Positions 1 to 64,000 of a DNA stretch of 64,000 nucleotides are shown piece after piece. The DNA is from Spirochaetota bacterium (lineage in GTDB: Bacteria > Spirochaetota > UBA4802 > UBA5550). Within the stretch, counting starts at the first letter, position 1, and each line of letters begins with the position of its first letter. Position numbers and translations under genes: made by a program. Location: contig JAGNKX010000001.1 in NCBI GenBank assembly GCA_017999915.1, positions 620,001 to 684,000 on the forward strand. Direction: 5' to 3'. Below the pieces are notes generated by a model, which saw only the letters and a program-made list of their open reading frames with translations, was not told the origin of the DNA and did no database searches.

Positions 1-2197
1 GAATTGTGAGAATCTGAACGCCGGGATTATCCATATCGATGGCGTGTATATTATAATCATCGTGGGATGATGCATCATTCCGTCGCAGGCCTGCTAGATG
101 GTCCACAAGATCTTGGATGCAGTAATTGTTCCGGTATGCTTCCATGTCGAGGTTTTGCAATATTGAGCGATAGTTGATAAGCGCCCGGTCATGATCGTCC
201 AGATCGGAACAATAGACAATGCCGGTATCTTCAAGGAACGATTGAAAGATTAGAGGCCATTTTTTTTCCGATCCCAGCCGGATCCATTTCGCGAAAAGTC
301 GGTCGGCCGGATGATCATGGAGCATGCCGGTATAATCAAGCAACTGTTGAACGGGAACACGGAAGAAACGCGTGAGCAGCGCTTTTTTTCTGGCCATTAA
401 ATCATGGGGGCTCGCTATAACAGAAAGGAGCAGCTGTATTTCAAGGGCTTCCTTTGATTGAAATAGTCCTTCTTTTTTATAAAGGGAATAATTGATTTTT
501 TTCTTTTTCAGGAATTTTTCGATGGCTTCAGCTTCCTTCCATTTCGTCACTAGAATTGCTATTTCATTGAGATTAATTGACGGATCGGCGGAAATCATAG
601 CCTTTATTTCATGGGCGATATAACGGGCCGATTTATATTTAGCAGCACTACCGCTGCAGGTTCCACAATCCAGGACAGTAAGGGACCCGTCAATACAGCG
701 AGTATCATCGCTTTTGCTTTGCGGATAATGGTTGGGCAGGTAATGAATAGTGTCGTCGGAAAACCATTTTTTTTCGGCAAAAATAGCATTGTATAAGGCA
801 ATAAGTGAACGTGTGGACCGCCAGTTTTGATCAAGACTATAATACCCGGCATTGAAGTGAAAAATCATATCATCACGGGCGGTGTAGTAGGCATGAATAT
901 CGGCACCGCGGAATCCATATATGGATTGCTTGGGATCCCCGATAATGAAGAGCCTGTTCTTTCCTGAATCGAGGAAGATTGTGCGGAATATGCGCCATTG
1001 AAGCATATCGGTATCCTGAAATTCGTCAACCAGGGCATAGCGATATTTTTTCTGCAGCGCACTCTTCAAAAGGGAGGTCCTCGTGCTGAGAGCGCTATAG
1101 ACGCGGGTTATCATATCATCATAGCTCAATAATCCATTTCCTTTTTTATGCTGAAGTGCTAATTCTTTCAGCTCATTCACGGTGGCTGTGGTGAGGGCAT
1201 GGCGAAGCGTGGCGATATCAAGGGCTCTCAGTTTTTCCAGAACCTCAATGATTTCAATAAGACGCGGTAGTTTTTCTTTGTAGTCGGAGCCATCCTTGTT
1301 CCAACGAGTATTCAATTCATAAAATCCCTGGTCACCCAGGTTAAGGCCTGTGATGAAATCATCAAGAGCATTGGGATCACAGGACTTTTCTTTATGTTCC
1401 ACGATTAGTTCAACAATTCGCATTATTATCCGAAGCCGCTTGGCCATGCTGTTTTTATTGATATTGAGCGAAGCATAGCGGGCCGGGAAATCACTCTTGG
1501 AGATATCGCCGGGATCGATGAAACCTATAAGCTGTTCCAATTCATGAAGGCAGGTCTGGCATTGTAATTCAATTTCGTTCAGAGTTGAAATAATGTCTAT
1601 CTCATGGCTGGGGATAAGAACGTCATTGCCATAAGACTGGAATCGCAACGCTATTTCTATTGTTTCATTTTCCCAGGAACTGAGACTTCCGGCGGTCGAT
1701 CCCGGATAGAGGGATATCCTGAGTATCTTGCTCAAATCTTCAACAAATCGATTCGGCCATAGGTCTCGCATTATATGATGCAGAACATCCTTGTATACGG
1801 ACCTGTCATCGGTCAGTTGCCCTTGAAATTGCTCATCATTTTCAAAGGCGAATTCCTGGAGTAGCTTGTTGCAGAAACCGTGGATCGTGAAAATCGATGC
1901 AGAATCAAAGTTGTCAAGGGACATCTTGAGCGTTTCAGATGGATATGTATCCAGCGCTGCCGTTAGGTTCTCCTGTATGCGTTTTTTGATTTCAGCCGCC
2001 GCTTTTTCCGTGAAGGTTACAACAAGAATTTCTTCAAGATTGACGACCTTGCCTCTTTTCAACAGCTCAATAACCAGGTTTTCAATGGTATATGTTTTTC
2101 CAGTGCCTGCCGAGGCTTCTATAACAGCATGGGAATCCAGATCTATCTGATCAATGCTGTGAACGGGGATCGGATCTTTAAGGGGATCATTCGTCAC
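1..2197 (-). CDS. recB: RecB, exodeoxyribonuclease V beta subunit (partial, C-terminus beyond the window)
   Basis: This is the helicase/nuclease subunit of RecBCD, which resects double-strand breaks for RecA loading. About 732 residues are visible and the C-terminal nuclease domain lies off the left edge. Reading the minus strand I see a UvrD/Rep superfamily 1 helicase: Walker A ASAGTGKT at residues 28-35, VVTFTEKAA shortly after, VDEFQDTD near 388, GDPKQSIYGFRGAD near 420 and LDQNWRS near 455. The start is GTG at 2197, because a GGAG lies 8 nt upstream and the frame then runs straight into Walker A; a second in-frame GTG nine bases upstream is possible. The start overlaps the recC stop by 11 bp, so the two are translationally coupled. 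No recD is visible; it would lie further left. Identification is secure. Confidence 0.93.
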   Translation of the reverse strand, partial: MTNDPLKDPIPVHSIDQIDLDSHAVIEASAGTGKTYTIENLVIELLKRGKVVNLEEILVVTFTEKAAAEIKKRIQENLTAALDTYPSETLKMSLDNFDSASIFTIHGFCNKLLQEFAFENDEQFQGQLTDDRSVYKDVLHHIMRDLWPNRFVEDLSKILRISLYPGSTAGSLSSWENETIEIALRFQSYGNDVLIPSHEIDIISTLNEIELQCQTCLHELEQLIGFIDPGDISKSDFPARYASLNINKNSMAKRLRIIMRIVELIVEHKEKSCDPNALDDFITGLNLGDQGFYELNTRWNKDGSDYKEKLPRLIEIIEVLEKLRALDIATLRHALTTATVNELKELALQHKKGNGLLSYDDMITRVYSALSTRTSLLKSALQKKYRYALVDEFQDTDMLQWRIFRTIFLDSGKNRLFIIGDPKQSIYGFRGADIHAYYTARDDMIFHFNAGYYSLDQNWRSTRSLIALYNAIFAEKKWFSDDTIHYLPNHYPQSKSDDTRCIDGSLTVLDCGTCSGSAAKYKSARYIAHEIKAMISADPSINLNEIAILVTKWKEAEAIEKFLKKKKINYSLYKKEGLFQSKEALEIQLLLSVIASPHDLMARKKALLTRFFRVPVQQLLDYTGMLHDHPADRLFAKWIRLGSEKKWPLIFQSFLEDTGIVYCSDLDDHDRALINYRSILQNLDMEAYRNNYCIQDLVDHLAGLRRNDASSHDDYNIHAIDMDNPGVQILTI

Positions 2198-5100
2198 TAT
2201 GGTCACTCCCGATAAATGAGGTGAAAAGGATCCCGAAACGGTTGCGGACTTTAATGTACGCATCAGCGGGAACCTCTGGTTCTACAAGATCGAGAAGCGC
2301 CATGGGCCGGTAGAGCGGATACATCTTCTCGGCATCATCGTCGATCATGTCCACGAGGGTCTGACGGTATCCGGCTATCCCTTCTTCATCAGGGTCTTCA
2401 TGCACGGTGGGAATGTGTATAATTCTTTTATCACTCAGTATCGGAATGGGGAGCAGGTCGAAGTTCTCTGCGTTAAGGAAATCTTTTAAAAGAGAATGCA
2501 GGTAGTGCCTGCTCTCTGATTCGGTCAGTTTAAAGGGATAGGACGATATCCCTTTTTGATGCGACACATGGATGGTAAAGGATCCTGAGCCTATAAGTTC
2601 TCCAAAATCCGCATTGTAATTGGATGCGGCAGCAACATAGAATATGAATGGAAGGATGAGATGAAGAACTGAAGGCTTTGAACTGTTGGTCATAACCAAT
2701 GTTTCAGAATCGCCTGTCTCTGGGTTTTTCCAAATTGCAGGGAGTGATCCGCTCAGCTCTACGGTAATAGTTAGATCATGGTCGGTAACAGGACATTGAA
2801 TTGATGGAAAAAACTTGTCTGGCACTATGCCTGACTTATTTGGGCCGATTGACACAGCCTGATGCCAGGTATAGGAATTCCGGGCAAGAATAAAGTCCAG
2901 GAGATTATGGCCGTTACAGAAGCGCCTTTGCACATCTGCCTGCAACGAATTATAATCAATATCACTGAAGGCACCGATCGGCATAAAACCCATGAGCTTC
3001 AAGTGCCGATAATAGTTGCCCATATATGTTTTAAGATCAGTGGCATTTTTTGATCTGAGAGCAAATGTAAGAGAATTGATGATAAATTCATGATTTGACG
3101 GGTAGACGGAGAAAAAGGGCTCAGTGGCTTCAACGGCACGATCATCTGATTCAGTGTCATATATTGAAAGATGCCACCGCAGGGCAGATTCGGCCGGGTT
3201 CATCAAGAATGATCTGATGTCATTGAATGAAACGGATGCAGTTACAGGCTGTGTTGCTTCTTTAGCCCGGGGGATGGAAAAATCAGGAGTTTTGTTTTGC
3301 AAGCGGTCTGAGAGTTGAATGGCTACTCGTTCATCCAATGAATACAGGCGTGATAATTTATTGAGCATAATAAGTCTGTCAGATTCACTGTAATTAACAG
3401 GTTGATATGAGCCGCGTAAATCGGCCTGAATCAGGTCTGAATATTCAATGAAAGCCGGACCATGACGCAGGTAGTCAATACTGCTTCCAGATGGCGGAAT
3501 GGTAATTATATTAAATGTATTTTTTACGACATGATTGCTTACATAGGTTATAAGCTGACCGATTACCGAGTTAGGATTAAAATCCTGATCCTTCTGAAGG
3601 TCCTTGGAAATATAGGTGATATAGAGCTTTTCTCTTGCGGCAAGAAGGATTTCAAGAAAATGATACCGGTTGATGTCGGGACGTGTCGTATCGCCGATCT
3701 TTCGAGCCTGGGTCATCAGATTCAGGGTCGAAAGATCCCTGGGGCCTGGGAACAATCCTTCCTGCATGCCCATGATATAGACGATCTTGAAAGGAATATG
3801 CCGCTGTGGAACCAGGGCTGATATGTTTATACCGCTGGTTAAATAGCTTCCCTGAGCACTGGTAATGCCGGTGAGGGCATCAATGATGAATTCTTTCAGA
3901 GCGGTGATGGACAGCAATGGCCGTTCATTGGTAACAGTGAGTTGTTCGAGGATGGCAAATCGGTTCAGATCTTCCATGAGGCTGGAATAGACATTGGTTT
4001 CATCGGGCCTATCCGCTGGAATGGTCAGGAATTCTGCTATCAGTGTTTTAACATGATTGACCCATTCGAGAGGCGATGCCTCAAGGGAACCGAGCCCTTT
4101 AGTTTTAACATGGAGAAGTTCAATGGCGTCATTGAACGTATCAATGAGACGCTGGTCACCGCTGGCGATATCCGAAAATGGAATGATATTGTTGAAATCA
4201 AGAAATCTGCCCTCGTGGATTGAAGATGCCCTCGTTTCCATTATTCTCCCATAGCGGAGTCTGAGAAGTCCCTGGCGCCAGGTAAATAAATTCTGCTCCG
4301 GGTCTAGCGCTTCGTTTTTTTCAAAGCCGCGGTAAATATTGAGTTTTTCAACCCAGGAAAGCCAATCCATGATGTCGTCAAGGGTCATGGCGTGGGCCTT
4401 GTAAAAACAGGGATTGCGAACGAGAGAGATCACCTCTGAACGGGTGAAGGACCCGGCTGCGATTTCAATAAGGGACACCACCGCCTGTGCGAAGAGGCTG
4501 TCTGTGATGGCGGTGGAATCGATTATGCTGTAGGAAAGGCGTCGTGGCTCGCGGGAGAAAATGGAATGGATGACCGGCCCATAGAGGGCCATGTCAGGGA
4601 CCATTATGGCAATATCGGTCATTCTGAGGGTACTGTCGCGTTCAAGGTTATACAGTATGCTGTTAAATACGGCTTCCACCTCGCGGTATAGCTCGGTACA
4701 GGATGCAATCTGAATGGTGGTATCCTGATTTATACGGGCGTCGGGATCAATCCACGTTGACCTTCGCAAAATCTGATCTTGGACAATGGCAAGGGTTGTG
4801 CTAGCCGGTTGGTTTTGTTTCGGAGCAATCCAGTGAGAGGTGCAGAAACCGTCCCTGCTGCCGGCTTCTTCAATAATGCTCAGGAGTTTTATGGTTTCTC
4901 TTCCGGTCTTACCCCATAGCTTGAGGAGCGGATTTTCATTTTCATCAGAGAATAATGCTGATCCATCCTGCGTTTCTTCTATGGGGATAGAACGAATTCG
5001 TTGCCACCGCTCTTCACCGGGGGTGGGGATATCTTCCCAGAATTCGGAACAGGGATTGATCTGATACATGACAATTGAATTATTTTTCCCGAGTTCGAAA

Positions 5101-5786
5101 ATCATCGATGCATGGAATGGTGAAAGATGTGATTCGCCGAAGATGATACACCTTTTGGGAGAACAGTCTGAATGCTTTCCTGAGAGGTGGTTCCAGTACT
5201 GGGGAAGGGTAAACCATGTTTTAAGAATTGAATCCCGGTACCCACCTTTTGAAAAAAGCGTTCGATAGAGATGGCATTGGGCTGACTCAATGTCGTTGTT
5301 CAAATTGAGGGCACCCATCATCCAGGAATGGATCATGTCTGAACGGTACAATTCGTATTCCATGAAGTAACGGGCAAGCCTTGATGATAACTGGAATATC
5401 TTATAATCATAATCGCTTTTCTTTGTATTATCAGTGTCGAACAGGTATTGTCGTATGAGCCTGCAATGTTCATTTTGAGGATTGATGGAGGCTATCGCAT
5501 GATACAGCAACAGCTGTATATCTTTTTGATCCAGGAGGGAAGGTTTTTTTTTGTCCGGGTTCCGATAATCCAGCAATTCCCATAGACCGTCATTGAGGAA
5601 ACGAAACGTGACATTCATGAAAATGCCGTTACGCTCTGCGATCTTGAGTTGAATCCATTTCTGAACATAGGGGTTTGGCACAATTATGGTCAAGGGATCG
5701 AAGGGGTCCCCGTGCCGAGCTATTTCATCGGCAAGGTTATGAGTCAATGCTTCAATGGAGTTGCTGAAAAAAAATTGTATTGGCAT
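2187..5786 (-). CDS. recC: RecC, exodeoxyribonuclease V gamma subunit
   Basis: This is the Chi-recognition scaffold subunit of RecBCD. The 1199-residue product is close to the usual RecC length (about 1120-1200). It opens with the family-typical MPIQFFFSNSIEALTHNLAD and has the inactive helicase-like layout of RecC, including the late GMQEGLFPGPRD segment near residue 690. It has no Walker A lysine motif, as expected for RecC. The start ATG has an AGGG about 6 nt upstream. It sits between a HAD phosphatase gene (15 bp upstream) and recB (11 bp overlap), so recC and recB are almost certainly co-transcribed. Identification rests on length, N-terminus and the adjacent recB. Confidence 0.92.
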   Translation of the reverse strand: MPIQFFFSNSIEALTHNLADEIARHGDPFDPLTIIVPNPYVQKWIQLKIAERNGIFMNVTFRFLNDGLWELLDYRNPDKKKPSLLDQKDIQLLLYHAIASINPQNEHCRLIRQYLFDTDNTKKSDYDYKIFQLSSRLARYFMEYELYRSDMIHSWMMGALNLNNDIESAQCHLYRTLFSKGGYRDSILKTWFTLPQYWNHLSGKHSDCSPKRCIIFGESHLSPFHASMIFELGKNNSIVMYQINPCSEFWEDIPTPGEERWQRIRSIPIEETQDGSALFSDENENPLLKLWGKTGRETIKLLSIIEEAGSRDGFCTSHWIAPKQNQPASTTLAIVQDQILRRSTWIDPDARINQDTTIQIASCTELYREVEAVFNSILYNLERDSTLRMTDIAIMVPDMALYGPVIHSIFSREPRRLSYSIIDSTAITDSLFAQAVVSLIEIAAGSFTRSEVISLVRNPCFYKAHAMTLDDIMDWLSWVEKLNIYRGFEKNEALDPEQNLFTWRQGLLRLRYGRIMETRASSIHEGRFLDFNNIIPFSDIASGDQRLIDTFNDAIELLHVKTKGLGSLEASPLEWVNHVKTLIAEFLTIPADRPDETNVYSSLMEDLNRFAILEQLTVTNERPLLSITALKEFIIDALTGITSAQGSYLTSGINISALVPQRHIPFKIVYIMGMQEGLFPGPRDLSTLNLMTQARKIGDTTRPDINRYHFLEILLAAREKLYITYISKDLQKDQDFNPNSVIGQLITYVSNHVVKNTFNIITIPPSGSSIDYLRHGPAFIEYSDLIQADLRGSYQPVNYSESDRLIMLNKLSRLYSLDERVAIQLSDRLQNKTPDFSIPRAKEATQPVTASVSFNDIRSFLMNPAESALRWHLSIYDTESDDRAVEATEPFFSVYPSNHEFIINSLTFALRSKNATDLKTYMGNYYRHLKLMGFMPIGAFSDIDYNSLQADVQRRFCNGHNLLDFILARNSYTWHQAVSIGPNKSGIVPDKFFPSIQCPVTDHDLTITVELSGSLPAIWKNPETGDSETLVMTNSSKPSVLHLILPFIFYVAAASNYNADFGELIGSGSFTIHVSHQKGISSYPFKLTESESRHYLHSLLKDFLNAENFDLLPIPILSDKRIIHIPTVHEDPDEEGIAGYRQTLVDMIDDDAEKMYPLYRPMALLDLVEPEVPADAYIKVRNRFGILFTSFIGSDHSDE

Positions 5787-5801
5787 GGTCGCCCTGTCGG
5801 A

Positions 5802-6635
5802 TTATTCGACCCGGTCCCGGCGGGGAAGGATGGAATCGGGATCTATTTCCCCAATGTTCATGAAAATATAATCGGGTTGATAGGGAAACCGGTGGGCCAT
5901 CTCACGGGTCGTAATCCCCGATAGGACGAGACAGGTGGTCATGCCCGATTCAATACCGGCAATGATATCGGTATCCATCCGGTCGCCGATCATGAAACAG
6001 CTAGCCGAGTGCACCCCGAGCTTTTTCCGGGCCCAGTACATCATGGCCGGATTGGGCTTGCCGAGAAAGTAGGGGGCCATGCCGGTGACTTTTTCAATGG
6101 GCGCGACCAGGGCTCCGCAGGCAGGAACCGGGCCGCGTTCCGTCGGACCGGTGATATCAGGATTGGTAGCAATGAAACGGGACCCTTCACCGATGAGCAG
6201 GGTGGCCTCCACTATCTTCGCATAATCATATTTTTCCGTTTCACCGACAATGACGTAATCAGGATTGTCCCGGGTTATTGTAATATGCGCCTTTTCAAGC
6301 TCAACCTGGAGGCCTTTGCCGCCTATCACATAGGCGGAACAGCCCGGTTTCTGGTACAATAAGAAGCTCGCCACCGCCATGGCTGACGTGTAGAAGTGAT
6401 CCTCTCCCGCTTCAATGCCTAGGTTGCAGAGATTACGGTTGAGCTGTTCAGGGGTGTAGTACGAGTTATTCGTCAGGAAAAGAAATTTGTGATTGGCCCT
6501 CTGGAGTCGATCGACAAATTGAAGGGATCCGGGAATGAGGGAACTTCCGCGGTTTATGACACCGTCCATGTCAATGAGGAACGCCTTGTCATAGCTCCTG
6601 TTTTCCGGGGCTGTGGTGATCAATGGATCGGTCAT
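5802..6635 (-). CDS. HAD-IIA family sugar/nucleotide phosphatase (NagD-like)
   Basis: This is a haloacid-dehalogenase superfamily phosphatase of the NagD/pNPPase subclass, expected to hydrolyse small phosphomonoesters in the cytoplasm. The nucleophile motif LIDMDGVI is near residues 20-27, FLTNNS near residue 53 supplies motif II, and GKPNPAM with GDRMDTDI toward the C-terminus supply the motif III lysine and the metal-binding acidic residues. The 277-residue length is normal. I start at ATG 6635 (MTDP), with AGGA upstream; an in-frame TTG two codons earlier is less likely. It lies 11 bp after the metallo-beta-lactamase gene and 15 bp before recC, so it is probably part of the same transcript. 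The substrate cannot be read from sequence. Confidence 0.88.
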   Translation of the reverse strand: MTDPLITTAPENRSYDKAFLIDMDGVINRGSSLIPGSLQFVDRLQRANHKFLFLTNNSYYTPEQLNRNLCNLGIEAGEDHFYTSAMAVASFLLYQKPGCSAYVIGGKGLQVELEKAHITITRDNPDYVIVGETEKYDYAKIVEATLLIGEGSRFIATNPDITGPTERGPVPACGALVAPIEKVTGMAPYFLGKPNPAMMYWARKKLGVHSASCFMIGDRMDTDIIAGIESGMTTCLVLSGITTREMAHRFPYQPDYIFMNIGEIDPDSILPRRDRVE

Positions 6636-6646
6636 GGGCAAAAATC

Positions 6647-8248
6647 CTACATTTCATCAATGATCATTTTCAATAACGCCTGTGCATCGTGAACATCTTC
6701 CTGGATTTTCTGCATTTCTCCCGCTTTTTTCGTGCTTTTCACTTTATTATACTTATCGATAAGAACTTTAAATGTCTGGGAAAGTTTGTCAATCTCTGAA
6801 TCAAGGCCGGGTGTCGTATCCATAGCAGTAAAGGTCGCCACCTCGCTCTTCATTGTCGCCGGATCAATGGTTTCGCCCCAGTCCGGCACATGGGTCATAA
6901 GGCCAAACTCGTTGTGGAGCTTGTCGGCAAAGGTCCGCGCGGATTGCTCTTCGCCGTGGATTACAAAAACCTTGAGTTTCGGATTTTTGATGTTTTTGAC
7001 CCATGATGTCAGGCCTTCCTGGTCGGCATGGGCGGAGAATCCACCGAGGGTGTGGATCTGGGCTTTTACCGATACGTCCGTGCCGTATACACGGACCTGT
7101 TTCGCCCCTTCAATGAGGCGGCGGCCCAGAGTGCCCTCGGCCTGGTAGCCGACGAAGACGATGCTCGATTCAGGTCGGAAGAGATTGTATTTCAGATGAT
7201 GCTTGATGCGGCCGGCGGTACACATGCCGTTCGCTGAAATGATGATGGAGCCCTTCGCTTCGGTATTGAGCCATTTGGATTCATCGGTTGACCGGGTATA
7301 ATGGAGATTGGGGAATGCCAGGGGACTGTCGCCGGAAAGTATCCGTTTCCGCATCTCTTCATCAAACAGGTCTTTGTTCTTTTTAAAGATTTCCGTAGCT
7401 GATATGGCAAGGGGTGAATCGATATATACCGGCATGGTCGGTATCTGGTTTTCCTTAAAAAGCTTGGAAAGAGTATAGATGATCTCCTGGGTCCTTTCAA
7501 TGGCAAAGGCAGGAATGATAATATTTCCTTTTTTATTGTATGCCTCAATGATGATATCCTTGAATTCTTGATAGGTGTCGGTTTTATTCTTATGGAGACG
7601 ATCGCCGTAGGTTGATTCCATCAGGAGTATATCGGCTTCTTCAACGATCGCCGGATCGCAGATGATGGCCTGTTCCTTTGGTCCGATGTCGCCGGAAAAG
7701 ACAATTTTTGTCTTATTATTTCCTTCATCGATCCACATTTCGATAAAGGATGACCCCAGAATATGGCCAGCGTCCCGGAACCTGACTTCCACCCTGGGAT
7801 GAACCTGGATTACTTCATCATACGCGACAGGAACAAAATTTTTTAAAGACTCAACAGCATCTTCGCCGGTGTAGAGAGGATCCACCGGTTTGCGGCCGAG
7901 TTTCAGATTTTTCTTGTTTATGAAAGCCGCGTCCATTTCCTGGATATGGCCGCTGTCGGGAAGCATGATGGAACAGAGGTCCGCTGTTGCCTTGGTCGCA
8001 TAGATGTTTCCATAGAAACCGTTTTTTACAAGTTTTGGGATGAGTCCGCTGTGGTCGATATGGGCGTGGGTCAGTAGCAATGCGTCTATCTTCTTCGGGA
8101 TATAATTCTGATGGAAGTAATTTCGTTCACGAATCTGCGTTGTCCCCTGGAACATGCCACAGTCAACCATGATGGTAAAATCCGCGTCGCTTATAATAAA
8201 TGATGAGCCGGTGACTGTTTTAGCCGCTCCGAGAAATTCTATTTTCAT
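6647..8248 (-). CDS. MBL-fold/beta-CASP RNA-processing-type hydrolase
   Basis: This is a metallo-beta-lactamase-fold protein of the beta-CASP group (CPSF/YSH1-type RNA hydrolases). From the N-terminus it shows the MBL core beginning KIEFLGAAKTVTGSSF, the zinc motif LLTHAHIDHSG (HxHxDH) near residue 60, GDIGPKEQ in the core, a beta-CASP insert with STYGDR, and the C-terminal RMMBL region GGFSAHADQEGL followed by VFVIHGEEQSA. I start at ATG 8248, where AGGGAG lies six bases upstream; a longer in-frame start at 8305 lacks a ribosome site and adds a non-family N-terminus. The 533-residue length is normal; the last 60 residues are a charged helical tail. It is the first gene of the MBL-HAD-recC-recB run. 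RNase activity is inferred from the family. Confidence 0.88.
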   Translation of the reverse strand: MKIEFLGAAKTVTGSSFIISDADFTIMVDCGMFQGTTQIRERNYFHQNYIPKKIDALLLTHAHIDHSGLIPKLVKNGFYGNIYATKATADLCSIMLPDSGHIQEMDAAFINKKNLKLGRKPVDPLYTGEDAVESLKNFVPVAYDEVIQVHPRVEVRFRDAGHILGSSFIEMWIDEGNNKTKIVFSGDIGPKEQAIICDPAIVEEADILLMESTYGDRLHKNKTDTYQEFKDIIIEAYNKKGNIIIPAFAIERTQEIIYTLSKLFKENQIPTMPVYIDSPLAISATEIFKKNKDLFDEEMRKRILSGDSPLAFPNLHYTRSTDESKWLNTEAKGSIIISANGMCTAGRIKHHLKYNLFRPESSIVFVGYQAEGTLGRRLIEGAKQVRVYGTDVSVKAQIHTLGGFSAHADQEGLTSWVKNIKNPKLKVFVIHGEEQSARTFADKLHNEFGLMTHVPDWGETIDPATMKSEVATFTAMDTTPGLDSEIDKLSQTFKVLIDKYNKVKSTKKAGEMQKIQEDVHDAQALLKMIIDEM

Positions 8249-8427
8249 GATTGACTCCCTAATAATGAACCGTAAGGCTAAAAAGAACTGTTTATACCCT
8301 TGCAATCATTACGCAAAGGCCCTTATCAACCCCATGACAGGATTGGATATATTATAAAATTATTCAAGCACTATGATTTTTTTTGTAAAAAATGGAGACT
8401 GAGAGAACTTTTTTCTCCTTTCAGAGA

Positions 8428-8898
8428 TTATTTCGGATTGTTCTGTCTGAGGGAATGGCATAAGGCTATGGCTGCCGCGTCAGCAGCATCGTCAGGGGTA
8501 GGGATTTCGCGAAGATTAAAAATCGATTTTATCATGAATTTCATCTGTTCTTTGCCGGCCTTGCCGTAACCGGTAATGGCCTGCTTGATCTGGGAGGGGG
8601 TATATTCACAGTAACTGATATTTTTCAGTTTGAGAGTGAGGATCACGGCACCGATCGCTTTTGCCACATCAATGCCGGTGGTGATGTTTTTTACAAAAAA
8701 AAGTTTTTCAATGGCTGCATGATCAGGATTGTGCAGCTCTATTATTTCCGTAAGTCTTGAATGAATCTCGAACAGGCGGTCCTCGATGGATGAACCCGAT
8801 TCAGTTGAAATAATGCCGTAATCTATCAGACGTTCGCTTTTTTCTACCACAGCCCAGCCCAGTATGCCATAGCCGGGATCTATGCCGAGGACCCTCAC
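8428..8898 (-). CDS. ruvC: RuvC, crossover junction endodeoxyribonuclease
   Basis: RuvC resolves Holliday junctions made during recombination. The 156-residue product starts MRVLGIDPGYGILGWAVVE, giving catalytic Asp7, has AAIEKLFF near residue 63 for the catalytic Glu, and ends with PTPDDAADAAAIALCH carrying the last two acidic residues. Translation begins at a GTG that overlaps the yebC stop codon by 4 bp (GTGA), so the pair is coupled as in many bacteria. The partner gene ruvB is 40 kb away at 49-50 kb and ruvA is not in the window. Confidence 0.95.
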   Translation of the reverse strand: MRVLGIDPGYGILGWAVVEKSERLIDYGIISTESGSSIEDRLFEIHSRLTEIIELHNPDHAAIEKLFFVKNITTGIDVAKAIGAVILTLKLKNISYCEYTPSQIKQAITGYGKAGKEQMKFMIKSIFNLREIPTPDDAADAAAIALCHSLRQNNPK

Positions 8899-9650
8899 TG
8901 CGCCTCGCTGATCTTCATCATGACGTCATCGGGAATATCATAATTGGAATAGACATTTTGAACGTCATCAAGGTCTTCCAGTACTTCAATGAGCCTTAAG
9001 CATTGGGATCCTTTTTTCTCGTCCAGCGTAACAGTTGTTTGAGGTATGAAGGTTATTTCATCTTCAATGAGCTTGAATTCCTTATTCCCCAGCACATCGT
9101 GTACTTCATTGTAACCGTCGGGAGGAGTCACTACCTCGATGTTGCCGTCTTCGGTCTTGATATCCTCAACATTATTGTCCATGAGAAGCTCCATGACCGC
9201 GTCCTCGGTGGTCTGCCCGGCCTCGATCAACATGTATCCCTTGCGGTTGAAAAGATAGCCCACTGACCCGGTCTCACCGAGGTTGCCTCCATGCTTGGTA
9301 AAGGCGGCCCTTACCTCAGCCGTGGTACGGTTGCGGTTATCTGTGAGACAACTCACCATGATGGCGACGCCGCCGGGGCCATATCCTTCATACTGTATCT
9401 CCTCATAGGTTACTCCCTCGAGGGTCCCGGTGCCCTTTTTTATCGCCCGTTCTATGTTATCGTTGGGCATGTTATTGGCCTTGGCCTTGGTAATGGCGGT
9501 CCTGAGCCGCGGGTTTGAGTTTATATCATCTCCGCCGTTTTTGGCGGCAACGGTAATCTCTCGGATTATCTTGGTAAAAAGGGCCCCGCGTTTTGCGTCT
9601 AGGGATCCTTTTTTCCTCTTGATGGTTGCCCACTTGGAATGACCGGACAT
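8895..9650 (-). CDS. yebC: YebC/PmpR family protein (TACO1-like)
   Basis: YebC-family proteins help ribosomes translate difficult (polyproline) stretches, and some members bind promoter DNA. The 251-residue product carries the family N-terminus MSGHSKWATIKRKKGSLDAK, then ARIKANNMPND-like AKANNMPNDNIERAIKKGTG, YEGYGPGGVAIMV and TAEVRAAFTKHGGNLGE, ending with the standard C-terminal domain. A GAGG lies about 8 nt before the ATG. It is immediately upstream of and overlaps ruvC, a classic pair. A sigma70-like promoter sits about 80 bp upstream. Confidence 0.95.
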   Translation of the reverse strand: MSGHSKWATIKRKKGSLDAKRGALFTKIIREITVAAKNGGDDINSNPRLRTAITKAKANNMPNDNIERAIKKGTGTLEGVTYEEIQYEGYGPGGVAIMVSCLTDNRNRTTAEVRAAFTKHGGNLGETGSVGYLFNRKGYMLIEAGQTTEDAVMELLMDNNVEDIKTEDGNIEVVTPPDGYNEVHDVLGNKEFKLIEDEITFIPQTTVTLDEKKGSQCLRLIEVLEDLDDVQNVYSNYDIPDDVMMKISEAQ

Positions 9651-9722
9651 TGTATTACCTCTTCACCTGGATAGTTGCGTTACTCAAGAATAAGAATAAT
9701 GTATAAGAGCGGGTTTGAATTA

Positions 9723-9751
9723 AAAATACAGCATTAATTATTATGTGGCAA
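9723..9751 (-). promoter_or_regulatory. Predicted sigma70-type promoter of yebC-ruvC
   Basis: On the minus strand TTGCCA (9746-9751) and TATTTT (9723-9728) are separated by exactly 17 bp, 75-100 bp upstream of the yebC ATG. Four or five matches per hexamer make it plausible rather than certain. Confidence 0.42.
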
Positions 9752-9755
9752 CCAT

Positions 9756-11057
9756 TTAATAACCACGTTTAATTTTCAACTCTAAATTTATAATTTTATT
9801 TCTGGCCTGATTGGATTTATAATCAAAGGCGATGGCGTTCCGATAATACGTGATGGCTTCATTCAGCTTATCCATTCGTTCCAGCGCAGAGGCAATATTC
9901 CATCGTACTTTGCCGGCGTTTAGCTTGGTATATTCATTCTCAATCTGGCGAAGCTCTGTTTCTTTTTTACCTTTGATGTCCATCAGGTTTTCATATTCCT
10001 CATACTGCTCAAAATTCTCATTTTTAAGGAGGTTTGATTTCAAATTCCTGATTTTCAAGGTCAACTCGGCGATCTCATTCTTTTTATTTTTAACTTCAAC
10101 GGATATTTTTTCCTGGTATGAGATGGTCTCGGTATAAAACCGAACGGCATCGTCAAACTCGAGCTCCTGCAAGGATATATCTGCCTTGTATTCATAAGTT
10201 TTGGATATTTTAAATATCTCGTTTTTAGGAAGAAACTGCAGGGCTTTATTCAATGACTCAAGGGCCAGAGCATAGTTCCCGGTACGAAGATACGCGATAT
10301 GGCCAAGAGCAAATTGAATATGACCGTCATCCGGTTTTTTTTCAAGATATTTGATATAGTATTTTTCCGTTTCAAGATACTTGGCAATATCTTCATAGAG
10401 ATTGCCAAGCATGAGATAGAGTTCAGGCGACAGTGGCTTATCGGTACCCGAGAGGTACCTCTCAAGGTGATAGATGGCCCGTTTTTTCATGCCTGTCCTG
10501 TACAGGGCACGGCCCAACTCCAGGGAGTAATCGAAATTATCCATGTTGAGGGAACTGGCTGTTTCAAGAACGTCGATATAGGCGGTAAAATGGTTCCGCT
10601 TTTTGAAGATCTGGGATATTTCATAATAAATGATATCATCCTTTTTATCTTCAATTTTCTTAAAACGCAGGCATTGAATATAGTGATTCAGGGAATAATC
10701 AAAATTGGTTAACTTGAAATAGTTGCGGGCGGCGTACAGGTGAAGGGACGAGACGTCAGGTTTATCTTCGATGAAGAACGGTTCAGCCTTGCGGTTCCTG
10801 AAAAGCATTTTAAGATCGACATCTTTCATGACGTTTTTCATGGTGATGAATCCGGTGGGAATACGCTTGTCATCGACGCGGGTCAGATAAAAATCATTGA
10901 GCCTTTTATTGATAATCTCAAGGGATTTGGCATAATTCCCGTTGGAGTAATGACTGATATAATCCTCTGATTCGGCGACCTGTGATAAGGCGGGAATTGT
11001 CAGTAAGAAACATATGACAGCCGCAGCGAGAGTGATGGCCAGTTTCTTGATACTCAT
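9756..11057 (-). CDS. Exported tetratricopeptide-repeat protein
   Basis: The product is about 433 residues. The N-terminus MSIKKLAITLAAAVICFLLT followed by IPALSQ is a classical signal peptide with cleavage near AlaLeuSer-Gln, so the rest should be periplasmic or surface-located. The body is built of TPR helices (for example ELYLMLGNLYEDIAKYLETE and HIQFALGHIAYLRTGNYALA), with a coiled-coil stretch KNEIAELTLKIRNLKSNLLK before a final TPR. I start at ATG 11057, which puts the signal peptide at the very N-terminus and has a GGAAG upstream; an ATG nine codons earlier has no ribosome site. It follows the SpoIIE phosphatase gene (66 bp) on the same strand and is probably co-transcribed. TPRs imply protein-protein contacts; the specific role is unknown. 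Confidence 0.85.
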   Translation of the reverse strand: MSIKKLAITLAAAVICFLLTIPALSQVAESEDYISHYSNGNYAKSLEIINKRLNDFYLTRVDDKRIPTGFITMKNVMKDVDLKMLFRNRKAEPFFIEDKPDVSSLHLYAARNYFKLTNFDYSLNHYIQCLRFKKIEDKKDDIIYYEISQIFKKRNHFTAYIDVLETASSLNMDNFDYSLELGRALYRTGMKKRAIYHLERYLSGTDKPLSPELYLMLGNLYEDIAKYLETEKYYIKYLEKKPDDGHIQFALGHIAYLRTGNYALALESLNKALQFLPKNEIFKISKTYEYKADISLQELEFDDAVRFYTETISYQEKISVEVKNKKNEIAELTLKIRNLKSNLLKNENFEQYEEYENLMDIKGKKETELRQIENEYTKLNAGKVRWNIASALERMDKLNEAITYYRNAIAFDYKSNQARNKIINLELKIKRGY

Positions 11058-11123
11058 GATATTACATGCTTCCAGTTTCTCCATTAATATATTATCGGAA
11101 AAAAAGGAAGAAAAAAAAGCCTT

Positions 11124-13310
11124 TTATGGTATTCTGAAGATTATCATGGTAATATCATCATGCTGCGGTATGGCGCCGGTGAATTTATCTATTTCTTTGA
11201 TGACTGATTTTATCATATCCTGCGGATGTTTGCCTTCGCTTGCCAGCAGAGTTTTCTGAAAACGATCCAGTCCGAATTCATTATTGTCGGCGTCCATGGC
11301 TTCATCAACGCCATCCGTATATTGCACGAAATAATCACCCTTTTGCAAGGCGAACTCTTTTATGTCAATAGCCTTTGAGAAGGTTTCGCCGGCAATAACT
11401 CCCAGTGCGATGCCCCCCGCAGTTAAATTGAGTATTTTTCCGTTCCTGATAATAATAGGTCCGAAGTGTCCGGCGCTGGAGTAGGTTATTTTCAAGGATT
11501 TAAGGTTAAGTATTCCGTAAAACATGGTTACGAAATAACCGCTGGCGGTGTTATTTTTCAAATATTCATTGATGCTCTCGATTATTTTCTTTGTATTGGT
11601 TGTTTTCGTGCAATAGGTATGGAGCAGCGTTCTTGTCATTGCCATGACCAGGCCTGAACCGACGCCGTGACCTGAAACATCGGCAATGGTAATGCCGACC
11701 TGGTCATTGTCCAAAACGATGCAATCGTAATAATCGCCTCCAGACTCGGTTTGGGCCGAATAATATGCTCCGAATTCGATGCCTTTCAGCTCCGGCAGGG
11801 CTGCCGGGAGCAGCGCCGCCTGTATCTGCTGGGCGGTCAGCAATTCCTTTTCCATGCGGACTTTTTCAATTTTTATATCCTCGGCCTTTTTCAGGTTCAA
11901 CGTCATGACGTTGAAAATATCCGCCAGTCTCCCTATCTCATCGGAGCCGGGAATGTCGATTTCTTTTTCAAGATTGCCCTTGCCGATCTCAATCGCCCCG
12001 TCCTCCAGTGTCTTAATGGATCTGATGATGAAAGTGGGGAAGAGGAGAGCGAGGAAAATGGCCCGCAGCAATATCGATATCATGAGATTGATGATTTCAT
12101 TTTCGCTTTTAACCATTTCCGGAAAATACTTGGCCCTGTACAGGTACAGGCCGAGAACGCCGGCGAGGTCCTTGCGGAAGGAAATACGGGCAAGCTCGTC
12201 AAGGGTTTTATCTGATGAAACATGGATTTCGAATTGGGTAAGACGCTGAAAGCACTCTGACCAGACCCGTGCTTTAATCGCTTTTGTAAAGGAGGGGATG
12301 CCGTGCTTTTTCAGGATCTCTTCCCAGATTGTTAATGTACGGGATATGGTTATCGTTCCATTCCTGATGTTCCTGTCCATCATGTCGTTAAAGTCTTCGG
12401 TCAATTCTTGCAACTGGGCTGGTTTCAGCCTGGTCACTGTTGATTTGGCCAGAAGAAAATTCAGGAGGATGTTCCTGCTTTTTTCCGAGGATAATTCGAT
12501 AGTATAATCGAGATGCAAACCCTGGCTGAGGATATTTTTGAGGAATTGCCGGGGCAGCCTTTTTTTCTTTTCAAGATACTGCTGAACCGTTGCTTTGGAG
12601 GGGGATTGGCGCTTGAATTCCAGATATTCGCTGTAAAGGGTCGGTTTTTCCCTGAAAATGGGTATACCCATAATTACATAGCTGGGTTTATTTTCAAAAA
12701 GATATTTGTATTGCTCCTGGACATCAGTGACAGAGGCAAAACCGATGAAGGGGCCTATATCTATATTATTCATGTAGTGATTGATGATGGTCGGCTCAAG
12801 GAGTGGGTCATTTCTTCCGTTTTTCTGCATGAAGGGATCGCCGGAAATGCGGTTAAAGTAAACATAGTGTGTCTGGTCCCACTGTTTCCAATCAATTGTG
12901 ACATCCTGCCAGTTGCAATCAACCATGTAGGCGATATCCAGGATTCTGTCCTCTTTAATATCTCTAAGAGCTTCTTTGCCGATAACAGAAGAAAAATAAG
13001 TGCTCATTTTTTTCAGCGCTTCCGTCTGCTGTTTCGTCATGAAGACTCGGTTCATTGGAGGAATTGTTTGGGCTTGATCGGAGGATAGCATATGCTTATT
13101 GACAAGGAATATTCTGGCCTGGTCTGAGATGCCTTCAAGAATCGTTGCGCCCTGTCGCTGCAGGGAATCCTTTATCTTCTTTTCATGCTGGTTGAGCAGG
13201 GCAATGCCGATCATTGTTGATACAAGGAGTACTGCCAGTATAATAATGATGGAAAACTTGAAACGGATTCCGAAAATGATTCTTCGTATTGGTATTTTTC
13301 TTTTTTTCAT
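11124..13310 (-). CDS. Membrane sensor phosphatase: HAMP plus SpoIIE/PP2C domain
   Basis: A 728-residue signal-transduction phosphatase. One transmembrane helix at about residues 17-38 and a second at about 405-428 enclose a large extracytoplasmic sensor region. A HAMP linker follows (GKGNLEKEIDIPGSDEIGRL), then a helical connector with the LLTAQQIQAALLPAALPELK signature that precedes SpoIIE domains. The catalytic domain shows SGGDYYD and IADVSGHG, the metal-binding aspartates of PP2C phosphatases, and ends with QYTDGVDEAMD and HDDITMIIF. Such proteins dephosphorylate STAS-domain anti-anti-sigma factors such as those encoded at 15.5, 17.6 and 48 kb. It lies 6 bp after the small membrane protein gene at 13317-13622, so the two are likely co-expressed. 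The sensed signal is unknown. Confidence 0.9.
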   Translation of the reverse strand: MKKRKIPIRRIIFGIRFKFSIIIILAVLLVSTMIGIALLNQHEKKIKDSLQRQGATILEGISDQARIFLVNKHMLSSDQAQTIPPMNRVFMTKQQTEALKKMSTYFSSVIGKEALRDIKEDRILDIAYMVDCNWQDVTIDWKQWDQTHYVYFNRISGDPFMQKNGRNDPLLEPTIINHYMNNIDIGPFIGFASVTDVQEQYKYLFENKPSYVIMGIPIFREKPTLYSEYLEFKRQSPSKATVQQYLEKKKRLPRQFLKNILSQGLHLDYTIELSSEKSRNILLNFLLAKSTVTRLKPAQLQELTEDFNDMMDRNIRNGTITISRTLTIWEEILKKHGIPSFTKAIKARVWSECFQRLTQFEIHVSSDKTLDELARISFRKDLAGVLGLYLYRAKYFPEMVKSENEIINLMISILLRAIFLALLFPTFIIRSIKTLEDGAIEIGKGNLEKEIDIPGSDEIGRLADIFNVMTLNLKKAEDIKIEKVRMEKELLTAQQIQAALLPAALPELKGIEFGAYYSAQTESGGDYYDCIVLDNDQVGITIADVSGHGVGSGLVMAMTRTLLHTYCTKTTNTKKIIESINEYLKNNTASGYFVTMFYGILNLKSLKITYSSAGHFGPIIIRNGKILNLTAGGIALGVIAGETFSKAIDIKEFALQKGDYFVQYTDGVDEAMDADNNEFGLDRFQKTLLASEGKHPQDMIKSVIKEIDKFTGAIPQHDDITMIIFRIP

Positions 13311-13316
13311 CAGTCA

Positions 13317-13622
13317 TTAATCGTTCGATTTTTTTTGGGATAAGGAAATGAAAAAATTGTAGAGCGCCGAAAAAGCAAAGCCGGCAATGAGGCTGTCAAA
13401 AGCCGCGTACATGGTGTTTATTGCTATCCCCGGGATACGGGATGTTATGGTTCCTTCAATGTTCTCAATTATCGAAAGTCCGCCATTGGGGTGAATTGAT
13501 TCGAACAACCGAACGACCTCAATGCCAAAATTGTTTATTGAACACCATATAAACAGTATCAGCATCGGTAGGGTTCCGATGATCAGTGTCGTTATGGAAA
13601 ACCATTTAATATTCAGTTTCAT
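13317..13622 (-). CDS. Small two-helix membrane protein (holin-like/DUF5676-like)
   Basis: 101 residues with two hydrophobic helices, about 8-30 and 68-92. The spacing of VRLFESIHPNGG and the C-terminal FDSLIAGFAFSALYNFF resembles the small chromosomal membrane proteins usually labelled bacteriophage holin or DUF5676 (YPG-like motif, then D-x4-G-x2-FA-x-LYN). That similarity is from memory and unproven. GAGG lies 6 nt before the ATG, supporting the start, and ATTATA (a minus-strand TATAAT) at 13665-13670 is a candidate promoter element. It is the first gene of the run with the SpoIIE phosphatase, 6 bp apart. There are no lysis genes nearby, so a phage origin is not supported. Confidence 0.72.
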   Translation of the reverse strand: MKLNIKWFSITTLIIGTLPMLILFIWCSINNFGIEVVRLFESIHPNGGLSIIENIEGTITSRIPGIAINTMYAAFDSLIAGFAFSALYNFFISLSQKKSND

Positions 13623-13883
13623 ACTTGGCCTCTTTATACAGAACCTTGGGTAAATTTACTATATATTATATGAATAATTGTGTTAGTCAATTAAATATTT
13701 TTCATATATTATCAATGGCTAAAAAGGAATTTTATCATTTTTTATGTTTGTATTAAGGCTGTCCTCCAGGGATTTCTTCATTCAAGGATTATAGATTGAT
13801 GAAAAAATATTTGAAAAATTATTGATACTGTTTATTGGTTGTATTTACCGCTTCTGAAATTTTAACTGATGGCAAGAAATTTA

Positions 13884-14672
13884 ATGAAAATTCTTTTAAC
13901 AAACGATGATGGTATACATTCAGAAGGTATTAATTCATTATTCAATATAATGTCAGAACGTCATGATGTTTACATGATTGCGCCACGTAGCGAACAGAGC
14001 GCCTGTTCGAATGCCATCACGGTGCGAACCAAGCTGAATATTAAAAAAATCGGTGAATGCAAGTTTTCCGTAAACGGGTTTCCCGCCGATTGCGTTATCA
14101 TAGGACTGAGCGGAACATTCATTCCCGATATTGATCTCGTTGTCTCAGGTATTAATCACGGTCCCAATGTGGGGGATGACCTGGTGTTTTCCGGCACAGT
14201 GGGAGCCGCTCGAACCGGCTACATGTTCGGCAAGTCCGCCATCGCCATATCAATTAATTCCTACCATCGTCCATCACGGTATTCAGATGATGCATCGCGG
14301 TTCCTTGTTGAATTCATCGAACAAAACATCCACCATGGACACGGCTCATCAGCGTTGCCGGAAGAAAAGAGAAAAGACCATAAAACTGGAAAACATTTTT
14401 TTAATATTAATTATCCCGATCTTCCCATTGAGAAAATTCAAGGGTGCAAAATGACCTATGTGGGAAGAAGAATCTACAGAGATTCCTTTACAACAACAGA
14501 TTTCAATTCTGACGAAGCGGTGGTTCAGATGGGTGGATATATAGAATCGATCCGGGCCGATGGATCAGATACCACTGAGCTTGAAAAAGGCTTTATATCC
14601 ATTACGCCATTGATGACGGATTGTACCGATTACGGTTCTTTGAAAAAAATATCAGGAAGAAGTCATGGCTGA
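13884..14672 (+). CDS. surE: SurE, 5'/3'-nucleotidase
   Basis: SurE is a metal-dependent nucleoside-monophosphate phosphatase with a stationary-phase survival role. The N-terminus MKILLTNDDGIHSEGI carries the DD metal-binding pair, followed by APRSEQSACSNAIT and VVSGINHGPNVGDDLVFSGTVGAA, all diagnostic. The length of 262 residues fits. I start at the family-typical ATG 13884; an in-frame ATG five codons earlier (13869) is possible and neither has a strong ribosome site. The stop overlaps the next gene, a TPR protein, by 8 bp, so the two are coupled. Confidence 0.94.
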   Translation: MKILLTNDDGIHSEGINSLFNIMSERHDVYMIAPRSEQSACSNAITVRTKLNIKKIGECKFSVNGFPADCVIIGLSGTFIPDIDLVVSGINHGPNVGDDLVFSGTVGAARTGYMFGKSAIAISINSYHRPSRYSDDASRFLVEFIEQNIHHGHGSSALPEEKRKDHKTGKHFFNINYPDLPIEKIQGCKMTYVGRRIYRDSFTTTDFNSDEAVVQMGGYIESIRADGSDTTELEKGFISITPLMTDCTDYGSLKKISGRSHG

Positions 14673-15366
14673 TATTACAATCCAGGATAAAATAGATGGT
14701 TTTCTCAATTCAGCCATGAAAAAGTTCGTAATCCGGGATTATGAAAAGGCAATCCGGGATCTGAAATCCGCTGAAATGCTGGACAGGGAGAACCCGGAAA
14801 TACTTTACAATATTGGCGTGAGTTATTGCCGCATGGGTCTGGATAGGTCGGCCATAGAGTACTTTAAGAAGATATTGAAGCTCAAGCAAACCTTTATCGA
14901 TTCCCTGGTTGTCAAGAAACTGCTTGCCTATGCCCTGATCCGATTGAAACAATATGACGAATCACTGGATCTCTTGCAACAGGTCATGCAGTTACTTCCG
15001 TCAGATGCGGCAGCATTAAACATGAAGGGATACTGCCTGGAGGCCCTGGGCAGACTTGATGATGCATTGCAGGTGTATACAACTATCATTGAGCATGAAA
15101 AAGGTAATTACAACGCCTATAATTCAATTGCTTATATACTGTCAAAATCCGGGGGGGATCTTGCGAAGGCATTGAAATACGCTCGTATCGCCTATGATGC
15201 AAATAATAATAATCCGGCATATCTTGACACTATGGGGTATGTGTATTTAAAAATGGGTAACATTGATCTTGCCAGGCAATATTTAGCCTTAGCATTGGAA
15301 AAAGCGCCCCTTTCAGATGAGATAAAAAATCATATTCTGGAATGTGAAAAAAAGGGTGCTTTATGA
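14665..15366 (+). CDS. Cytoplasmic tetratricopeptide-repeat protein
   Basis: 233 residues with no signal peptide, built of about five TPR units (NPEILYNIGVSYCRMGLDRS, AALNMKGYCLEALGRLDDAL, NPAYLDTMGYVYLKMGNIDL). It starts 8 bp inside surE, so expression is coupled to that gene. TPR scaffolds mediate protein-protein contacts; no enzymatic domain is present and the partner is not evident. Confidence 0.85.
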   Translation: MADITIQDKIDGFLNSAMKKFVIRDYEKAIRDLKSAEMLDRENPEILYNIGVSYCRMGLDRSAIEYFKKILKLKQTFIDSLVVKKLLAYALIRLKQYDESLDLLQQVMQLLPSDAAALNMKGYCLEALGRLDDALQVYTTIIEHEKGNYNAYNSIAYILSKSGGDLAKALKYARIAYDANNNNPAYLDTMGYVYLKMGNIDLARQYLALALEKAPLSDEIKNHILECEKKGAL

Positions 15367-15519
15367 TATATATGCGCTCATGGTGCAAATCAATTGTTTT
15401 GTCTTTAGAATCAGGTGCCGATAAATTTATATATATGTTTTATACCAAAATAACGAATTAATATCTTGACAATTCTGCTATTTTGAAAACTATTTGAATA
15501 TAATAGAAAGGATTAGACG

Positions 15520-15867
15520 ATGAAATATCAGCATAAAATAACATCGGATATGATCAGCAGCATCCCCGTAATAATTATCGAGGGAGATTTAACATCTGAT
15601 GCGGATAGTGATGCAAAGGGTGTTTATTCTGATGTGAAGGAAAAATATTCTTCGCAAAAAATCATTGTTAATTTTGAAAATACCAAGTATATCAATTCTT
15701 CCGGTATTGCAACGCTGATCCACATCATACAGGATGTTAATGAAAAGGGCGGAACCATAGCCTTTGTTGGCATGTCGGACCATCTAAAGAAAGTAATGAA
15801 CATAGTCGGTATATCAGATTTCGTCCAGATTTATAACTCAAACAATGATGCGATAAAAGCCATGTAA
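15520..15867 (+). CDS. STAS-domain anti-anti-sigma-factor-like protein (1)
   Basis: 115-residue stand-alone STAS domain. The segment VNFENTKYINSSGIATLIHI is the conserved region in which a serine is phosphorylated by an RsbW-type kinase (the pair at about residues 65-66). Such proteins switch partners with anti-sigma kinases according to phosphorylation state. AAGG lies upstream of the ATG. Spacers of 150 and 105 bp to its neighbours suggest it is transcribed alone. It most likely belongs to the same signalling set as the STAS/RsbW pair at 17.6-18.4 kb and the two SpoIIE phosphatases. Confidence 0.88.
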   Translation: MKYQHKITSDMISSIPVIIIEGDLTSDADSDAKGVYSDVKEKYSSQKIIVNFENTKYINSSGIATLIHIIQDVNEKGGTIAFVGMSDHLKKVMNIVGISDFVQIYNSNNDAIKAM

Positions 15868-15972
15868 TTTTCGGCATGCGGTCAATTCGTATTCCTTATT
15901 TCCATCATGCCGGATCATTCACAATAGGTTTTATTTTTTAAAATTTTAAAACTTGATCGTGGGCGGAATATC

Positions 15973-17556
15973 ATGGCTGAAAAGACAAAAATAATTGAAG
16001 ATTTAATTTTCGTTATAGATGCCGGCACCCAATCCATTCGAGCAGCACTGATTGACCTCCAGGGAACTATTCGCGATATCGTTAAGACACCCATAGAGCC
16101 GTATTTCTCCGAACAACCTGGCTGGGCTGAACAGGATCCGGAATACTACTGGAAAGTCCTTTGCCTCACCTGCAAAAAACTCATGAAAAAAAATTCCACC
16201 CGCGTCAGTGCAATTCGGGGCGTGACTATTACAACACAGCGGGGAACGGTCGTAAACCTTGACAAACTGGGGAATCCTCTCCGGCCGGCCATTACCTGGC
16301 TGGACCAGCGAAAGGCGGAAAAAAAGGAATGGCCGCCGCTCCATCTGGCTGCGGCGTTAAAAGCGGTAAAGATGTATGAATCGGCTGTGCATACATACCG
16401 TGAAACAGAATCGAATTGGATTCGGCAGTACCAGCCGAAGCTCTGGGAGCAAACTCACAAGTTTCTTCTTATTTCCGGTTTTTTCTCATACCGACTCACC
16501 GGAGAGTACGTCGATTCAATCGGCAGCACCGTGGGATATGTTCCCTTCGATTATAAGGCTCATACTTGGATGAAGAAGAGCGACATCAAGTGGGGCATTT
16601 TTGATTATGACCTCTCCCTTATGCCGTCACTGGTCAAACCGACAGAGATAATGGGTCAGATAACCAAAAAGGCTGCCCGTGAGACCGGCATCCCGGCTGG
16701 CCTGCCGGTCATTGCCGCTGCGGCGGATAAGGCTTGCGAGGTCCTCGGATCAGGCTGTCTTACACCGAAAATCGCCTGCCTGAGCTATGGGACCACTGCG
16801 ACCATCGAGACCACCAATGATAAATACACGGAAGTGGTTCCATTTTTCCCTCCCTATCCGAGCGCGGTGCCCGGCGCATATAATACCGAAGTCATGATCT
16901 TCCGCGGCTACTGGATGGTTAGCTGGTTTAAGAAAGAATTCGGCCTTCGTGAAGTAGAGATCGCACAAAAGAAGAAGATCCCGCCGGAAGCTCTTTTCGA
17001 CGAACTGGTGAGGAATATTCCGCCTGGTTCCATGGGGCTCACCCTTCAACCATACTGGTCGCCGGGTGTGAAAATACCGGGACCGGAGGCGAAGGGGGCC
17101 ATTATCGGGTTCGGCGATGTGCACACCAGGGCCCATATCTACCGCGCGATTTTGGAAGGTCTTGCCTATGCACTGAAGGAAGGCGCGGCACGGACTGAAA
17201 AGAGGAATAAAATAAAAATCGAGCGGCTTCGCGTGTCCGGTGGAGGATCACAGAGTTCCGTGGCCATGCAGATTACCGCTGATATTTTCAACTTGCCGGC
17301 TGAAAGGCCTCACACCTATGAAACATCAGCCCTGGGCGCTGCCATTGACGCGGCAGTAGGGCTTTCACTCTATCCTGATTTTACCAGTGCCGTTAAGGCC
17401 ATGACTCGGACTCGGGACACCTTTGAGCCGATTCCTGAAAACAGGGATATATATGAAAAACTGTATGAAAAGATATACTTAAAAATGTATGACCGGTTAA
17501 AAACGTTCTATGATGATATCAGGGATATCACCGGGTATCCGCAAAAAATACATTAA
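15973..17556 (+). CDS. FGGY-family carbohydrate kinase
   Basis: 527-residue sugar/polyol kinase with the actin-like ATPase fold. FVIDAGTQSIRAALIDLQG at the N-terminus is the phosphate-1 loop, PGWAEQDPEYYW and TTQRGTVVNLDKLGNPLRPA follow the FGGY pattern, ACLSYGTTATIETT is mid-protein and RLRVSGGGSQSSVAMQITAD is the C-terminal signature. The organisation is closest to xylulokinase or glycerol-kinase-like members, but the substrate cannot be settled. No transporter or isomerase neighbours it; it lies between two STAS genes. Confidence 0.88.
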   Translation: MAEKTKIIEDLIFVIDAGTQSIRAALIDLQGTIRDIVKTPIEPYFSEQPGWAEQDPEYYWKVLCLTCKKLMKKNSTRVSAIRGVTITTQRGTVVNLDKLGNPLRPAITWLDQRKAEKKEWPPLHLAAALKAVKMYESAVHTYRETESNWIRQYQPKLWEQTHKFLLISGFFSYRLTGEYVDSIGSTVGYVPFDYKAHTWMKKSDIKWGIFDYDLSLMPSLVKPTEIMGQITKKAARETGIPAGLPVIAAAADKACEVLGSGCLTPKIACLSYGTTATIETTNDKYTEVVPFFPPYPSAVPGAYNTEVMIFRGYWMVSWFKKEFGLREVEIAQKKKIPPEALFDELVRNIPPGSMGLTLQPYWSPGVKIPGPEAKGAIIGFGDVHTRAHIYRAILEGLAYALKEGAARTEKRNKIKIERLRVSGGGSQSSVAMQITADIFNLPAERPHTYETSALGAAIDAAVGLSLYPDFTSAVKAMTRTRDTFEPIPENRDIYEKLYEKIYLKMYDRLKTFYDDIRDITGYPQKIH

Positions 17557-17630
17557 GGGGCACAGGTCGCCTGTGTCATTTGAATTATGATGTTTTTGTA
17601 TGAATATTATTATTTTGAAAGGGAGTAGTT

Positions 17631-17972
17631 ATGGCGGTATTTCAGTATTCATCATCAAAACAAGGACCAGTGACCCTTATTACAATAGGCGGGAGTTTGG
17701 ACGCTGAGACCTCACCGAAATTTCATTCGAAAATCAAGGGTGAGATTGAAAAGGGAGCAAGGAAAGTCGTATGCAACATGGAACGACTGGACTATATTGC
17801 CAGTGCGGGGCTCGGTGTCCTCATCAGCGCCAATGATGAATTAAGCAAGCATGGCGGAGAGATAAGGATCGCCGCAATGAATGAAAAAATTAGGAAAATT
17901 TTCAAGCTACTCGGCTTTCTCACCCTGTTTAAAATTTTCGAAAATGATCAACAAGCCATTGACTCATTCTGA
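17631..17972 (+). CDS. STAS-domain anti-anti-sigma-factor-like protein (2)
   Basis: 113-residue STAS protein. ITIGGSLDAETSPKFHSKIK and CNMERLDYIASAGLGVLISA follow the SpoIIAA/RsbV pattern, with the phosphorylatable serine in IASAG near residue 59. GGGAG precedes the ATG by 7 nt. The downstream RsbW-like kinase gene begins 28 bp later, giving the canonical antagonist-kinase pair order. Confidence 0.9.
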   Translation: MAVFQYSSSKQGPVTLITIGGSLDAETSPKFHSKIKGEIEKGARKVVCNMERLDYIASAGLGVLISANDELSKHGGEIRIAAMNEKIRKIFKLLGFLTLFKIFENDQQAIDSF

Positions 17973-18000
17973 TGAAGCGGAAATGAAGCAGGATTGCTCT

Positions 18001-18423
18001 ATGGCGGAAATCCCTGATAAAATAACCATCGATGTGCCGAGGATAATCAGCAAATTGGATCATGTGCGGGATTCCGTGGTTGAATTCCTCAAACAGCATG
18101 ATATCAGCGAGGCATCCGCATCTCGTATCGAATTGTCGGTATATGAAGCAGTGGTCAACATAGTCGAGCACTCTTCACATTATAAAAAAAATGACACGAT
18201 CCATGTGGAATGCATGCTCCATGGCGATGAAGTGATCATTACCATAAATCATTTCGGGGATAAATTCGATATTACCAAGGCCGAACTGCCGGACATTGAA
18301 AAGCATTATAAATCCGGGAAGATGAGGGGCCTGGGTATATATTTCATCATGACCTTGATGGATAAGGTGGAATATTCCCATGAAGCCATGCAGAATACCC
18401 TGACCATGACAAAAAAAGTATAA
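18001..18423 (+). CDS. RsbW-like anti-sigma-factor serine/threonine kinase (HATPase_c)
   Basis: 140-residue GHKL ATPase of the RsbW/SpoIIAB type, which phosphorylates STAS antagonists and/or holds a sigma factor. The N-box ELSVYEAVVNIVEHS (Glu, Asn) is near residue 45 and the glycine-rich G2 box MRGLGIYFIMTLMD near 115. I choose ATG 18001 because AGGA lies 7 nt upstream; ATG 17983 is an alternative. A much longer reading frame starting inside the STAS gene would duplicate coding sequence and is not credible. No sigma-factor gene is adjacent, so the target is elsewhere or the module acts on another partner. Confidence 0.88.
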   Translation: MAEIPDKITIDVPRIISKLDHVRDSVVEFLKQHDISEASASRIELSVYEAVVNIVEHSSHYKKNDTIHVECMLHGDEVIITINHFGDKFDITKAELPDIEKHYKSGKMRGLGIYFIMTLMDKVEYSHEAMQNTLTMTKKV

Positions 18424-18446
18424 AGGTGACACGGCGCACTGCCGGG

Positions 18447-19637
18447 TCAGTTGTGATATAATTCGCACTTTCCCGACATGAGGTATTTAACGCTTTCATC
18501 GAGCCCGTCGAGGGTGAGCTCAAACATGGGGAAAATGCCCCGGATCATCCTGATGGTCTGGACATAGTTCCACGAGCGGGCGGGAATGGGATTGAGCCAT
18601 ATGATATTCTTGAATTTATCCTTGAACCGCTGAAGCCATACGATGCCGGGCGTATCGTTGTGATACCAGTAGTCTATGGCGCCGTTCACCCAGGTCAATT
18701 CGGAAGGAGCCATTTCGCCGTCCCCGACGATAATCACCTTATAGTCATTGTCCTCGCTCCGTATCAGGTCCTGCGATGATATGGTCTTATTTCTTTCAAT
18801 ATCTGTCCATAATTCCTGGTATATGCAGTTGTGGAAATAATAATGCTTGAATTTGCTGATCTGGGAGGAGGCGGCAGAGAAGAGCCTGCTTGCCAGCTCA
18901 GCGTAGGGAGTCATGGAGCCGCCCACGTCCATAAGGAGCATGACTTTTGATGCCTTCTTTTCCTTGTTCTCCCATATGAGCTCGATCTCCCCGGCGTTTT
19001 TGCAGGTCGCATCGATTGTTTCTTCAACATTGAGCTTTTCGCCCATGCCGATGGGCAGGAGCGAACGGAGGTGAGAGAGGGCGACCTTCATCTGTCGCGT
19101 GTCCAGGGTGATGTCGCTGGAATAGTTGCGGAAGGTCCTTTTTTCCGCGATCTGGACAGCCCTGTGATGACGCGATTCTCCCTGGCCGATGCGGATGCCA
19201 GCCGGATTATACCCCCATGCCCCCTGGGTCGAACGCCCTCCGGTGCCGATTGCCTTGTTTCCTCCCACGTGATCTTTATAGTGACCGGCCTTTAACTGTT
19301 CCTCGAAATTCTTGAGGATTTCATCGAGATTGAGCTGCTCGATCTCTTTTTTCTCTTCTTCGGTAAGATGTAACTCTTTGACTTTTTTCAGGCCGGCAAG
19401 TATCTCCTCCAGCATTTCATCGGTGGTCTCGATATCCTTGAAGGTGTCAAGAAAGGCCATGTCGTATTTATCGAAATGGATTTCATGTTTTACCAGGATC
19501 GATTTTGCGATATAATAGAAATCCGTCAGGCTGCAGTTGTTCAGATTCAATGACAGGGCGTGATGGAGGGTCATCCATTCATGGATGGAAACAGGGACGC
19601 CGTGCGATTTGAGAGAAAAAAAGAAATTAATAAACAT
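18447..19637 (-). CDS. VWA-domain protein, CoxE-like, partner of MoxR ATPase
   Basis: 396 residues. The N-terminal half (MFINFFFSLKSHGVPVSIHE) is the CoxE/YehP-like helical part, and KVMLLMDVGGSMTPYAELA near residue 230 is a von Willebrand A MIDAS motif of the DxGxS type. It overlaps the MoxR ATPase gene by 11 bp and follows it, the usual gene order for MoxR-VWA pairs that act as metal-dependent chaperones in maturing protein complexes. The client is not evident: no CO-dehydrogenase, nitric-oxide-reductase or similar operon is nearby. Confidence 0.87.
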   Translation of the reverse strand: MFINFFFSLKSHGVPVSIHEWMTLHHALSLNLNNCSLTDFYYIAKSILVKHEIHFDKYDMAFLDTFKDIETTDEMLEEILAGLKKVKELHLTEEEKKEIEQLNLDEILKNFEEQLKAGHYKDHVGGNKAIGTGGRSTQGAWGYNPAGIRIGQGESRHHRAVQIAEKRTFRNYSSDITLDTRQMKVALSHLRSLLPIGMGEKLNVEETIDATCKNAGEIELIWENKEKKASKVMLLMDVGGSMTPYAELASRLFSAASSQISKFKHYYFHNCIYQELWTDIERNKTISSQDLIRSEDNDYKVIIVGDGEMAPSELTWVNGAIDYWYHNDTPGIVWLQRFKDKFKNIIWLNPIPARSWNYVQTIRMIRGIFPMFELTLDGLDESVKYLMSGKCELYHN

Positions 19638-20481
19638 CCCTGGTCCTCATGCTGGTATTGTAAGCATAATGGGACTTCCCAGATTTTTCAACCAGATCGA
19701 CATCCTCCTTCTTCTTGAGAAGGGTTCCGACAAAGGGGAGCTCTTTTTCTATGGCCTTCGCAGAAATGCCGCCTACCTGAAGTGCCTGGAGCCAGTCAAT
19801 AAGCTCGCTCGTGGAGGGCTTTTTCCTGAGCATGTCGAATTCACGGATCCAGTAAAAGCGCTTCAGCGCCTCCCTGAGAAGGGTTTTCTCGATTTTTGGA
19901 TAATGCACTTTGATGATGTCTTCCATGAGCTCAGTATCAGGGAACTCGATGTAATGGAATATGCAGCGGCGTAGGAACGGATCAGGCAGCTCCTTTTCGC
20001 TGTTGGAGGTTATGATCATGATGGGACGGTGCTTCGCCTTGATGATCTCGCCCGTTTCAGGGATATAGAAACTCATCTCGTCAAGCTCGTTCAGGAGATC
20101 GTTGGGGAATTCCAATTCAGCCTTGTCAATCTCATCGATGAGGAGAACGACCTGCTCTTCCGATTTAAAGGCCTCTCCCAGCTTGCCAAGCTTGATATAC
20201 TGCTTTATATCAGATACGTTCCCGTCACCGAATCGGGCATCATTAAGCCTCTGTACGGTGTCATAAACATAGAGACCTTCTTTCGCCTTGGTCGTGGATT
20301 TTATATTCCATATGATGAGCTCCTTTCCAAGACCCTTTGCGATTGAATGGGCGAGCAGTGTCTTTCCGGTCCCGGGTTCTCCCTTAACAATGAGAGGACG
20401 CTCAAGGGCTATGGAAACATTGACATTGTCCCTAAGAGCCTGTGACAATACATAATCATCGGATCCCTTGAAATGATTCAT
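19627..20481 (-). CDS. MoxR-family AAA+ ATPase
   Basis: 284-residue AAA+ ATPase. Walker A GEPGTGKT is at residues 34-41, Walker B VVLLIDEIDKAE near 112, and the sensor-1 region IMIITSNSEKELPDPFLRRC follows. The C-terminal lid is short, as in MoxR. AAGGTG lies 6 nt before the ATG. It is paired with the VWA gene downstream; together they form a MoxR-VWA chaperone module. Confidence 0.9.
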   Translation of the reverse strand: MNHFKGSDDYVLSQALRDNVNVSIALERPLIVKGEPGTGKTLLAHSIAKGLGKELIIWNIKSTTKAKEGLYVYDTVQRLNDARFGDGNVSDIKQYIKLGKLGEAFKSEEQVVLLIDEIDKAELEFPNDLLNELDEMSFYIPETGEIIKAKHRPIMIITSNSEKELPDPFLRRCIFHYIEFPDTELMEDIIKVHYPKIEKTLLREALKRFYWIREFDMLRKKPSTSELIDWLQALQVGGISAKAIEKELPFVGTLLKKKEDVDLVEKSGKSHYAYNTSMRTRDVY

Positions 20482-21117
20482 TGCAATTCACCTTTTTTTA
20501 TTTTTAATATACTATATAAAATTCCTTTTAATTGTACCACATTGACTAAATTACACCATATCGTAAACTGTTAACTATCCAATATTACAATACAAAATAA
20601 TACATTATTGATGGCAAGTATTTTTACCAATCTCATTTATTAATTCAAGGGTTCGATTATCGTTCGATTCTTGGTTTTACCCTGGAACATCGGTGTATTT
20701 CACGGAGCTGAGAGGGCGGGATATATCATTCACCCCACTGGTCGGAAATGCCATCGGAAAAAATAAAAGGTCCCGTTAGTCGTCACAGCAGGTTTTTTCT
20801 ATACGGCCAGGTGATAGAAATAGTCATATTACCTTGTTGCCGGGGGTATCCTGTCCAGGTTCTTCACGTAAGGGTTCTACATGGCCTTGAGTTGCTATAC
20901 CATGAATATGCTAAAATTCAATGGTTGGTTTTATTTCAAAAACATCCGGACTTATACTTGGCTTCTGGCCGGAAAAGATACGTCATACCTGCATTCTATA
21001 TGTTTCATTCTTTCAGCAGGTTTTGCATTATCGAATGAATGACCCCGGGCGGAGTTTTCACGCCCGGTGACACAACAGCGGCTATGATATCGAATAGCGG
21101 AGTATCCGCTCATGCCG
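20482..21117. other. 636-bp gap without a recognisable gene
   Basis: No reading frame here resembles a known family. A 96-codon plus-strand frame at 20748-21038 has no convincing ribosome site and an atypical Cys/His/Arg/Leu-rich composition. The left 150 bp are AT-rich and should hold the moxR promoter. The right end holds two hairpins just after the slyD stop codon (listed separately). The middle 400 bp are more GC-balanced than other gaps in this window and could be a decayed gene, but I cannot identify it. Confidence 0.5.
21045..21110 (-). terminator. Two hairpins just downstream of slyD, without a U-tract
   Basis: Two perfect stems follow the slyD stop: AGCGGA/TCCGCT with a 3-base loop (21096-21110) and CCGGGCG/CGCCCGG with a 9-base loop (21045-21067). 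Neither is followed by a run of T on either strand, so this is not a standard intrinsic terminator; it may stabilise the mRNA 3' end. Confidence 0.35.
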
Positions 21118-21627
21118 TCAGCAGGAGCACCCTCCTTCACCGCAGGATCCGCTGCTGCATGAATCGTCATCACAGCAGCTGCAGCCGCTCTCCAGCTGTG
21201 CTTCGTTGTTGATGGCGAGAATTTTCACTGCGAAGTGAAGGGTCTTCCCGGCAAGGGGATGATTGAGGTCGAGTATAACCGTTTCCCCATTGACCTCGGT
21301 TATCCTCGCCGGAATGAGACTGCCGTTTTCCATCTGGATGGATATGATCATTCCCGGCTCGGGGTTGAAATTGGACTGCATCTCGGCCAGAGGTATGTTC
21401 ATGACAAAATCATTGTTGTATTCGCCGTAGCCGTCTTCCGGGCTGATCGATATTTTTTTTTCGTCATCGATGTTCATGCCGATCACCGCACGGTCGAGCC
21501 CGACGATAATCGAACCTGAACCGACCTGGAATTCAAGAGGGTCTCCGTCCACATTGGAATCGAAAATTTCTCCATTGTCAAAGGTCCCGGTATATTGGAT
21601 CTGTACGAATTTTCCTTCTTCAACCAT
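21118..21627 (-). CDS. slyD: SlyD-type FKBP peptidyl-prolyl isomerase with metal-binding tail
   Basis: 169-residue cytoplasmic prolyl isomerase/chaperone. The FKBP domain begins VQIQYTGTFDNGEIFDSN, and the IF (insert-in-flap) domain is the region around SISPEDGYGEYNNDFVMNIP. ILDLNHPLAGKTLHFAVKIL is the SlyD signature. The C-terminus is a 21-residue Cys/Ser/Gly tail with seven cysteines (Cys-Ser-Cys-Cys ... Cys-Ser-Cys), replacing the His-rich tail of E. coli SlyD and probably binding nickel, zinc or copper. AAGGAG lies 6 nt before the ATG. Its promoter overlaps a 20-bp palindrome (see that entry), suggesting a dedicated repressor. No hydrogenase or urease genes are adjacent. Confidence 0.9.
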   Translation of the reverse strand: MVEEGKFVQIQYTGTFDNGEIFDSNVDGDPLEFQVGSGSIIVGLDRAVIGMNIDDEKKISISPEDGYGEYNNDFVMNIPLAEMQSNFNPEPGMIISIQMENGSLIPARITEVNGETVILDLNHPLAGKTLHFAVKILAINNEAQLESGCSCCDDDSCSSGSCGEGGCSC

Positions 21628-21696
21628 TGTATTCTCCTTGGTGTGTGTGAGTTTGCTTTCTGATGGGCCAGGGTGCAGGATATCAGAATTATGACA

Positions 21697-21729
21697 TTAT
21701 CTTATAGATAAGATAAATTGTAAATTCAA
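21697..21729 (-). promoter_or_regulatory. slyD promoter overlapping a 20-bp palindromic operator candidate
   Basis: On the minus strand TTGAAT (21724-21729) and TATAAG (21701-21706) are spaced by 17 bp. The -10 box lies inside a palindrome, TTATCTTATAGATAAGATAA (21697-21716), with perfect 9-bp arms and a 2-bp centre. A protein bound here would block polymerase directly. The binding factor is unknown. Confidence 0.55.
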
Positions 21730-21772
21730 ATTTATCAAATATAAAAGTGAGGAAAATTAATAATTAAGGATA

Positions 21773-22837
21773 TCATCTCGCTATATCTGATCCTTGCTGT
21801 TTTTTACGATTTTTTTCATAAAGCGCGAGGAGGCGCACCGCCTGGAGTGTAACCCATTTGCTTTTATTCCCTATGTGTTTTCTCGGTTCATTGCCGAACA
21901 TCATACCGGTTTGAGCGTTTTCCATGTTCCAGGACCCGTCACTGTTTTGTTTTGATATGATGAGGTTAAATGCTTCCCCTGCCCTCCTGTCACCGAGAAA
22001 GCCCGCTTTTGCAATGAAAAGTGTTCCCAGGAGTATATCGTATTGAGACATAACCGGGTATCCGAGCAGGCGGAAATCATGGTTCCATGAAGGCCTGGGC
22101 CGTATCGGATCACCCTGGCTGGTTTTGTACAATGAGCGCCGGAGAAAATATTCTGCCGCAATGGATATTGCGGCGTCATACTGTTTTGTGCCGGTGATCT
22201 GCTTGTAATCCACAAGGGCCATTGAGCAGGCTATGGTAGCATAGATGCAGCTGGTGACGGAATGATCGTGTTCCCTTTTCAGTCCTGATCCGGGTTTATT
22301 AAGCAGGATCAGCTTTAACTGATCACAGGTGCCGGCGAGGGGACAATGGAGCCATCCGCCGTCATGGCGCTGATGCGTCGCAATCCACTCAATGCCGCGG
22401 CAAATGTTTTCGTCTTTGAAGCCGGCTTTGAGGAGGAGCCGTATCAAGTCACCGGTTCTGCAGGCTAATTCTGTCAGAGGCTTCCATTGCAATGAGAACC
22501 CGCCTGATCGAGTTTGATAATGGGAAATAATGAACTCTGCGGAATTCTGAATGATCAACGATCGCTTGTCAAGACCTCGTTCGATTGCTTCGGCAAAGCA
22601 CCATACAATGCCGTGATAAAAGACATCATCATTGTTGATGTTTCCAAGGAGAATCCTTTTTTTACTGACCATTTTTTCTATGGAAGGTGTTTCCAGAATG
22701 GCTCCATAGAGGCTATCGCAGGCGGGATCTTCTAATATTTCCTTGCTCGCCAGGTATCGTATTGAAGGATCCGAATCCTCAAGAAGCCAAACAAGGGGGC
22801 TGTTGCTCAAATATTTACTGTTTATATACATTGACAT
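21773..22837 (-). CDS. Prenyltransferase/squalene-cyclase-like alpha-toroid protein
   Basis: 354 residues. Repeated motifs of the alpha/alpha-toroid type are visible: SGGFSLQW, IEWIATHQRHDGGWLHCPLA and LIISKQNSDGSWNMENAQ are QW-like repeats as in squalene cyclases and prenyltransferase beta subunits. The DxDD or DCTAE catalytic motifs of true cyclases are not seen, so this is probably a toroid-fold protein of other or unknown function. The N-terminal VWLLEDSDPSIRYLASKEIL resembles the lead-in of similar hypothetical proteins. Two ATGs two codons apart open the frame and neither has a ribosome site. There are no terpenoid genes around it. Confidence 0.7.
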   Translation of the reverse strand: MSMYINSKYLSNSPLVWLLEDSDPSIRYLASKEILEDPACDSLYGAILETPSIEKMVSKKRILLGNINNDDVFYHGIVWCFAEAIERGLDKRSLIIQNSAEFIISHYQTRSGGFSLQWKPLTELACRTGDLIRLLLKAGFKDENICRGIEWIATHQRHDGGWLHCPLAGTCDQLKLILLNKPGSGLKREHDHSVTSCIYATIACSMALVDYKQITGTKQYDAAISIAAEYFLRRSLYKTSQGDPIRPRPSWNHDFRLLGYPVMSQYDILLGTLFIAKAGFLGDRRAGEAFNLIISKQNSDGSWNMENAQTGMMFGNEPRKHIGNKSKWVTLQAVRLLALYEKNRKKQQGSDIAR

Positions 22838-23125
22838 AATACAATAGAACAGGATGGAATTATGTCAAATTATTTACCCAAGAAAATAAGAATTGGTTTT
22901 AATACAATAATAAGCGGACGGCCTTTTTTCAATTGAAAATGTTAATTCCAGACTGTATTATTAAATAGGATAAAGGCTATCGGACGCTGTTCAATATATA
23001 TGATATTTATCTTGTAAAATTGACAAATTGATGAAAAAAATTTAAAAAAATGAATATTTTATACCGTTAATGAAATGTAGGCACAGGTATCAAGTTTTTG
23101 ATAAACAATGCCAGGGTGGATGCAT

Positions 23126-23440
23126 ATGGATGAATATATACCTGAAAATAATCTCGTTGTCTTGTTTCTGTTGATGATCATAACCTGCGGTTTCTATTAT
23201 TTCTGGTGGCTTGCACGGGTCAGCAGGGCCTTCGAGGATGATCCCATCATCAATATCCTGTTGACCATATTTACCATTGGAATATGGGGATTATATCTGA
23301 ATTTGAAATATCTGCAAAAATCGGAACTAATGAATGGCCGGGATGCAAAATGGTACATGATCCTGTTTTTACCGTGTGTGTTTATATTCCCGATCATTAT
23401 TCAGCATAATTTAAATGAAAAATTTTTCCCGGGTCGTTAA
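23126..23440 (+). CDS. DUF4234-like small membrane protein
   Basis: 104 residues with three hydrophobic stretches. VVLFLLMIITCGFYYFWWLA followed by a polar turn, then FTIGIWGLYLNLKYL, is the pattern of DUF4234 proteins. I start at ATG 23126 because AGGGTGG lies 6-8 nt upstream; earlier in-frame ATGs at 23108 and 23120 lack that spacing. It ends 18 bp before the DUF4389 protein gene, so the two are probably one operon. Function unknown. Confidence 0.75.
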   Translation: MDEYIPENNLVVLFLLMIITCGFYYFWWLARVSRAFEDDPIINILLTIFTIGIWGLYLNLKYLQKSELMNGRDAKWYMILFLPCVFIFPIIIQHNLNEKFFPGR

Positions 23441-23458
23441 GCTGAACAGGAGCCAGCA

Positions 23459-26182
23459 ATGATAGTCAGATGTACGAGCTGTAAATCTGCTTTTGCCGTT
23501 GATGACGATAAGGTCATGGGTAAAAAATTCGCATTTACCTGTCCGAAATGCGACCATGAAAATATAATCGACAACAGGAAAGAAGCGGTGGCTTCAATGA
23601 CGGGACCGACTGTCATAGATGAAGCGCACAACGAAACACCGGCGCGTTCTTCCCGGGATAAAGCCGCGATCGGCACCGGACCGGAAAGCATGTTCGATGA
23701 AGTCCCGGCGCCCCATGTTCCGGAGCGTGCGGCTAAGAGAGATCTTCTCGCCGATGACGAAATGCTTCTTGATGATTCGGTGATGGTCGATACCGATGAT
23801 CTATCGGGACTTGCAGAACCGGAAAAAATTGAAGGTATGGATACGTCAATCGATCACAGCGACCTCCCTCCTGCTGATGATATGCGTTCCGACGTTCCAT
23901 TGGACGATTTGAACATTGATGATGATTTAAAAGATCTCGGTATAACTGATATTGATCTGGAAACAGAGGAGACCCATCCTAAGAAAAAGGGAAAAACAGC
24001 CGGAAAGGAAGAAGATTCAATAACCTTCGATGACCTGGATCTGGATATCGACACGGGTGCATCAGACTCAAGCTTAATCCTTGATGAAATGGAGCCTAAA
24101 AGTGTCGCCGAAGAACCGATTGAACTGGATGAAATTGATGATATTGAAAAACTTCTTGCGGAAGATGAAAAGAAAAAGGAAATTATAGACGATTTTGAGC
24201 CACTTGAAGTAGAATCGGAACACATAGCTTCCAAACGCCTGGAGCCGGATATGGTTCTTGACGAGGAGATACAAACAGAAGAGGTCTACCGGGCTAAGGA
24301 TTCAATGGAAGATGAGAGCATAACCATAGACCTTGATAATCTTGACATCGACCTGGAAGAGGGGGGCGATGTGACGGATAAGCCGAAAGGGAAGGCGACC
24401 GCCGCTCCCGGAGGCGCGGAGAAAGAGGGCGTGCTCCATGACGATGAAGATGAGAGCATAACCATAGATATTGATAATCTTGACATCGACCTGGAAGAGG
24501 GGGGCGATGTGACAGATAAGCCGAAAGGGAAGGCGACCGCCGCTTCCGGAGGTGCGGAGAAAGAGGGCGTGCTCCATGATGATGAAGATGAGAGCATAAC
24601 CATAGACCTTGATAATCTTGACATCGACCTTGAAGAGGGGGGCGATGTGACGGATAAGCCGAAAGGGAAGGCGACCGCCGCTCCCGGAGGTGCGGAGAAA
24701 GAGGGCATGCTCCATGAAGATGAAGATGAGAGCATAACCATAGATATTGATAATCTTGACATCGACCTGGAAGAGGGGGGCGATGTGACGGATAAGCCGA
24801 AAGGGAAGGCGACTGCCGCTCCCGGAGGTGCGGAGAAAGAGGGCATGCTCCATGAAGATGAAGATGAGAGTATAACCATAGATATTGACACCCTTGATAT
24901 AGACCTGGAGGAATCGAAAGAGATTTCTAAAGGGGAAAGCCACGAGGAGCTCGATCTCGATCTTTCAGATTTCTCAGAAGAGACAATTCAGGAACTGGAG
25001 GAAGTCGGAAAGGCCCCGAAGGACAAGGATGATGAGGATATTACGCTGGACCTGAATACGCTCGATATATCCCTCGAGGAAAGTAACGAGATAAAGAAGG
25101 GGGAGGACCTTGACGAAGACGAGAAACTGACCCTTGAGGATGCGGGCCTGACAATTGAAGAGTTGACCAATGATGAGTTAATAACGGTATCGTCTAAGGG
25201 AGAGGAAAAACAAGACGAAGATGATTTTGCATTGAGCGTTGATGATATGGGCCCAGACATCGACATGAATCAAATCGAGAAGGAATTGAAAGAAGCGGAA
25301 TCAATCCTGGTGGAGCAACCACGAAAAAAGAAAGACCTTCTTGTTGTTGATGAATTGTCCGATCTTCCGGAAATAGATTTTGACAAGGATTTGGAGCTGA
25401 TCGGTGTCGAATCCGGAGCGAGTAAAGCGGCTGGAGCAGGGATAGCAATCGGAGCAGGGATGGCGGCTGGAGCTGGCATTTCGGCTATCTCAAAAAATGA
25501 AGACGAATTGTTCAAGCTTGACGATAGAGAAAAAGGCATACCGGGGCAGGGTGGGCTTCAGAAGAAAATTCCCGACATGGTCACGCGCGGGGCCGTTAAC
25601 TTTTCCATCGATTATTCCATAAAGTATTCACGGTTTGGCGCAGTCCTGAGGCTTTTTGGGCTCTTTTTTCTGGCCCTCATCCCGCACTATATAGTCTTCT
25701 TCGTGTATAATGTACTGTCAATCATTCTCGGATTTATCAATCATATTGTGGTAATTTTTACAGAGAAGAACATCGAGGATTTTTCGGAAATCCATGAAAA
25801 TACCCTTCGATATCTTCTGTCAATAAGCGCTTCATCGATCGGTATCGTGGAGGAGATGCCTATCTACGCAGGTCGTGATAACATCGATTATCCGCTGCAG
25901 ATGCGTATCGTCTTTCCTCTCCGCTCATCGAGACTGCTGGCGTTTCTCCGGTTGTCAGGGATCGGCATAATCCTGCTGACATTGCCGCACCTGGTTATCA
26001 TGGGGCTTATGAGCATTGTCATACCCATAGTATTTATCGTAGGGATTCTCTCGGTCCTCATAACCGGCGGCTGGCCCCATGTGCTCTTTGATTTTATGAC
26101 CAGGTATTACCAGTACGTCGCTCGGGTGCTGGCATTCAGCATCGGCATAATCGACGTGTATCCAAAGTTCAAGTTTGATTGA
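23459..26182 (+). CDS. Zinc-ribbon, acidic-repeat, DUF4389-like membrane protein
   Basis: 907 residues. The N-terminus is an MJ0042-type zinc ribbon with cysteines 5, 8, 28 and 31. Residues 60-650 are a very acidic, low-complexity region rich in Asp/Glu/Ile/Leu, built on the theme I-T-I-D-x-D-x-L-D-I-D-L-E-E. Within it four near-identical 46-residue units lie at about 285-468, followed by a partial fifth. A glycine/alanine stretch near 658-680 leads to a C-terminal domain of about 200 residues with several membrane helices (LRLFGLFFLALIPHYIVFFV and later), matching DUF4389: FDFMTRYYQYVARVLAF is typical. AGGAG lies 6 nt before the ATG. The acidic region may act as a cytoplasmic spacer or binding platform. 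Long antisense reading frames over the repeats are composition artefacts. Confidence 0.82.
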   Translation: MIVRCTSCKSAFAVDDDKVMGKKFAFTCPKCDHENIIDNRKEAVASMTGPTVIDEAHNETPARSSRDKAAIGTGPESMFDEVPAPHVPERAAKRDLLADDEMLLDDSVMVDTDDLSGLAEPEKIEGMDTSIDHSDLPPADDMRSDVPLDDLNIDDDLKDLGITDIDLETEETHPKKKGKTAGKEEDSITFDDLDLDIDTGASDSSLILDEMEPKSVAEEPIELDEIDDIEKLLAEDEKKKEIIDDFEPLEVESEHIASKRLEPDMVLDEEIQTEEVYRAKDSMEDESITIDLDNLDIDLEEGGDVTDKPKGKATAAPGGAEKEGVLHDDEDESITIDIDNLDIDLEEGGDVTDKPKGKATAASGGAEKEGVLHDDEDESITIDLDNLDIDLEEGGDVTDKPKGKATAAPGGAEKEGMLHEDEDESITIDIDNLDIDLEEGGDVTDKPKGKATAAPGGAEKEGMLHEDEDESITIDIDTLDIDLEESKEISKGESHEELDLDLSDFSEETIQELEEVGKAPKDKDDEDITLDLNTLDISLEESNEIKKGEDLDEDEKLTLEDAGLTIEELTNDELITVSSKGEEKQDEDDFALSVDDMGPDIDMNQIEKELKEAESILVEQPRKKKDLLVVDELSDLPEIDFDKDLELIGVESGASKAAGAGIAIGAGMAAGAGISAISKNEDELFKLDDREKGIPGQGGLQKKIPDMVTRGAVNFSIDYSIKYSRFGAVLRLFGLFFLALIPHYIVFFVYNVLSIILGFINHIVVIFTEKNIEDFSEIHENTLRYLLSISASSIGIVEEMPIYAGRDNIDYPLQMRIVFPLRSSRLLAFLRLSGIGIILLTLPHLVIMGLMSIVIPIVFIVGILSVLITGGWPHVLFDFMTRYYQYVARVLAFSIGIIDVYPKFKFD
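24311..24862 (+). repeat. Tandem 138-bp coding repeat, four units plus a partial fifth
   Basis: Units start at 24311, 24449, 24587 and 24725, exactly 138 bp (46 codons) apart, and differ by only a few substitutions. A degenerate fifth unit begins at 24863 and diverges after about 50 bp. The period is a multiple of three, so gain or loss of units keeps the reading frame. Near-identity at the DNA level, including synonymous positions, indicates recent duplication. Confidence 0.95.
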
Positions 26183-26570
26183 CAAACTTCACCAGAACCG
26201 ACCTGGTTCTGGGTCCGTCAAACTCGCAGAAATAGATCCCCTGCCATGTACCCAGGCACAGGCGGCCGTTTTCGATGATGACCATCTCCGAGCATCCGAT
26301 GAGGGACGATTTTAGATGGGCCGGTGAATTACCCTCGGCATGGCTGAAAATGACCTCGTCGAATTTCAGGTGGCGCAATCCTTTGATCATATCTTTTCGC
26401 ACGGCAGGGTCGGCGTTTTCATTGATAGTGATGGCGGCCGTTGTGTGGGGCGTGTATACGAGGCAGACCCCGTCGGTGATTCCGCTTCGTTCAATAATGG
26501 AACGGATCTGGCCGGTGATATCGATTAGTTCCTCTGAAGCCCTGCTTTGAACGGTGATTGATTCAGCCAT
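26169..26570 (-). CDS. yjbQ: YjbQ/UPF0047 family protein
   Basis: 133-residue protein of the YjbQ family (annotated as secondary thiamine-phosphate synthase enzyme). YTPHTTAAITINENADPAVR and GNSPAHLKSSLIGCSEMVII, with LGTWQGIYFCEFDGPRTR, are diagnostic, and the conserved His/Glu residues of the putative active site are present. The start is ATG 26570 with GGAGGT 5 nt upstream; an upstream in-frame start lies inside the HDAC gene. It overlaps that gene by 8 bp, so the two are coupled, and its 3' end overlaps the convergent DUF4389 gene by 14 bp. Confidence 0.92.
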   Translation of the reverse strand: MAESITVQSRASEELIDITGQIRSIIERSGITDGVCLVYTPHTTAAITINENADPAVRKDMIKGLRHLKFDEVIFSHAEGNSPAHLKSSLIGCSEMVIIENGRLCLGTWQGIYFCEFDGPRTRSVLVKFVNQT

Positions 26571-27522
26571 TGGCACCTCCCTGACTCGATACAAAGGCAT
26601 CCATCATAAACCTGACGCTTTCGCCCAGGGCCTGGAGATTATATCCCCCTTCCAGAAAAGAGATGACTCTGCCGCTGCAATGGACATCAGCCACAGCCAT
26701 AATCATTCTTGTAAAGTTCCCGAAAGTTTCAGAGCTGAGTCTGATAGAAGAAAGGGGGTCGTTCCGGTGGGCGTCGAATCCCGCGGATATGAGGACGATT
26801 TCCGGCTTAAATGAATCAAGGGCCGGGATCACTTTGTTCTGGAACGCAGGCATGTATTCATGCTCCGAGCTCCCGGCGCGCATCGGGATGTTGATGGTGT
26901 AGCCTTTGCCGGAACCTGTTCCGCATTCAGAGGCGGAGCCGGTGCCGGGATAGTGGGGATGCTCATGGAGGCTGATATACAGGATGGTGTTGTCTTGCTC
27001 AAAGGAATGCTGCGTTCCATTCCCATGGTGCACATCCCAATCCACAATGGCGATTTTGCCAACGCCGTGGCGGTTTTGAAGATAGCGTGAGGCAATGGCA
27101 ATATTGTTGAAAATGCAAAAGCCGGCGGCGCAGTCACGTTCCGCGTGGTGGCCCGGCGGACGAAGGGCGCAAAAGCCATTAATTGCCCGTTGTTCCATGA
27201 CGGCGTCGCACATGGCAAGGGAGCCTCCCACAGCCTTCAGGGCCACGTCAAAGGAGTAGGGGCATACGGCCGTATCCATTGAATCAAGATATTGCTGACC
27301 GCCTTTTATCTTCTTTTCAACGCGCTTGATATAGGCACGCGAGTGTATGGCCTCAATATGCTTCATCTCCGGCAAGGCAGAGGTCAGTTTCAGGAGATTG
27401 TCATAATACGGGGCTTCGGACATGGCAATGCTGATATGCATGAGCCGCTCAGGTTTTTCCGGGTGTCCCCAGCCGGTATCATGCTGCAGGTAAACCGAAT
27501 CAAATAAATATGCAGTGGTCAT
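26563..27522 (-). CDS. Histone-deacetylase-superfamily amidohydrolase
   Basis: 319-residue zinc-dependent deacetylase of the bacterial class II HDAC/acetylpolyamine-amidohydrolase type. FCALRPPGHHAERDCAAGFC gives the catalytic His pair, IVDWDVHHGNGTQ the Asp/His zinc ligands, and LISAGFDAHRNDPL the last Asp. The family works on acetylated amines, acetoin-pathway substrates or acetyl-lysine; the substrate here is open. It is transcribed from a good sigma70-like promoter 45-75 bp upstream. The gene ends 8 bp inside yjbQ. The propionyl-CoA synthetase gene across the intergenic region is divergent; AcuC-type deacetylases often accompany acyl-CoA synthetases, so a role in relieving lysine acylation is a reasonable guess. 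Confidence 0.9.
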   Translation of the reverse strand: MTTAYLFDSVYLQHDTGWGHPEKPERLMHISIAMSEAPYYDNLLKLTSALPEMKHIEAIHSRAYIKRVEKKIKGGQQYLDSMDTAVCPYSFDVALKAVGGSLAMCDAVMEQRAINGFCALRPPGHHAERDCAAGFCIFNNIAIASRYLQNRHGVGKIAIVDWDVHHGNGTQHSFEQDNTILYISLHEHPHYPGTGSASECGTGSGKGYTINIPMRAGSSEHEYMPAFQNKVIPALDSFKPEIVLISAGFDAHRNDPLSSIRLSSETFGNFTRMIMAVADVHCSGRVISFLEGGYNLQALGESVRFMMDAFVSSQGGANG

Positions 27523-27567
27523 AGATTAGTGCTTAACTCTTACAGATTGATTGTTTTGTCCTTTGGT

Positions 27568-27595
27568 AATATACAATTTCCCTGGGTTGTGTCAA
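27568..27595 (-). promoter_or_regulatory. Predicted sigma70-type promoter of the HDAC-yjbQ operon
   Basis: Minus strand: perfect TTGACA (27590-27595), 16-bp spacer, TATATT (27568-27573). It lies 45-75 bp upstream of the HDAC start codon. Confidence 0.6.
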
Positions 27596-27676
27596 ATTAA
27601 TATTTAAACAGAGCTGATTGGTTGTCAAATACCGACTCGCATTAAGGGATGAGTTGGACTGTGACCAATTTTTGTA

Positions 27677-27741
27677 TTGACACATGAAATATGTGCGCAT
27701 AATGTCTTATTGATAATACAATTAAATTATGCATTATGTGC
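27677..27741 (+). promoter_or_regulatory. Promoter-like hexamers and inverted repeat ahead of the decayed GntR gene
   Basis: TTGACA (27677-27682) is followed by CATAAT (27698-27703), a 15-bp spacer that is shorter than ideal. An inverted repeat, GCGCATAATG (27695-27704) and CATTATGTGC (27732-27741), matches at 9 of 10 positions and brackets the pseudogene start. It may be the operator of the lost regulator. Confidence 0.35.
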
Positions 27742-27978
27742 CTATGAAATCGGTCATTCTCGAGAATACCCATGTACTGCTACATTATCAGATTGACGAT
27801 TATCTCGTAGATATACTGAAACGGGATGAATTGAATCAGGACATGCAAATTCTTTGATATGCTGGATTATTCAGTAATGACCGTTTTCAGACGCATTCGG
27901 TCTGCCGTGGGCGAGCCGATGAGTTATACGATTAACTATCTGCCGAAACACAATGACCACCCAATTGAAAAGAATTAA
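27729..27978 (+). pseudogene. Remnant of a GntR-family (UTRA-type) transcriptional regulator
   Basis: Frame 1 from ATG 27729 reads 42 codons, including LLHYQIDDYLVDILKRDELN, which matches the first helix of GntR winged-helix domains (L-x-YQI-x-x-x-L-x-x-x-I-x-x-x-x-L). It stops at 27855. One base out of frame, from 27859, comes FRRIRSAVGEPMSYTINYLP, which matches the core of UTRA ligand-binding domains (R-x-R-x-x-x-GEP-x-x-x-x-x-NYLP). It stops at 27976. An intact gene would be about 240 codons, so the rest of the DNA-binding domain and the C-terminus are deleted and the two pieces are frameshifted. The identification comes from motif recognition only, but both halves appear in the correct order. 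Confidence 0.62.
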
Positions 27979-28063
27979 CTGCAGCGGATGACCATTTCAA
28001 AGTCGAACTTGATTAACCCGTTCATTTATTATCTATGAGGTTAAATATTTAAGGAGGATACCT

Positions 28064-29959
28064 ATGGGCGAATATCAGAAAGCGTATGATGTATCAATTC
28101 AGGATCCGGCAAGTTTCTGGGGGTCAGCGGCCCAAAATGTCGTCTGGTACAAGAAATACAGCAAGGTGCTGGATGACTCCCGAAAGCCATTCTACCGGTG
28201 GTTCATTGACGGTGAAATGAACACATGCTACAATGCCCTGGATTATCATATCGAACAGGGGCGAGGGGATCAGGTTGCCATCATTTACGATAGCCCCGTT
28301 ACGGGGATAAAACAAAAAATCACCTACAAGGATTTCCGTGATGAAGTGGCCTTGTTTGCCGGCGCACTGAAAAAGCATGGCATTGAAAAGGGAGACCGCG
28401 TCATCGTTTACATGCCGATGATCCCCCAGGCCGCGGTCGCCATGCTGGCCTGCGCGCGGATCGGGGCGATCCATTCGGTCGTCTTCGGCGGCTTCGCGCC
28501 CAACGAACTGGCCGTCAGAATCGACGATGCCAAGCCGAAGCTCATCGTATCTGCGTCGTGCGGCATCGAAGGAAAAAAAACGATTGAATACAAGCCGTTA
28601 CTCGATAAGGCCATAGAGCTGGCAGCCAATAAGCCTTCACATTGCATCATTTACCAGAGAGAGCAGGCGGCTGCTCCACTGGCGCCCGTAAGGGATGTTG
28701 ACTGGAATGAAGCCATAAAAAGCGCGGTTCCGGCGGATTGTGTCGCGGTCAAGGCGACTGACCCCCTGTATATCTTGTACACGTCGGGAACAACGGGACT
28801 GCCGAAGGGAGTGGTGCGAGACAATGGCGGACACGCAGTCGCATTGAAGTGGAGCATGAAACACATATACGGCATGAACCCCGGCGAGGTGTTCTGGGCT
28901 GCGTCGGACGTGGGCTGGGTCGTGGGGCATTCGTATATCATCTACGCACCGCTCCTGTACGGGTGCACAACGATCATGTATGAAGGGAAGCCGGTGGGCA
29001 CCCCTGATCCCGGAGCCTTCTGGCGCGTCATCAACGAGCATGACGTGAAGGTGCTCTTTACGGCGCCGACGGCCTTCAGGGCGATTAAAAAGGAAGATCC
29101 CAACGGAGAGCATCTGAAAAAATACGATCTCTCGAAATTCAGATATCTGTTCCTTGCCGGGGAGCGCCTGGACCCGGACACCTATCATTGGGCTTCCAAC
29201 ATGCTCAAGAAACCCGTGGTGGATCACTGGTGGCAGACTGAAACCGGCTGGGCCATTGCGGCTAATTGCATGGGCCTGGAGCAGTTCCCGATAAAAGCCG
29301 GGTCACCTACCAAGGCAGTGCCCGGATACCAGGTGGAGATAATCGACGGCGAGGGGAAGAATGTTCCTGCCGAAACAGAAGGGTTGGTGGCGATCAAACT
29401 GCCGCTCCCCCCGGGAACATTGCCGACCCTCTGGCAGAATGACATAAAGTACAAGGAATCGTACACTGATCCGTTCCCGGGCTATTATTTCACTGGCGAT
29501 GGCGGATATGTCGATAGGGACGGGTACCTTTACATCATGGGAAGGGTCGATGACGTGATCAATGTGGCGGGTCACCGCCTGTCCACAGGGTCCATGGAAG
29601 AGGTCATTGCCCAGCATCCTGACGTGGCGGAATGCGCCGTTATCGGCGCGGCCGATGATTTTAAAGGGCAGCTTCCCCTCGGGTTCGTGGTGCTCAAGGA
29701 AGGGGTCAAGAAGGGGAATGAGGACATCATCAAGGACCTGGTGAACATGGTGCGGGACCAGATCGGGGCAGTGGCGGTCTTCAAGCAGGCGGTTATCGTG
29801 AAAAGGCTTCCCAAGACCCGGTCAGGAAAAATACTCCGGTCCACCATGAGAAAAATAGCCGATGGACAGGATTATTCCATCCCCTCAACCATAGATGATC
29901 CGGGGATACTGGGTGAAATAGAAGAGTCGATGAAAACTCTCGGTTACGGAAAAAAGTAA
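28064..29959 (+). CDS. prpE: Propionyl-CoA synthetase (acyl-CoA ligase, PrpE-like)
   Basis: 631-residue AMP-forming acyl-CoA synthetase that activates propionate (or acetate) to its CoA thioester through an acyl-adenylate. The N-terminal AcsA-type cap DPASFWGSAAQNVVWYKKYS, then VVFGGFAPNELAVRIDDAKP and IVSASCGIE, are typical of PrpE rather than Acs. LYILYTSGTTGLPKGVVRD is the P-loop, WWQTETGW the A5 motif, YYFTGDGGYVDRDGYLYIMG the A7/A8 region, and PKTRSGKILRSTMRKIA holds the catalytic lysine, which protein acetyltransferases can acylate. AAGGAGG lies 7 nt upstream. A strong intrinsic terminator follows, so it is monocistronic. A decayed GntR regulator precedes it and an HDAC-type deacetylase is divergent. 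Confidence 0.9.
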   Translation: MGEYQKAYDVSIQDPASFWGSAAQNVVWYKKYSKVLDDSRKPFYRWFIDGEMNTCYNALDYHIEQGRGDQVAIIYDSPVTGIKQKITYKDFRDEVALFAGALKKHGIEKGDRVIVYMPMIPQAAVAMLACARIGAIHSVVFGGFAPNELAVRIDDAKPKLIVSASCGIEGKKTIEYKPLLDKAIELAANKPSHCIIYQREQAAAPLAPVRDVDWNEAIKSAVPADCVAVKATDPLYILYTSGTTGLPKGVVRDNGGHAVALKWSMKHIYGMNPGEVFWAASDVGWVVGHSYIIYAPLLYGCTTIMYEGKPVGTPDPGAFWRVINEHDVKVLFTAPTAFRAIKKEDPNGEHLKKYDLSKFRYLFLAGERLDPDTYHWASNMLKKPVVDHWWQTETGWAIAANCMGLEQFPIKAGSPTKAVPGYQVEIIDGEGKNVPAETEGLVAIKLPLPPGTLPTLWQNDIKYKESYTDPFPGYYFTGDGGYVDRDGYLYIMGRVDDVINVAGHRLSTGSMEEVIAQHPDVAECAVIGAADDFKGQLPLGFVVLKEGVKKGNEDIIKDLVNMVRDQIGAVAVFKQAVIVKRLPKTRSGKILRSTMRKIADGQDYSIPSTIDDPGILGEIEESMKTLGYGKK

Positions 29960-30013
29960 CGATCAGTTCTCGCGATACATTGTCTGTATTGTATACAACA
30001 TGATTGTTACATG

Positions 30014-30046
30014 CCCTCCCGGTCATTGCCGGGAGGGTTTTTATTT
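30014..30046 (+). terminator. Intrinsic terminator of prpE
   Basis: Stem CCCTCCCGG / CCGGGAGGG with a 6-base loop (30014-30037), followed directly by TTTTTATTTTT-like sequence. It lies 55 bp after the prpE stop. Confidence 0.92.
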
Positions 30047-30066
30047 TTATTAATCGGAAAACATCA

Positions 30067-30096
30067 TTGACATGCCCTGTAAACCTGTTCAATAAT
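30067..30096 (+). promoter_or_regulatory. Predicted sigma70-type promoter of the second SpoIIE phosphatase
   Basis: TTGACA (30067-30072), 18-bp spacer, AATAAT (30091-30096), 27 bp before the start codon at 30123 and just after the prpE terminator. Confidence 0.55.
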
Positions 30097-30122
30097 TGCA
30101 AAACACCTCTTGTTGAAGCAGC

Positions 30123-31862
30123 ATGATAGCGAGATTATTCATCTACATATATGACAGAACCTCCTTTGGTTTTACCATAGCATTGTTTACAACAACATGG
30201 TCCTGGGTCACATCATTTTATGGCTTCTTTTTTGTCCATGCCACGGTCAATTTTCAAAGGGATGAGATGCTGTATATGATCGTCGCCCTGATTACCTGCA
30301 CCGGCATCGCGGTCATGTTCCATCTCAGTCATTACGGTATGCTCTACCGGTGGGGATTCCCGGGGTTTTCCAAGACGGTGCGGCTTATCAATAAGTACTT
30401 TGATAAAAAACATATATTCGTTAATTTCAAGGATATCAGCAGCAGAGAAATTAAAGAGGTGTATTCAGCTATATTAGCTCTTCCCAGGAACAATTTTTTT
30501 ACCGGCATATTCTACACTACTCTCGTTGTACTTTCTCTTATTGGCCTCATTTATCATTACAGCGGGGATTTTGACAGGGTTGTCTTCATTCTGCTGGGCG
30601 GAATATTTTCATCGGTCATCATCAGTTACTGCACCTTTCTCCTGACGGAATATTTTTCAGGGCCGTACAAGATGAGGCTGGAACAGATGCTTTTTGAGCG
30701 GTCACTCAAGATAAAACAGAGGGTATTGCTGAGCTTTAAATATAAAGCGATATTCATGCTGATGGTGGTCCTCTTCTCCATGATGAACCTGACGATATTA
30801 ATACGGCGAAGTGAAAAATCGATCCTGGTCATAATCGGTTTCATCACATTGAGCCTCATCACCGCAGGCCTCCTGCTCTCCCTGATGCTCAATATTCTCA
30901 GGATATCTCTGGAGACTATCAACCGATCTACGAAAAAGCTTGCCTCAGGGGGAAGCGGCATGTTTTTTCCTCCCTTTTCCGACAAGGAGTTTTCCATATT
31001 TTCAGAAAACTATAATCGCGCGGCTGTGGAAATAAATGAAATCAGGACAGATTTGGAAACAAAAATCAAGGAGCGCACCGAGGAATTAAGCAATGCCTAC
31101 GACAATCTGAACAAGGCCTACAGCCAGATCCAGGCTGACCTGACACTGGCTAAAAGAATCCAGAAGAGGATCATGCCGGAGAATTTTGATTCCTTCGAGG
31201 GATTGAAACTCATCGTTCATTATTACCCCATGGCGGATATCGGCGGGGATATTTATGACGTTTTCCAGATGTCGCCGGGATACAGCAGGTTTTTCCTCGC
31301 CGATGCCATCGGTCATGGCATCCAGGCGGCGCTCATAACCATGATAATAAAAAGCGAATATGAAAAAGTCAAAACGATAGAAGATACCCGGGAGCTTCTG
31401 GAATGGCTTAATAAATCTTTCACCGACCTCTACATTTCATTAAATGCTTTTTTTTCCTGTGTCATCGTCGATATTGATACGAAAAATAACAAACTGCGCT
31501 ATGCGTCAGCTGGCCATCCTAACCAGATTATCGTGTCCAATAATAGCATTGAGCTTATAAAGCATACGGGAAAATTGATCGGGATCAAGCGCGATACCGA
31601 GTATGAATTTGTTGAAAGAGAAATACATCTCCATGACAAGGTTATTCTCTTTACAGACGGTTTGTTTGAACAATTCAATGACCGTGACGAAGGATTGACA
31701 GAACAGGATATCGCTGATATTGTTGATCAGAACAAGCATTTATCCGTCAGCATAATCGACGACGTCCTTATTAAGAGATTGCGGGATTATATCGGCATAA
31801 AGGAAAATCTCCAGCTCAGGGATGATATTACATTGATCAGTATTGAGATCATAGGTGCATAA
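30123..31862 (+). CDS. Six-helix membrane SpoIIE/PP2C phosphatase
   Basis: 579 residues. Six predicted membrane helices (about 15-38, 49-72, 125-150, 155-178, 207-226 and 233-260) form the input domain. They are followed by a HAMP-like segment, a coiled coil (TKIKERTEELSNAYDNLNKA) and a SpoIIE phosphatase domain starting near residue 345 (TLAKRIQKRIMPENFDSFEG). MADIGGDIYDVF and LADAIGHGIQAAL carry the metal-binding aspartates, and ILFTDGLFEQFNDRDEGLTE and LRDDITLISIEI close the domain. It should dephosphorylate a STAS antagonist in response to a membrane signal. The architecture differs from the two-helix phosphatase at 11-13 kb, so the two probably sense different cues. Confidence 0.9.
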   Translation: MIARLFIYIYDRTSFGFTIALFTTTWSWVTSFYGFFFVHATVNFQRDEMLYMIVALITCTGIAVMFHLSHYGMLYRWGFPGFSKTVRLINKYFDKKHIFVNFKDISSREIKEVYSAILALPRNNFFTGIFYTTLVVLSLIGLIYHYSGDFDRVVFILLGGIFSSVIISYCTFLLTEYFSGPYKMRLEQMLFERSLKIKQRVLLSFKYKAIFMLMVVLFSMMNLTILIRRSEKSILVIIGFITLSLITAGLLLSLMLNILRISLETINRSTKKLASGGSGMFFPPFSDKEFSIFSENYNRAAVEINEIRTDLETKIKERTEELSNAYDNLNKAYSQIQADLTLAKRIQKRIMPENFDSFEGLKLIVHYYPMADIGGDIYDVFQMSPGYSRFFLADAIGHGIQAALITMIIKSEYEKVKTIEDTRELLEWLNKSFTDLYISLNAFFSCVIVDIDTKNNKLRYASAGHPNQIIVSNNSIELIKHTGKLIGIKRDTEYEFVEREIHLHDKVILFTDGLFEQFNDRDEGLTEQDIADIVDQNKHLSVSIIDDVLIKRLRDYIGIKENLQLRDDITLISIEIIGA

Positions 31863-31939
31863 ATGAATCGTCATCAGGTCCCGTAATCGGTGCCCCGGAT
31901 GGGAAAATCCTTCGAAGAACAGCATATCACACCATCATC

Positions 31940-33919
31940 ATGAATGAGATCTTTAATGAGCACGGCTTCCTTTCTACAATGATACCGTCATATGAATACA
32001 GATGCGAACAACTCCATATGGCTGAGTTTATTTTAGAACGCCTCATCAATTGCGAAAACGGAATCATAGAAGCGGGAACCGGCACGGGTAAAACACTGGC
32101 CTATCTCCTTCCATTGGTCCTCCATGCGGTGGAGCATGATAAAAAAATCGCGGTGTCAACCGAAACTAAGGCGCTGCAAAAACAGCTTGTCGAAAAGGAC
32201 CTCCCCATCGTGCAGGAAGTCGTTCGAAGATTCTTCAATATGGACTTTTCCTATTCTCTCTGCCTGGGCAGTTCTAACTATCCATGCCGGAACCGCTTTG
32301 AGGCAGCATTGAAAGCCGGGAGGTTCCATCCGGGTGATTTGAGAAAACTTGAGAAGGTCCACGATTTATTCGACAGTAAGAAAATCTTCACTTTTTTCGA
32401 TCTCACTCTGCCGGGTCACCTATGGAATGAGATAAATCGTGAAGGCGATTCCTGTTATTCATACAAGTGTCTTTTCGCGCCCGTGTGCCCATACCAGAGG
32501 GCGCGAAAAGAATGGAACCAGTCAAATCTCCTGGTCATGAACCATTACCTTTTCTTTACCAACATTTCCTCAGGTAAAACCTATCTTCCACAGTGCGAGA
32601 TCGCGGTGTTCGACGAGGCTCATTCCCTGGAAGAGATTGCTGCTTCCCAACTGGGGTTCAACCTCGGATACGAGGAGATCATGGAAATCATCGATCTGTT
32701 CCGCGAAGACAAGAAAGGGAATGTGATCAGGGGGCTAAACAATGATGGAGCAAGGAAAAAGCTGAGCGATTGTGCGGCAACGATCAGGCCGGAGATATCA
32801 ACCTTTTTTGAGGCCATACGATCAGTGGTGCCTGCGGAAAAGGGCTATGTCAGGATCCGTGAAGTCCAGCCGTCGGGCAATGTACTGGTTGAAAGACTGC
32901 AGGAAATAATGATGATCCTGGCCGATTCGGAAAAATCATTTGATGAAGATCACCCCCAGCGCCTCGACTTTGATATAGCGCGGGGAAAACTCTTCACCTA
33001 CCTGGAGAGCCTTTCGTCGTTTGTCTATAAGAAAAGTGAGAATTATGTTTACTGGATTGAAAAGGAACCGGAAGCGGCCCTGGGCGATCTCTTTCTGAGG
33101 GGTCAGCCGGTGGACATATCGGAATTATTCCAGCGGGAGGTCCTGTCCTGCTACGATTCGTCCATCTTCATATCGGCAACCCTTTCGATAGGAGGTGATT
33201 TCTCATATTGCGCCGGCCGTCTGGGCATTGAGAATTATCGGGGTCTCTCCCTGCCGTCATCCTTTGACTACAAGAACCAGGTATTGCTTTACATCGAGAA
33301 GGATATCCCGGATCCGGGAAACAGTGTGTTTAACGAGCAGGCATCGGTCAATGCTGCGGAAATCATCAATCATCTCCAGGGCAACTGCCTTATGCTCTTC
33401 ACGTCGTATAAAATGATGAGGGAGGTTAGAAGCATCCTGAGCGGCATCATCAGATATCCCATTTATTCACAGGATACGATGAAACCGACGGAGGCCTTCG
33501 ACCGGTACGTTAATGACACCAATTCCGTTCTCATGGGGTCTAATTCCTTCTGGCAGGGGATCGATCTGCCCGGCGACCTGGTCCGGGGGGTGATCGTTAT
33601 GAAGCTCCCCTTTGCGGTGCCGGATTCTCCGCCGATGGAGGCCAGGATGGAACGATTGAAGCTGCTCGGCAAAAATCCCTTTTCAGCCCTCCAGGTGCCG
33701 GAAGCGGTAATACGATTCAAACAGGGTTTCGGCAGACTCATACGGAGTAGCAGCGACCGGGGCATTGTCGCTGTCCTGGACCCACGCATCGCCAGCAAGT
33801 CATACGGGAAGCTTTTTTTAAAGGCCATTCCGGAGTGCAGAATCGTGCACTCCCTGGATGAATTGAAGGAAGCCTACTCGTCAATGATGGTTCACAAGAA
33901 TTCCGGTGAATCGTCATAG
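31940..33919 (+). CDS. DinG/XPD-like ATP-dependent DNA helicase with Fe-S cysteines
   Basis: 659-residue superfamily 2 helicase of the DinG/XPD type, unwinding 5'-3' on structured or damaged DNA. GIIEAGTGTGKTLAYLLPLV is Walker A, and VFDEAHSLEE the DEAH box. GSSNYPCRNRF followed by GDSCYSYKCLFAPVCPYQRA gives four cysteines in the Fe-S position. LMGSNSFWQGIDLPGDLVRG and FKQGFGRLIRSSSDRGIVAV are motifs V and VI. The start codon has no clear ribosome site, but no better in-frame start exists. It lies 77 bp after the SpoIIE gene and 37 bp before the patatin gene on the same strand. Confidence 0.9.
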   Translation: MNEIFNEHGFLSTMIPSYEYRCEQLHMAEFILERLINCENGIIEAGTGTGKTLAYLLPLVLHAVEHDKKIAVSTETKALQKQLVEKDLPIVQEVVRRFFNMDFSYSLCLGSSNYPCRNRFEAALKAGRFHPGDLRKLEKVHDLFDSKKIFTFFDLTLPGHLWNEINREGDSCYSYKCLFAPVCPYQRARKEWNQSNLLVMNHYLFFTNISSGKTYLPQCEIAVFDEAHSLEEIAASQLGFNLGYEEIMEIIDLFREDKKGNVIRGLNNDGARKKLSDCAATIRPEISTFFEAIRSVVPAEKGYVRIREVQPSGNVLVERLQEIMMILADSEKSFDEDHPQRLDFDIARGKLFTYLESLSSFVYKKSENYVYWIEKEPEAALGDLFLRGQPVDISELFQREVLSCYDSSIFISATLSIGGDFSYCAGRLGIENYRGLSLPSSFDYKNQVLLYIEKDIPDPGNSVFNEQASVNAAEIINHLQGNCLMLFTSYKMMREVRSILSGIIRYPIYSQDTMKPTEAFDRYVNDTNSVLMGSNSFWQGIDLPGDLVRGVIVMKLPFAVPDSPPMEARMERLKLLGKNPFSALQVPEAVIRFKQGFGRLIRSSSDRGIVAVLDPRIASKSYGKLFLKAIPECRIVHSLDELKEAYSSMMVHKNSGESS

Positions 33920-33956
33920 CAATGGCGGTCGGCAGATTTTGCAATGAGGTAATTCC

Positions 33957-34829
33957 ATGACCGTAAAAAAGAATACAACGTTAAAATGCGCACTTGTGGT
34001 CGAGGGAGGGGGAATGCGCGGTATTTTTCCCGCCGGCGTTCTTGATGTTTTCCTGGAAAAGAAATTTGATCCTTTTGGCCTTTATGTCGGCGTGTCAGCC
34101 GGCGCCTGCAACCTGGCATCCCACCTGGCCGGGCAGCATGAGAGGAATTTTCGCATCTATACGCAGTTGATGACCAGGCCCGGCTTTATCAGCCTGAGGA
34201 AATTCTTGCAGGGCGGCCACCTGATGGACCTGGATTACCTCTGGGATCTCATCGATGATCAGGAACCTCTTTCCTTGGAAGAAATTTTCAAGCATAAGGG
34301 AAAAGAGTACGTAGTCGTTGGAACGAATGCGAATCTTGGGATTCCGGTATACATGAGAACAAATGAGCGTAATTGCAATGAATGCCTGAAGGCATCGAGC
34401 GCGGTTCCCCTCCTGTACCGGGGGATCGTTGAAATTGATTCAACCCATTATGTTGACGGCGGAGTCACCGATCCGATACCGGCTATGGAAGCGTACCGGA
34501 GGGGGGCACGAATAATAACGGTGATACGGACGAGGCCGGCGCATTTTAGGAAGAAAAAAGGAATCGAGAACTATATCTCTTCCTTTGCCACAAGAGCATG
34601 GCCGAAGCTTTCGGATGCTGTGAAAGCACAGGCCGAAACCTATTCCCGCTGTGTCGATTTTATTCTAAACCCGCCGAACGATGCCACCATAATACAGATC
34701 GCGCCGGAGACGCAGTTGCGCACCGGCAGGACAACACAGGACATAGGATCATTGCTGGCTGATTACAAAACAGGGAGAAAAATCGGGGAAGAATTTGTAT
34801 TCCGGTGGGAACAGGTCATTGGGTGTTAG
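33957..34829 (+). CDS. Patatin-like phospholipase
   Basis: 290-residue serine acyl hydrolase. The oxyanion loop GGGMRGIF (residues 18-25), nucleophile elbow GVSAGA near 48-53 and catalytic Asp in DGGVTDPIP near 167 form the Ser-Asp dyad. SSAVPLLYRGIVEI is a family feature. It has no signal peptide, so it is probably cytoplasmic. It resembles the YjjU-type bacterial patatins. GAGG lies upstream of the ATG. Its 3' end overlaps convergent metW by 14 bp. Membrane lipid turnover is the inferred role. Confidence 0.88.
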   Translation: MTVKKNTTLKCALVVEGGGMRGIFPAGVLDVFLEKKFDPFGLYVGVSAGACNLASHLAGQHERNFRIYTQLMTRPGFISLRKFLQGGHLMDLDYLWDLIDDQEPLSLEEIFKHKGKEYVVVGTNANLGIPVYMRTNERNCNECLKASSAVPLLYRGIVEIDSTHYVDGGVTDPIPAMEAYRRGARIITVIRTRPAHFRKKKGIENYISSFATRAWPKLSDAVKAQAETYSRCVDFILNPPNDATIIQIAPETQLRTGRTTQDIGSLLADYKTGRKIGEEFVFRWEQVIGC

Positions 34830-35448
34830 GCCGGGTATAACGCTCGCCATCCAGCACGAAAAACCCATACTGTGCACAAAGATTGGGAAAGGCCCCGACC
34901 CTGTGTGATGTGACGGAGGTAGTCACTGAAAAGTGATTTTCTTTTTTTATGGGATATCCGTGCATAATGCAGAAAATCTGAAAATCCCGAATTGTCAACA
35001 AGTGAATATTGGGCGTCTCATACCATTCGTAAGGAAGAAGCATGTTTTTCGGCATGATTCCCTTCAGCAGCAGTTGTAACCTGGTTTTATAATAGCCGAA
35101 ATTGGGAAAGCTCACAATGGCGTTCTTGCTGATGCGCATCATCTCATTGAGAACGTACGACGGCCTTTTTGTGATCTGCAGGGTCTGGTTCAGTATAACG
35201 TAATCGAAGGAATTATCTTTGTAATCCGCAAGGCCCTCGTCTATGTCCCCCTGATAGCAGTACAGCCCCTTTTCCACGCACTGGCATACACCGTCTTCCG
35301 ATATCTCAACGCCGTAGGGCACGGCCTCCTTGAGCTCCTGCAGCCTCTGCAGAAGAATCCCGTCGCCGCAGCCAAGATCTAGCACTTTCGAATGAGGCGC
35401 GACTTCATCAATGATAAGATCGTAGGCAATATGATCAAGAAGGCTCAT
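34816..35448 (-). CDS. metW: MetW, methionine-biosynthesis methyltransferase-like protein
   Basis: 210 residues. The SAM-binding motif SKVLDLGCGDGILLQRLQEL is near residue 20, and VILNQTLQITKRPSYVLNEM and IVSFPNFGYYKTRLQLLLKG are MetW hallmarks. MetW partners MetX, and in several bacteria it is needed for MetX to work in methionine synthesis. Its ATG shares one base with the metX stop (TGATG), so translation is coupled. Both genes lie behind the SAM-I riboswitch at 36.7 kb. Confidence 0.92.
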   Translation of the reverse strand: MSLLDHIAYDLIIDEVAPHSKVLDLGCGDGILLQRLQELKEAVPYGVEISEDGVCQCVEKGLYCYQGDIDEGLADYKDNSFDYVILNQTLQITKRPSYVLNEMMRISKNAIVSFPNFGYYKTRLQLLLKGIMPKNMLLPYEWYETPNIHLLTIRDFQIFCIMHGYPIKKENHFSVTTSVTSHRVGAFPNLCAQYGFFVLDGERYTRPNTQ

Positions 35449-36593
35449 CAGTCGTTCACCCGTTCAAATTCCCTTTTTAAAAAATTCGTTATATTCCTTT
35501 TCAGCGGCTCGTAATCGATAAGAAAGGTATCATGGCCCATATCGGTCTCAATGTCCGTATACATTACATTTTTACCGTTGGCGCGGAGGGCCTGCACGAT
35601 TTCCTTTGACTGTGTGCTCGGGTAGAGCCAGTCCGAGGTGAAGCTTATGATCAGAAAATTGGAGCCTACCGAGGAGAAGGCGTTATGAAGGGATCCGTAA
35701 TCTTTTTTAAGGTCGAAATAATCGATGGCTTTCGTTATATACAGATACGAGTTGGCGTCAAAGCGATCCACGAACTTGGTCCCCTGGTAATGAAGGTATG
35801 ACTCGACCATGAAGACGTTGTCGAATTTCGTTATGGCCGGGTCATCATCTTTGTACTGCCGGCCGAATTTTTCATGCATATGCTTTTCGCTCAAGTAGGT
35901 GATGTGGCCGATCATACGCGCCAGGGAGAGGCCCGCGTCTGGTCCCTTCGTGTCATAGTAGTTGCCGCCGTTCCAGTTGGGATCATTCATGATAGCCTGA
36001 CGGCCCACTTCGTTCAGGGCTATCCCCTGCGCTGAAAGTGACGCGGACGTGGCTATGGAAATGACCGAGTTGACCATATCCGGATACATGATGGCCCACT
36101 TGAGGGATTGCATCCCCCCCATTGATCCGCCCGCAATGGACAGAAGTTTTTCTATTCCGAGATGCCTGATAAGGTGCCACTGGCTGTTCACCATGTCGTG
36201 GATAGTGACCATGGGGAAGTCTAGGCCGAAGGGCTTGCCTGTATCTGGATTGATAGACGAGGGACCGGTAGACCCGCTGCAGCCGCCTATGACATTGGAG
36301 CATATGATGAAGTATTTATCGGTATCGAAGGGCTTCCCCGGCCCAATGTACAGGTCCCACCAGCCCGGGTGCTTGTCCTGCTCGCCGTGAAAACCGGCGG
36401 CATGGGCGCTGCCGGACAGGGCGTGGGTGATGAGGATGGCATTGTTCTTTTTATCGTTGAGGGTGCCGTATGTTTCATAGGCCAGAATAACAGGACTCAA
36501 TATTCTGCCAGACCTGAAGGTGAACCGCTCACAAGAGAAGTATTTTGTTTCAACAATTCCCACTGATCGGCTGGATGTATCATTATTATCCAT
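35448..36593 (-). CDS. metX: MetX, homoserine O-acetyltransferase (or succinyltransferase)
   Basis: 381-residue alpha/beta hydrolase that acylates homoserine, the first step of methionine synthesis. ILAYETYGTLNDKKNNAILI, HALSGSAHAAG, nucleophile Ser in GGSMGGMQ near residue 162, VISFTSDWLYPS (Asp) and MGHDTFLID (His) complete the triad. Residue rules for acetyl versus succinyl donor were not applied, so the donor is left open. It is the first gene after a SAM-I riboswitch and terminator, meaning expression is shut off when S-adenosylmethionine is abundant. metW follows with a one-base overlap. Confidence 0.93.
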   Translation of the reverse strand: MDNNDTSSRSVGIVETKYFSCERFTFRSGRILSPVILAYETYGTLNDKKNNAILITHALSGSAHAAGFHGEQDKHPGWWDLYIGPGKPFDTDKYFIICSNVIGGCSGSTGPSSINPDTGKPFGLDFPMVTIHDMVNSQWHLIRHLGIEKLLSIAGGSMGGMQSLKWAIMYPDMVNSVISIATSASLSAQGIALNEVGRQAIMNDPNWNGGNYYDTKGPDAGLSLARMIGHITYLSEKHMHEKFGRQYKDDDPAITKFDNVFMVESYLHYQGTKFVDRFDANSYLYITKAIDYFDLKKDYGSLHNAFSSVGSNFLIISFTSDWLYPSTQSKEIVQALRANGKNVMYTDIETDMGHDTFLIDYEPLKRNITNFLKREFERVND

Positions 36594-36662
36594 GGCTCAT
36601 ATTAATGAACGTAATTAATGTCGGTCATATAAAAAGCGGTTGGGGTATCAGCGGCATGAGAT

Positions 36663-36691
36663 AAAAAAAACCGCGATATGAGATAGCGGTT
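36663..36691 (-). terminator. Riboswitch-controlled intrinsic terminator
   Basis: On the minus strand AACCGC pairs with GCGGTT around TATCTCATATC, and eight T follow. The loop/upper stem contains ATCTCAT, which is complementary to ATGAGAT in the 3' strand of aptamer helix P1, so formation of terminator and antiterminator is mutually exclusive. Confidence 0.9.
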
Positions 36692-36703
36692 GTGAACTCT
36701 ACC

Positions 36704-36808
36704 ATCTCATCTTCCGGATTCATCTCCGCTGGAATTGGCACCTCTTTCATTGCTGAACGGTTGCCGTGGCTTCACAGGGCCAGTCCCTCGACCACTCTCG
36801 ATAAGATA
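36704..36808 (-). ncRNA. SAM-I riboswitch (S-box) aptamer controlling metX-metW
   Basis: Read on the minus strand, the element begins ATCTTATCGAGAGTGG, then GAGGGACTGGCCC, TGAAGCC, CGGCAACC, GGTGCCAATTCC and ends with GATGAGAT. These are the conserved S-box blocks in order: kink-turn helix P2, the GGCAACC pseudoknot partner, and P3/P4. The terminal blocks ATCTTATC and GATGAGAT pair as P1. About 105 nt fits SAM-I. With SAM bound, P1 sequesters its 3' strand and the downstream terminator forms. Without SAM, that strand is free to pair with the terminator loop and transcription proceeds into metX. Confidence 0.96.
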
Positions 36809-36815
36809 AACAATG

Positions 36816-36844
36816 CTTTTAGTGGCATTAAATTGTGATGTCAA
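36816..36844 (-). promoter_or_regulatory. Predicted promoter of the SAM-I/metX transcript
   Basis: Perfect TTGACA (36839-36844), 17-bp spacer, TAAAAG (36816-36821) on the minus strand. The expected transcription start falls a few bases before helix P1 of the riboswitch. Confidence 0.65.
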
Positions 36845-36968
36845 TAATAAAAAATTGTAATAAGTAAAAATATTGTATTAATAGACGGGAATGTTCTGTT
36901 ACTGATCCCGGGGTGTATTTGAGTATTCCCTTGATTTGGTGATTTGAATGGTCATCCGATAATTTTTG

Positions 36969-36997
36969 TTGACATTAATTATTATGAAAAAGATAAA
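36969..36997 (+). promoter_or_regulatory. Predicted promoter of the Fe-S oxidoreductase gene
   Basis: TTGACA (36969-36974), 17-bp spacer, GATAAA (36992-36997), 83 bp before the start codon at 37080. It is divergent from the metX promoter. Confidence 0.5.
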
Positions 36998-37079
36998 GGT
37001 AGACAATTGAAATTTATTTATACAAATCGGACAATTCAGATAACAAACCGTCTTTATATTTAAACCAGGAGGGATTTGT

Positions 37080-39197
37080 ATGAAGTTTGCTGGATCGTAT
37101 GGCGTCCCGTTGGAAGAAATTTCGAGAGAATCTTTCTTCAACATCGGCGGACCGCATGGATTTATGAGGTGGGGAATATACATCTTCATGTTCATCGCCT
37201 TCTTCTACCTTGTTTATAGTGTTGTTCAGCGGGTTCTTATCTGGAGAAAAGGACAACCTGAGTTGCGTACCGACTACCCGGAAAAAAGAATACTGGCAGT
37301 CATTAAATATGTAATATTACAGGCCAAAATCCTGCGTGAGTCCTTCGCCGGCATTATGCACGCATCATTGTTCTTCGGTTTTGCCGCTCTGTTCATAGTG
37401 ACGTTGATCATTATGGCCCAGGACGACTTCTTCGAGTTGTTCTTCCATATGCGCTTTATAACGGGCAATTTTTACCTCTTCTGGTCATTAGCCGCGGATC
37501 TGGCCGGTGCGGTAGTATTCATCGGAGTCTGCATGGGCATCTATCGCCGGTATATCACCAAGCCGACCAGGCTAGACACCAAACCGATTGACACCTTTGC
37601 GCTGGTTCTTATCCTTATAATCGTCATAACAGGATTCACCAGCGAAGCAATGCGTATTGCGATGTCTGATTTCCCGGCCTGGGAAGTCTGGTCGCCCTTC
37701 GGCTATGTCCTGGCATTTTTCTTCTCGATATTCAGCGATTCTACTCTCAGGGTCATGCACCAGTTCAGCTGGTGGATCCATATGCTGGGAGCCTTTGTGT
37801 TTATAGGTCTTGCCGGTTCCGACAAGCTGGGACATATCGTGATTTCATCGCTGAACGTATACTACGGTAATATCAATAATGAGAATTCCCAGACCAAGTA
37901 TGGTCTGGCCATCATAGACCCGGCCGTGTTCGAAGTCGCCGAAAGTTTCGGGGTCTCCAAGGTTGAAGATTACACCTGGAAACAGCTTATGGACAGCGAC
38001 GCCTGCACCCGGTGCGGCCGCTGCCAGGACAACTGCCCGGCGTGGCTCACCGAGAAGCCACTATCGCCGAAAAAGCTGGTCAACGACATCAAGGCCAATA
38101 TGGAAGAGCGGATTCCCAAGCTGAAACTTGCTGAAGATCCCTCCACTGTCGAAACAACTCCGCTTATAGACGGTGCCGTTCAGTCAGACGAATTCTGGTC
38201 CTGTACCAACTGCTCCGCCTGCCAGGAAGCCTGCCCTGTCAATATCGAGCACATACAGAAGATGATCGATATGCGTCGGTATAAAGTTCTCATGGAAGGC
38301 GACATGGCTCCGGAATTGCAGACAACCTTTATGAACCTTGAGAACAATTTCAATCCCTATGGTTTTGCTTTCGGCGAAAGGGGAGCGTGGCTCCCTGCTG
38401 ACCTCGGCGTCAAGACAATGGCGGAAGACGCCGAAGTCGAATACCTCTACTTTGTCGGCTCTCCCGCTTCCTACGACAAGCGGAATCAAAAGGTCGCCAT
38501 AGCGTTCCTGAATATCATGAAAAAAGCTGGAGTTAAAGTCGGAATTCTCGGGGCAGAAGAAGCAGATTCCGGCGACGCGGCATTGAGAGGCGGCAACGAG
38601 TATCTCTTCCACGCGCTGGCAACCCAGAACCTTGAAAACTTCAAGGCCTATGGCGTGAAGAAGATCGTTTGCACCTGTCCGCATGATTACAATGTCATAA
38701 AGAAAGAATACAAGAAATTCGCAAAAGTGGGCAAAAACGCCGAGGGCGGCCCCCTTGAGGCAAATTATGAGGTATATCATCATACCGAGATTATCAATGA
38801 CTTGATCAAGAGCGGGAAGATAAAGCTGGTGAATGCTCTCAACGAAACCATCACCTATCATGATTCCTGCTTCCTGGGCCGGTACAATGAGATCTACGAG
38901 GCACCAAGGGAAATACTCAAGGCGATACCGGGAGTGAATTTCGTGGAAATGAGCAGAAATCACCGGACCAGCTTCTGCTGCGGCGCCGGAGGCGCGCGTA
39001 TGTTCATCGAAGAGCACCTGGGGACACGGATAAACCAGTTCAGGACCAAGGATGCCCAGTCAACTGGCGCGACGAAGGTCTGCACTGCCTGCCCGTTCTG
39101 CATGACCATGCTTTCCGATGGTATCACCGAGTTGGATATTCAGAATATGCAAAATTTTGACATAGCCGAATACGTATTTAACGCTATGGAAAAGTAA
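37080..39197 (+). CDS. Membrane Fe-S oxidoreductase, ETF:quinone-type (EMO/HdrD-like, two CCG domains)
   Basis: 705 residues. The N-terminal 260 residues are a membrane domain with five or six helices and histidines (MHASLFFGFAALF, VMHQFSWWIHMLGAFVFIGL) consistent with a NarI-like di-heme b unit. Two ferredoxin-type clusters follow: CTRCGRCQDNCP near 308 and CTNCSACQEACP near 374. The C-terminal half holds two CCG (DUF224) domains: VCTCPHDYN, YHDSCFLGRYNEIYEAPREI, FCCGAGGARMFIEE and VCTACPFCMTML. This is the architecture of membrane oxidoreductases that pass electrons from ETF to menaquinone in fatty-acid-oxidising bacteria (EMO), though no etfAB is in the window. AGGAGGG lies 7 nt before the ATG; a strong terminator follows. 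The acyl-CoA genes on both sides fit this role. Confidence 0.88.
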   Translation: MKFAGSYGVPLEEISRESFFNIGGPHGFMRWGIYIFMFIAFFYLVYSVVQRVLIWRKGQPELRTDYPEKRILAVIKYVILQAKILRESFAGIMHASLFFGFAALFIVTLIIMAQDDFFELFFHMRFITGNFYLFWSLAADLAGAVVFIGVCMGIYRRYITKPTRLDTKPIDTFALVLILIIVITGFTSEAMRIAMSDFPAWEVWSPFGYVLAFFFSIFSDSTLRVMHQFSWWIHMLGAFVFIGLAGSDKLGHIVISSLNVYYGNINNENSQTKYGLAIIDPAVFEVAESFGVSKVEDYTWKQLMDSDACTRCGRCQDNCPAWLTEKPLSPKKLVNDIKANMEERIPKLKLAEDPSTVETTPLIDGAVQSDEFWSCTNCSACQEACPVNIEHIQKMIDMRRYKVLMEGDMAPELQTTFMNLENNFNPYGFAFGERGAWLPADLGVKTMAEDAEVEYLYFVGSPASYDKRNQKVAIAFLNIMKKAGVKVGILGAEEADSGDAALRGGNEYLFHALATQNLENFKAYGVKKIVCTCPHDYNVIKKEYKKFAKVGKNAEGGPLEANYEVYHHTEIINDLIKSGKIKLVNALNETITYHDSCFLGRYNEIYEAPREILKAIPGVNFVEMSRNHRTSFCCGAGGARMFIEEHLGTRINQFRTKDAQSTGATKVCTACPFCMTMLSDGITELDIQNMQNFDIAEYVFNAMEK

Positions 39198-39225
39198 AAA
39201 ACCAATCTAACTTCTAGATATTTTC

Positions 39226-39263
39226 AAAGGGGCTTTTCTTATTAAGGAAAAGCCCCTTTTTTA
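39226..39263 (+). terminator. Intrinsic terminator after the Fe-S oxidoreductase gene
   Basis: A 13-bp perfect stem, AAAGGGGCTTTTC / GAAAAGCCCCTTT, with an 8-base loop followed by T residues, 29 bp after the stop codon. Confidence 0.93.
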
Positions 39264-39340
39264 TTATTCAGCCATTCATAATTAGAATTAAAAAAATTTC
39301 GATTTTCAGAAAAAAACACTTGCAATATGCAATTATTTTT

Positions 39341-39389
39341 GATTGGTTGGATAATCAACCAAATCTAACCATCTGGTTGGTTTTTTTTT
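39341..39389 (+). promoter_or_regulatory. Possible transcription attenuator in the CoA-transferase leader
   Basis: Two overlapping hairpins can form. The first pairs GATTGGTTG (39341-39349) with CAACCAAATC (39356-39365). The second pairs CAACCA (39356-39361) with TGGTTG (39374-39379), followed immediately by nine T, a terminator-like end. They share the CAACCA strand, so only one can form at a time. The T-run ends 26 bp before the start codon. Confidence 0.45.
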
Positions 39390-39414
39390 GTACGGTATTT
39401 TTTGGAGGTTATAT

Positions 39415-40605
39415 ATGAGGTCTATGCTTGAAGGTATACGAATTATTGACTTTACCGCCAATATCGCCGGGCCGGCAACGACGGCATTGCTCACCGACAT
39501 GGGAGCGGAAGTCATCAAAGTTGAAAAACCCGGTATTGGTGATGATGCACGCCTGTTCCCGCCTTATGTTAATGGTTTTTCAGCTCCTTTTATTGTCATG
39601 AACAGGGCTAAGAAGAGCGTTGTCATCGACATGAAGAAACCCGAGGGAGTGCAGGTATTCAAGGAACTGGTGGCAACTGCCGACGTTCTGGTTGAAAATT
39701 ATAAGCCAGGCGTTATGGCCAAGCTCGGAATAGATTACGAGTCATTGAAAAAAATTAATCCTAGGCTAATTATGCTGTCATTGTCCGGGTACGGCCAATT
39801 CGGTCCGCTATCGAAACGCCCGGCCTATGATTCCATCATACAGGCCTGTTCAGGGATTATGGATGTTACCGGTTTTCCCGATGGACCTCCGGTAAAGGCC
39901 GGTCCCATTATCATTGACCTCGCTACGGCAATGCACGCCGGCTTTGCCATATGCGCTGCCCTCTTCGCGAGGGAGAAATGCGGCGAAGGCGAATACATCG
40001 ATCTGTCGATGTATGAAACGGCTATCAATCTTCTGGCAGGGGTCTGGACCGATTATACTGTTACAAAAAATGTTCCTAAAAGAACCGGAAATCGGTATCC
40101 CTATGTCAGTCCCTTTGATACATTCCATGCCAAAAACGGCTACTTCATGATATGCAGCGCCGGGGATTCAACATTCCACAAGCTGTGCGACGCAATGGGA
40201 AAGCCGGAGCTCAAAACCGATGAGCGTTTTAAAAACCTGTTTGTCCGCAATGCAAATGAACCTGAATTGAAGAAGATCATTCAGGAATGGGTCGGGGATA
40301 AGACGACCGATGAATTGATGGAAGTATTGATTAAGTTCGAGGTTCCCGCCTCTCCCATTCTCAATGTAAAAGATGTTGTGGAGCATCCCCATACGGTGGC
40401 ACGGGGGATCCCCGTAGAATTGGAGCAGCCGGGCCGTGGAAATGTGGTCATATACGGGCCGGCGATAAAAACAAAAAACAGCGAAACAAAGGTACGGGGT
40501 GCAGCTCCGGAGCACGGACAGCATACGACGTGGATGCTCACTGAATTACTTAAAAAATCAGCGGATGAGATTGAAAAGCTTAAAGCATCCGGAGTAGTAA
40601 AATAA
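39415..40605 (+). CDS. CaiB/BaiF-type (class III) CoA-transferase
   Basis: 396-residue formyl-CoA:oxalate-type CoA-transferase, which moves CoA between organic acids through an aspartyl-CoA intermediate. LEGIRIIDFTANIAGPATTA, MGAEVIKVEKPGIGDDAR, NRAKKSVVIDMKKPEG and LVENYKPGVMAKLGIDYESL are family motifs. The conserved Asp of IIIDLATAMHAG near residue 165 is the likely catalytic residue. The start ATG 39415 has GGAGG 6 nt upstream; a longer in-frame start runs into the T-tract and is unlikely. Adjacent intrinsic terminators isolate it as a single-gene unit. The acyl substrate is unknown. Confidence 0.9.
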   Translation: MRSMLEGIRIIDFTANIAGPATTALLTDMGAEVIKVEKPGIGDDARLFPPYVNGFSAPFIVMNRAKKSVVIDMKKPEGVQVFKELVATADVLVENYKPGVMAKLGIDYESLKKINPRLIMLSLSGYGQFGPLSKRPAYDSIIQACSGIMDVTGFPDGPPVKAGPIIIDLATAMHAGFAICAALFAREKCGEGEYIDLSMYETAINLLAGVWTDYTVTKNVPKRTGNRYPYVSPFDTFHAKNGYFMICSAGDSTFHKLCDAMGKPELKTDERFKNLFVRNANEPELKKIIQEWVGDKTTDELMEVLIKFEVPASPILNVKDVVEHPHTVARGIPVELEQPGRGNVVIYGPAIKTKNSETKVRGAAPEHGQHTTWMLTELLKKSADEIEKLKASGVVK

Positions 40606-40617
40606 ATTGCGCCATTG

Positions 40618-40642
40618 GCGGGGCGAAAGCCCCGCTTTTTTT
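40618..40642 (+). terminator. Intrinsic terminator after the CoA-transferase
   Basis: Perfect GCGGGGC / GCCCCGC stem with a GAAA tetraloop followed by seven T. It lies between this gene and the convergent permease gene. Confidence 0.94.
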
Positions 40643-40669
40643 ATTGAAAACAACCAAAAATTGATCATG

Positions 40670-42208
40670 CTACTTATTCCGTCGCGATAAATAATATTTG
40701 TTATACATATAAATTGAGATGAGTATTAACGCGAAAAGAATATATCCCAGCGTAATGTCTCCCGCAAGGCCGAATCCAATTTCATGTGAATGAATCAGAC
40801 CGACATACGAGAAAAGGATCAGGGGCAGCGTCCAGAAAAATGCCCTTAAAAAATCTTTTTCAATTAGATAAACAGCCACGGCAGAAAGAAACATTGCGGA
40901 AAACAGCGCACCTTCGGAAAAAACCAGAATTCCTTTCAAATGTGGCAGCTTCTGCGATATGATTTCATTTATCTGCCGGGTCGTATGGTTGCCTTCAATG
41001 TTGATGAACTGTCGGAGTAATGACAAGCCCCAGGCGGCAATGGAGGGCATGAGTCCCAGGGCCACTGCCGGCGCATGATTCGACGGAGTGGTCTGGAAAG
41101 CCTGGGCTGTGATAATTACGCCAATCCAGAGCAGGATGGGAAAACCCGCTTCAAGGGGCACGGCTGAGACAATTACACTCATGAGACCGGTGAAACAGAT
41201 TATGGTCATGACTGCGCCATTGATGATGGAATATCCGGACCGGGCGCCAAGGCCTTTCCACCCGGGGTGGCCTATATATACCGTGGTCGGAAAAGGCGAG
41301 CCGAAAAAGGACCCGATTATGGTGCCTATTCCATTCATCAACAGAGTCGGCATGGCGGGGTAAGTGTCGCCGGCAGCCGAGGCGGATTCGATATTCTGCA
41401 ATGTACCAAAAAAAGCCATAACACCCATGGGTATTGAAATTGAAAGATATGGAAGAATATCCTGTATGCTAATGCCGTAGAGAATTTCGAAAAGAAAAAA
41501 ACCGGGAAGATATAGTGATACTTCTTTTGTGGATTGACAGAGCTTGGCCCCGTCCATGGCCCCGGTGGACCAGGCAATGGCAGATCCAACAATAAGGGCG
41601 TAAAAACCAGCGGGTATGCGGAACGGAAGCTTGACGTGTGAAAAGTATTCAGCCATGATCAGGGCCAGAGGGATAAAGGCGATCAGTGGCTTGTCCCATA
41701 TCTTGATGGTCTGATCCAGGGCGATGAATGAAATGGCGATACCCGCCAAGGTTGAAAGAAGAGCGGCACGGGGAGTGATTTTTCTCAATTTGTCTCCGAC
41801 AAAAGCGCCGATGCCTTCAAAGAATCCGCTGATGAAACAGCTTATGACCCCGACCTTCCAGGCAAAATCGGCGTTTTTTGTCTGGATGAAGACCGGTGCG
41901 ATAATGAGCGTGAAAAAGGCGAAAAGGCTTACGGTATTTATCCCATAGGGAAGCGCAGTGACATCTGAACGCCCTTCCCGTTTTGCCAGGCGATGGGCCT
42001 GCCAGGAATAAAAAATATTTCCGGCAAGAACGGCGGTTGCCGTGCCCGGAAGCATTCTGCCGAAGACCAGCGATGCCGGCATCCCAATGGAAAGGCACAG
42101 GCCGGTAATGATGAGGAGATTGACAAGGTTGTCAATGAAGAGGCCGATAAAACCGTCAAGGTCACTTTTAACAAAAATGGGATATCCGATGGCGCTTTTT
42201 TCAATCAT
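40670..42208 (-). CDS. NCS2/AzgA-like xanthine-uracil-type permease
   Basis: 512 residues with about 12-13 hydrophobic helices over the full length. FGRMLPGTATAVLAGNIFYS, GRSDVTALPYGINTVSLFAF, GDTYPAMPTLLMNGIGTIIG, SFFGSPFPTTVYIGHPGWKG and GARSGYSIINGAVM match the purine/xanthine/uracil permease superfamily, in its AzgA-like branch. AAGGAA lies 6 nt upstream. The substrate is not determined: there are no purine or pyrimidine genes nearby. It is followed (upstream on the chromosome) by nfo on the same strand with a 69-bp gap. Confidence 0.85.
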   Translation of the reverse strand: MIEKSAIGYPIFVKSDLDGFIGLFIDNLVNLLIITGLCLSIGMPASLVFGRMLPGTATAVLAGNIFYSWQAHRLAKREGRSDVTALPYGINTVSLFAFFTLIIAPVFIQTKNADFAWKVGVISCFISGFFEGIGAFVGDKLRKITPRAALLSTLAGIAISFIALDQTIKIWDKPLIAFIPLALIMAEYFSHVKLPFRIPAGFYALIVGSAIAWSTGAMDGAKLCQSTKEVSLYLPGFFLFEILYGISIQDILPYLSISIPMGVMAFFGTLQNIESASAAGDTYPAMPTLLMNGIGTIIGSFFGSPFPTTVYIGHPGWKGLGARSGYSIINGAVMTIICFTGLMSVIVSAVPLEAGFPILLWIGVIITAQAFQTTPSNHAPAVALGLMPSIAAWGLSLLRQFINIEGNHTTRQINEIISQKLPHLKGILVFSEGALFSAMFLSAVAVYLIEKDFLRAFFWTLPLILFSYVGLIHSHEIGFGLAGDITLGYILFALILISIYMYNKYYLSRRNK

Positions 42209-42277
42209 CGCAGATTCCTTATCTTATATTATTTTCCTGTCATCCAAGTTCAATTATTGTGGGTGAAGCATTGGATT

Positions 42278-43123
42278 CTATTGTTTTATTATTAGTCGCT
42301 TCAATACTTTTAAATTATTTTTATCAGCTTCATCATCGTTGAATTTCGGGGTTTCAAGTATCATGGGAATGTTTTTAAGCATCGCGTCATTTAGCAACAA
42401 GCGGAATCCTTCGATACCGATGCATCCCTTTCCAATATGCTCATGGCGATCCACCATGGAGCCGCATCCTTTTTTTGAATCATTGATATGAATCAATTTA
42501 AGCTTTTTCAGTCCTATGATGGCATCAAAATCGGAAAGAACGGCCCTGTATGTTTCTTTTTTTGATATATCATAGCCAGCTGCAAAAATATGGCAGGTAT
42601 CCAGGCAAATGCCGAGCCTGTCGGGATAGGATGTTTTATCGATAATTTCGCGGAGATGCTCAAATCGATGGCCGATGGAGGATCCCTGACCGGCGGTTGT
42701 TTCAAGCAGGATGCCGGTATTTTTATTGGCCTTGAAAACAGAATCCAGACTTTTTGCGACAGCATCTATGCCGGATTCGAGTCCCCTGCCGCCGTGGCTC
42801 CCGGGATGAAGAACCAGATAGTTGATATGCATCTGGTGCGCTCGATTGAGTTCGTCAGCAAGAGCCGTTAATGATTTAGCAAGGACATCGCCGGTCCCGG
42901 CAAGGTTGATCAGATAGCCGGAATGTGCAAAGACCGCAAGGCCCGGAAGATTTTTCCATATGCTGATAAAAGTATCAATATCATCGGCATTGTAGGGCTT
43001 TGCTTCCCAGCGATTGGAATTTTTTAAAAATAACTGCACTGCCCCGATGTTCAACTCATCAGCTTTGATGAGGGCCTTGTGAAGGCCACCAGATATAGAT
43101 AGGTGTACGCCGATTTTTCTCAT
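42278..43123 (-). CDS. nfo: Endonuclease IV (AP endonuclease)
   Basis: 281-residue zinc-dependent AP endonuclease of base-excision repair. GVHLSISGGLHKALIKADEL opens the TIM barrel, with AVQLFLKNSNRW, FAHSGYLINLAG, LVLHPGSHGG, LLETTAGQG, ICLDTCHIFAAGYD, LIHINDSKKGCGSMVDRHEH and MILETPKF supplying the His/Glu/Asp trinuclear-zinc ligands. The length is normal and GGGA lies 6 nt before the ATG. Confidence 0.95.
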   Translation of the reverse strand: MRKIGVHLSISGGLHKALIKADELNIGAVQLFLKNSNRWEAKPYNADDIDTFISIWKNLPGLAVFAHSGYLINLAGTGDVLAKSLTALADELNRAHQMHINYLVLHPGSHGGRGLESGIDAVAKSLDSVFKANKNTGILLETTAGQGSSIGHRFEHLREIIDKTSYPDRLGICLDTCHIFAAGYDISKKETYRAVLSDFDAIIGLKKLKLIHINDSKKGCGSMVDRHEHIGKGCIGIEGFRLLLNDAMLKNIPMILETPKFNDDEADKNNLKVLKRLIIKQ

Positions 43124-43170
43124 TCTTATTCCCGCTTATATTATAAAAAGTACGTCAGTTTTTTTCAATG

Positions 43171-43443
43171 TCATGGATTTGATAATTTTTCCAGTATGGC
43201 TTCTCGTGACAGTCCTTCAATGGCGATTCGCTTTTTTTTGCCTTTTTGGCCTGAAACAATTGTTATGTTTGATTTGGGAATCTTCAATTTTTTCGAAAAA
43301 AGAGAAACAAGCTCTGAATTGGCTTTTCCATCGACAGGGGGGGCATTGAGAAATACTTTAATGGAATTGCCGGGACCGAGGGTTATTATGCTCCGGGAGG
43401 ATTTGGGGGATACGGCAATATCAAACACTACTTTTTCATTCAT
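43171..43443 (-). CDS. YggU/DUF167 family protein
   Basis: 90-residue protein. SPKSSRSIITLGPGNSIKVF, LNAPPVDGKANSELVSLFSK and IVSGQKGKKKRIAIEG are diagnostic of DUF167 (YggU). Function unknown; it is widely conserved and often sits beside repair or pyrroline-5-carboxylate-reductase genes. Here it lies 47 bp upstream of nfo on the same strand. Confidence 0.92.
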   Translation of the reverse strand: MNEKVVFDIAVSPKSSRSIITLGPGNSIKVFLNAPPVDGKANSELVSLFSKKLKIPKSNITIVSGQKGKKKRIAIEGLSREAILEKLSNP

Positions 43444-43654
43444 AGGTTTTGTGCTATATTTTTTTGATTATTATGCAAGTTATTTTTATCATAACGAGTC
43501 AAATCTCTGAAACTCAATATCAAAGATTTGATTGAGGGCAATTTTTGAAAGAAAATATAAAGTGAGAGTTTTCTGGAAGAGTTTTTACTAACAATTAATA
43601 AAGTATTAATAAAACTGTTTTTCGGATCAGCCAGCTTGAATTAAAAATTAGTAA

Positions 43655-43683
43655 TTGAAAATTTTGGATATCAGTGTTATTAT
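43655..43683 (+). promoter_or_regulatory. Predicted promoter of the aminotransferase cassette
   Basis: TTGAAA (43655-43660), 17-bp spacer, TATTAT (43678-43683), about 70 bp before the aminotransferase start. The rest of the 312-bp gap (43444-43755) is AT-rich and shows nothing else I can identify. Confidence 0.58.
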
Positions 43684-43755
43684 AACTTTAAGGTTTTGAT
43701 TGTTAATGATACAGTACCGTTGTGAATCTCATTGTATGGCTTCATGGATTGAATA

Positions 43756-44985
43756 ATGAGCACAAAGAAACAAATCACCAAACTATATGCCAACCATGTT
43801 TCACCGGGGAAAGCGGATATCTATACAAAATATGATATGGTGCTTATCCCGGGGAAAAGAATCGGGCCTTTCCTGTATGATATTGACGGCAAGCAATATA
43901 TCAATTGCCACAGCAACGGCGGTGTTTTCAACCTCGGCCATCGCAATCCTGAAATAATTCGCGTCATAGAGCGGGCAATGAAAACCTATGATATAGGTAA
44001 TCATCATCTCATAAGCGAACCGAAGGCTCTCCTGGGAAAATTGATTTCGTCGATTATGCCGAAGGGATTGAACCAGGTCGTGTACGGGGTGAGCGGCGGT
44101 GAGGCTGTCGATTTCGCAATAAAATTTGCCCGAGGCGTAACAGGCAGGCCCGACATTATTTCGGCACAGGGAGGATATCATGGCCACACGGGCCTGGCCA
44201 TGGCTGCCGGAGACGGTAAATTCAGAGACAAATTCGGGCCAACTACTCCAGGATTCCAACAGGTTCCGTTCAATGATGTGGAGAGTATTGAAAAAGCGCT
44301 GTCGGATAAAACCGCGGCAGTAATATTCGAAACAATTCCCGCAACATTAGGCATAGTCGTTCCGGACAAGAAATTCTATAGCCGGGTGAGATCACTGTGC
44401 GATGTCTGCGGGGCGCTGCTCATTCTGGATGAAATCCAAACCGGCTTTGGGAGAACCGGAACCATGTGGGGGTTTGAGCATTTTAAGGTGGTGCCGGATA
44501 TCGTTACTCTGGGGAAGGGTATGAGCGGAGGTCTATACCCTATCAGCGCCACAGTGTATCAGGAGAAATATGCCGGATTTCTTCGCACGGATCCATTTGT
44601 CCATATTTCAACATTCGGAGGAAGCGAAATAGGGTGCTGCGCCGCCATGGAGGTAATCCGCATTAGCAGGCGTAAGGCCTTCCTCAATCATGTGTCCAGA
44701 ATGGCGGAATTTTTCAATGAAGGTCTGAAGGGATTATCGATAAAATATCCTTCATTGAAGCTCAGAATCAGGGGAATGGGACTCATGATGGGCCTGGAAT
44801 TCAAGGATGAAGGAACAGCCTTGTTGATGATGAAGCTATTATTTGATCAAGGGATATATCTGGTTTACTCCGGAAATGATCCGAAGGTTCTTCAATTCAT
44901 GCCGGTGCTGACTATTACAAAGAAGGATGGGGAGGAGGTTCTGAAACGCATGGATCATGCATTTGCCAAAATGGGAGGTCTCTAG
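43756..44985 (+). CDS. Class III (PLP-dependent) aminotransferase
   Basis: 409-residue ornithine/GABA/glutamate-semialdehyde-type aminotransferase. [20 protein letters not shown] and [12 protein letters not shown] form the N-terminal domain, [18 protein letters not shown] the phosphate-binding region, and [15 protein letters not shown] holds the PLP-pyridine Asp225. [15 protein letters not shown] holds the Schiff-base Lys254. The substrate is unknown. The family consensus Ser-Gly-x-Glu-Ala is present. The next gene starts 3 bp after the stop, so these are clearly co-translated; together with the following two genes it forms a cassette (see findings). Confidence 0.9.
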
Positions 44986-44988
44986 GCG

Positions 44989-46512
44989 ATGAAGAGGAAT
45001 GATAATAAGGGCGATCATCTTATAGAATTACTGAAGAATATCGACCTGGCCTATGCATTCAAGAAAAAAAGGCTGCGCTATATCCAGTATGCATCGAAAA
45101 GCAAAGAAATACAATCTCTCCGGGATAATTTTCAGGACCTATGGACAAAAAAGGGGAATCTTAATTTTCTCAAAGATCCGGAATTAACTCAGAACAGCAT
45201 AGAAATTTTAATGGGTTTATTCGGCGATAGCGATATGGCTGAATATATGCTGAACTGCGACATGGCACTCGTTAACATTGACTGGGGTGAAATCAATGAG
45301 TTTTTGAATCTGCATATAGCCAGTGAAACTGCCCGAAAAAACTTGATGTCAATACTAATGGAAGGAATAGACTCTCTGGTTGAACTCGCCCGAAGACAAA
45401 TACCATACTTTCAACGATACATCCCCACAATGAAGAAATTTATCGGCACCGATATATCTTTGGTGGGACTGACGGAAAACGATCTTGATAATTTGAGGCA
45501 TTTTATTGAAAGGATCGATGACGTTGCAGGTAATTTGAAAAATGATATTCAATGCTATAAAAAATTTGCAGCTGATTTTTTTACACTGTATCGCGAGAAC
45601 GCCGAAGTGACCGTTGTCGGTTATGGTGAAATTTCGACCGTTATGCGTTTAAATAAAAAAAACCATCTTCGCAGCGATATTATTGACAGTGAATCGAGAT
45701 GGATATGGAAAAAAATGCCGCCGTTTCCGACGATGAGCGAGGTTGATCGTTACATGCGACTGTATGAAATGTACAGGCATATTTTAATAGAAGATCTAGG
45801 CATTGCTGTTCCTGAACAAACAGCTCGGTATTTTAAGCATAATACATATTTTCTGGTCTATGCAGGCCAGGAGCGGGTCGATGAGAAATGCATTGGTAAT
45901 GCGCTGATCAGAAGATTAGATGAAGTGAATGCCGTTCATTTGTTGGAAAAAGTGCTGAAAAAACTGGTAGATGTCCATGTGTTTAACAAAAAAAATACAG
46001 AGATAAACATAGGTATAGATGCCCAATTTTCAAACTGGGTGCTGGTCTCGCAAACCGGCTCATTGCATGGTATTGCTGATAGTGATACGGTGACATACAT
46101 TGACACAAGCTCTCCCATGATTCGGATACGGGGAATAGAACAGGTAAACACCGAGATTTTTATAAAGAGCGCAGCTTCATTTCTTCGACCGTTTATTCGT
46201 GCCTTTTTTTTGCAGCAGGTCCTCGACAGGTATTATGATCTTCGATCGGTGGTCATCGATATTATCGCAAATCTCTACAAGGAAAAAAGGGCGGATCTTA
46301 TCGATAGTTTTATCCAATCAACAAATTCATTTTTCAAGAACGCGGGGGTTGTCGTTAAGGATATAAACAGGAAGGAGATTGATGCGTATTATTCCAATGA
46401 TGCGTTCATCTGGAGATTCTATCAGGCCTCCCGAAAGATCGATCGCTTTGTGACTGAGAAAATCTTGAGAAAACAATACATGTTTAGGATCCCTGAAGCA
46501 ATAGAACGATAA
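44989..46512 (+). CDS. Unknown protein with protein-kinase/aminoglycoside-phosphotransferase-like motifs (DUF6206-like)
   Basis: 507 residues, no signal peptide. The first 200 residues are helical and unlike anything I recognise. From residue 209, VVGYGEISTVMRL looks like a glycine-rich nucleotide loop. WIWKKMPPFP (Lys241/242) could be the ATP-binding lysine, and GIDAQFSNWVLV (Asp344, Asn349) resembles the catalytic loop D-x4-N. TYIDTSSPMIR (Asp372) resembles the metal-binding DFG-type aspartate. The order and spacing suit a kinase-like fold, and I believe this matches DUF6206, though that is recollection. GGAGGT lies 9 nt before the ATG, inside the aminotransferase 3' end. It is sandwiched between an aminotransferase and a C69-type hydrolase; possible roles are phosphorylation of a small molecule or ligation. 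Confidence 0.65.
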   Translation: MKRNDNKGDHLIELLKNIDLAYAFKKKRLRYIQYASKSKEIQSLRDNFQDLWTKKGNLNFLKDPELTQNSIEILMGLFGDSDMAEYMLNCDMALVNIDWGEINEFLNLHIASETARKNLMSILMEGIDSLVELARRQIPYFQRYIPTMKKFIGTDISLVGLTENDLDNLRHFIERIDDVAGNLKNDIQCYKKFAADFFTLYRENAEVTVVGYGEISTVMRLNKKNHLRSDIIDSESRWIWKKMPPFPTMSEVDRYMRLYEMYRHILIEDLGIAVPEQTARYFKHNTYFLVYAGQERVDEKCIGNALIRRLDEVNAVHLLEKVLKKLVDVHVFNKKNTEINIGIDAQFSNWVLVSQTGSLHGIADSDTVTYIDTSSPMIRIRGIEQVNTEIFIKSAASFLRPFIRAFFLQQVLDRYYDLRSVVIDIIANLYKEKRADLIDSFIQSTNSFFKNAGVVVKDINRKEIDAYYSNDAFIWRFYQASRKIDRFVTEKILRKQYMFRIPEAIER

Positions 46513-46536
46513 TGCAGCGCATAATCGGAGGTGCCT

Positions 46537-47934
46537 ATGTGCGACACCATGGTGTCCACGCCGGTTTCATCGGCTGATAAAGCAATGATAGTGGGAAAGA
46601 ACTCGGACAGGGAGCCGAACGAGGCTCAGAATATTACATTCATTCCTGCCATGGATCATCCTGGTGGAGCCAGGGTGCAGTGCACCTATATCACTATCCC
46701 GCAGGTAAAACATACCTGCGCTGCCCTTCTCTCAAGACCGTTCTGGATGTATGGCGCTGAAATGGGTGTGAACGAGTATGGCGTTGCCATCGGCAATGAA
46801 GCTGTGTTTACTAAAGAGAAATATCACAAAAAAAATGACGCCCTGCTGGGCATGGACATGTTACGGCTGGCGCTGGAAAGATCTCGAAACGCGAAGGGAG
46901 CCATTGATGTCATTATTGATTTGCTTGATAGATATGGTCAGGGCGGCGTTCATACAATGGGTGGGACCAAGTATTATCACAATTCATTTATCGTTGCTGA
47001 TCCTATGGAAGCTTACGTTTTTGAATCCGCGGGAACACAATGGGTTTACAAAAAAGTTACAGATGTCGCCTCAATATCCAACTGCCTTACCATAGAAAGT
47101 GATTTTGACAGAACATCATACAATGTTGGCGCGGGGCACAATAATCGGAACGTGACAAATCATGGGCAGCTTTTTAATTTCAAGGAAATTTTCAGTGATA
47201 GACTATACACTTACTTTGCTCGGGGAAAAGTGAGAAAGTCCTGCAGTTTTGACATGCTGGCTTCGAAGAAGGGCTCAATTACCAGCAGCGATATGATGAA
47301 AGTTCTCAGGAGTCATAACATGATAGAGCCGTATCAACCCGGGAAAAGACCTATGCAAGGGATATGTTTGCATGCCGGTGGGCTCATTTCGTCGCAGACG
47401 GTGGGGTCCATGGTGGCGGTTTTGAAAAAGGGACGGCCCCCTCTGGTATATTTTACCGGGACATCGGCTCCATGTATGGGCATATTCAAGCCCCATACGA
47501 TTGAGAAAAATCAAAAAAAAATGCATTTTGGGTGTCAATCCCGTCCATCGCCTTTCGGGGGATTTGACATATATGGCTCAGCATCGTCATCTTTTGACGA
47601 ATCAACTCTCTGGTGGACCGGTGAGGTAATACATCGCCATGTACTGATGAACTATTCTTCCCTGATGCCGTTAATTCAATCAAGGAGGAATGAGATTGAA
47701 AGCCGTATTATAAGTTCTGTAGAAAAGAAATGGAATACCAGCAGCAGTAAGGATTTCTCGAAAATCTGCAATGGTTATGCTGAAGAATTATTAAAGTTGA
47801 ATAATGACATTTCAGAAATTATTAAGAAAGAATCTCCTATTTATGCAAACAAAAAGGAAGTTTCCCGGTGGTTTGCCACTCAATGGAATAGCATTAATTC
47901 AAAAGCTGGATTTATCTTCTCGGAAAGAGAGTGA
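46537..47934 (+). CDS. C69-type (secernin/dipeptidase-like) Ntn hydrolase
   Basis: 465 residues. The N-terminus MCDTMVSTPVSSADKAMIVG puts Cys at position 2, which becomes the N-terminal nucleophile on Met removal, as in secernins and peptidase family C69. GKNSDREPNEAQ and GVNEYGVAIGNEAVFTKE are strong family motifs, as is SFIVADPMEAYVFESAG. I take ATG 46537 because GGAGGT lies 4 nt upstream and the Cys falls at position 2; a GTG two codons earlier would bury it. There is no signal peptide, so it is cytoplasmic. It follows the kinase-like gene by 24 bp. It would cleave an amide or dipeptide bond; no substrate can be named. Confidence 0.88.
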   Translation: MCDTMVSTPVSSADKAMIVGKNSDREPNEAQNITFIPAMDHPGGARVQCTYITIPQVKHTCAALLSRPFWMYGAEMGVNEYGVAIGNEAVFTKEKYHKKNDALLGMDMLRLALERSRNAKGAIDVIIDLLDRYGQGGVHTMGGTKYYHNSFIVADPMEAYVFESAGTQWVYKKVTDVASISNCLTIESDFDRTSYNVGAGHNNRNVTNHGQLFNFKEIFSDRLYTYFARGKVRKSCSFDMLASKKGSITSSDMMKVLRSHNMIEPYQPGKRPMQGICLHAGGLISSQTVGSMVAVLKKGRPPLVYFTGTSAPCMGIFKPHTIEKNQKKMHFGCQSRPSPFGGFDIYGSASSSFDESTLWWTGEVIHRHVLMNYSSLMPLIQSRRNEIESRIISSVEKKWNTSSSKDFSKICNGYAEELLKLNNDISEIIKKESPIYANKKEVSRWFATQWNSINSKAGFIFSERE

Positions 47935-48003
47935 TGTCTCTATCGATATCATCCTCTGGTGCGGATAAGTCAAAAAATGGGTGTTGAAACCATTACAGCA
48001 GGT

Positions 48004-48336
48004 CTATTTAAAGCTTGAAAAAGCCTCATTGATACTCGGGAATAATTTAATAACCGAGGTCACTTTCGTCAGATCAAGAACTTTCTTTACTTCCTCATTC
48101 GCAGCAGCAAGACGCAATTGAGATTTCAAACTTTGATTTATATTCAGGAAAATTCCGATACCCGAGCTTGTTATCATTTTAACATCGCTTAGATCCACAA
48201 CTAGCTTTTTAATTCCCTTCTCAATTATCGTTTCCTGTAGTTTTTCTTTTAAATCAGGAACATCAAGGGTATGAACTTCTTTCATCACTATTTTGATGAC
48301 AAATAGGTTTTCGCCTTTATCAGTTACTTCGATCAT
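48004..48336 (-). CDS. STAS-domain anti-anti-sigma-factor-like protein (3)
   Basis: 110-residue STAS domain. KKLVVDLSDVKMITSSGIGI contains the phosphorylatable serine pair near residues 57-58. RLAAANEEVKKVLDLTKVTS follows the SpoIIAA fold. It is transcribed alone from a possible promoter at 48366-48395 (minus strand). A 7-bp inverted repeat, CTATTAT / ATAATAG (48349-48367), sits in the leader and may be a hairpin or operator. It is the third lone STAS protein in the window. Confidence 0.88.
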   Translation of the reverse strand: MIEVTDKGENLFVIKIVMKEVHTLDVPDLKEKLQETIIEKGIKKLVVDLSDVKMITSSGIGIFLNINQSLKSQLRLAAANEEVKKVLDLTKVTSVIKLFPSINEAFSSFK

Positions 48337-48365
48337 AGGTATCTCCAGCTATTATTGCTGATAAT

Positions 48366-48395
48366 AGTTTAATTAATATAAAAACAAAAAGTCAA
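48366..48395 (-). promoter_or_regulatory. Possible promoter of the third STAS gene
   Basis: Minus strand TTGACT (48390-48395), 18-bp spacer, TAAACT (48366-48371), about 35 bp before the start codon. The -10 match is only fair. Confidence 0.4.
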
Positions 48396-48614
48396 CAAAT
48401 TTTTTATTCACGTATAGGGGAATATTTAAAATAGAATAATCAGGATAATGAGATATCGCATGCCATAGGCGTGATAAAGAGCTAAACATTATAAGCTTGA
48501 CTAAAATATCGTGATTAATATATAAGATTCAAATTAAATTTAAGCGATTAACAATATCACAATTTTTTGTATTTTTTGCCTGGAATGCAATGTTTCCTTG
48601 GGTCAATGTTATTC

Positions 48615-49088
48615 ATGGAATTTTCAGATAATCTTAAAAAAAGCAATATACTGTTAAGGCCGAAATCGACCACTCGGTGGGACTTGCTTTCAGAAATGGT
48701 GGATCTTGCCGTCAAGAACAAGGAACTTGATTCCTGTGATTGTGATGAATTGACAAAATCGCTCGTCGAAAGAGAAAAATCGATGAGCACGGGAATCGGC
48801 AATGGCGTTGCCATCCCTCATTGCACTACGACGCGAGTGCAGGACATAGTATATATAGTCGCCATCGTTCCGCAGGGCGTCGATTTTGATTCCATCGATA
48901 ATCAGCCGGTAAAAATCGTTATTCTTCTTCTTGTGCCCAAAAGCAAGCTCACTCAGCACATCAAAACCCTGGCAAATATCGCCAAGCTCATGAGCAATGA
49001 AACTCTTCGCAGCACCTTGATAACATTAAAAAATCCCGAAAGCGTCATTAAAACAATTAAAGATTTTGAAAACATCAAAAAGCAGTAA
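48615..49088 (+). CDS. PTS EIIA (PtsN/EIIA-Ntr-like) protein
   Basis: About 157 residues. [20 protein letters not shown] contains the phosphorylatable His, and [20 protein letters not shown] and [20 protein letters not shown] match the EIIA fructose/mannitol/Ntr fold. Without any EIIB or EIIC gene nearby it looks regulatory (PtsN-like) rather than part of a sugar transporter. I place the start at ATG 48615; ATG 48606 and an earlier one at 48567 are alternatives and no start has a clear ribosome site. It abuts ruvB with a 1-bp gap, so the two are coupled. Confidence 0.85.
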
Positions 49089-49089
49089 C

Positions 49090-50139
49090 ATGATGGACGA
49101 TGAACGATTGACATGTTCTGATGGCATCCTGAAAGAGGAGGAGCATGAACGGACGCTGAGGCCCTCCCGGTTTGAGGAATTCATAGGCCAGAAAAAGAAC
49201 ACTGAAAATCTTAAGATTTTCATACGGTCCGCCAAAATGAGGAATGTTCCCCTCGACCATGTTCTTCTGGCTGGGCCGCCGGGGCTTGGGAAGACGACTC
49301 TGGCTTTCATTATTTCAAGGGAGCTCGGAGTCAACATGAAGGCAACCTCCGCACCGGTCATAGACAAGGCCGGTGATCTCGCATCCATATTGACGGGTCT
49401 TGAGGAGCATGATGTTCTCTTCATCGACGAGATTCACAGGCTGTCTCCCGCTATCGAGGAAATACTCTATCCGGCATTGGAAGACCGGTCCCTTGACATA
49501 GTCATCGGCCAGGGCATCGGCGCGCGCAGCATTAAGCTGAACCTCGCACCGTTCACCCTCATAGGCGCAACGACAAGAACCGGGCTCCTCACATCGGCGC
49601 TGCGCGACCGTTTCGGCATAAACATGCGCCTCGATTATTACTCTATCGAGGAATTGCGGGATATTGCCCTCAGGTCTTCGTCGATCATTCATTGCGATAT
49701 AGATGAAGAAGCTGCCCTTGAGATAGCCAAGAGATCGCGGAGAACACCCCGCATCGTGAACCGTATATTGAAACGGGTTTCGGATTTTGCCACGGTGGAG
49801 GGCCTGAAAAAAATAGATCTAGCCATTACGCGCTTCGCCCTGAAAAAGCTTGAAATAGACGAACTGGGCCTTGACGATATGGACCGGAAATTTCTTTCGG
49901 CCATCATACAGAAATACAACGGCGGGCCGGTCGGCATAAAGACCATAGCCATATCGATCGGGGAAGAAATTGACACTCTCGAAGATTATTATGAGCCTTT
50001 TCTTGTGCAGGTAGGCTTGCTGAAAAGGACCCCCCGGGGCAGAGTGGCCACCCCAATGGCCTATCAGCACATGGGAATCCCCTATAACGGCTTGAGCGTT
50101 GATGCCGGGCAGGAGAATCTTTTTGAAAGTGATGAATAA
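49090..50139 (+). CDS. ruvB: RuvB, Holliday-junction branch-migration helicase
   Basis: About 349 residues. [40 protein letters not shown] (Walker A, near residue 63), [20 protein letters not shown] (Walker B) and [20 protein letters not shown] (sensor 1/arginine finger) are diagnostic. [15 protein letters not shown] lies in the C-terminal winged helix. I start at ATG 49090; a frame starting 24 bp earlier would lie inside the EIIA gene. RuvB with RuvA drives branch migration and delivers junctions to RuvC (at 8.4 kb). It is separate from ruvC here and no ruvA is in the window. Confidence 0.95.
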
Positions 50140-50266
50140 TGTCGAGATTCCGTCAAATTGCCTGATGATGGCGACACCATGGCATTTTGCCTGCCAATTA
50201 GTGCTTATTATTTAAACCAACCAGTCCGATATAATAGCAGAGTATTTTATATTCATGGGGATTGTT

Positions 50267-50941
50267 ATGAAAAAGTATAGTATCGTTCTGCTGGCACTAT
50301 TGGTCCCGGCAATGCTGTTTTCCCAGGATGCAAAAAAAGAGGAAGCCCCCAAGAAAGAGGAAACCCCGAAAAATCAAGGGAATGTTCTAACAAACATTCC
50401 TGTGCAGGCGCAATACAGCAATAATTTTGAAATTAAAAACCTCTTCTTCAATAAACGGACCGATGTGGGGGGAAAAGGGGAGATCCTCGAGGTTGAATTT
50501 TCCCTGGAAAACCTGACCGATGATCCGATGGATGTATATGTGTTCACCATTGCCACATTTGAAAAAGTTGAAAAGACAAAATCCAGTTTGGAGAGACCGA
50601 TCCCGCAGCGCGAACGAATAAGAACCTTTGTCACCTATCCGGATGATATTTCAAATTTTACCTATCAGGATACCGATGAAAAGGGCAATGTAAAAAAGGA
50701 CAAAAACGGGCTGGAAATAGTTAAGCTGGTAAAGTTTCCAAAGAATACTAAAGCCGGGGTTGATCCGAAAACGGGAAAGCCGTATCACCTTGTAGATAAA
50801 CTGCAGATATATACAACACATCTCAGCAAATACAGAAGAAATTATTATTTCTTCAATAACCTTGCCGTATTGGTTTTTGACAGTGAAGGAAAACCGGCCT
50901 TTAGAAAATTATTTGAGATAAAAGGGAAGAGAAATAGATAA
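50267..50941 (+). CDS. Secreted protein of unknown function
   Basis: About 224 residues. MKKYSIVLLALLVPAMLFSQ is a signal peptide with cleavage near Phe-Ser-Gln; the mature protein begins with a Lys/Glu/Pro-rich linker (DAKKEEAPKKEETPKNQ). The rest is soluble, beta-rich and unlike any family I recognise. ILEVEFSLENLTDDPMDVYV resembles domains with an Ig-like strand pattern. The start ATG 50267 has GGGG 6 nt upstream; an ATG four codons earlier is weaker. TATAAT at 50230-50235 could be its -10 element. A terminator-like hairpin follows. Confidence 0.75.
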   Translation: MKKYSIVLLALLVPAMLFSQDAKKEEAPKKEETPKNQGNVLTNIPVQAQYSNNFEIKNLFFNKRTDVGGKGEILEVEFSLENLTDDPMDVYVFTIATFEKVEKTKSSLERPIPQRERIRTFVTYPDDISNFTYQDTDEKGNVKKDKNGLEIVKLVKFPKNTKAGVDPKTGKPYHLVDKLQIYTTHLSKYRRNYYFFNNLAVLVFDSEGKPAFRKLFEIKGKRNR

Positions 50942-50973
50942 TTCTATTATCGATCAACGTATTGAATCATAAC

Positions 50974-51006
50974 AAAGGCCTCCATGAGCAATTCTGGGGG
51001 CTTTTT
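50974..51006 (+). terminator. Terminator-like hairpin after the secreted protein gene
   Basis: AAAGGCCTCCA pairs with TGGGGGCTTT with one bulge and a G-U pair, followed by T residues. It lies between this gene and the convergent serA gene. Confidence 0.7.
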
Positions 51007-51034
51007 CATGCTGCTATGATTTGAATTCGTCAGA

Positions 51035-52198
51035 TCAGATTACTCTCACCATCAAAATATCTTTAACGTTTTTGATCTGTTTGATGACCGCATCATCAAT
51101 GGCGCTGTCGACATCAATGATATTATAGGCGTATTTGCCTTTGCTCATGTTCAGCATGTTGGCGATATTGATCTTTTTATCCGCCAGGGTCCTGGTTATA
51201 TGGCCGATAATGGCCGGGATATTGTTGTTGGCGATCAATATGCGCTTCGGCGATTTTTGAATTAATGAACAATCGGGGTAGTTCACTGAATTGATGATGT
51301 TCCCTTTTTCAAGAAATTCGCGCAATTGATCGGCTGCCATGCGAGCGCAGTTTTCCTCGGATTCAGGCGTGGATGCTCCGAGATGAGGAATCGGTATGAC
51401 GCCATCCAGATTGATCAGCTCTTCATCGGGAAAATCAGTTACGTAGCGTGCAACGGTACCATTTTTCAAAGCCTCCTTGAGATCCTTGTTGTTTACCAGG
51501 CCGCCGCGGGCGAAATTCAGAATCCGCACGCCCTTTTTCATGATATTGAATTTCTCGCGATTGATCATTCCCCTGGTTGTTTCATCAAGAGGCGCGTGAA
51601 GGGTGATAAAATCAGAATCCGAAAGCAGCGAATCGAGGCTTATGGCCCTTCTGACTGAACGGGAGAGCCTCCAGGCAGCCTCGATTGAAATATAGGGATC
51701 ATAACCCGTCACATCCATGTCCAGAGAAAGCGAATCATTGGCGACGAGAAGACCCACAGCGCCGAGCCCGATTACGCCCAGCTTTTTGCCCTTGATTTCC
51801 GGTCCGACAAAATTCGATTTACCCTGCTCAATCAGCTGGGGTATTTCTTCACCCTTGCCGGCCAGGCTCCTCGTCCAGGCTATCCCATCGAATACTTTTC
51901 TGGACGACAGGAGCATCCCAAGGATGACCAGCTCCTTCACCGCGTTGGCGTTGGCCCCGGGAGTATTGAAAACGACAATTCCTCTTTGTGAGCATGCATC
52001 AACAGGTATGTTGTTGACCCCGGCTCCGGCCCTGGCGATGGCCAGAAGCGATGAGGGAAGCACCATGGATAACATGTCGGCGCTCCTGACCATTATAGCA
52101 TCAGGATCGGTCATCTCTGAGGCGTGTTCATACAGATCAGCTGGAAAGCGCTTTAATCCCTCGGGGGATATTTTATCAAGTTTATGAATTTTAAACAT
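51035..52198 (-). CDS. serA: SerA, D-3-phosphoglycerate dehydrogenase (short form with ACT domain)
   Basis: 387-residue NAD-dependent enzyme catalysing the first committed step of serine synthesis. VVFNTPGANANAVKELVILG, LGVIGLGAVGLLVANDSLSL (Rossmann fold), FITLHAPLDETTRGMINREK, RGGLVNNKDLKEALKNGTVA and HLGASTPESEENCARMAADQ are the expected motifs. An ACT domain follows from about residue 318 (ILIANNNIPAIIGHITRTLA), probably binding serine. It is the last gene of the rex-serC-serA run, 7 bp after serC. Confidence 0.93.
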   Translation of the reverse strand: MFKIHKLDKISPEGLKRFPADLYEHASEMTDPDAIMVRSADMLSMVLPSSLLAIARAGAGVNNIPVDACSQRGIVVFNTPGANANAVKELVILGMLLSSRKVFDGIAWTRSLAGKGEEIPQLIEQGKSNFVGPEIKGKKLGVIGLGAVGLLVANDSLSLDMDVTGYDPYISIEAAWRLSRSVRRAISLDSLLSDSDFITLHAPLDETTRGMINREKFNIMKKGVRILNFARGGLVNNKDLKEALKNGTVARYVTDFPDEELINLDGVIPIPHLGASTPESEENCARMAADQLREFLEKGNIINSVNYPDCSLIQKSPKRILIANNNIPAIIGHITRTLADKKINIANMLNMSKGKYAYNIIDVDSAIDDAVIKQIKNVKDILMVRVI

Positions 52199-52205
52199 AG
52201 GACCT

Positions 52206-53288
52206 TTACTTATTGGCGGATTCGAATTTCTTCATGAAATTTACGAGTGTTTTAACGCCTTCAACAGGCATGGCGTTGTAGATACTGGCCCTCATGCCTC
52301 CCACGGAGCGGTGACCTTCCAACTGTACGAGACCGTTGTTTCTTGCTTCCTTGATGAATTGAGCTTCGAGTTCCTTGGTTGTGGCTATGAAAGGAATATT
52401 CATCAGGGACCGGTCTTCCCTGGTTATGGGACTCTTGAACATGGATGAGCTGTCGAGGAAATCGTATAACAAAGAAGCTTTTTCCTCATTGATTTTTTGC
52501 ATCTCCGGTACTCCGCCGAGGTCCTTGAGCCATTCAAACACGAGCTTGGCCATATAGATTCCATAGGTGGGAGGCGTGTTATAAAGGGATTTGCTATCGG
52601 CATGGGTCTTGAAATTCATCATGGTCGGTGTAATGTCCATGGCATGGCCGATAAGATCGTCGCGGATGATGACAATGGTAAGGCCGGCAGGACCGATGTT
52701 TTTCTGTGCGCCGGCAAAGATTATTCCAAATAAAGTAACATCGACAACTTCGGATAAAATATTGGAAGACATGTCAGCAACCAGCGGCACGGAACCAGTA
52801 TCCGGGTAAGATGTAAAACGCGTGCCCTCTATGGTATTGTTGGTGCAGATGTGAAAATAATCGGCATCGGCCGAAAAAGATGTTTTATTCAGTTTGGGAA
52901 TATATGAAAATTTTTTATCCTCAGATGAAGCAATAATGTTGCAGGTGCCATACCGCTTTATTTCATCTATTGCTCTCTGGGTCCATGTACCAGTATGGAC
53001 TATGTCGACTTTCTTGCTTTTGGTAAGGAGGTTCATCGGGATCATGGCGAATTGCGTCGAAGCGCCTCCCTGGAGAAAAAGCACATGATAGTTTTTGGGA
53101 ATGTTCATGAGATCACGCAGCAAGGACTCGGTGCCTGCAATGATGTCGTCATAGGCCTTTGAGCGGTGGCTCATTTCCATGACAGACATGCCGGTGTCTT
53201 TATATTCCACTAATTCGCTAGAGGCTTTTTGCAAAACCGCTTCGGGAAGGACTGCGGGACCTGCTGAAAAATTGTATACTCGTGCCAT
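52206..53288 (-). CDS. serC: SerC, phosphoserine aminotransferase
   Basis: 361-residue PLP enzyme that makes phosphoserine in serine (and pyridoxine) biosynthesis. YNFSAGPAVLPEAVL, VMEMSHRSKAYDDII and HVLFLQGGASTQFAMIPMNL are followed by IIFAGAQKNIGPAGLTIVII (Schiff-base Lys near 195). EGHRSVGGMRASIYNAMP is at the C-terminus. The start is ATG 53288, with AGGAG 6 nt upstream; a longer reading frame to 53372 would overlap rex and lacks support. It lies 19 bp after rex. Confidence 0.95.
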   Translation of the reverse strand: MARVYNFSAGPAVLPEAVLQKASSELVEYKDTGMSVMEMSHRSKAYDDIIAGTESLLRDLMNIPKNYHVLFLQGGASTQFAMIPMNLLTKSKKVDIVHTGTWTQRAIDEIKRYGTCNIIASSEDKKFSYIPKLNKTSFSADADYFHICTNNTIEGTRFTSYPDTGSVPLVADMSSNILSEVVDVTLFGIIFAGAQKNIGPAGLTIVIIRDDLIGHAMDITPTMMNFKTHADSKSLYNTPPTYGIYMAKLVFEWLKDLGGVPEMQKINEEKASLLYDFLDSSSMFKSPITREDRSLMNIPFIATTKELEAQFIKEARNNGLVQLEGHRSVGGMRASIYNAMPVEGVKTLVNFMKKFESANK

Positions 53289-53307
53289 GGTATGCTCCTG
53301 GAAAAAG

Positions 53308-53970
53308 TTATAGTTCCTTTGGATTAAGGGTAAAAAGGGCTGATAGAAATCTGAATTCCGTGAATATATCAAGGTTACGTATATAGATCGATTTATCGGA
53401 AGAACTGATAATCATCGGCGTCATGTTGATGATTCCCCTGATGCCGCCTTCAATCAAGCGGTCCATGATTGTTTCCATGTTACGATCCGGCTCAGTGATG
53501 ATAGCCATTTCAATATTTTCTTTTTTCAGAACCTGTGGAATTTCATAGGTCGGATAAAGAGGGATTGAAGTTTGCACTGTCTCCAAAATATTTGTATTTG
53601 AATCGAACCCGGCTATAATTGAAAAACAAGGCAATGTCGGGGCATGGCCATTGATCAAAATCGAACCGAGGCTGCCAAGGCCAATGATACAGGCATTGCG
53701 TTGATTATTGAACCCAAAGGCTTCCTGGATTCTTTTCTGTAATCTATTTATTTTATATCCCGAACCGCTGGTTCCTGATTCGTTGAGATATCCCACATCC
53801 TTGCGAATACTATGGGAACCTTCGCCAAGTCTTTTACCGATTTCCTGAGAAGATATGGTTGTTTCACCTTTCTGTCGAAACTCTTCAAGAAGAGAATAGA
53901 TTTTGCACAATCGTGAAAGTGTGGGTTGGGGTATCTTCGTATTTTTTAATAATTTATTAGAAATAATCAT
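53308..53970 (-). CDS. rex: Rex, redox-sensing transcriptional repressor
   Basis: 220-residue NADH/NAD+-sensing repressor. The N-terminal winged helix has KIPQPTLSRLCKIYSLLEEF, ISSQEIGKRLGEGSHSIRKD and SGTSGSGYKINRLQKRI; the C-terminal Rossmann domain begins ACIIGLGSLGSIL. Both are typical of Rex. It starts 8 bp from a Rex-type operator (53978-53995), which would leave the mRNA with a very short leader. It is the first gene of a run with serC and serA. Autoregulation, and control of the serine genes by NADH, follow from the operators. Confidence 0.93.
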   Translation of the reverse strand: MIISNKLLKNTKIPQPTLSRLCKIYSLLEEFRQKGETTISSQEIGKRLGEGSHSIRKDVGYLNESGTSGSGYKINRLQKRIQEAFGFNNQRNACIIGLGSLGSILINGHAPTLPCFSIIAGFDSNTNILETVQTSIPLYPTYEIPQVLKKENIEMAIITEPDRNMETIMDRLIEGGIRGIINMTPMIISSSDKSIYIRNLDIFTEFRFLSALFTLNPKEL

Positions 53971-53977
53971 TTATAAA

Positions 53978-53995
53978 TCGTGAAATTATTCACAA
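53978..53995. promoter_or_regulatory. Rex operator (site 1), in front of rex
   Basis: TCGTGAAATTATTCACAA matches the Rex consensus TTGTGAAWWWWTTCACAA at 17 of 18 positions. It lies 8 bp upstream of the rex start codon. Confidence 0.88.
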
Positions 53996-54018
53996 TATAT
54001 GTCAAGAAATTATTTTAT

Positions 54019-54036
54019 TCGTGAAATATTTCACTA
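54019..54036. promoter_or_regulatory. Rex operator (site 2), between rex and the DUF1015 gene
   Basis: TCGTGAAATATTTCACTA matches the Rex consensus at 16 of 18 positions. It is 41 bp from site 1, close to four helical turns, so two dimers could bind the same face of the DNA. It may control the divergent DUF1015 gene as well as rex. Confidence 0.83.
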
Positions 54037-54132
54037 TGTATTATTCTTGAAAGAATGGGATAGTATTTTAGCTTTGCCTTGCAAGAGAAATAATGAATAT
54101 GATATCGAATGATGTTTTTATAAGGTGAATCA

Positions 54133-55359
54133 ATGGCTACCATTACTGAATTTAAAGGACTCAGGCCTAAAAAAGAATTTGTCGCAAAAGTATCAGCCCT
54201 TCCCTATGATGTTGTCAGCAGCGATGAAGCACGGATCCTCGCCGGCGATAATAAGCTGAGCTTTTATCATGTATCAAAACCTGAAATTGATTTTTCCAAG
54301 GGCGCTGATCTTCGTAATGATAAAATTTTCATCCATGGCCGGGATTACCTGAAAAAGATGGTGAACGATGGCATATATGTACAGGACGAAACTCCATATC
54401 TATATCTCTATACGCAGATCATGGATGGCCGGGAGCAAACGGGCCTGATAGCCTGTGTCAGCATCGATGATTATAATAATAAAATAATCAAAAAACATGA
54501 GTTAACCAGGGAAGATAAGGAGATTGAACGGACCAGGCATACTGATATTATAAACGCCAATACGGGCCAGGTTTTCTTGTTTTACCGCGATAACGAAAAC
54601 AAGCAGTCTCTCATGAAAAAAGCGATGGAGATCGAGCCGGAATATGACTATGTCAGCGGTGATGGCGTACGCCAGATCATCAGGGTAATCAGGGATTCCT
54701 CGGTTATTGAAAAATTCAAGGCCGCCTTCAGAGATGATGTGCTTTATATTGCGGACGGGCATCACCGGGCAGCATCGGCCGTAAGGGTAGGCCTGCAGCG
54801 TCGTAACAATAATCCTGGCTATACGGGAGTGGAGGAATTTAACCGCTTCATGGCTGTGATATTTCCTCACCGTCAACTGAAAATTATAGCGTATAACCGG
54901 ATTGTGCATGATTTGAACGGACATACACCGGAAGAACTCATCGCGAAGATATCTGAAAGGTTTTCAGTGGAAAAAACGAAGAATAAGGAATCGGATGCTA
55001 TTCATGATATCTTCATGTACCTGGGCGGCACATGGCATAAATTGAATCCTCGCTTCGATCCGGGGAATGACCCCATTAACAGCCTTGATGTAAATATACT
55101 CCAGGAATATATTCTCGGACCTATTCTCGGCATAGAGGATCCCCGTACGGATAAGCGGATAGATTTCATCGGTGGGAAAAACAGTGTTGAGAAAATTCAA
55201 AAAAGAGTGGATAGCGGATCTTCCATGATCGGGTTTTCACTATGCCCGACAAAAATCGAGCAATTGATGAGTGTTTCCGATGGGGATGGCATAATGCCGC
55301 CGAAATCGACCTGGTTCGAACCAAAACTCCAAAGCGGCATCGTGCTGCATCTTCTGTAG
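54133..55359 (+). CDS. DUF1015 family protein
   Basis: 408 residues. FKGLRPKKEFVAKVSALPYD, VVSSDEARILAGDNKLSFYH and DVLYIADGHHRAASAVRV (with GHHR) are the DUF1015 signature. VSDGDGIMPPKSTWFEPKLQ closes the family. The biochemical function is unknown; these proteins often sit beside serA/serC, as here. It diverges from rex across the two Rex operators, so shared redox control is likely. GGTGAA lies 4 nt upstream of the ATG. Confidence 0.92.
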   Translation: MATITEFKGLRPKKEFVAKVSALPYDVVSSDEARILAGDNKLSFYHVSKPEIDFSKGADLRNDKIFIHGRDYLKKMVNDGIYVQDETPYLYLYTQIMDGREQTGLIACVSIDDYNNKIIKKHELTREDKEIERTRHTDIINANTGQVFLFYRDNENKQSLMKKAMEIEPEYDYVSGDGVRQIIRVIRDSSVIEKFKAAFRDDVLYIADGHHRAASAVRVGLQRRNNNPGYTGVEEFNRFMAVIFPHRQLKIIAYNRIVHDLNGHTPEELIAKISERFSVEKTKNKESDAIHDIFMYLGGTWHKLNPRFDPGNDPINSLDVNILQEYILGPILGIEDPRTDKRIDFIGGKNSVEKIQKRVDSGSSMIGFSLCPTKIEQLMSVSDGDGIMPPKSTWFEPKLQSGIVLHLL

Positions 55360-55392
55360 ACAACGGTCCCGTAAATAGCAGCGAAAACTATA

Positions 55393-55542
55393 TTACTTGT
55401 TTTTTGGACAGGCGACCACAGTCCCCTTGTCCACAACGCGATGCTCCAGTTCATCGCCAAATTTGCACAAAACGCAATCAGCTCTATTGTCGAGGAAGAA
55501 GGAACATTTAACGCATTCCTCAAGTTTCATGGGTTTTTTCAT
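55393..55542 (-). CDS. Small Cys-rich protein (49 residues)
   Basis: The minus-strand frame from ATG 55542 encodes 49 residues. The pattern is MKKPMKLEECVKCSFFLDNR, then a C-x2-C pair (CVLC), and a C-terminal ACPKNK. Cysteines lie at positions 10, 13, 23, 26 and 45, which suits a zinc or Fe-S site. GAAG lies 5 nt before the start. It is convergent with the DUF1015 gene, ending 34 bp after that stop. No homologue comes to mind; the paired Cys-x2-Cys motifs and a sensible start argue that it is real. Confidence 0.72.
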   Translation of the reverse strand: MKKPMKLEECVKCSFFLDNRADCVLCKFGDELEHRVVDKGTVVACPKNK

Positions 55543-55650
55543 AGTACTTCAATACTCCATCCGGAAGCCTGCTCATATTCTCTATGTTTCCTTTTATAAT
55601 CAAACATGATACAAAATATTAAGAACCACATCAAGTGAGTAAAGAAATTT

Positions 55651-55902
55651 TTAAAGGTTAGCGGATTTAATGATGGTATTTATCATATAGCGGGCGAGCT
55701 GTTTTCTGGTTTGGTTATCAGGGAGCTTTTTGATATATGCATCTACTATATAGAGCATGCGATTGTCCAGATCCGATATAACCGGCTTAATCGTGTTAAC
55801 AGTCTGGGGTTGGTCAGAGGAATTCCGCTGTACTACTCCACTGCCTTTGGTTTTCGGATTATCTTTTTGAAAAAGCTTTTCTTCTGAGGGCTCCTTATTC
55901 AT
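55651..55902 (-). CDS. Hypothetical protein (83 residues)
   Basis: Polar N-terminal half (MNKEPSEEKLFQKDNPKTKG) that looks disordered, then a helical C-terminal half (DLDNRMLYIVDAYIKKLPDN and KQLARYMINTIIKSANL). There is no signal peptide and no recognised family. The ATG has only a GGGACGG further upstream. The regular heptad-like spacing in the second half makes it a plausible real gene. Confidence 0.5.
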   Translation of the reverse strand: MNKEPSEEKLFQKDNPKTKGSGVVQRNSSDQPQTVNTIKPVISDLDNRMLYIVDAYIKKLPDNQTRKQLARYMINTIIKSANL

Positions 55903-56474
55903 TGCAAACCGTCCCTATTGATTTAGTGGCAATACTATATGAAAGGAAATCGTGGGATGAAGCATGGTTTTTATAGTATTTACATCCATAGGCAGACTAA
56001 TTTTTCAGAAAAACTATCCATCCATATTGTCGAAAAAAAGTTACTAGTAAATTATCCAATTTTATTGGGAAACCTGGAAAAATAAATCCGGATGCTCTCT
56101 TCTATATATTTTCGATGCATAAATCGGTGTTTTTCGATGCGTTTGTGAAAATTCTTATTAGAGAAGCCCATAATTTATCATGGAATTAGCGTTATCAGTA
56201 ATTACTGGTAAAATATAACATGATTAAAATAGAGTATTGGAAACGAAATTTTTAAGGCTAAAGATCAGATTTATGTATTAATTCAGCTTGGATCGAAACA
56301 GCTATTGTAAATGGCTGATTTTATGATTTTTTGATAAATTAATTGACAATGATTTAAAAATCACAATAATTTCAAAATCATAGTTTTTTATATACAACGA
56401 CAATTCTTGCTGGTTACTTTTACCAATAAGAATTTGCCCCGGAAACATGATATAAATATACGCCCGGTCATTTA
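55903..56474. other. 572-bp AT-rich intergenic region
   Basis: No credible gene. A TTGACA at about 56343 and a small palindrome, TGATTTAAAAATCA, next to it may belong to the promoter of the secreted HExxH protein, but no good -10 box is spaced 16-18 bp away. Nothing else is identifiable. Confidence 0.5.
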
Positions 56475-57584
56475 ATGAAACTCAATATGTTATATAAGCC
56501 CCCGGTGATATGTGTGAGAATGATATTGATTCTGATCACTTTTATATGGATCAATACCGGTCATGCGCAGTTATATGACGGCAGTTACGGTGGCTATAAT
56601 TATTATGCAGAATCGGTTAATATTAAAAGCATTAATGGGAAATTTTATGCATATATAGTGTTGTTGTTTAATGAAAACCCTCATTTTGTAAACATGATTC
56701 AAAAGGATAGCATTCCTTTGAAAATAATGGGAAGCGAGGGGTTTCATATTAAAGAGTATAAGAATTACCTTAATACCCTTCGCGATAAAAAGCTGAAAAA
56801 CCTGGCAAATCTTTTATTGATGATTTATCTGGAACCGAGGAAGTATGATGTCAAGACGTTGCATTACGTTGAGGAGATTCTTATTGCACGGAACATTATT
56901 ATAAAATTCTCAAAAGATAAAAATTCATGGGCCGATAAGATTTCTCTTGATTATTGCATATTTGGGAAAAAACAGCTCGTTGATATCAAGCATCCTTTTT
57001 TCGAAATAAAGGAGAATATATATAATATTCAACCATTCATCTATTATGATGAATTTTCGACCAGCAATTCCACATTCTATTTTGATATGATTTACATCAA
57101 TACCGTTGAGGTTGATAATGATTATATCATCGCAAAGAAAATACTTAACGGTGAGAATGTCAGCTCGATGTTTTTTGTTGGGTCCCAGATAACGGATGAT
57201 ATTAAATATTGCCTATCCCAGGCGTTTAAAGATAGAAAGAATATCAAAAACGAAATATGGAAAATGTTCATCATCCATGAGCTGACACATAAAGTTCTCA
57301 ATAACAAATATAATAATTTTGATCAAGTACAGGGCGAAGAGCTTTCTCTGGGGAGCACCATGTATTATAATCCCCTGCTTGGATTGTCGGTATTATACAG
57401 CTATCTCAATTACAATGCCATCAATCCCCATCGTGTGGCGGCGATGAATTACGTTCGGTTTATTTCTAAAAGCATGGGCAAGTCGGAAATAATTGATAAT
57501 CCGGGGATGATAAAATTTCTGCCCCACGGGGAATTGCAGAATCTTTCAAAAAAGCATTTTTCCGCTAATTTAAAAAAACAATAG
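56475..57584 (+). CDS. Secreted protein with a HELTH (HExxH) zinc-protease-like motif
   Basis: 369 residues. A hydrophobic N-terminal helix (PPVICVRMILILITFIWINT) ending Gly-His-Ala-Gln looks like a signal peptide with cleavage near residue 32. IIHELTHKVLNN (His268, Glu269, His272) is a canonical HExxH zinc-binding motif. Glu residues in QGEELSLG about 20 residues later could be the third ligand, as in gluzincins. The rest resembles no family I know. Low GC content, and no operon partner on its strand. The protease role is inferred from the motif only. Confidence 0.68.
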   Translation: MKLNMLYKPPVICVRMILILITFIWINTGHAQLYDGSYGGYNYYAESVNIKSINGKFYAYIVLLFNENPHFVNMIQKDSIPLKIMGSEGFHIKEYKNYLNTLRDKKLKNLANLLLMIYLEPRKYDVKTLHYVEEILIARNIIIKFSKDKNSWADKISLDYCIFGKKQLVDIKHPFFEIKENIYNIQPFIYYDEFSTSNSTFYFDMIYINTVEVDNDYIIAKKILNGENVSSMFFVGSQITDDIKYCLSQAFKDRKNIKNEIWKMFIIHELTHKVLNNKYNNFDQVQGEELSLGSTMYYNPLLGLSVLYSYLNYNAINPHRVAAMNYVRFISKSMGKSEIIDNPGMIKFLPHGELQNLSKKHFSANLKKQ

Positions 57585-57588
57585 CCAA

Positions 57589-58680
57589 TCATGAACTAAG
57601 GCGTATCGGGTTCTTTATCTTCAGATCACGAAAAGCGAGTTTTTTGTCGCCTGTAAATGTATTGATATCCACAATGTCGCTCAGATCAGGCATTTTCCTT
57701 GTGTATAGAGAGGACTCGATTTTTTCCCATGCCTCTATGGTTTTTTCACAGGATAAAGCCAGTAAATTATGTATGGATTCATAGTGTAATCCAGGCTTGC
57801 CAGCGGGGTTTTCCCAGCGTTCCCGGTGAAGGTTCAAAATATTCTTGTTGTAACGTTTATTCATCGGATAACGGATAATAAAATTCGAATAAAGAAGATT
57901 GTTTCTCCGGAGGTACCTTAAAAAATCTGCAAGGCGGACGCTGTTTGTCCGTTTCAGCCGATAAGCGATTCTGATGCAGGAGGGGAGAATTGCCAGAGAG
58001 CTTATTGAGGGGAGAGTCTCGGAGCCGGATTTGTTTTTGTAGGGAAGGATCATTTTTCGATAGATATCCGGGTAGGTGATTTTGATAGATTCCAGAATAA
58101 ATGTTTGCAAGGAATGATCAAGGATTGTTTTTGAAAAATATTTTTGCCGCGGAAGCATGTCATCCAGCTTGAATAAAAATTCTTTGCTGCGCTCATCATG
58201 GTACTGAAAATAGTTATCAAGATTGTATTTAAACAGAAGGTTCTGCTCGCGATAATAATTGATTTCTTTTTTTGATGTGCTGTTGGGAAAACCCGAATAA
58301 TAAAAGATGAAAGGATTAAAAATCGAATCAGTCATGATGTGGGAGATAAATCCGTACAGATATGAACGCTGTGCAGCCGCCCATTCGTTATTTTTATCAG
58401 GATACACATGAATCTTATTCACCATCGTTTGTAAAAGTCTGGTAAAACCCCCATCGTGAAGAAAGAATGATATGGTTGTACCGTTAAGCACAGGGTTTCC
58501 CCATGGAGGGATGTAGTCAAAAATGTTTGGGCCTATTGACCCGTAGAGGCCGGCAGCATAATGGTCAGGAGAAAGGAAGAGTGCTTCGATCGATCTGAGA
58601 AGATAGCTTTTTTTTTCTCTCCTGGATAATAGCGATATGGATTCCTTGAGAACCCTGCTGTGAGTTACAATTCCCGGCAT
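57589..58680 (-). CDS. Zinc-dependent phospholipase C-like protein
   Basis: 363 residues. MPGIVTHSRVLKESISLLSR, LYGSIGPNIFDYIPPWGNPV, FFLHDGG and YLYGFISHIMTDSIFNPFIF match the phospholipase C/P1-nuclease-like family (PF00882), with His and Asp residues in the expected places to bind zinc. There is no signal peptide, so it is likely cytoplasmic. It follows the TatT-like lipoprotein gene by 21 bp on the same strand. Substrate unknown. Confidence 0.72.
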   Translation of the reverse strand: MPGIVTHSRVLKESISLLSRREKKSYLLRSIEALFLSPDHYAAGLYGSIGPNIFDYIPPWGNPVLNGTTISFFLHDGGFTRLLQTMVNKIHVYPDKNNEWAAAQRSYLYGFISHIMTDSIFNPFIFYYSGFPNSTSKKEINYYREQNLLFKYNLDNYFQYHDERSKEFLFKLDDMLPRQKYFSKTILDHSLQTFILESIKITYPDIYRKMILPYKNKSGSETLPSISSLAILPSCIRIAYRLKRTNSVRLADFLRYLRRNNLLYSNFIIRYPMNKRYNKNILNLHRERWENPAGKPGLHYESIHNLLALSCEKTIEAWEKIESSLYTRKMPDLSDIVDINTFTGDKKLAFRDLKIKNPIRLSS

Positions 58681-58701
58681 AGTGATGTTGTTTTCAGGAT
58701 G

Positions 58702-59550
58702 CTATTTACCCGCCTTTTTTTTCAAAAGCTCAATCTCGGCGAGCCATCTCTTCGAGTAGTAAGATCCCCATATCTCAGGAACAGCGAGCCGTTCGGCAAT
58801 ATCCAGATTTTGCAGGGCCTTTTCCTTGTTGTCATCCTGTATAAGAGCCTCGGCATAGAACATGAAGTTCTGCGGGTTCTCCGGATGATTGGCCGTTGCT
58901 TTTTCCAGTAGTTCCAGGGACTTGTCAAGATCGCCTATGCCGGTGGGCCACGCAGGGGCCTTGAGATACATCATGCCGAGAACGCGGAGGGGTCCTCCGG
59001 CATCAAGGGCTTCGACTTTTTGAGCGGTTTTCAGAGCCTGATGAATTTCGGGAAGCTGCTTGAGCGCGAAAAGGCCTCTCATCTGGACAATTAATCCCTG
59101 GTTAAGGGCAAAATAGTAACATGCCTCAGGATTATCGTCGTTAATGCCAACAGACCGTGCGGCTTTAACGCCGATTTCAGCGCTTTTCTTTATCTTGTCC
59201 TCATCGCCATCGATGGAATCAGCCACCAGGAAAGCGAGCCGCGAAAGGACCAGAGCGGTATTCTTGCTTTTCTTGTCGATGAAATTAGCCTGTACGGCCA
59301 GGCGCAGGGCATAAACCTTTTGCCCGAAGGACGCGGATCGTGTTCCGAGCGTATCTGCCAGGTCGGTAAGGGCCCTGGGGTTGTTAACAATCGGCAATGA
59401 ATGTATGTCCGCGTTTAAGTAATCCGGTTCCGTACGTTCACCGGCCTGCATTACCTGGTTGGTCCTGACCAGTTCCTGATGAATTCCGCATCCGGTACAT
59501 ACTATCGTGATTAATAAACTACTTATTGCCTTCGTATTTAGTAATCTCAT
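58702..59550 (-). CDS. TPR lipoprotein, TatT-like (TRAP-transporter T-component-like)
   Basis: 282 residues. The N-terminal helix ends in VCTGC, a lipobox-like site with Cys near residue 21, so this is probably a lipoprotein. The body is helical with TPR-like repeats: RLAFLVADSIDGDEDKIKKS, EACYYFALNQGLIVQMRGLF, GDLDKSLELLEKATANHPEN. It resembles the TatT proteins that accompany TRAP-type solute-binding proteins in spirochaetes. Its start codon lies 32 bp inside the PhnD-like gene, so translation is coupled. Lipobox quality is only fair. Confidence 0.75.
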   Translation of the reverse strand: MRLLNTKAISSLLITIVCTGCGIHQELVRTNQVMQAGERTEPDYLNADIHSLPIVNNPRALTDLADTLGTRSASFGQKVYALRLAVQANFIDKKSKNTALVLSRLAFLVADSIDGDEDKIKKSAEIGVKAARSVGINDDNPEACYYFALNQGLIVQMRGLFALKQLPEIHQALKTAQKVEALDAGGPLRVLGMMYLKAPAWPTGIGDLDKSLELLEKATANHPENPQNFMFYAEALIQDDNKEKALQNLDIAERLAVPEIWGSYYSKRWLAEIELLKKKAGK

Positions 59551-60382
59551 TTTTCAGAGTCTCCGCTTCAAGTTTGTCAAAACCGTCAATTCCAAAGTTC
59601 TTGCACGCATCTTTGGTGTCTGCCTGGTTGCACATTCTGGTCACGGCATTGACGATTTTATTCTTGGCGGCGTTGTTGGTTTTTGTATTCGTCATCATCA
59701 ATCCCAGGGCGGGCATTTTTGAGGATTGAAAGATCACTTCAATTTTATTGAACACATCCAGATTTTTAAGGCTGTTATACTGCATATTATTGAGAAGAAC
59801 GGCATCGAACTGACCTGATGTGAGCTTGCGGACCGCCGAGAGGGGCCGGTTGGAAGGCTTCAGTTGAAAATGCTTCGTTACATCAATTTTATTATCGAAT
59901 ATCACTTTATTGATGAATTTCGTATCTTCATACAGAATGTTCCCGGCAAGAACCTTTCCTTTCAGCTGTTTCAATGATTTGTAAGCACCTTTTTTTACGA
60001 TCAGATAATACTGTTCCTTGTCATCTCCGCCTATTTTAACCACTGCAAGCGGCGACAGGTTCATTGATTTTTTATTGGCCAGATAAAATCCGAGGGATCC
60101 CATGATATAGGAGTTTTTATTCTGTTTTATGTAAGATTTTGCATCAGATATATTATTGAAATATTTCCCCTGAAGGGAATCCTTTTTCATGGATGTCAGC
60201 TTTGTCAATGATGTCATGAACTGGGATATAATTTTCTCGCCTTCCTCTCCGGTATCGGGACCACCGAGAAATATTACGGCAAAATTGATTTTTTCAGCAC
60301 AGTACCCTTTTGAATGAAAAGGAAAGAAAAAAACGGCGCACACAATCACTGTTATTAAAGCTAAGAATTTCTTGCTATTCAT
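59519..60382 (-). CDS. PhnD-like periplasmic substrate-binding protein
   Basis: 287 residues. MNSKKFLALITVIVCAVFFF, then FHSKGYCAEKINFAVI, is a signal peptide. The mature protein has the PhnD/phosphonate-phosphite binding-protein pattern: SYIMGSLGFYLANKKSMNLS, YYLIVKKGAYKSLKQLKGKV, VLAGNILYEDTKFINKVI and LTSGQFDAVLLNN. The usual ABC permease and ATPase are absent; instead a TatT-like lipoprotein overlaps it. AGGAG lies 9 nt before the ATG. The ligand is unknown. Confidence 0.82.
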   Translation of the reverse strand: MNSKKFLALITVIVCAVFFFPFHSKGYCAEKINFAVIFLGGPDTGEEGEKIISQFMTSLTKLTSMKKDSLQGKYFNNISDAKSYIKQNKNSYIMGSLGFYLANKKSMNLSPLAVVKIGGDDKEQYYLIVKKGAYKSLKQLKGKVLAGNILYEDTKFINKVIFDNKIDVTKHFQLKPSNRPLSAVRKLTSGQFDAVLLNNMQYNSLKNLDVFNKIEVIFQSSKMPALGLMMTNTKTNNAAKNKIVNAVTRMCNQADTKDACKNFGIDGFDKLEAETLKNEITKYEGNK

Positions 60383-61126
60383 CAGGAAAATCTCCTTTGT
60401 CTTATATAATTTAAATACAAATTAAACGTCACTGAAAAATAAATTGGAGGATTACATATTTGTTAGTATTGAATCATTCCTGAATTATTTGAAAGAGGTT
60501 TATTTAATATGTACATTTTCTTCATTATTATCATCAATGTCAACGAATTTTTAGAATGACAGAAGCGCAGGCATTTTGGACTAAAAAACGTTAACATAAA
60601 TATTACGAGATTTAGATACATAAATATGTGATAAAGTTTTACGATTAATAATATCATTAAAAATTTTTTATAGCAATGATGCATTGTATTCATTTTTGTA
60701 AGCAATAGATTCAAATAATGTGATTTGAATAGTATTGAGCAGTAATTATAAAAAAGATATCCAATCTAACACTATATTTTTATTAAGTAATATATGTAGG
60801 TCGTATCTATTGTGCATATGTGCGTTATAACATTTTTTTTGTATTACAAAAAAAAAGTTGTTTTATTATGTAACTAATAATTATTAGATATGGTTTTAAA
60901 TAATTAAAGTTATGTAATTTGCGAATAAATCTAAGTCAATGCTACTATTAAACTTAATCCTATCTTATATCCATGGTCGCTGTTGATCGTATATGTTTGC
61001 AAAATTAATGCATATTTGTATGTAGGGAAGGAGCAGGGAATAGCACGAGATTGATAATGCATATTGGCTGGATGCATTACTGATTGTAACAACTATCAAG
61101 AATAATTATTCATTGTAGAGAGTATT
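60383..61126. other. 744-bp AT-rich intergenic region between divergent genes
   Basis: Very AT-rich with long runs of A/T. An 83-codon minus-strand frame at 60463-60714 is composed almost wholly of Leu/Ile/Met/Asn/Lys codons, has no ribosome site and is probably chance. The region must hold the promoters of the PhnD-like operon and the MMPL exporter, but I find no hexamer pair good enough to claim. Confidence 0.5.
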
Positions 61127-63970
61127 ATGCAAAAGAAAATCCTGAATTATATTTATAATCTATCTTTGAAGCGGGGAAAACTGCTCCTGATTGTCATGTC
61201 GCTTATAACCGTCATTCTCGGCGCATTTATTCCTCGACTCATCATTTCCTCATCACAGCAAAATCTTATCCCCAAAGACGATCCTGAACAGGCCAAGTAT
61301 ATTCAATTCAACAAGGAATTCGGTTCTTCAGACAATCTTATCCTTGTTCTTGAAGGGGATAGCGATGCATGCAAGGAATATGCCGATGATTTCGCCCGTG
61401 AAATCGGCAAAGAACAAAAATGGGTCAAATCGATATTTTATAAAGTTGACGCGAGCGTATTGCTGAAAAGGGCCCCTCTTTATGTTCCGGTTGAAGATTT
61501 AAACAAGGGCTTCGAGCTGATACAGAAAAAAAAGGGGATGATAGCAAGGATCCAGAATGTGTCAAATCTTCATGCCCTTCTCAATGAGATCAATAAGAGC
61601 TTCAAGGATCCGAACAGCGATATCAATGTCGAATCCGCGACAAAAATCATATCTTTTCTGAATGTGCTTTTCCGCGAATGGAACGAGTGGATCGACAACC
61701 CGAATCAGAATAAATTGAAATTAGCTGAAAAGCTTTCCCAGTCAGGGTTTCCCCAGCTGGCAATACTGCAGAGCGAGGGTTACCTGTTTTCCCGCGATTT
61801 TAAAATGATGTACCTCTTCATTCAACCCCGGAATTATAACGATGAAATTACTTATTTAAAGCCTTTTATGGAAGATATCCGTGCAGCGTGCGACAGGGCG
61901 AAAAAGACACATCCGGAATTGCAGAATAAAATCAAGGTGGCTTTTACCGGGATGCCCGCACACGTGCTCACTCAGACTGAGGTGATTTATTCTGATGTCG
62001 GCCATGCGGCTATTTTGTCGGTTATTATTGTTGCGCTCGTTCTCCTGATCGGTTTTCGCTCAATTAAAAAAATGATAATCGGTATTATTCCGACGGTAGC
62101 GGGTCTTGCCATATCGTTGGGAATTATAACAATAGTGCTGGGCAAGCTGAATCTTATCAGCTCATCCTTTATGGCCGTTCTTTTCGGTATAGGAATCGAT
62201 TTCGGTATTTACCTGCTGCAGCGCACGGAAGAGGAACTGGGGAACGGGCTGTCGCAGAATGAAGCGATATATAAATCGGTCGTTCTCACCAGCCGCTCAA
62301 TCATATCGGGCGGACTCACGACCAGCCTTGCTTTTTTTGCCCTGTCCCTTTCCAGGTTCCAGGGATACTCGGAACTTGGATTCGCGGCCGGCGTGGGCCT
62401 CATTGTCGTCTTGTTTACAACGTTCCTCATGATGCCGGCGCTGCTTATGAATATCCCGGTCGAGCCCAGGGATTATCATGTAAAGGAGACCATTAACGAG
62501 ACAGTTAAGCTGGAAAGAAAAAAGATCCATTTAGTGCTGATTAGCGCCTGTGTCATAATCTCAATTGTAAGCATAATTGCGGCAACTAGGATCAAGATGG
62601 ATTTTAATGTGATCAAAATGCTGCCAAGCAACACTGAATCGACCATCTACCAGAATAGGATGGAAGATGAAAGCGATTACAAGATGTCTTTTGCGATGAT
62701 AACCGACAAGGACCTCAATCACCTGAAAAGCATTACCGACAAGGTTGAAAAATTGTCAACGGTCAGCAAAGTTGACTCCCTGGCAGGGCTAATTCCGCCG
62801 GAGCAGGAAGAGAAGCTGAAAATTATTAAAAAATTTAAACCACTATTGGGGAACTTCCGTATCGAGCTGAAGGATAATAATCAAAGCGGGGCGGATTTTA
62901 TTGCCGTCCTTGACCGGATGAACTCCTATTTCGAGGATGCCCAGGAAAAGGCCTTTGCCGGAAACCAGAAGAATCTGGTGGAGCAGCTCGATAACATCGC
63001 CAACAATATTGAAAGTATAAAGACCAAATTGGCCGCAGATAAGGACGGCATGGCATTGGCCAGGACTAAAAAATTCGAGAAGGAGCTTTTCGTCAATTTA
63101 GCCAAAGCCACACAGATTATCCGCGATAGCTTCAATCCGTCGATCGTCACTGAAGCCACGTTCCCCAAAGAGATTATAAACCGATTTAAGAGCGACCAGG
63201 GGACCTACGTGGCAATGGTGTCTCCAAAAGGATCGATGTGGGACGTCGACTTTCTTGACAAATTTGTCACCGAGCTTAAGAGCGTTACACCCAATGTGAC
63301 TGGTTTTCCCGTGACTCACCGCGTTTATGTCCGCCAGGCTGTTACCGCCGTGTTTCAATCTATGCTTTACTCATTCTTTGTTATTCTGGTGCTTCTGATC
63401 ATTGATTTTCGAAGTATTCGCGGGGTGCTTCTTTCATTGATGCCGTTGTTAATTGGAATGTTGTGGCTTCAACTGTTTCTGTATATATTCGGCGTTGATT
63501 ATAATGTTGCCAATGTCGCGGGGCTGCCGTTGTTGCTTGGCCTCGGTATCGTATATGGTCTCCGGATTGTTCACAGATGGAGGGAAGATACGACAATCAC
63601 GGCCTTTGCCGCTACAAGGACAACAGGAAAGGGTCTGGCCTTTGCAGCGCTTGCAATCATCGCGGGATTAGTCAGTATTGTATTTGCGCGTCATACAGGA
63701 GTATCCGCCTTCGGTAAAATACTTCTTATCGGCATTATCTTGTGCATGTTTACCGCGCTTATTATCCTGCCGGCATTCATCGACTATATGTATGTGATGA
63801 AGAACAAGGAAGGAGCGCCGGAGGTAAAGGGTACCGGCATGGATGCTGTTGTTGATCCACAGAAGGACAGTCCTGTAAAAAAGAAAGCGCCATCTAAGGC
63901 GAATAGCAGATCCAAAAAAACCGTTGCTGTTAAAAAGACAGTCAAAAAGTCGACCAGAAAAAAGAAATAA
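61127..63970 (+). CDS. MMPL/RND-superfamily lipid exporter (HpnN-like)
   Basis: 947-residue inner-membrane exporter of the MMPL type. One helix at 15-37 and five helices at about 290-440 surround a large periplasmic loop, and the arrangement repeats in the second half (helix at about 465-485, five helices at about 745-890). Transmembrane helix 4 has VLFGIGIDFGIYLLQR with Asp358, the likely proton-relay residue. The matching helix of the second half reads LLGLGIVYGLRIVHRWRED without the Asp, as in HpnN-like lipid carriers. The C-terminal 50 residues are Lys/Ser-rich (KKKAPSKANSRSKKT and onward), unusual for the family. Upstream and divergent are the PhnD-like and TatT-like genes. Sterol/hopanoid or lipid export is inferred. 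Confidence 0.88.
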   Translation: MQKKILNYIYNLSLKRGKLLLIVMSLITVILGAFIPRLIISSSQQNLIPKDDPEQAKYIQFNKEFGSSDNLILVLEGDSDACKEYADDFAREIGKEQKWVKSIFYKVDASVLLKRAPLYVPVEDLNKGFELIQKKKGMIARIQNVSNLHALLNEINKSFKDPNSDINVESATKIISFLNVLFREWNEWIDNPNQNKLKLAEKLSQSGFPQLAILQSEGYLFSRDFKMMYLFIQPRNYNDEITYLKPFMEDIRAACDRAKKTHPELQNKIKVAFTGMPAHVLTQTEVIYSDVGHAAILSVIIVALVLLIGFRSIKKMIIGIIPTVAGLAISLGIITIVLGKLNLISSSFMAVLFGIGIDFGIYLLQRTEEELGNGLSQNEAIYKSVVLTSRSIISGGLTTSLAFFALSLSRFQGYSELGFAAGVGLIVVLFTTFLMMPALLMNIPVEPRDYHVKETINETVKLERKKIHLVLISACVIISIVSIIAATRIKMDFNVIKMLPSNTESTIYQNRMEDESDYKMSFAMITDKDLNHLKSITDKVEKLSTVSKVDSLAGLIPPEQEEKLKIIKKFKPLLGNFRIELKDNNQSGADFIAVLDRMNSYFEDAQEKAFAGNQKNLVEQLDNIANNIESIKTKLAADKDGMALARTKKFEKELFVNLAKATQIIRDSFNPSIVTEATFPKEIINRFKSDQGTYVAMVSPKGSMWDVDFLDKFVTELKSVTPNVTGFPVTHRVYVRQAVTAVFQSMLYSFFVILVLLIIDFRSIRGVLLSLMPLLIGMLWLQLFLYIFGVDYNVANVAGLPLLLGLGIVYGLRIVHRWREDTTITAFAATRTTGKGLAFAALAIIAGLVSIVFARHTGVSAFGKILLIGIILCMFTALIILPAFIDYMYVMKNKEGAPEVKGTGMDAVVDPQKDSPVKKKAPSKANSRSKKTVAVKKTVKKSTRKKK

Positions 63971-64000
63971 AAAGATTCATCTCTAGTTCGATATAAGTAA

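Follow-up and report, generated by a model that had tools for sequence, protein, structure and literature searches.

A recurring gene set of a class III PLP enzyme, a DUF6206 kinase-fold protein and a secernin-type hydrolase, with a candidate role in amine catabolism

The genes for a class III PLP enzyme, a DUF6206 protein and a secernin-type hydrolase, which stand side by side in the 64,000 nucleotide stretch of Spirochaetota DNA analysed here (the window), are linked and co-occur well beyond close relatives, the pair of PLP enzyme and DUF6206 being found in many bacterial and archaeal groups. We propose that the cassette serves catabolism: an amidase would release a hydroxylated amine, a kinase would phosphorylate it, and the PLP enzyme would then remove phosphate and ammonia. 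The analysis establishes the kinase fold, the conserved catalytic and PLP-site residues, the loss of the Glu-Arg switch and the gene linkage and co-occurrence; what each enzyme does, in which sequence and on what substrate is what we infer, and we put the probability of this reading at about one half.

The cassette and its upstream region

The cassette is composed of three genes on the plus strand: the 409 amino acid class III PLP enzyme (43756..44985), the 507 amino acid DUF6206 protein (44989..46512) and the 465 amino acid C69 or secernin-type Ntn hydrolase (46537..47934). The three reading frames and the intergenic gaps of 3 and 24 bp are as the earlier note had described them. The promoter predicted in the same note is its weakest part: a weak promoter-like site is present 5' of the cassette at 43655..43683 on the plus strand (TTGAAA-17-TATTAT, 10 of 12 matches, extended TG), but such sites are barely commoner in the region than in shuffled sequence (19 observed against 14.5 +/- 3.1) and the site does not rise above chance.

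The middle protein had been called unrecognised, which is due to that reader having had no Pfam; Pfam assigns it to DUF6206 (PF19709; residues 247-485; score 57.7 bits, cut-off 30.4). At E<=1 this was the only family that Pfam reported, the APH profile PF01636 being unmatched. Comparison with solved structures gave no sequence match, and a literature search found no paper on DUF6206. The protein has a helical N-terminal domain (residues 1-200) followed by a kinase domain (residues 201-507). Its AlphaFold2 model, calculated from 88 sequences, has a mean pLDDT of 91.3 and was used in place of a discarded single-sequence model (pLDDT 33.9). Foldseek placed protein kinases at the top with a probability of 1.00, and VIA-align gave members of the kinase superfamily as nearest folds, with Z scores of 10-11.5 over residues 202-507. 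The kinase-like fold expected from the order of the residues is thus predicted with confidence. The glycine-rich loop GYGE (residues 211-214, 45619..45630, plus strand) lies between strands 206-212 and 217-222, with G211 kept in 86/88 sequences and G213 and E214 in 88/88; the ATP-site lysine K241 (45709..45711, plus strand; 88/88) is in strand 238-242. The catalytic loop DAQFSN (46018..46035, plus strand; DxQxSNW in the family) carries D344 and N349, and the metal-binding D372 occupies the DFG-Asp position in YIDTSSP (46102..46104, plus strand), all three being kept in 87/87. Glycine loop, lysine, catalytic Asp...Asn and metal Asp are therefore invariant or nearly so across the 88 sequences and in kinase order, as had been claimed; the second lysine that had been named, position 242, is mostly Arg in the family.

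Among small-molecule kinases, the Z scores to the model were 11.4 for the aminopropanol kinase 6ef6, 11.4 for PsiK, 10.4 for the choline kinase LicA and 9.3 for ethanolamine kinase. The protein kinase PRPK/Bud32 and APH tie with these among the best folds, and the tie with PRPK/Bud32 would suit DUF6206 being a regulatory protein kinase, or a pseudo-enzyme, that controls its PLP-enzyme partner while the secernin co-occurs for unrelated ecological reasons. We regard this as improbable, and the complete and invariant catalytic set argues against a pseudokinase. No ligase or acyltransferase fold is among those listed by VIA-align, although DUF6206 may yet resemble one.

For the third protein the Peptidase_C69 match (PF03577) is marginal, at 24.5 bits against a cut-off of 23, and the nearest solved structure is a C69 dipeptidase at an E value of only 0.07. 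C2, D3, T4 and K21-R25 are invariant in 21 relatives, the nucleophile Cys2 (46540-46542, plus strand) being present in 21/21. There is an in-frame GTG at 46531; the ATG-TGC at 46537, which is preceded by GGAGG, is preferred as the start and puts the nucleophile cysteine at position 2. The protein is probably of the secernin type and not a classical dipeptidase, the profile evidence covering the C69 domain only. It has the C69 Ntn architecture and N-terminal nucleophile in common with the secernins SCRN1-3 (MEROPS C69), but differs from them in its Met-Cys start, which makes propeptide cleavage unnecessary. The substrates of the human secernins are described as elusive in a review (PMC9140057).

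The PLP enzyme and parallel cassettes with APH-family kinases

The first protein is a clear member of Aminotran_3 (PF00202, 5.2e-86), and its PLP-site residues K254, D225 and Y141-H142 are invariant in the family. The Glu-Arg pair of the 2-oxoglutarate aminotransferases (OAT, ArgD, YgjG) is replaced by Thr197 (44344-44346, plus strand) and Gln380 (44893-44895, plus strand); T197 and Q380, like D225 and the PLP lysine K254 (44515-44517, plus strand), are found in 29/29 members. YgjG and the ArgD-like paralogue from the cassette's own genome keep Glu and Arg at these switch positions. The T/Q combination is probably a single ancestral change in this clade. In the phospho-lyases 5g4i and 6tor the two positions hold Thr or Cys and Lys, so that the cassette enzyme has the gate Glu changed to Thr as in 5g4i, while its C-terminal Arg has become Gln and not Lys.

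These ethanolamine-phosphate phospho-lyases are not its closest sequence relatives: the enzyme is nearer the putrescine aminotransferase YgjG (320 bits) and ArgD (about 283 bits) than 6tor (193 bits). As YgjG and ArgD are its nearest solved relatives and its full PLP-site set is kept, it may be a true aminotransferase with pyruvate or another acceptor in place of 2-oxoglutarate, DUF6206 then phosphorylating the substrate or the product and the secernin-type amidase supplying or trimming the amine, in catabolism or synthesis of amines by transamination. Some Chloroflexota-type loci have, next to the pair, a gene of the 4-hydroxyphenylacetate-3-hydroxylase / 4-hydroxybutyryl-CoA dehydratase family, as would be expected if the substrate resembled GABA. 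Other class III aminotransferases that do not use 2-oxoglutarate also lack the Glu-Arg pair, and its loss is therefore no proof of lyase chemistry. Transamination remains the foremost competitor of the phospho-lyase reading but a distinctly less probable one, since the switch is gone in 29/29 and a counterpart in Thioclava is an enzyme of the phospho-lyase type.

This counterpart is found on two Thioclava plasmids, where a class III PLP enzyme is encoded together with an amidase, a secernin-type C69 protein and a kinase of the APH family. The one Thioclava PLP enzyme compared scored 345 bits to 5g4i and 327 to 6tor, with the next protein at 171, and is of the type of the ethanolamine and hydroxylysine phospho-lyases. 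Judged by sequence, the Thioclava locus is the same trio rebuilt from a secernin, an APH-family kinase and a phospho-lyase-like PLP enzyme. In Pseudomonas MPC6 a PLP enzyme of the cassette type, with T/Q, adjoins an APH kinase; the kinases of both organisms match the APH profile of Pfam. APH-family small-molecule kinases thus stand in for DUF6206 beside both the PLP enzyme and the secernin, which speaks against a regulatory kinase.

Recurrence of the gene set

In 76/80 loci, drawn from a wide range of bacteria and archaea, DUF6206 has a class III PLP enzyme as its neighbour, mostly with an overlap or a gap of less than 30 bp. The enzyme adjoins DUF6206 in every Spirochaetota locus with room for it; in a second phylum this is so in 8/11 genomes and DUF6206 is unlinked in the other 3/11, so that a universal pairing was rejected. 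An apparent 866 amino acid DUF6206 fusion in genome G350 proved to be a spurious frame, the PLP enzyme being directly upstream in another frame.

The secernin-type gene is less tightly placed. It was found within the fetched flanks of 19/80 DUF6206 loci, in several gene orders, and the commonest arrangement is the pair without a linked secernin, which a regulatory kinase would also explain. Counted over whole genomes, without correction for phylogeny, a secernin homologue is present in 19/21 genomes with DUF6206 against 28/226 without it in one phylum, and in 10/11 against 9/187 in another. In genomes with DUF6206 it is often on other contigs; many genomes have a secernin and no DUF6206, and the standalone secernin loci have no common partner gene. 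The limited linkage of the secernin, its presence in genomes without DUF6206 and the three genomes in which DUF6206 and the PLP enzyme are apart weigh against the catabolic proposal.

No conserved fourth gene was detected, no Pfam family occurring in more than 3 of 78 operon-chain neighbours; neither an aldehyde dehydrogenase nor a transporter is recurrent around the DUF6206-PLP enzyme loci, a further point against that proposal. These data bear also on a biosynthetic scheme along the lines of the earlier note, in which a carboxylate or an amine would be activated by the kinase-fold protein so that an amide can form, and the resulting conjugate would afterwards be split by the C69 enzyme. An ATP site of the kinase fold and an amide hydrolase do share an operon, and two loci have genes of the D-Ala-D-Ala-ligase type in their operon chain. 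However, the operon-chain neighbours include no recurrent gene for a ligase or an acyl carrier, and the nearest folds of DUF6206 move phosphate onto hydroxyls and not onto acyl groups; we consider such a conjugate cycle the least probable of the explanations.

Proposed pathway and comparison with known systems

Neither of the outcomes that the earlier note named as refuting it was seen, since the predicted fold is kinase-like and the genes recur together in distant groups. Of the earlier proposal the three-step small-molecule pathway is retained, but the direction from making through activating to cleaving appears less likely than catabolism. The catabolic direction is favoured by the absence of the Glu-Arg pair from the PLP enzyme and by the parallel cassette, whose PLP enzyme is closest to known phospho-lyases. 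The substrate would be a hydroxylated primary amine held in an amide, which the secernin-type Ntn hydrolase, its N-terminal cysteine exposed by mere removal of the methionine, would cut to release the amine. Candidates are an amino alcohol (ethanolamine, 1-amino-2-propanol) or a hydroxylysine-like amino acid. The DUF6206 protein would then phosphorylate the hydroxyl with ATP, K241 holding the ATP, D344 acting as catalytic base and N349 and D372 binding Mg. Finally the class III PLP enzyme would form an aldimine with the amine and expel phosphate and then ammonia to leave an aldehyde, acting like ethanolamine-phosphate or phosphohydroxylysine phospho-lyase, though not close to them in sequence.

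The pairs ethanolamine kinase / ethanolamine-phosphate phospho-lyase and hydroxylysine kinase / phosphohydroxylysine phospho-lyase likewise combine a small-molecule kinase of the kinase fold with a class III PLP enzyme, which, as in the cassette, lacks the Glu gate and has the C-terminal Arg replaced. The Spirochaetota cassette differs in its kinase, a DUF6206 protein with no APH match in Pfam, in its PLP enzyme, of a separate clade with Gln and not Lys, and in the added secernin-type amidase. If the proposal is right, the kinase and ammonio-phospholyase logic of ethanolamine and hydroxylysine breakdown would be widened to a separate set of proteins. For DUF6206, a domain of many bacteria and archaea, there is now a predicted fold, together with an active site that does not vary and a fixed set of partners. 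More speculatively, it may be a new family of small-molecule kinases that shares a pathway, across bacteria and archaea, with a clade of PLP phospho-lyases particular to it; the amidases of this pathway would be the secernins, among them the human orphans SCRN2 and SCRN3, acting on amides of amino alcohols or hydroxy-amines. The recurring trio is a testable clue to the role of secernins: with a kinase and a PLP enzyme as linked partners, the question of an orphan hydrolase is reduced to a short panel of assays.

Two further systems may be compared. The RMM/Aaum (1-amino-2-propanol) microcompartment locus of Mycobacterium and Rhodococcus, in the parts of the sources consulted (PMC6620236; PMC4207490), has an aminotransferase-annotated gene and a kinase-fold phosphotransferase and makes no mention of DUF6206 or secernin; the aminopropanol kinase 6ef6 is among the folds nearest DUF6206, whereas no shell gene is listed among the recurrent neighbours of DUF6206. 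PbfA, the (R)-1-hydroxy-2-aminoethylphosphonate ammonia-lyase, is a class III 'aminotransferase' whose recurring gene context led to its recognition as a lyase that acts on an amine containing phosphorus (PMC8154272). It differs in its phosphonate substrate and in having no kinase, and by NCBIfam score it is not the nearest relative of the cassette enzyme.

Among the neighbouring genes, an S45 amidase is found upstream of the DUF6206-PLP enzyme pair in four Chloroflexota-type loci, and in a related family DUF6206 is directly followed by a glycerophosphodiesterase; both were counted for the catabolic model.

The DUF6206 protein and its cassette

The cassette is composed of three plus-strand genes: a class III PLP enzyme (Aminotran_3 by Pfam, 43756-44985), a 507 amino acid DUF6206 protein (PF19709, 44989-46512) and a secernin-type C69 Ntn hydrolase (46537-47934). 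ORF analysis of the window agrees with the earlier note on the intergenic gaps of 3 and 24 bp; the promoter it proposed ahead of the cassette is weak, the promoter-like site upstream being no better than chance. In Pfam DUF6206 matches the C-terminal half of the second protein (57.7 bits, cut-off 30.4), and the Peptidase_C69 match of the third is marginal (24.5, cut-off 23). Taken singly, these enzyme classes are already known. The searchable literature yielded no description of the DUF6206 kinases as a family, of their constant association with a PLP clade of its own or of a secernin as a recurrent addition; literature search found no paper naming DUF6206, and sequence search found no PDB entry matching the middle protein.

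The AlphaFold2 model of the middle protein (mean pLDDT 91.3, alignment of 88 relatives) has its elements in kinase order: two strands flanking GYGE, the K241 strand, helix C, two strands and the hinge, helices D and E, the D344...N349 loop and then D372. Protein kinases were the first Foldseek matches, which bears out the kinase-like fold predicted from sequence. Re-alignment of residues 202-507 gave Z values of 9-11.5, where differences below 1 are ties, for PRPK/Bud32, PsiK, aminopropanol kinase, APH(2''), AmiN, LicA choline kinase and, lower down, ethanolamine kinase. The kinase residues named in the earlier note were correct, since all 88 DUF6206 sequences share G213, E214 and K241, and the 87 long enough to cover them all share D344, N349 and D372. 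A helical N-terminal domain of 200 residues (window 44989-45588), modelled confidently, is confined among the genomes searched to DUF6206 proteins of the window's own order; those outside it have about 320 amino acids.

Genomic linkage of the three genes

The middle protein is present in 22 of 247 Spirochaetota genomes (one a doubtful short match), and the PLP enzyme directly adjoins it wherever the contig permits. Searching 84,980 species genomes turned up 304 relatives. The 80 best of these belong to Spirochaetota, 'Deltaproteobacteria', Chloroflexota, Actinomycetota, Acidobacteria, Aminicenantes, Myxococcota, Archaeoglobi, Thorarchaeota and others. Co-occurrence extends beyond close relatives into many bacterial and archaeal groups: the PLP enzyme lies within the fetched locus in 76 of these 80, a rate biased by the choice of best matches. 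As a rule it adjoins DUF6206; about four fifths of the loci have it upstream, the remainder downstream. In an even draw from a second phylum the two adjoin in 8 of 11 cases. Class III aminotransferase paralogues stand in tandem pairs (L173 6550-9718, L174 6456-9475, L180 6731-9552) in the genome of the window and in others with DUF6206 unlinked.

A C69 gene lies inside the flanks of 19 of the best 80 loci, in several phyla, with the orders secernin-PLP enzyme-DUF6206, PLP enzyme-DUF6206-secernin, this second order also with a glycerate-kinase-type gene before the secernin, or convergent. The intervening glycerate-2-kinase-type gene (DUF4147/MOFRL) occurs in two Syntrophaceae (L118:6964-8349, L121:6999-8348). 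By genome, C69 is found in 19/21 with DUF6206 versus 28/226 others in Spirochaetota (Fisher 1e-13) and in 10/11 versus 9/187 in the second phylum (5e-11), both uncorrected for phylogeny, often on a contig other than that of DUF6206. A secernin is present in 26 of another 50 DUF6206 genomes, most of them draft MAGs.

In genome G122, of the same genus as the window, the PLP gene and DUF6206 were lost together: the syntenic locus (L137) keeps the secernin, only the first 32 PLP codons remain and DUF6206 is absent. One deletion (contig C35, L137 7760-8988) took the PLP gene past codon 32 and the whole of DUF6206. The C-terminal part of this secernin is frame-shifted or degenerate.

The PLP enzyme and assemblies with other kinases

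All PLP contacts are retained in the cassette enzyme. In 29/29 sequences of its family a Thr (T197, ETIPATLG) stands at the gate Glu (EPIQGEGG) of the putrescine aminotransferase YgjG, and a Gln (Q380) at the Arg of its IRIEPPL, likewise in 29/29. In ornithine aminotransferase this pair, Glu235/Arg413, handles the carboxylate of glutamate/2-oxoglutarate. Of six paralogues checked that have no kinase neighbour, most retain Glu and Arg and one is divergent. The two solved phospho-lyases likewise lack the pair, with Thr and Lys in 5g4i and Cys and Lys in 6tor. The cassette enzyme is nevertheless not assigned to the phospho-lyase family, since its overall sequence scores 320 bits to YgjG against 193 bits to 6tor.

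On two Thioclava plasmids a single gene run encodes an amidase, a secernin-type C69 protein, an APH-family kinase and a class III PLP enzyme. The C69 protein of one is 37.6% identical to that of the window, and the PLP enzyme of the first plasmid scores 345 bits to 5g4i and 327 to 6tor, the next solved protein being at 171; two other Thioclava plasmids inspected carry amidase, secernin and kinase only. Pseudomonas sp. MPC6 has a PLP enzyme with the Thr and Gln of the window's enzyme; an APH-family kinase gene comes after it, and a choline transporter gene is close by. In Phyllobacterium and Mesorhizobium this type of enzyme adjoins an alkaline-phosphatase-superfamily phosphodiesterase, in Phyllobacterium also close to phosphonate-type genes. 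A kinase of another family thus replaces DUF6206 beside either partner, and we therefore interpret DUF6206 as a small-molecule kinase, and the three genes together as encoding a kinase, a phospho-lyase and an amidase.

Proposed route and neighbouring genes

The most likely route is amide hydrolysis, hydroxyl phosphorylation, and elimination of phosphate and then ammonia. The secernin-type hydrolase would cleave an amide to yield a hydroxylated amine, whose hydroxyl DUF6206 would phosphorylate; the PLP enzyme would eliminate phosphate, then ammonia, to give an aldehyde. Two precedents cited in PMC8154272 pair a kinase with a phospho-lyase: ethanolamine kinase and ethanolamine-phosphate phospho-lyase in one, hydroxylysine kinase and phosphohydroxylysine phospho-lyase in the other. 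A further precedent is the aminopropanol microcompartment, whose locus has a gene annotated as an aminotransferase as well as a phosphotransferase (PMC6620236, PMC4207490). The human C69 relatives acid ceramidase and NAAA, of the same Ntn subfamily, cleave fatty-acid amides (PMC9140057), those of sphingosine and ethanolamine judging by the enzyme names. An amino-alcohol amide as substrate would suit this kinship; the other evident candidate is a hydroxylysine peptide. The least secure point of the mechanism is lyase versus transaminase chemistry, and the next is the substrate.

Small support comes from a glycerophosphodiesterase gene directly 3' of DUF6206 in one related family, and from four Chloroflexota-type loci in which a gene of the S45 penicillin-amidase type (Pfam match in 2/4), possibly another amidase in the place of the secernin, lies upstream of the PLP-DUF6206 pair. 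In most of these S45-type loci (L084, L103, L123, L124) an FMN reductase is also upstream. Immediately 3' of DUF6206 there is an HpaB-family gene at L120:2296-3753 and L124:7030-8487, by its sequence perhaps a 4-hydroxybutyryl-CoA dehydratase, and a DUF1846 gene in two deltaproteobacterial loci (L066:7086-8600, L085:7080-8594).
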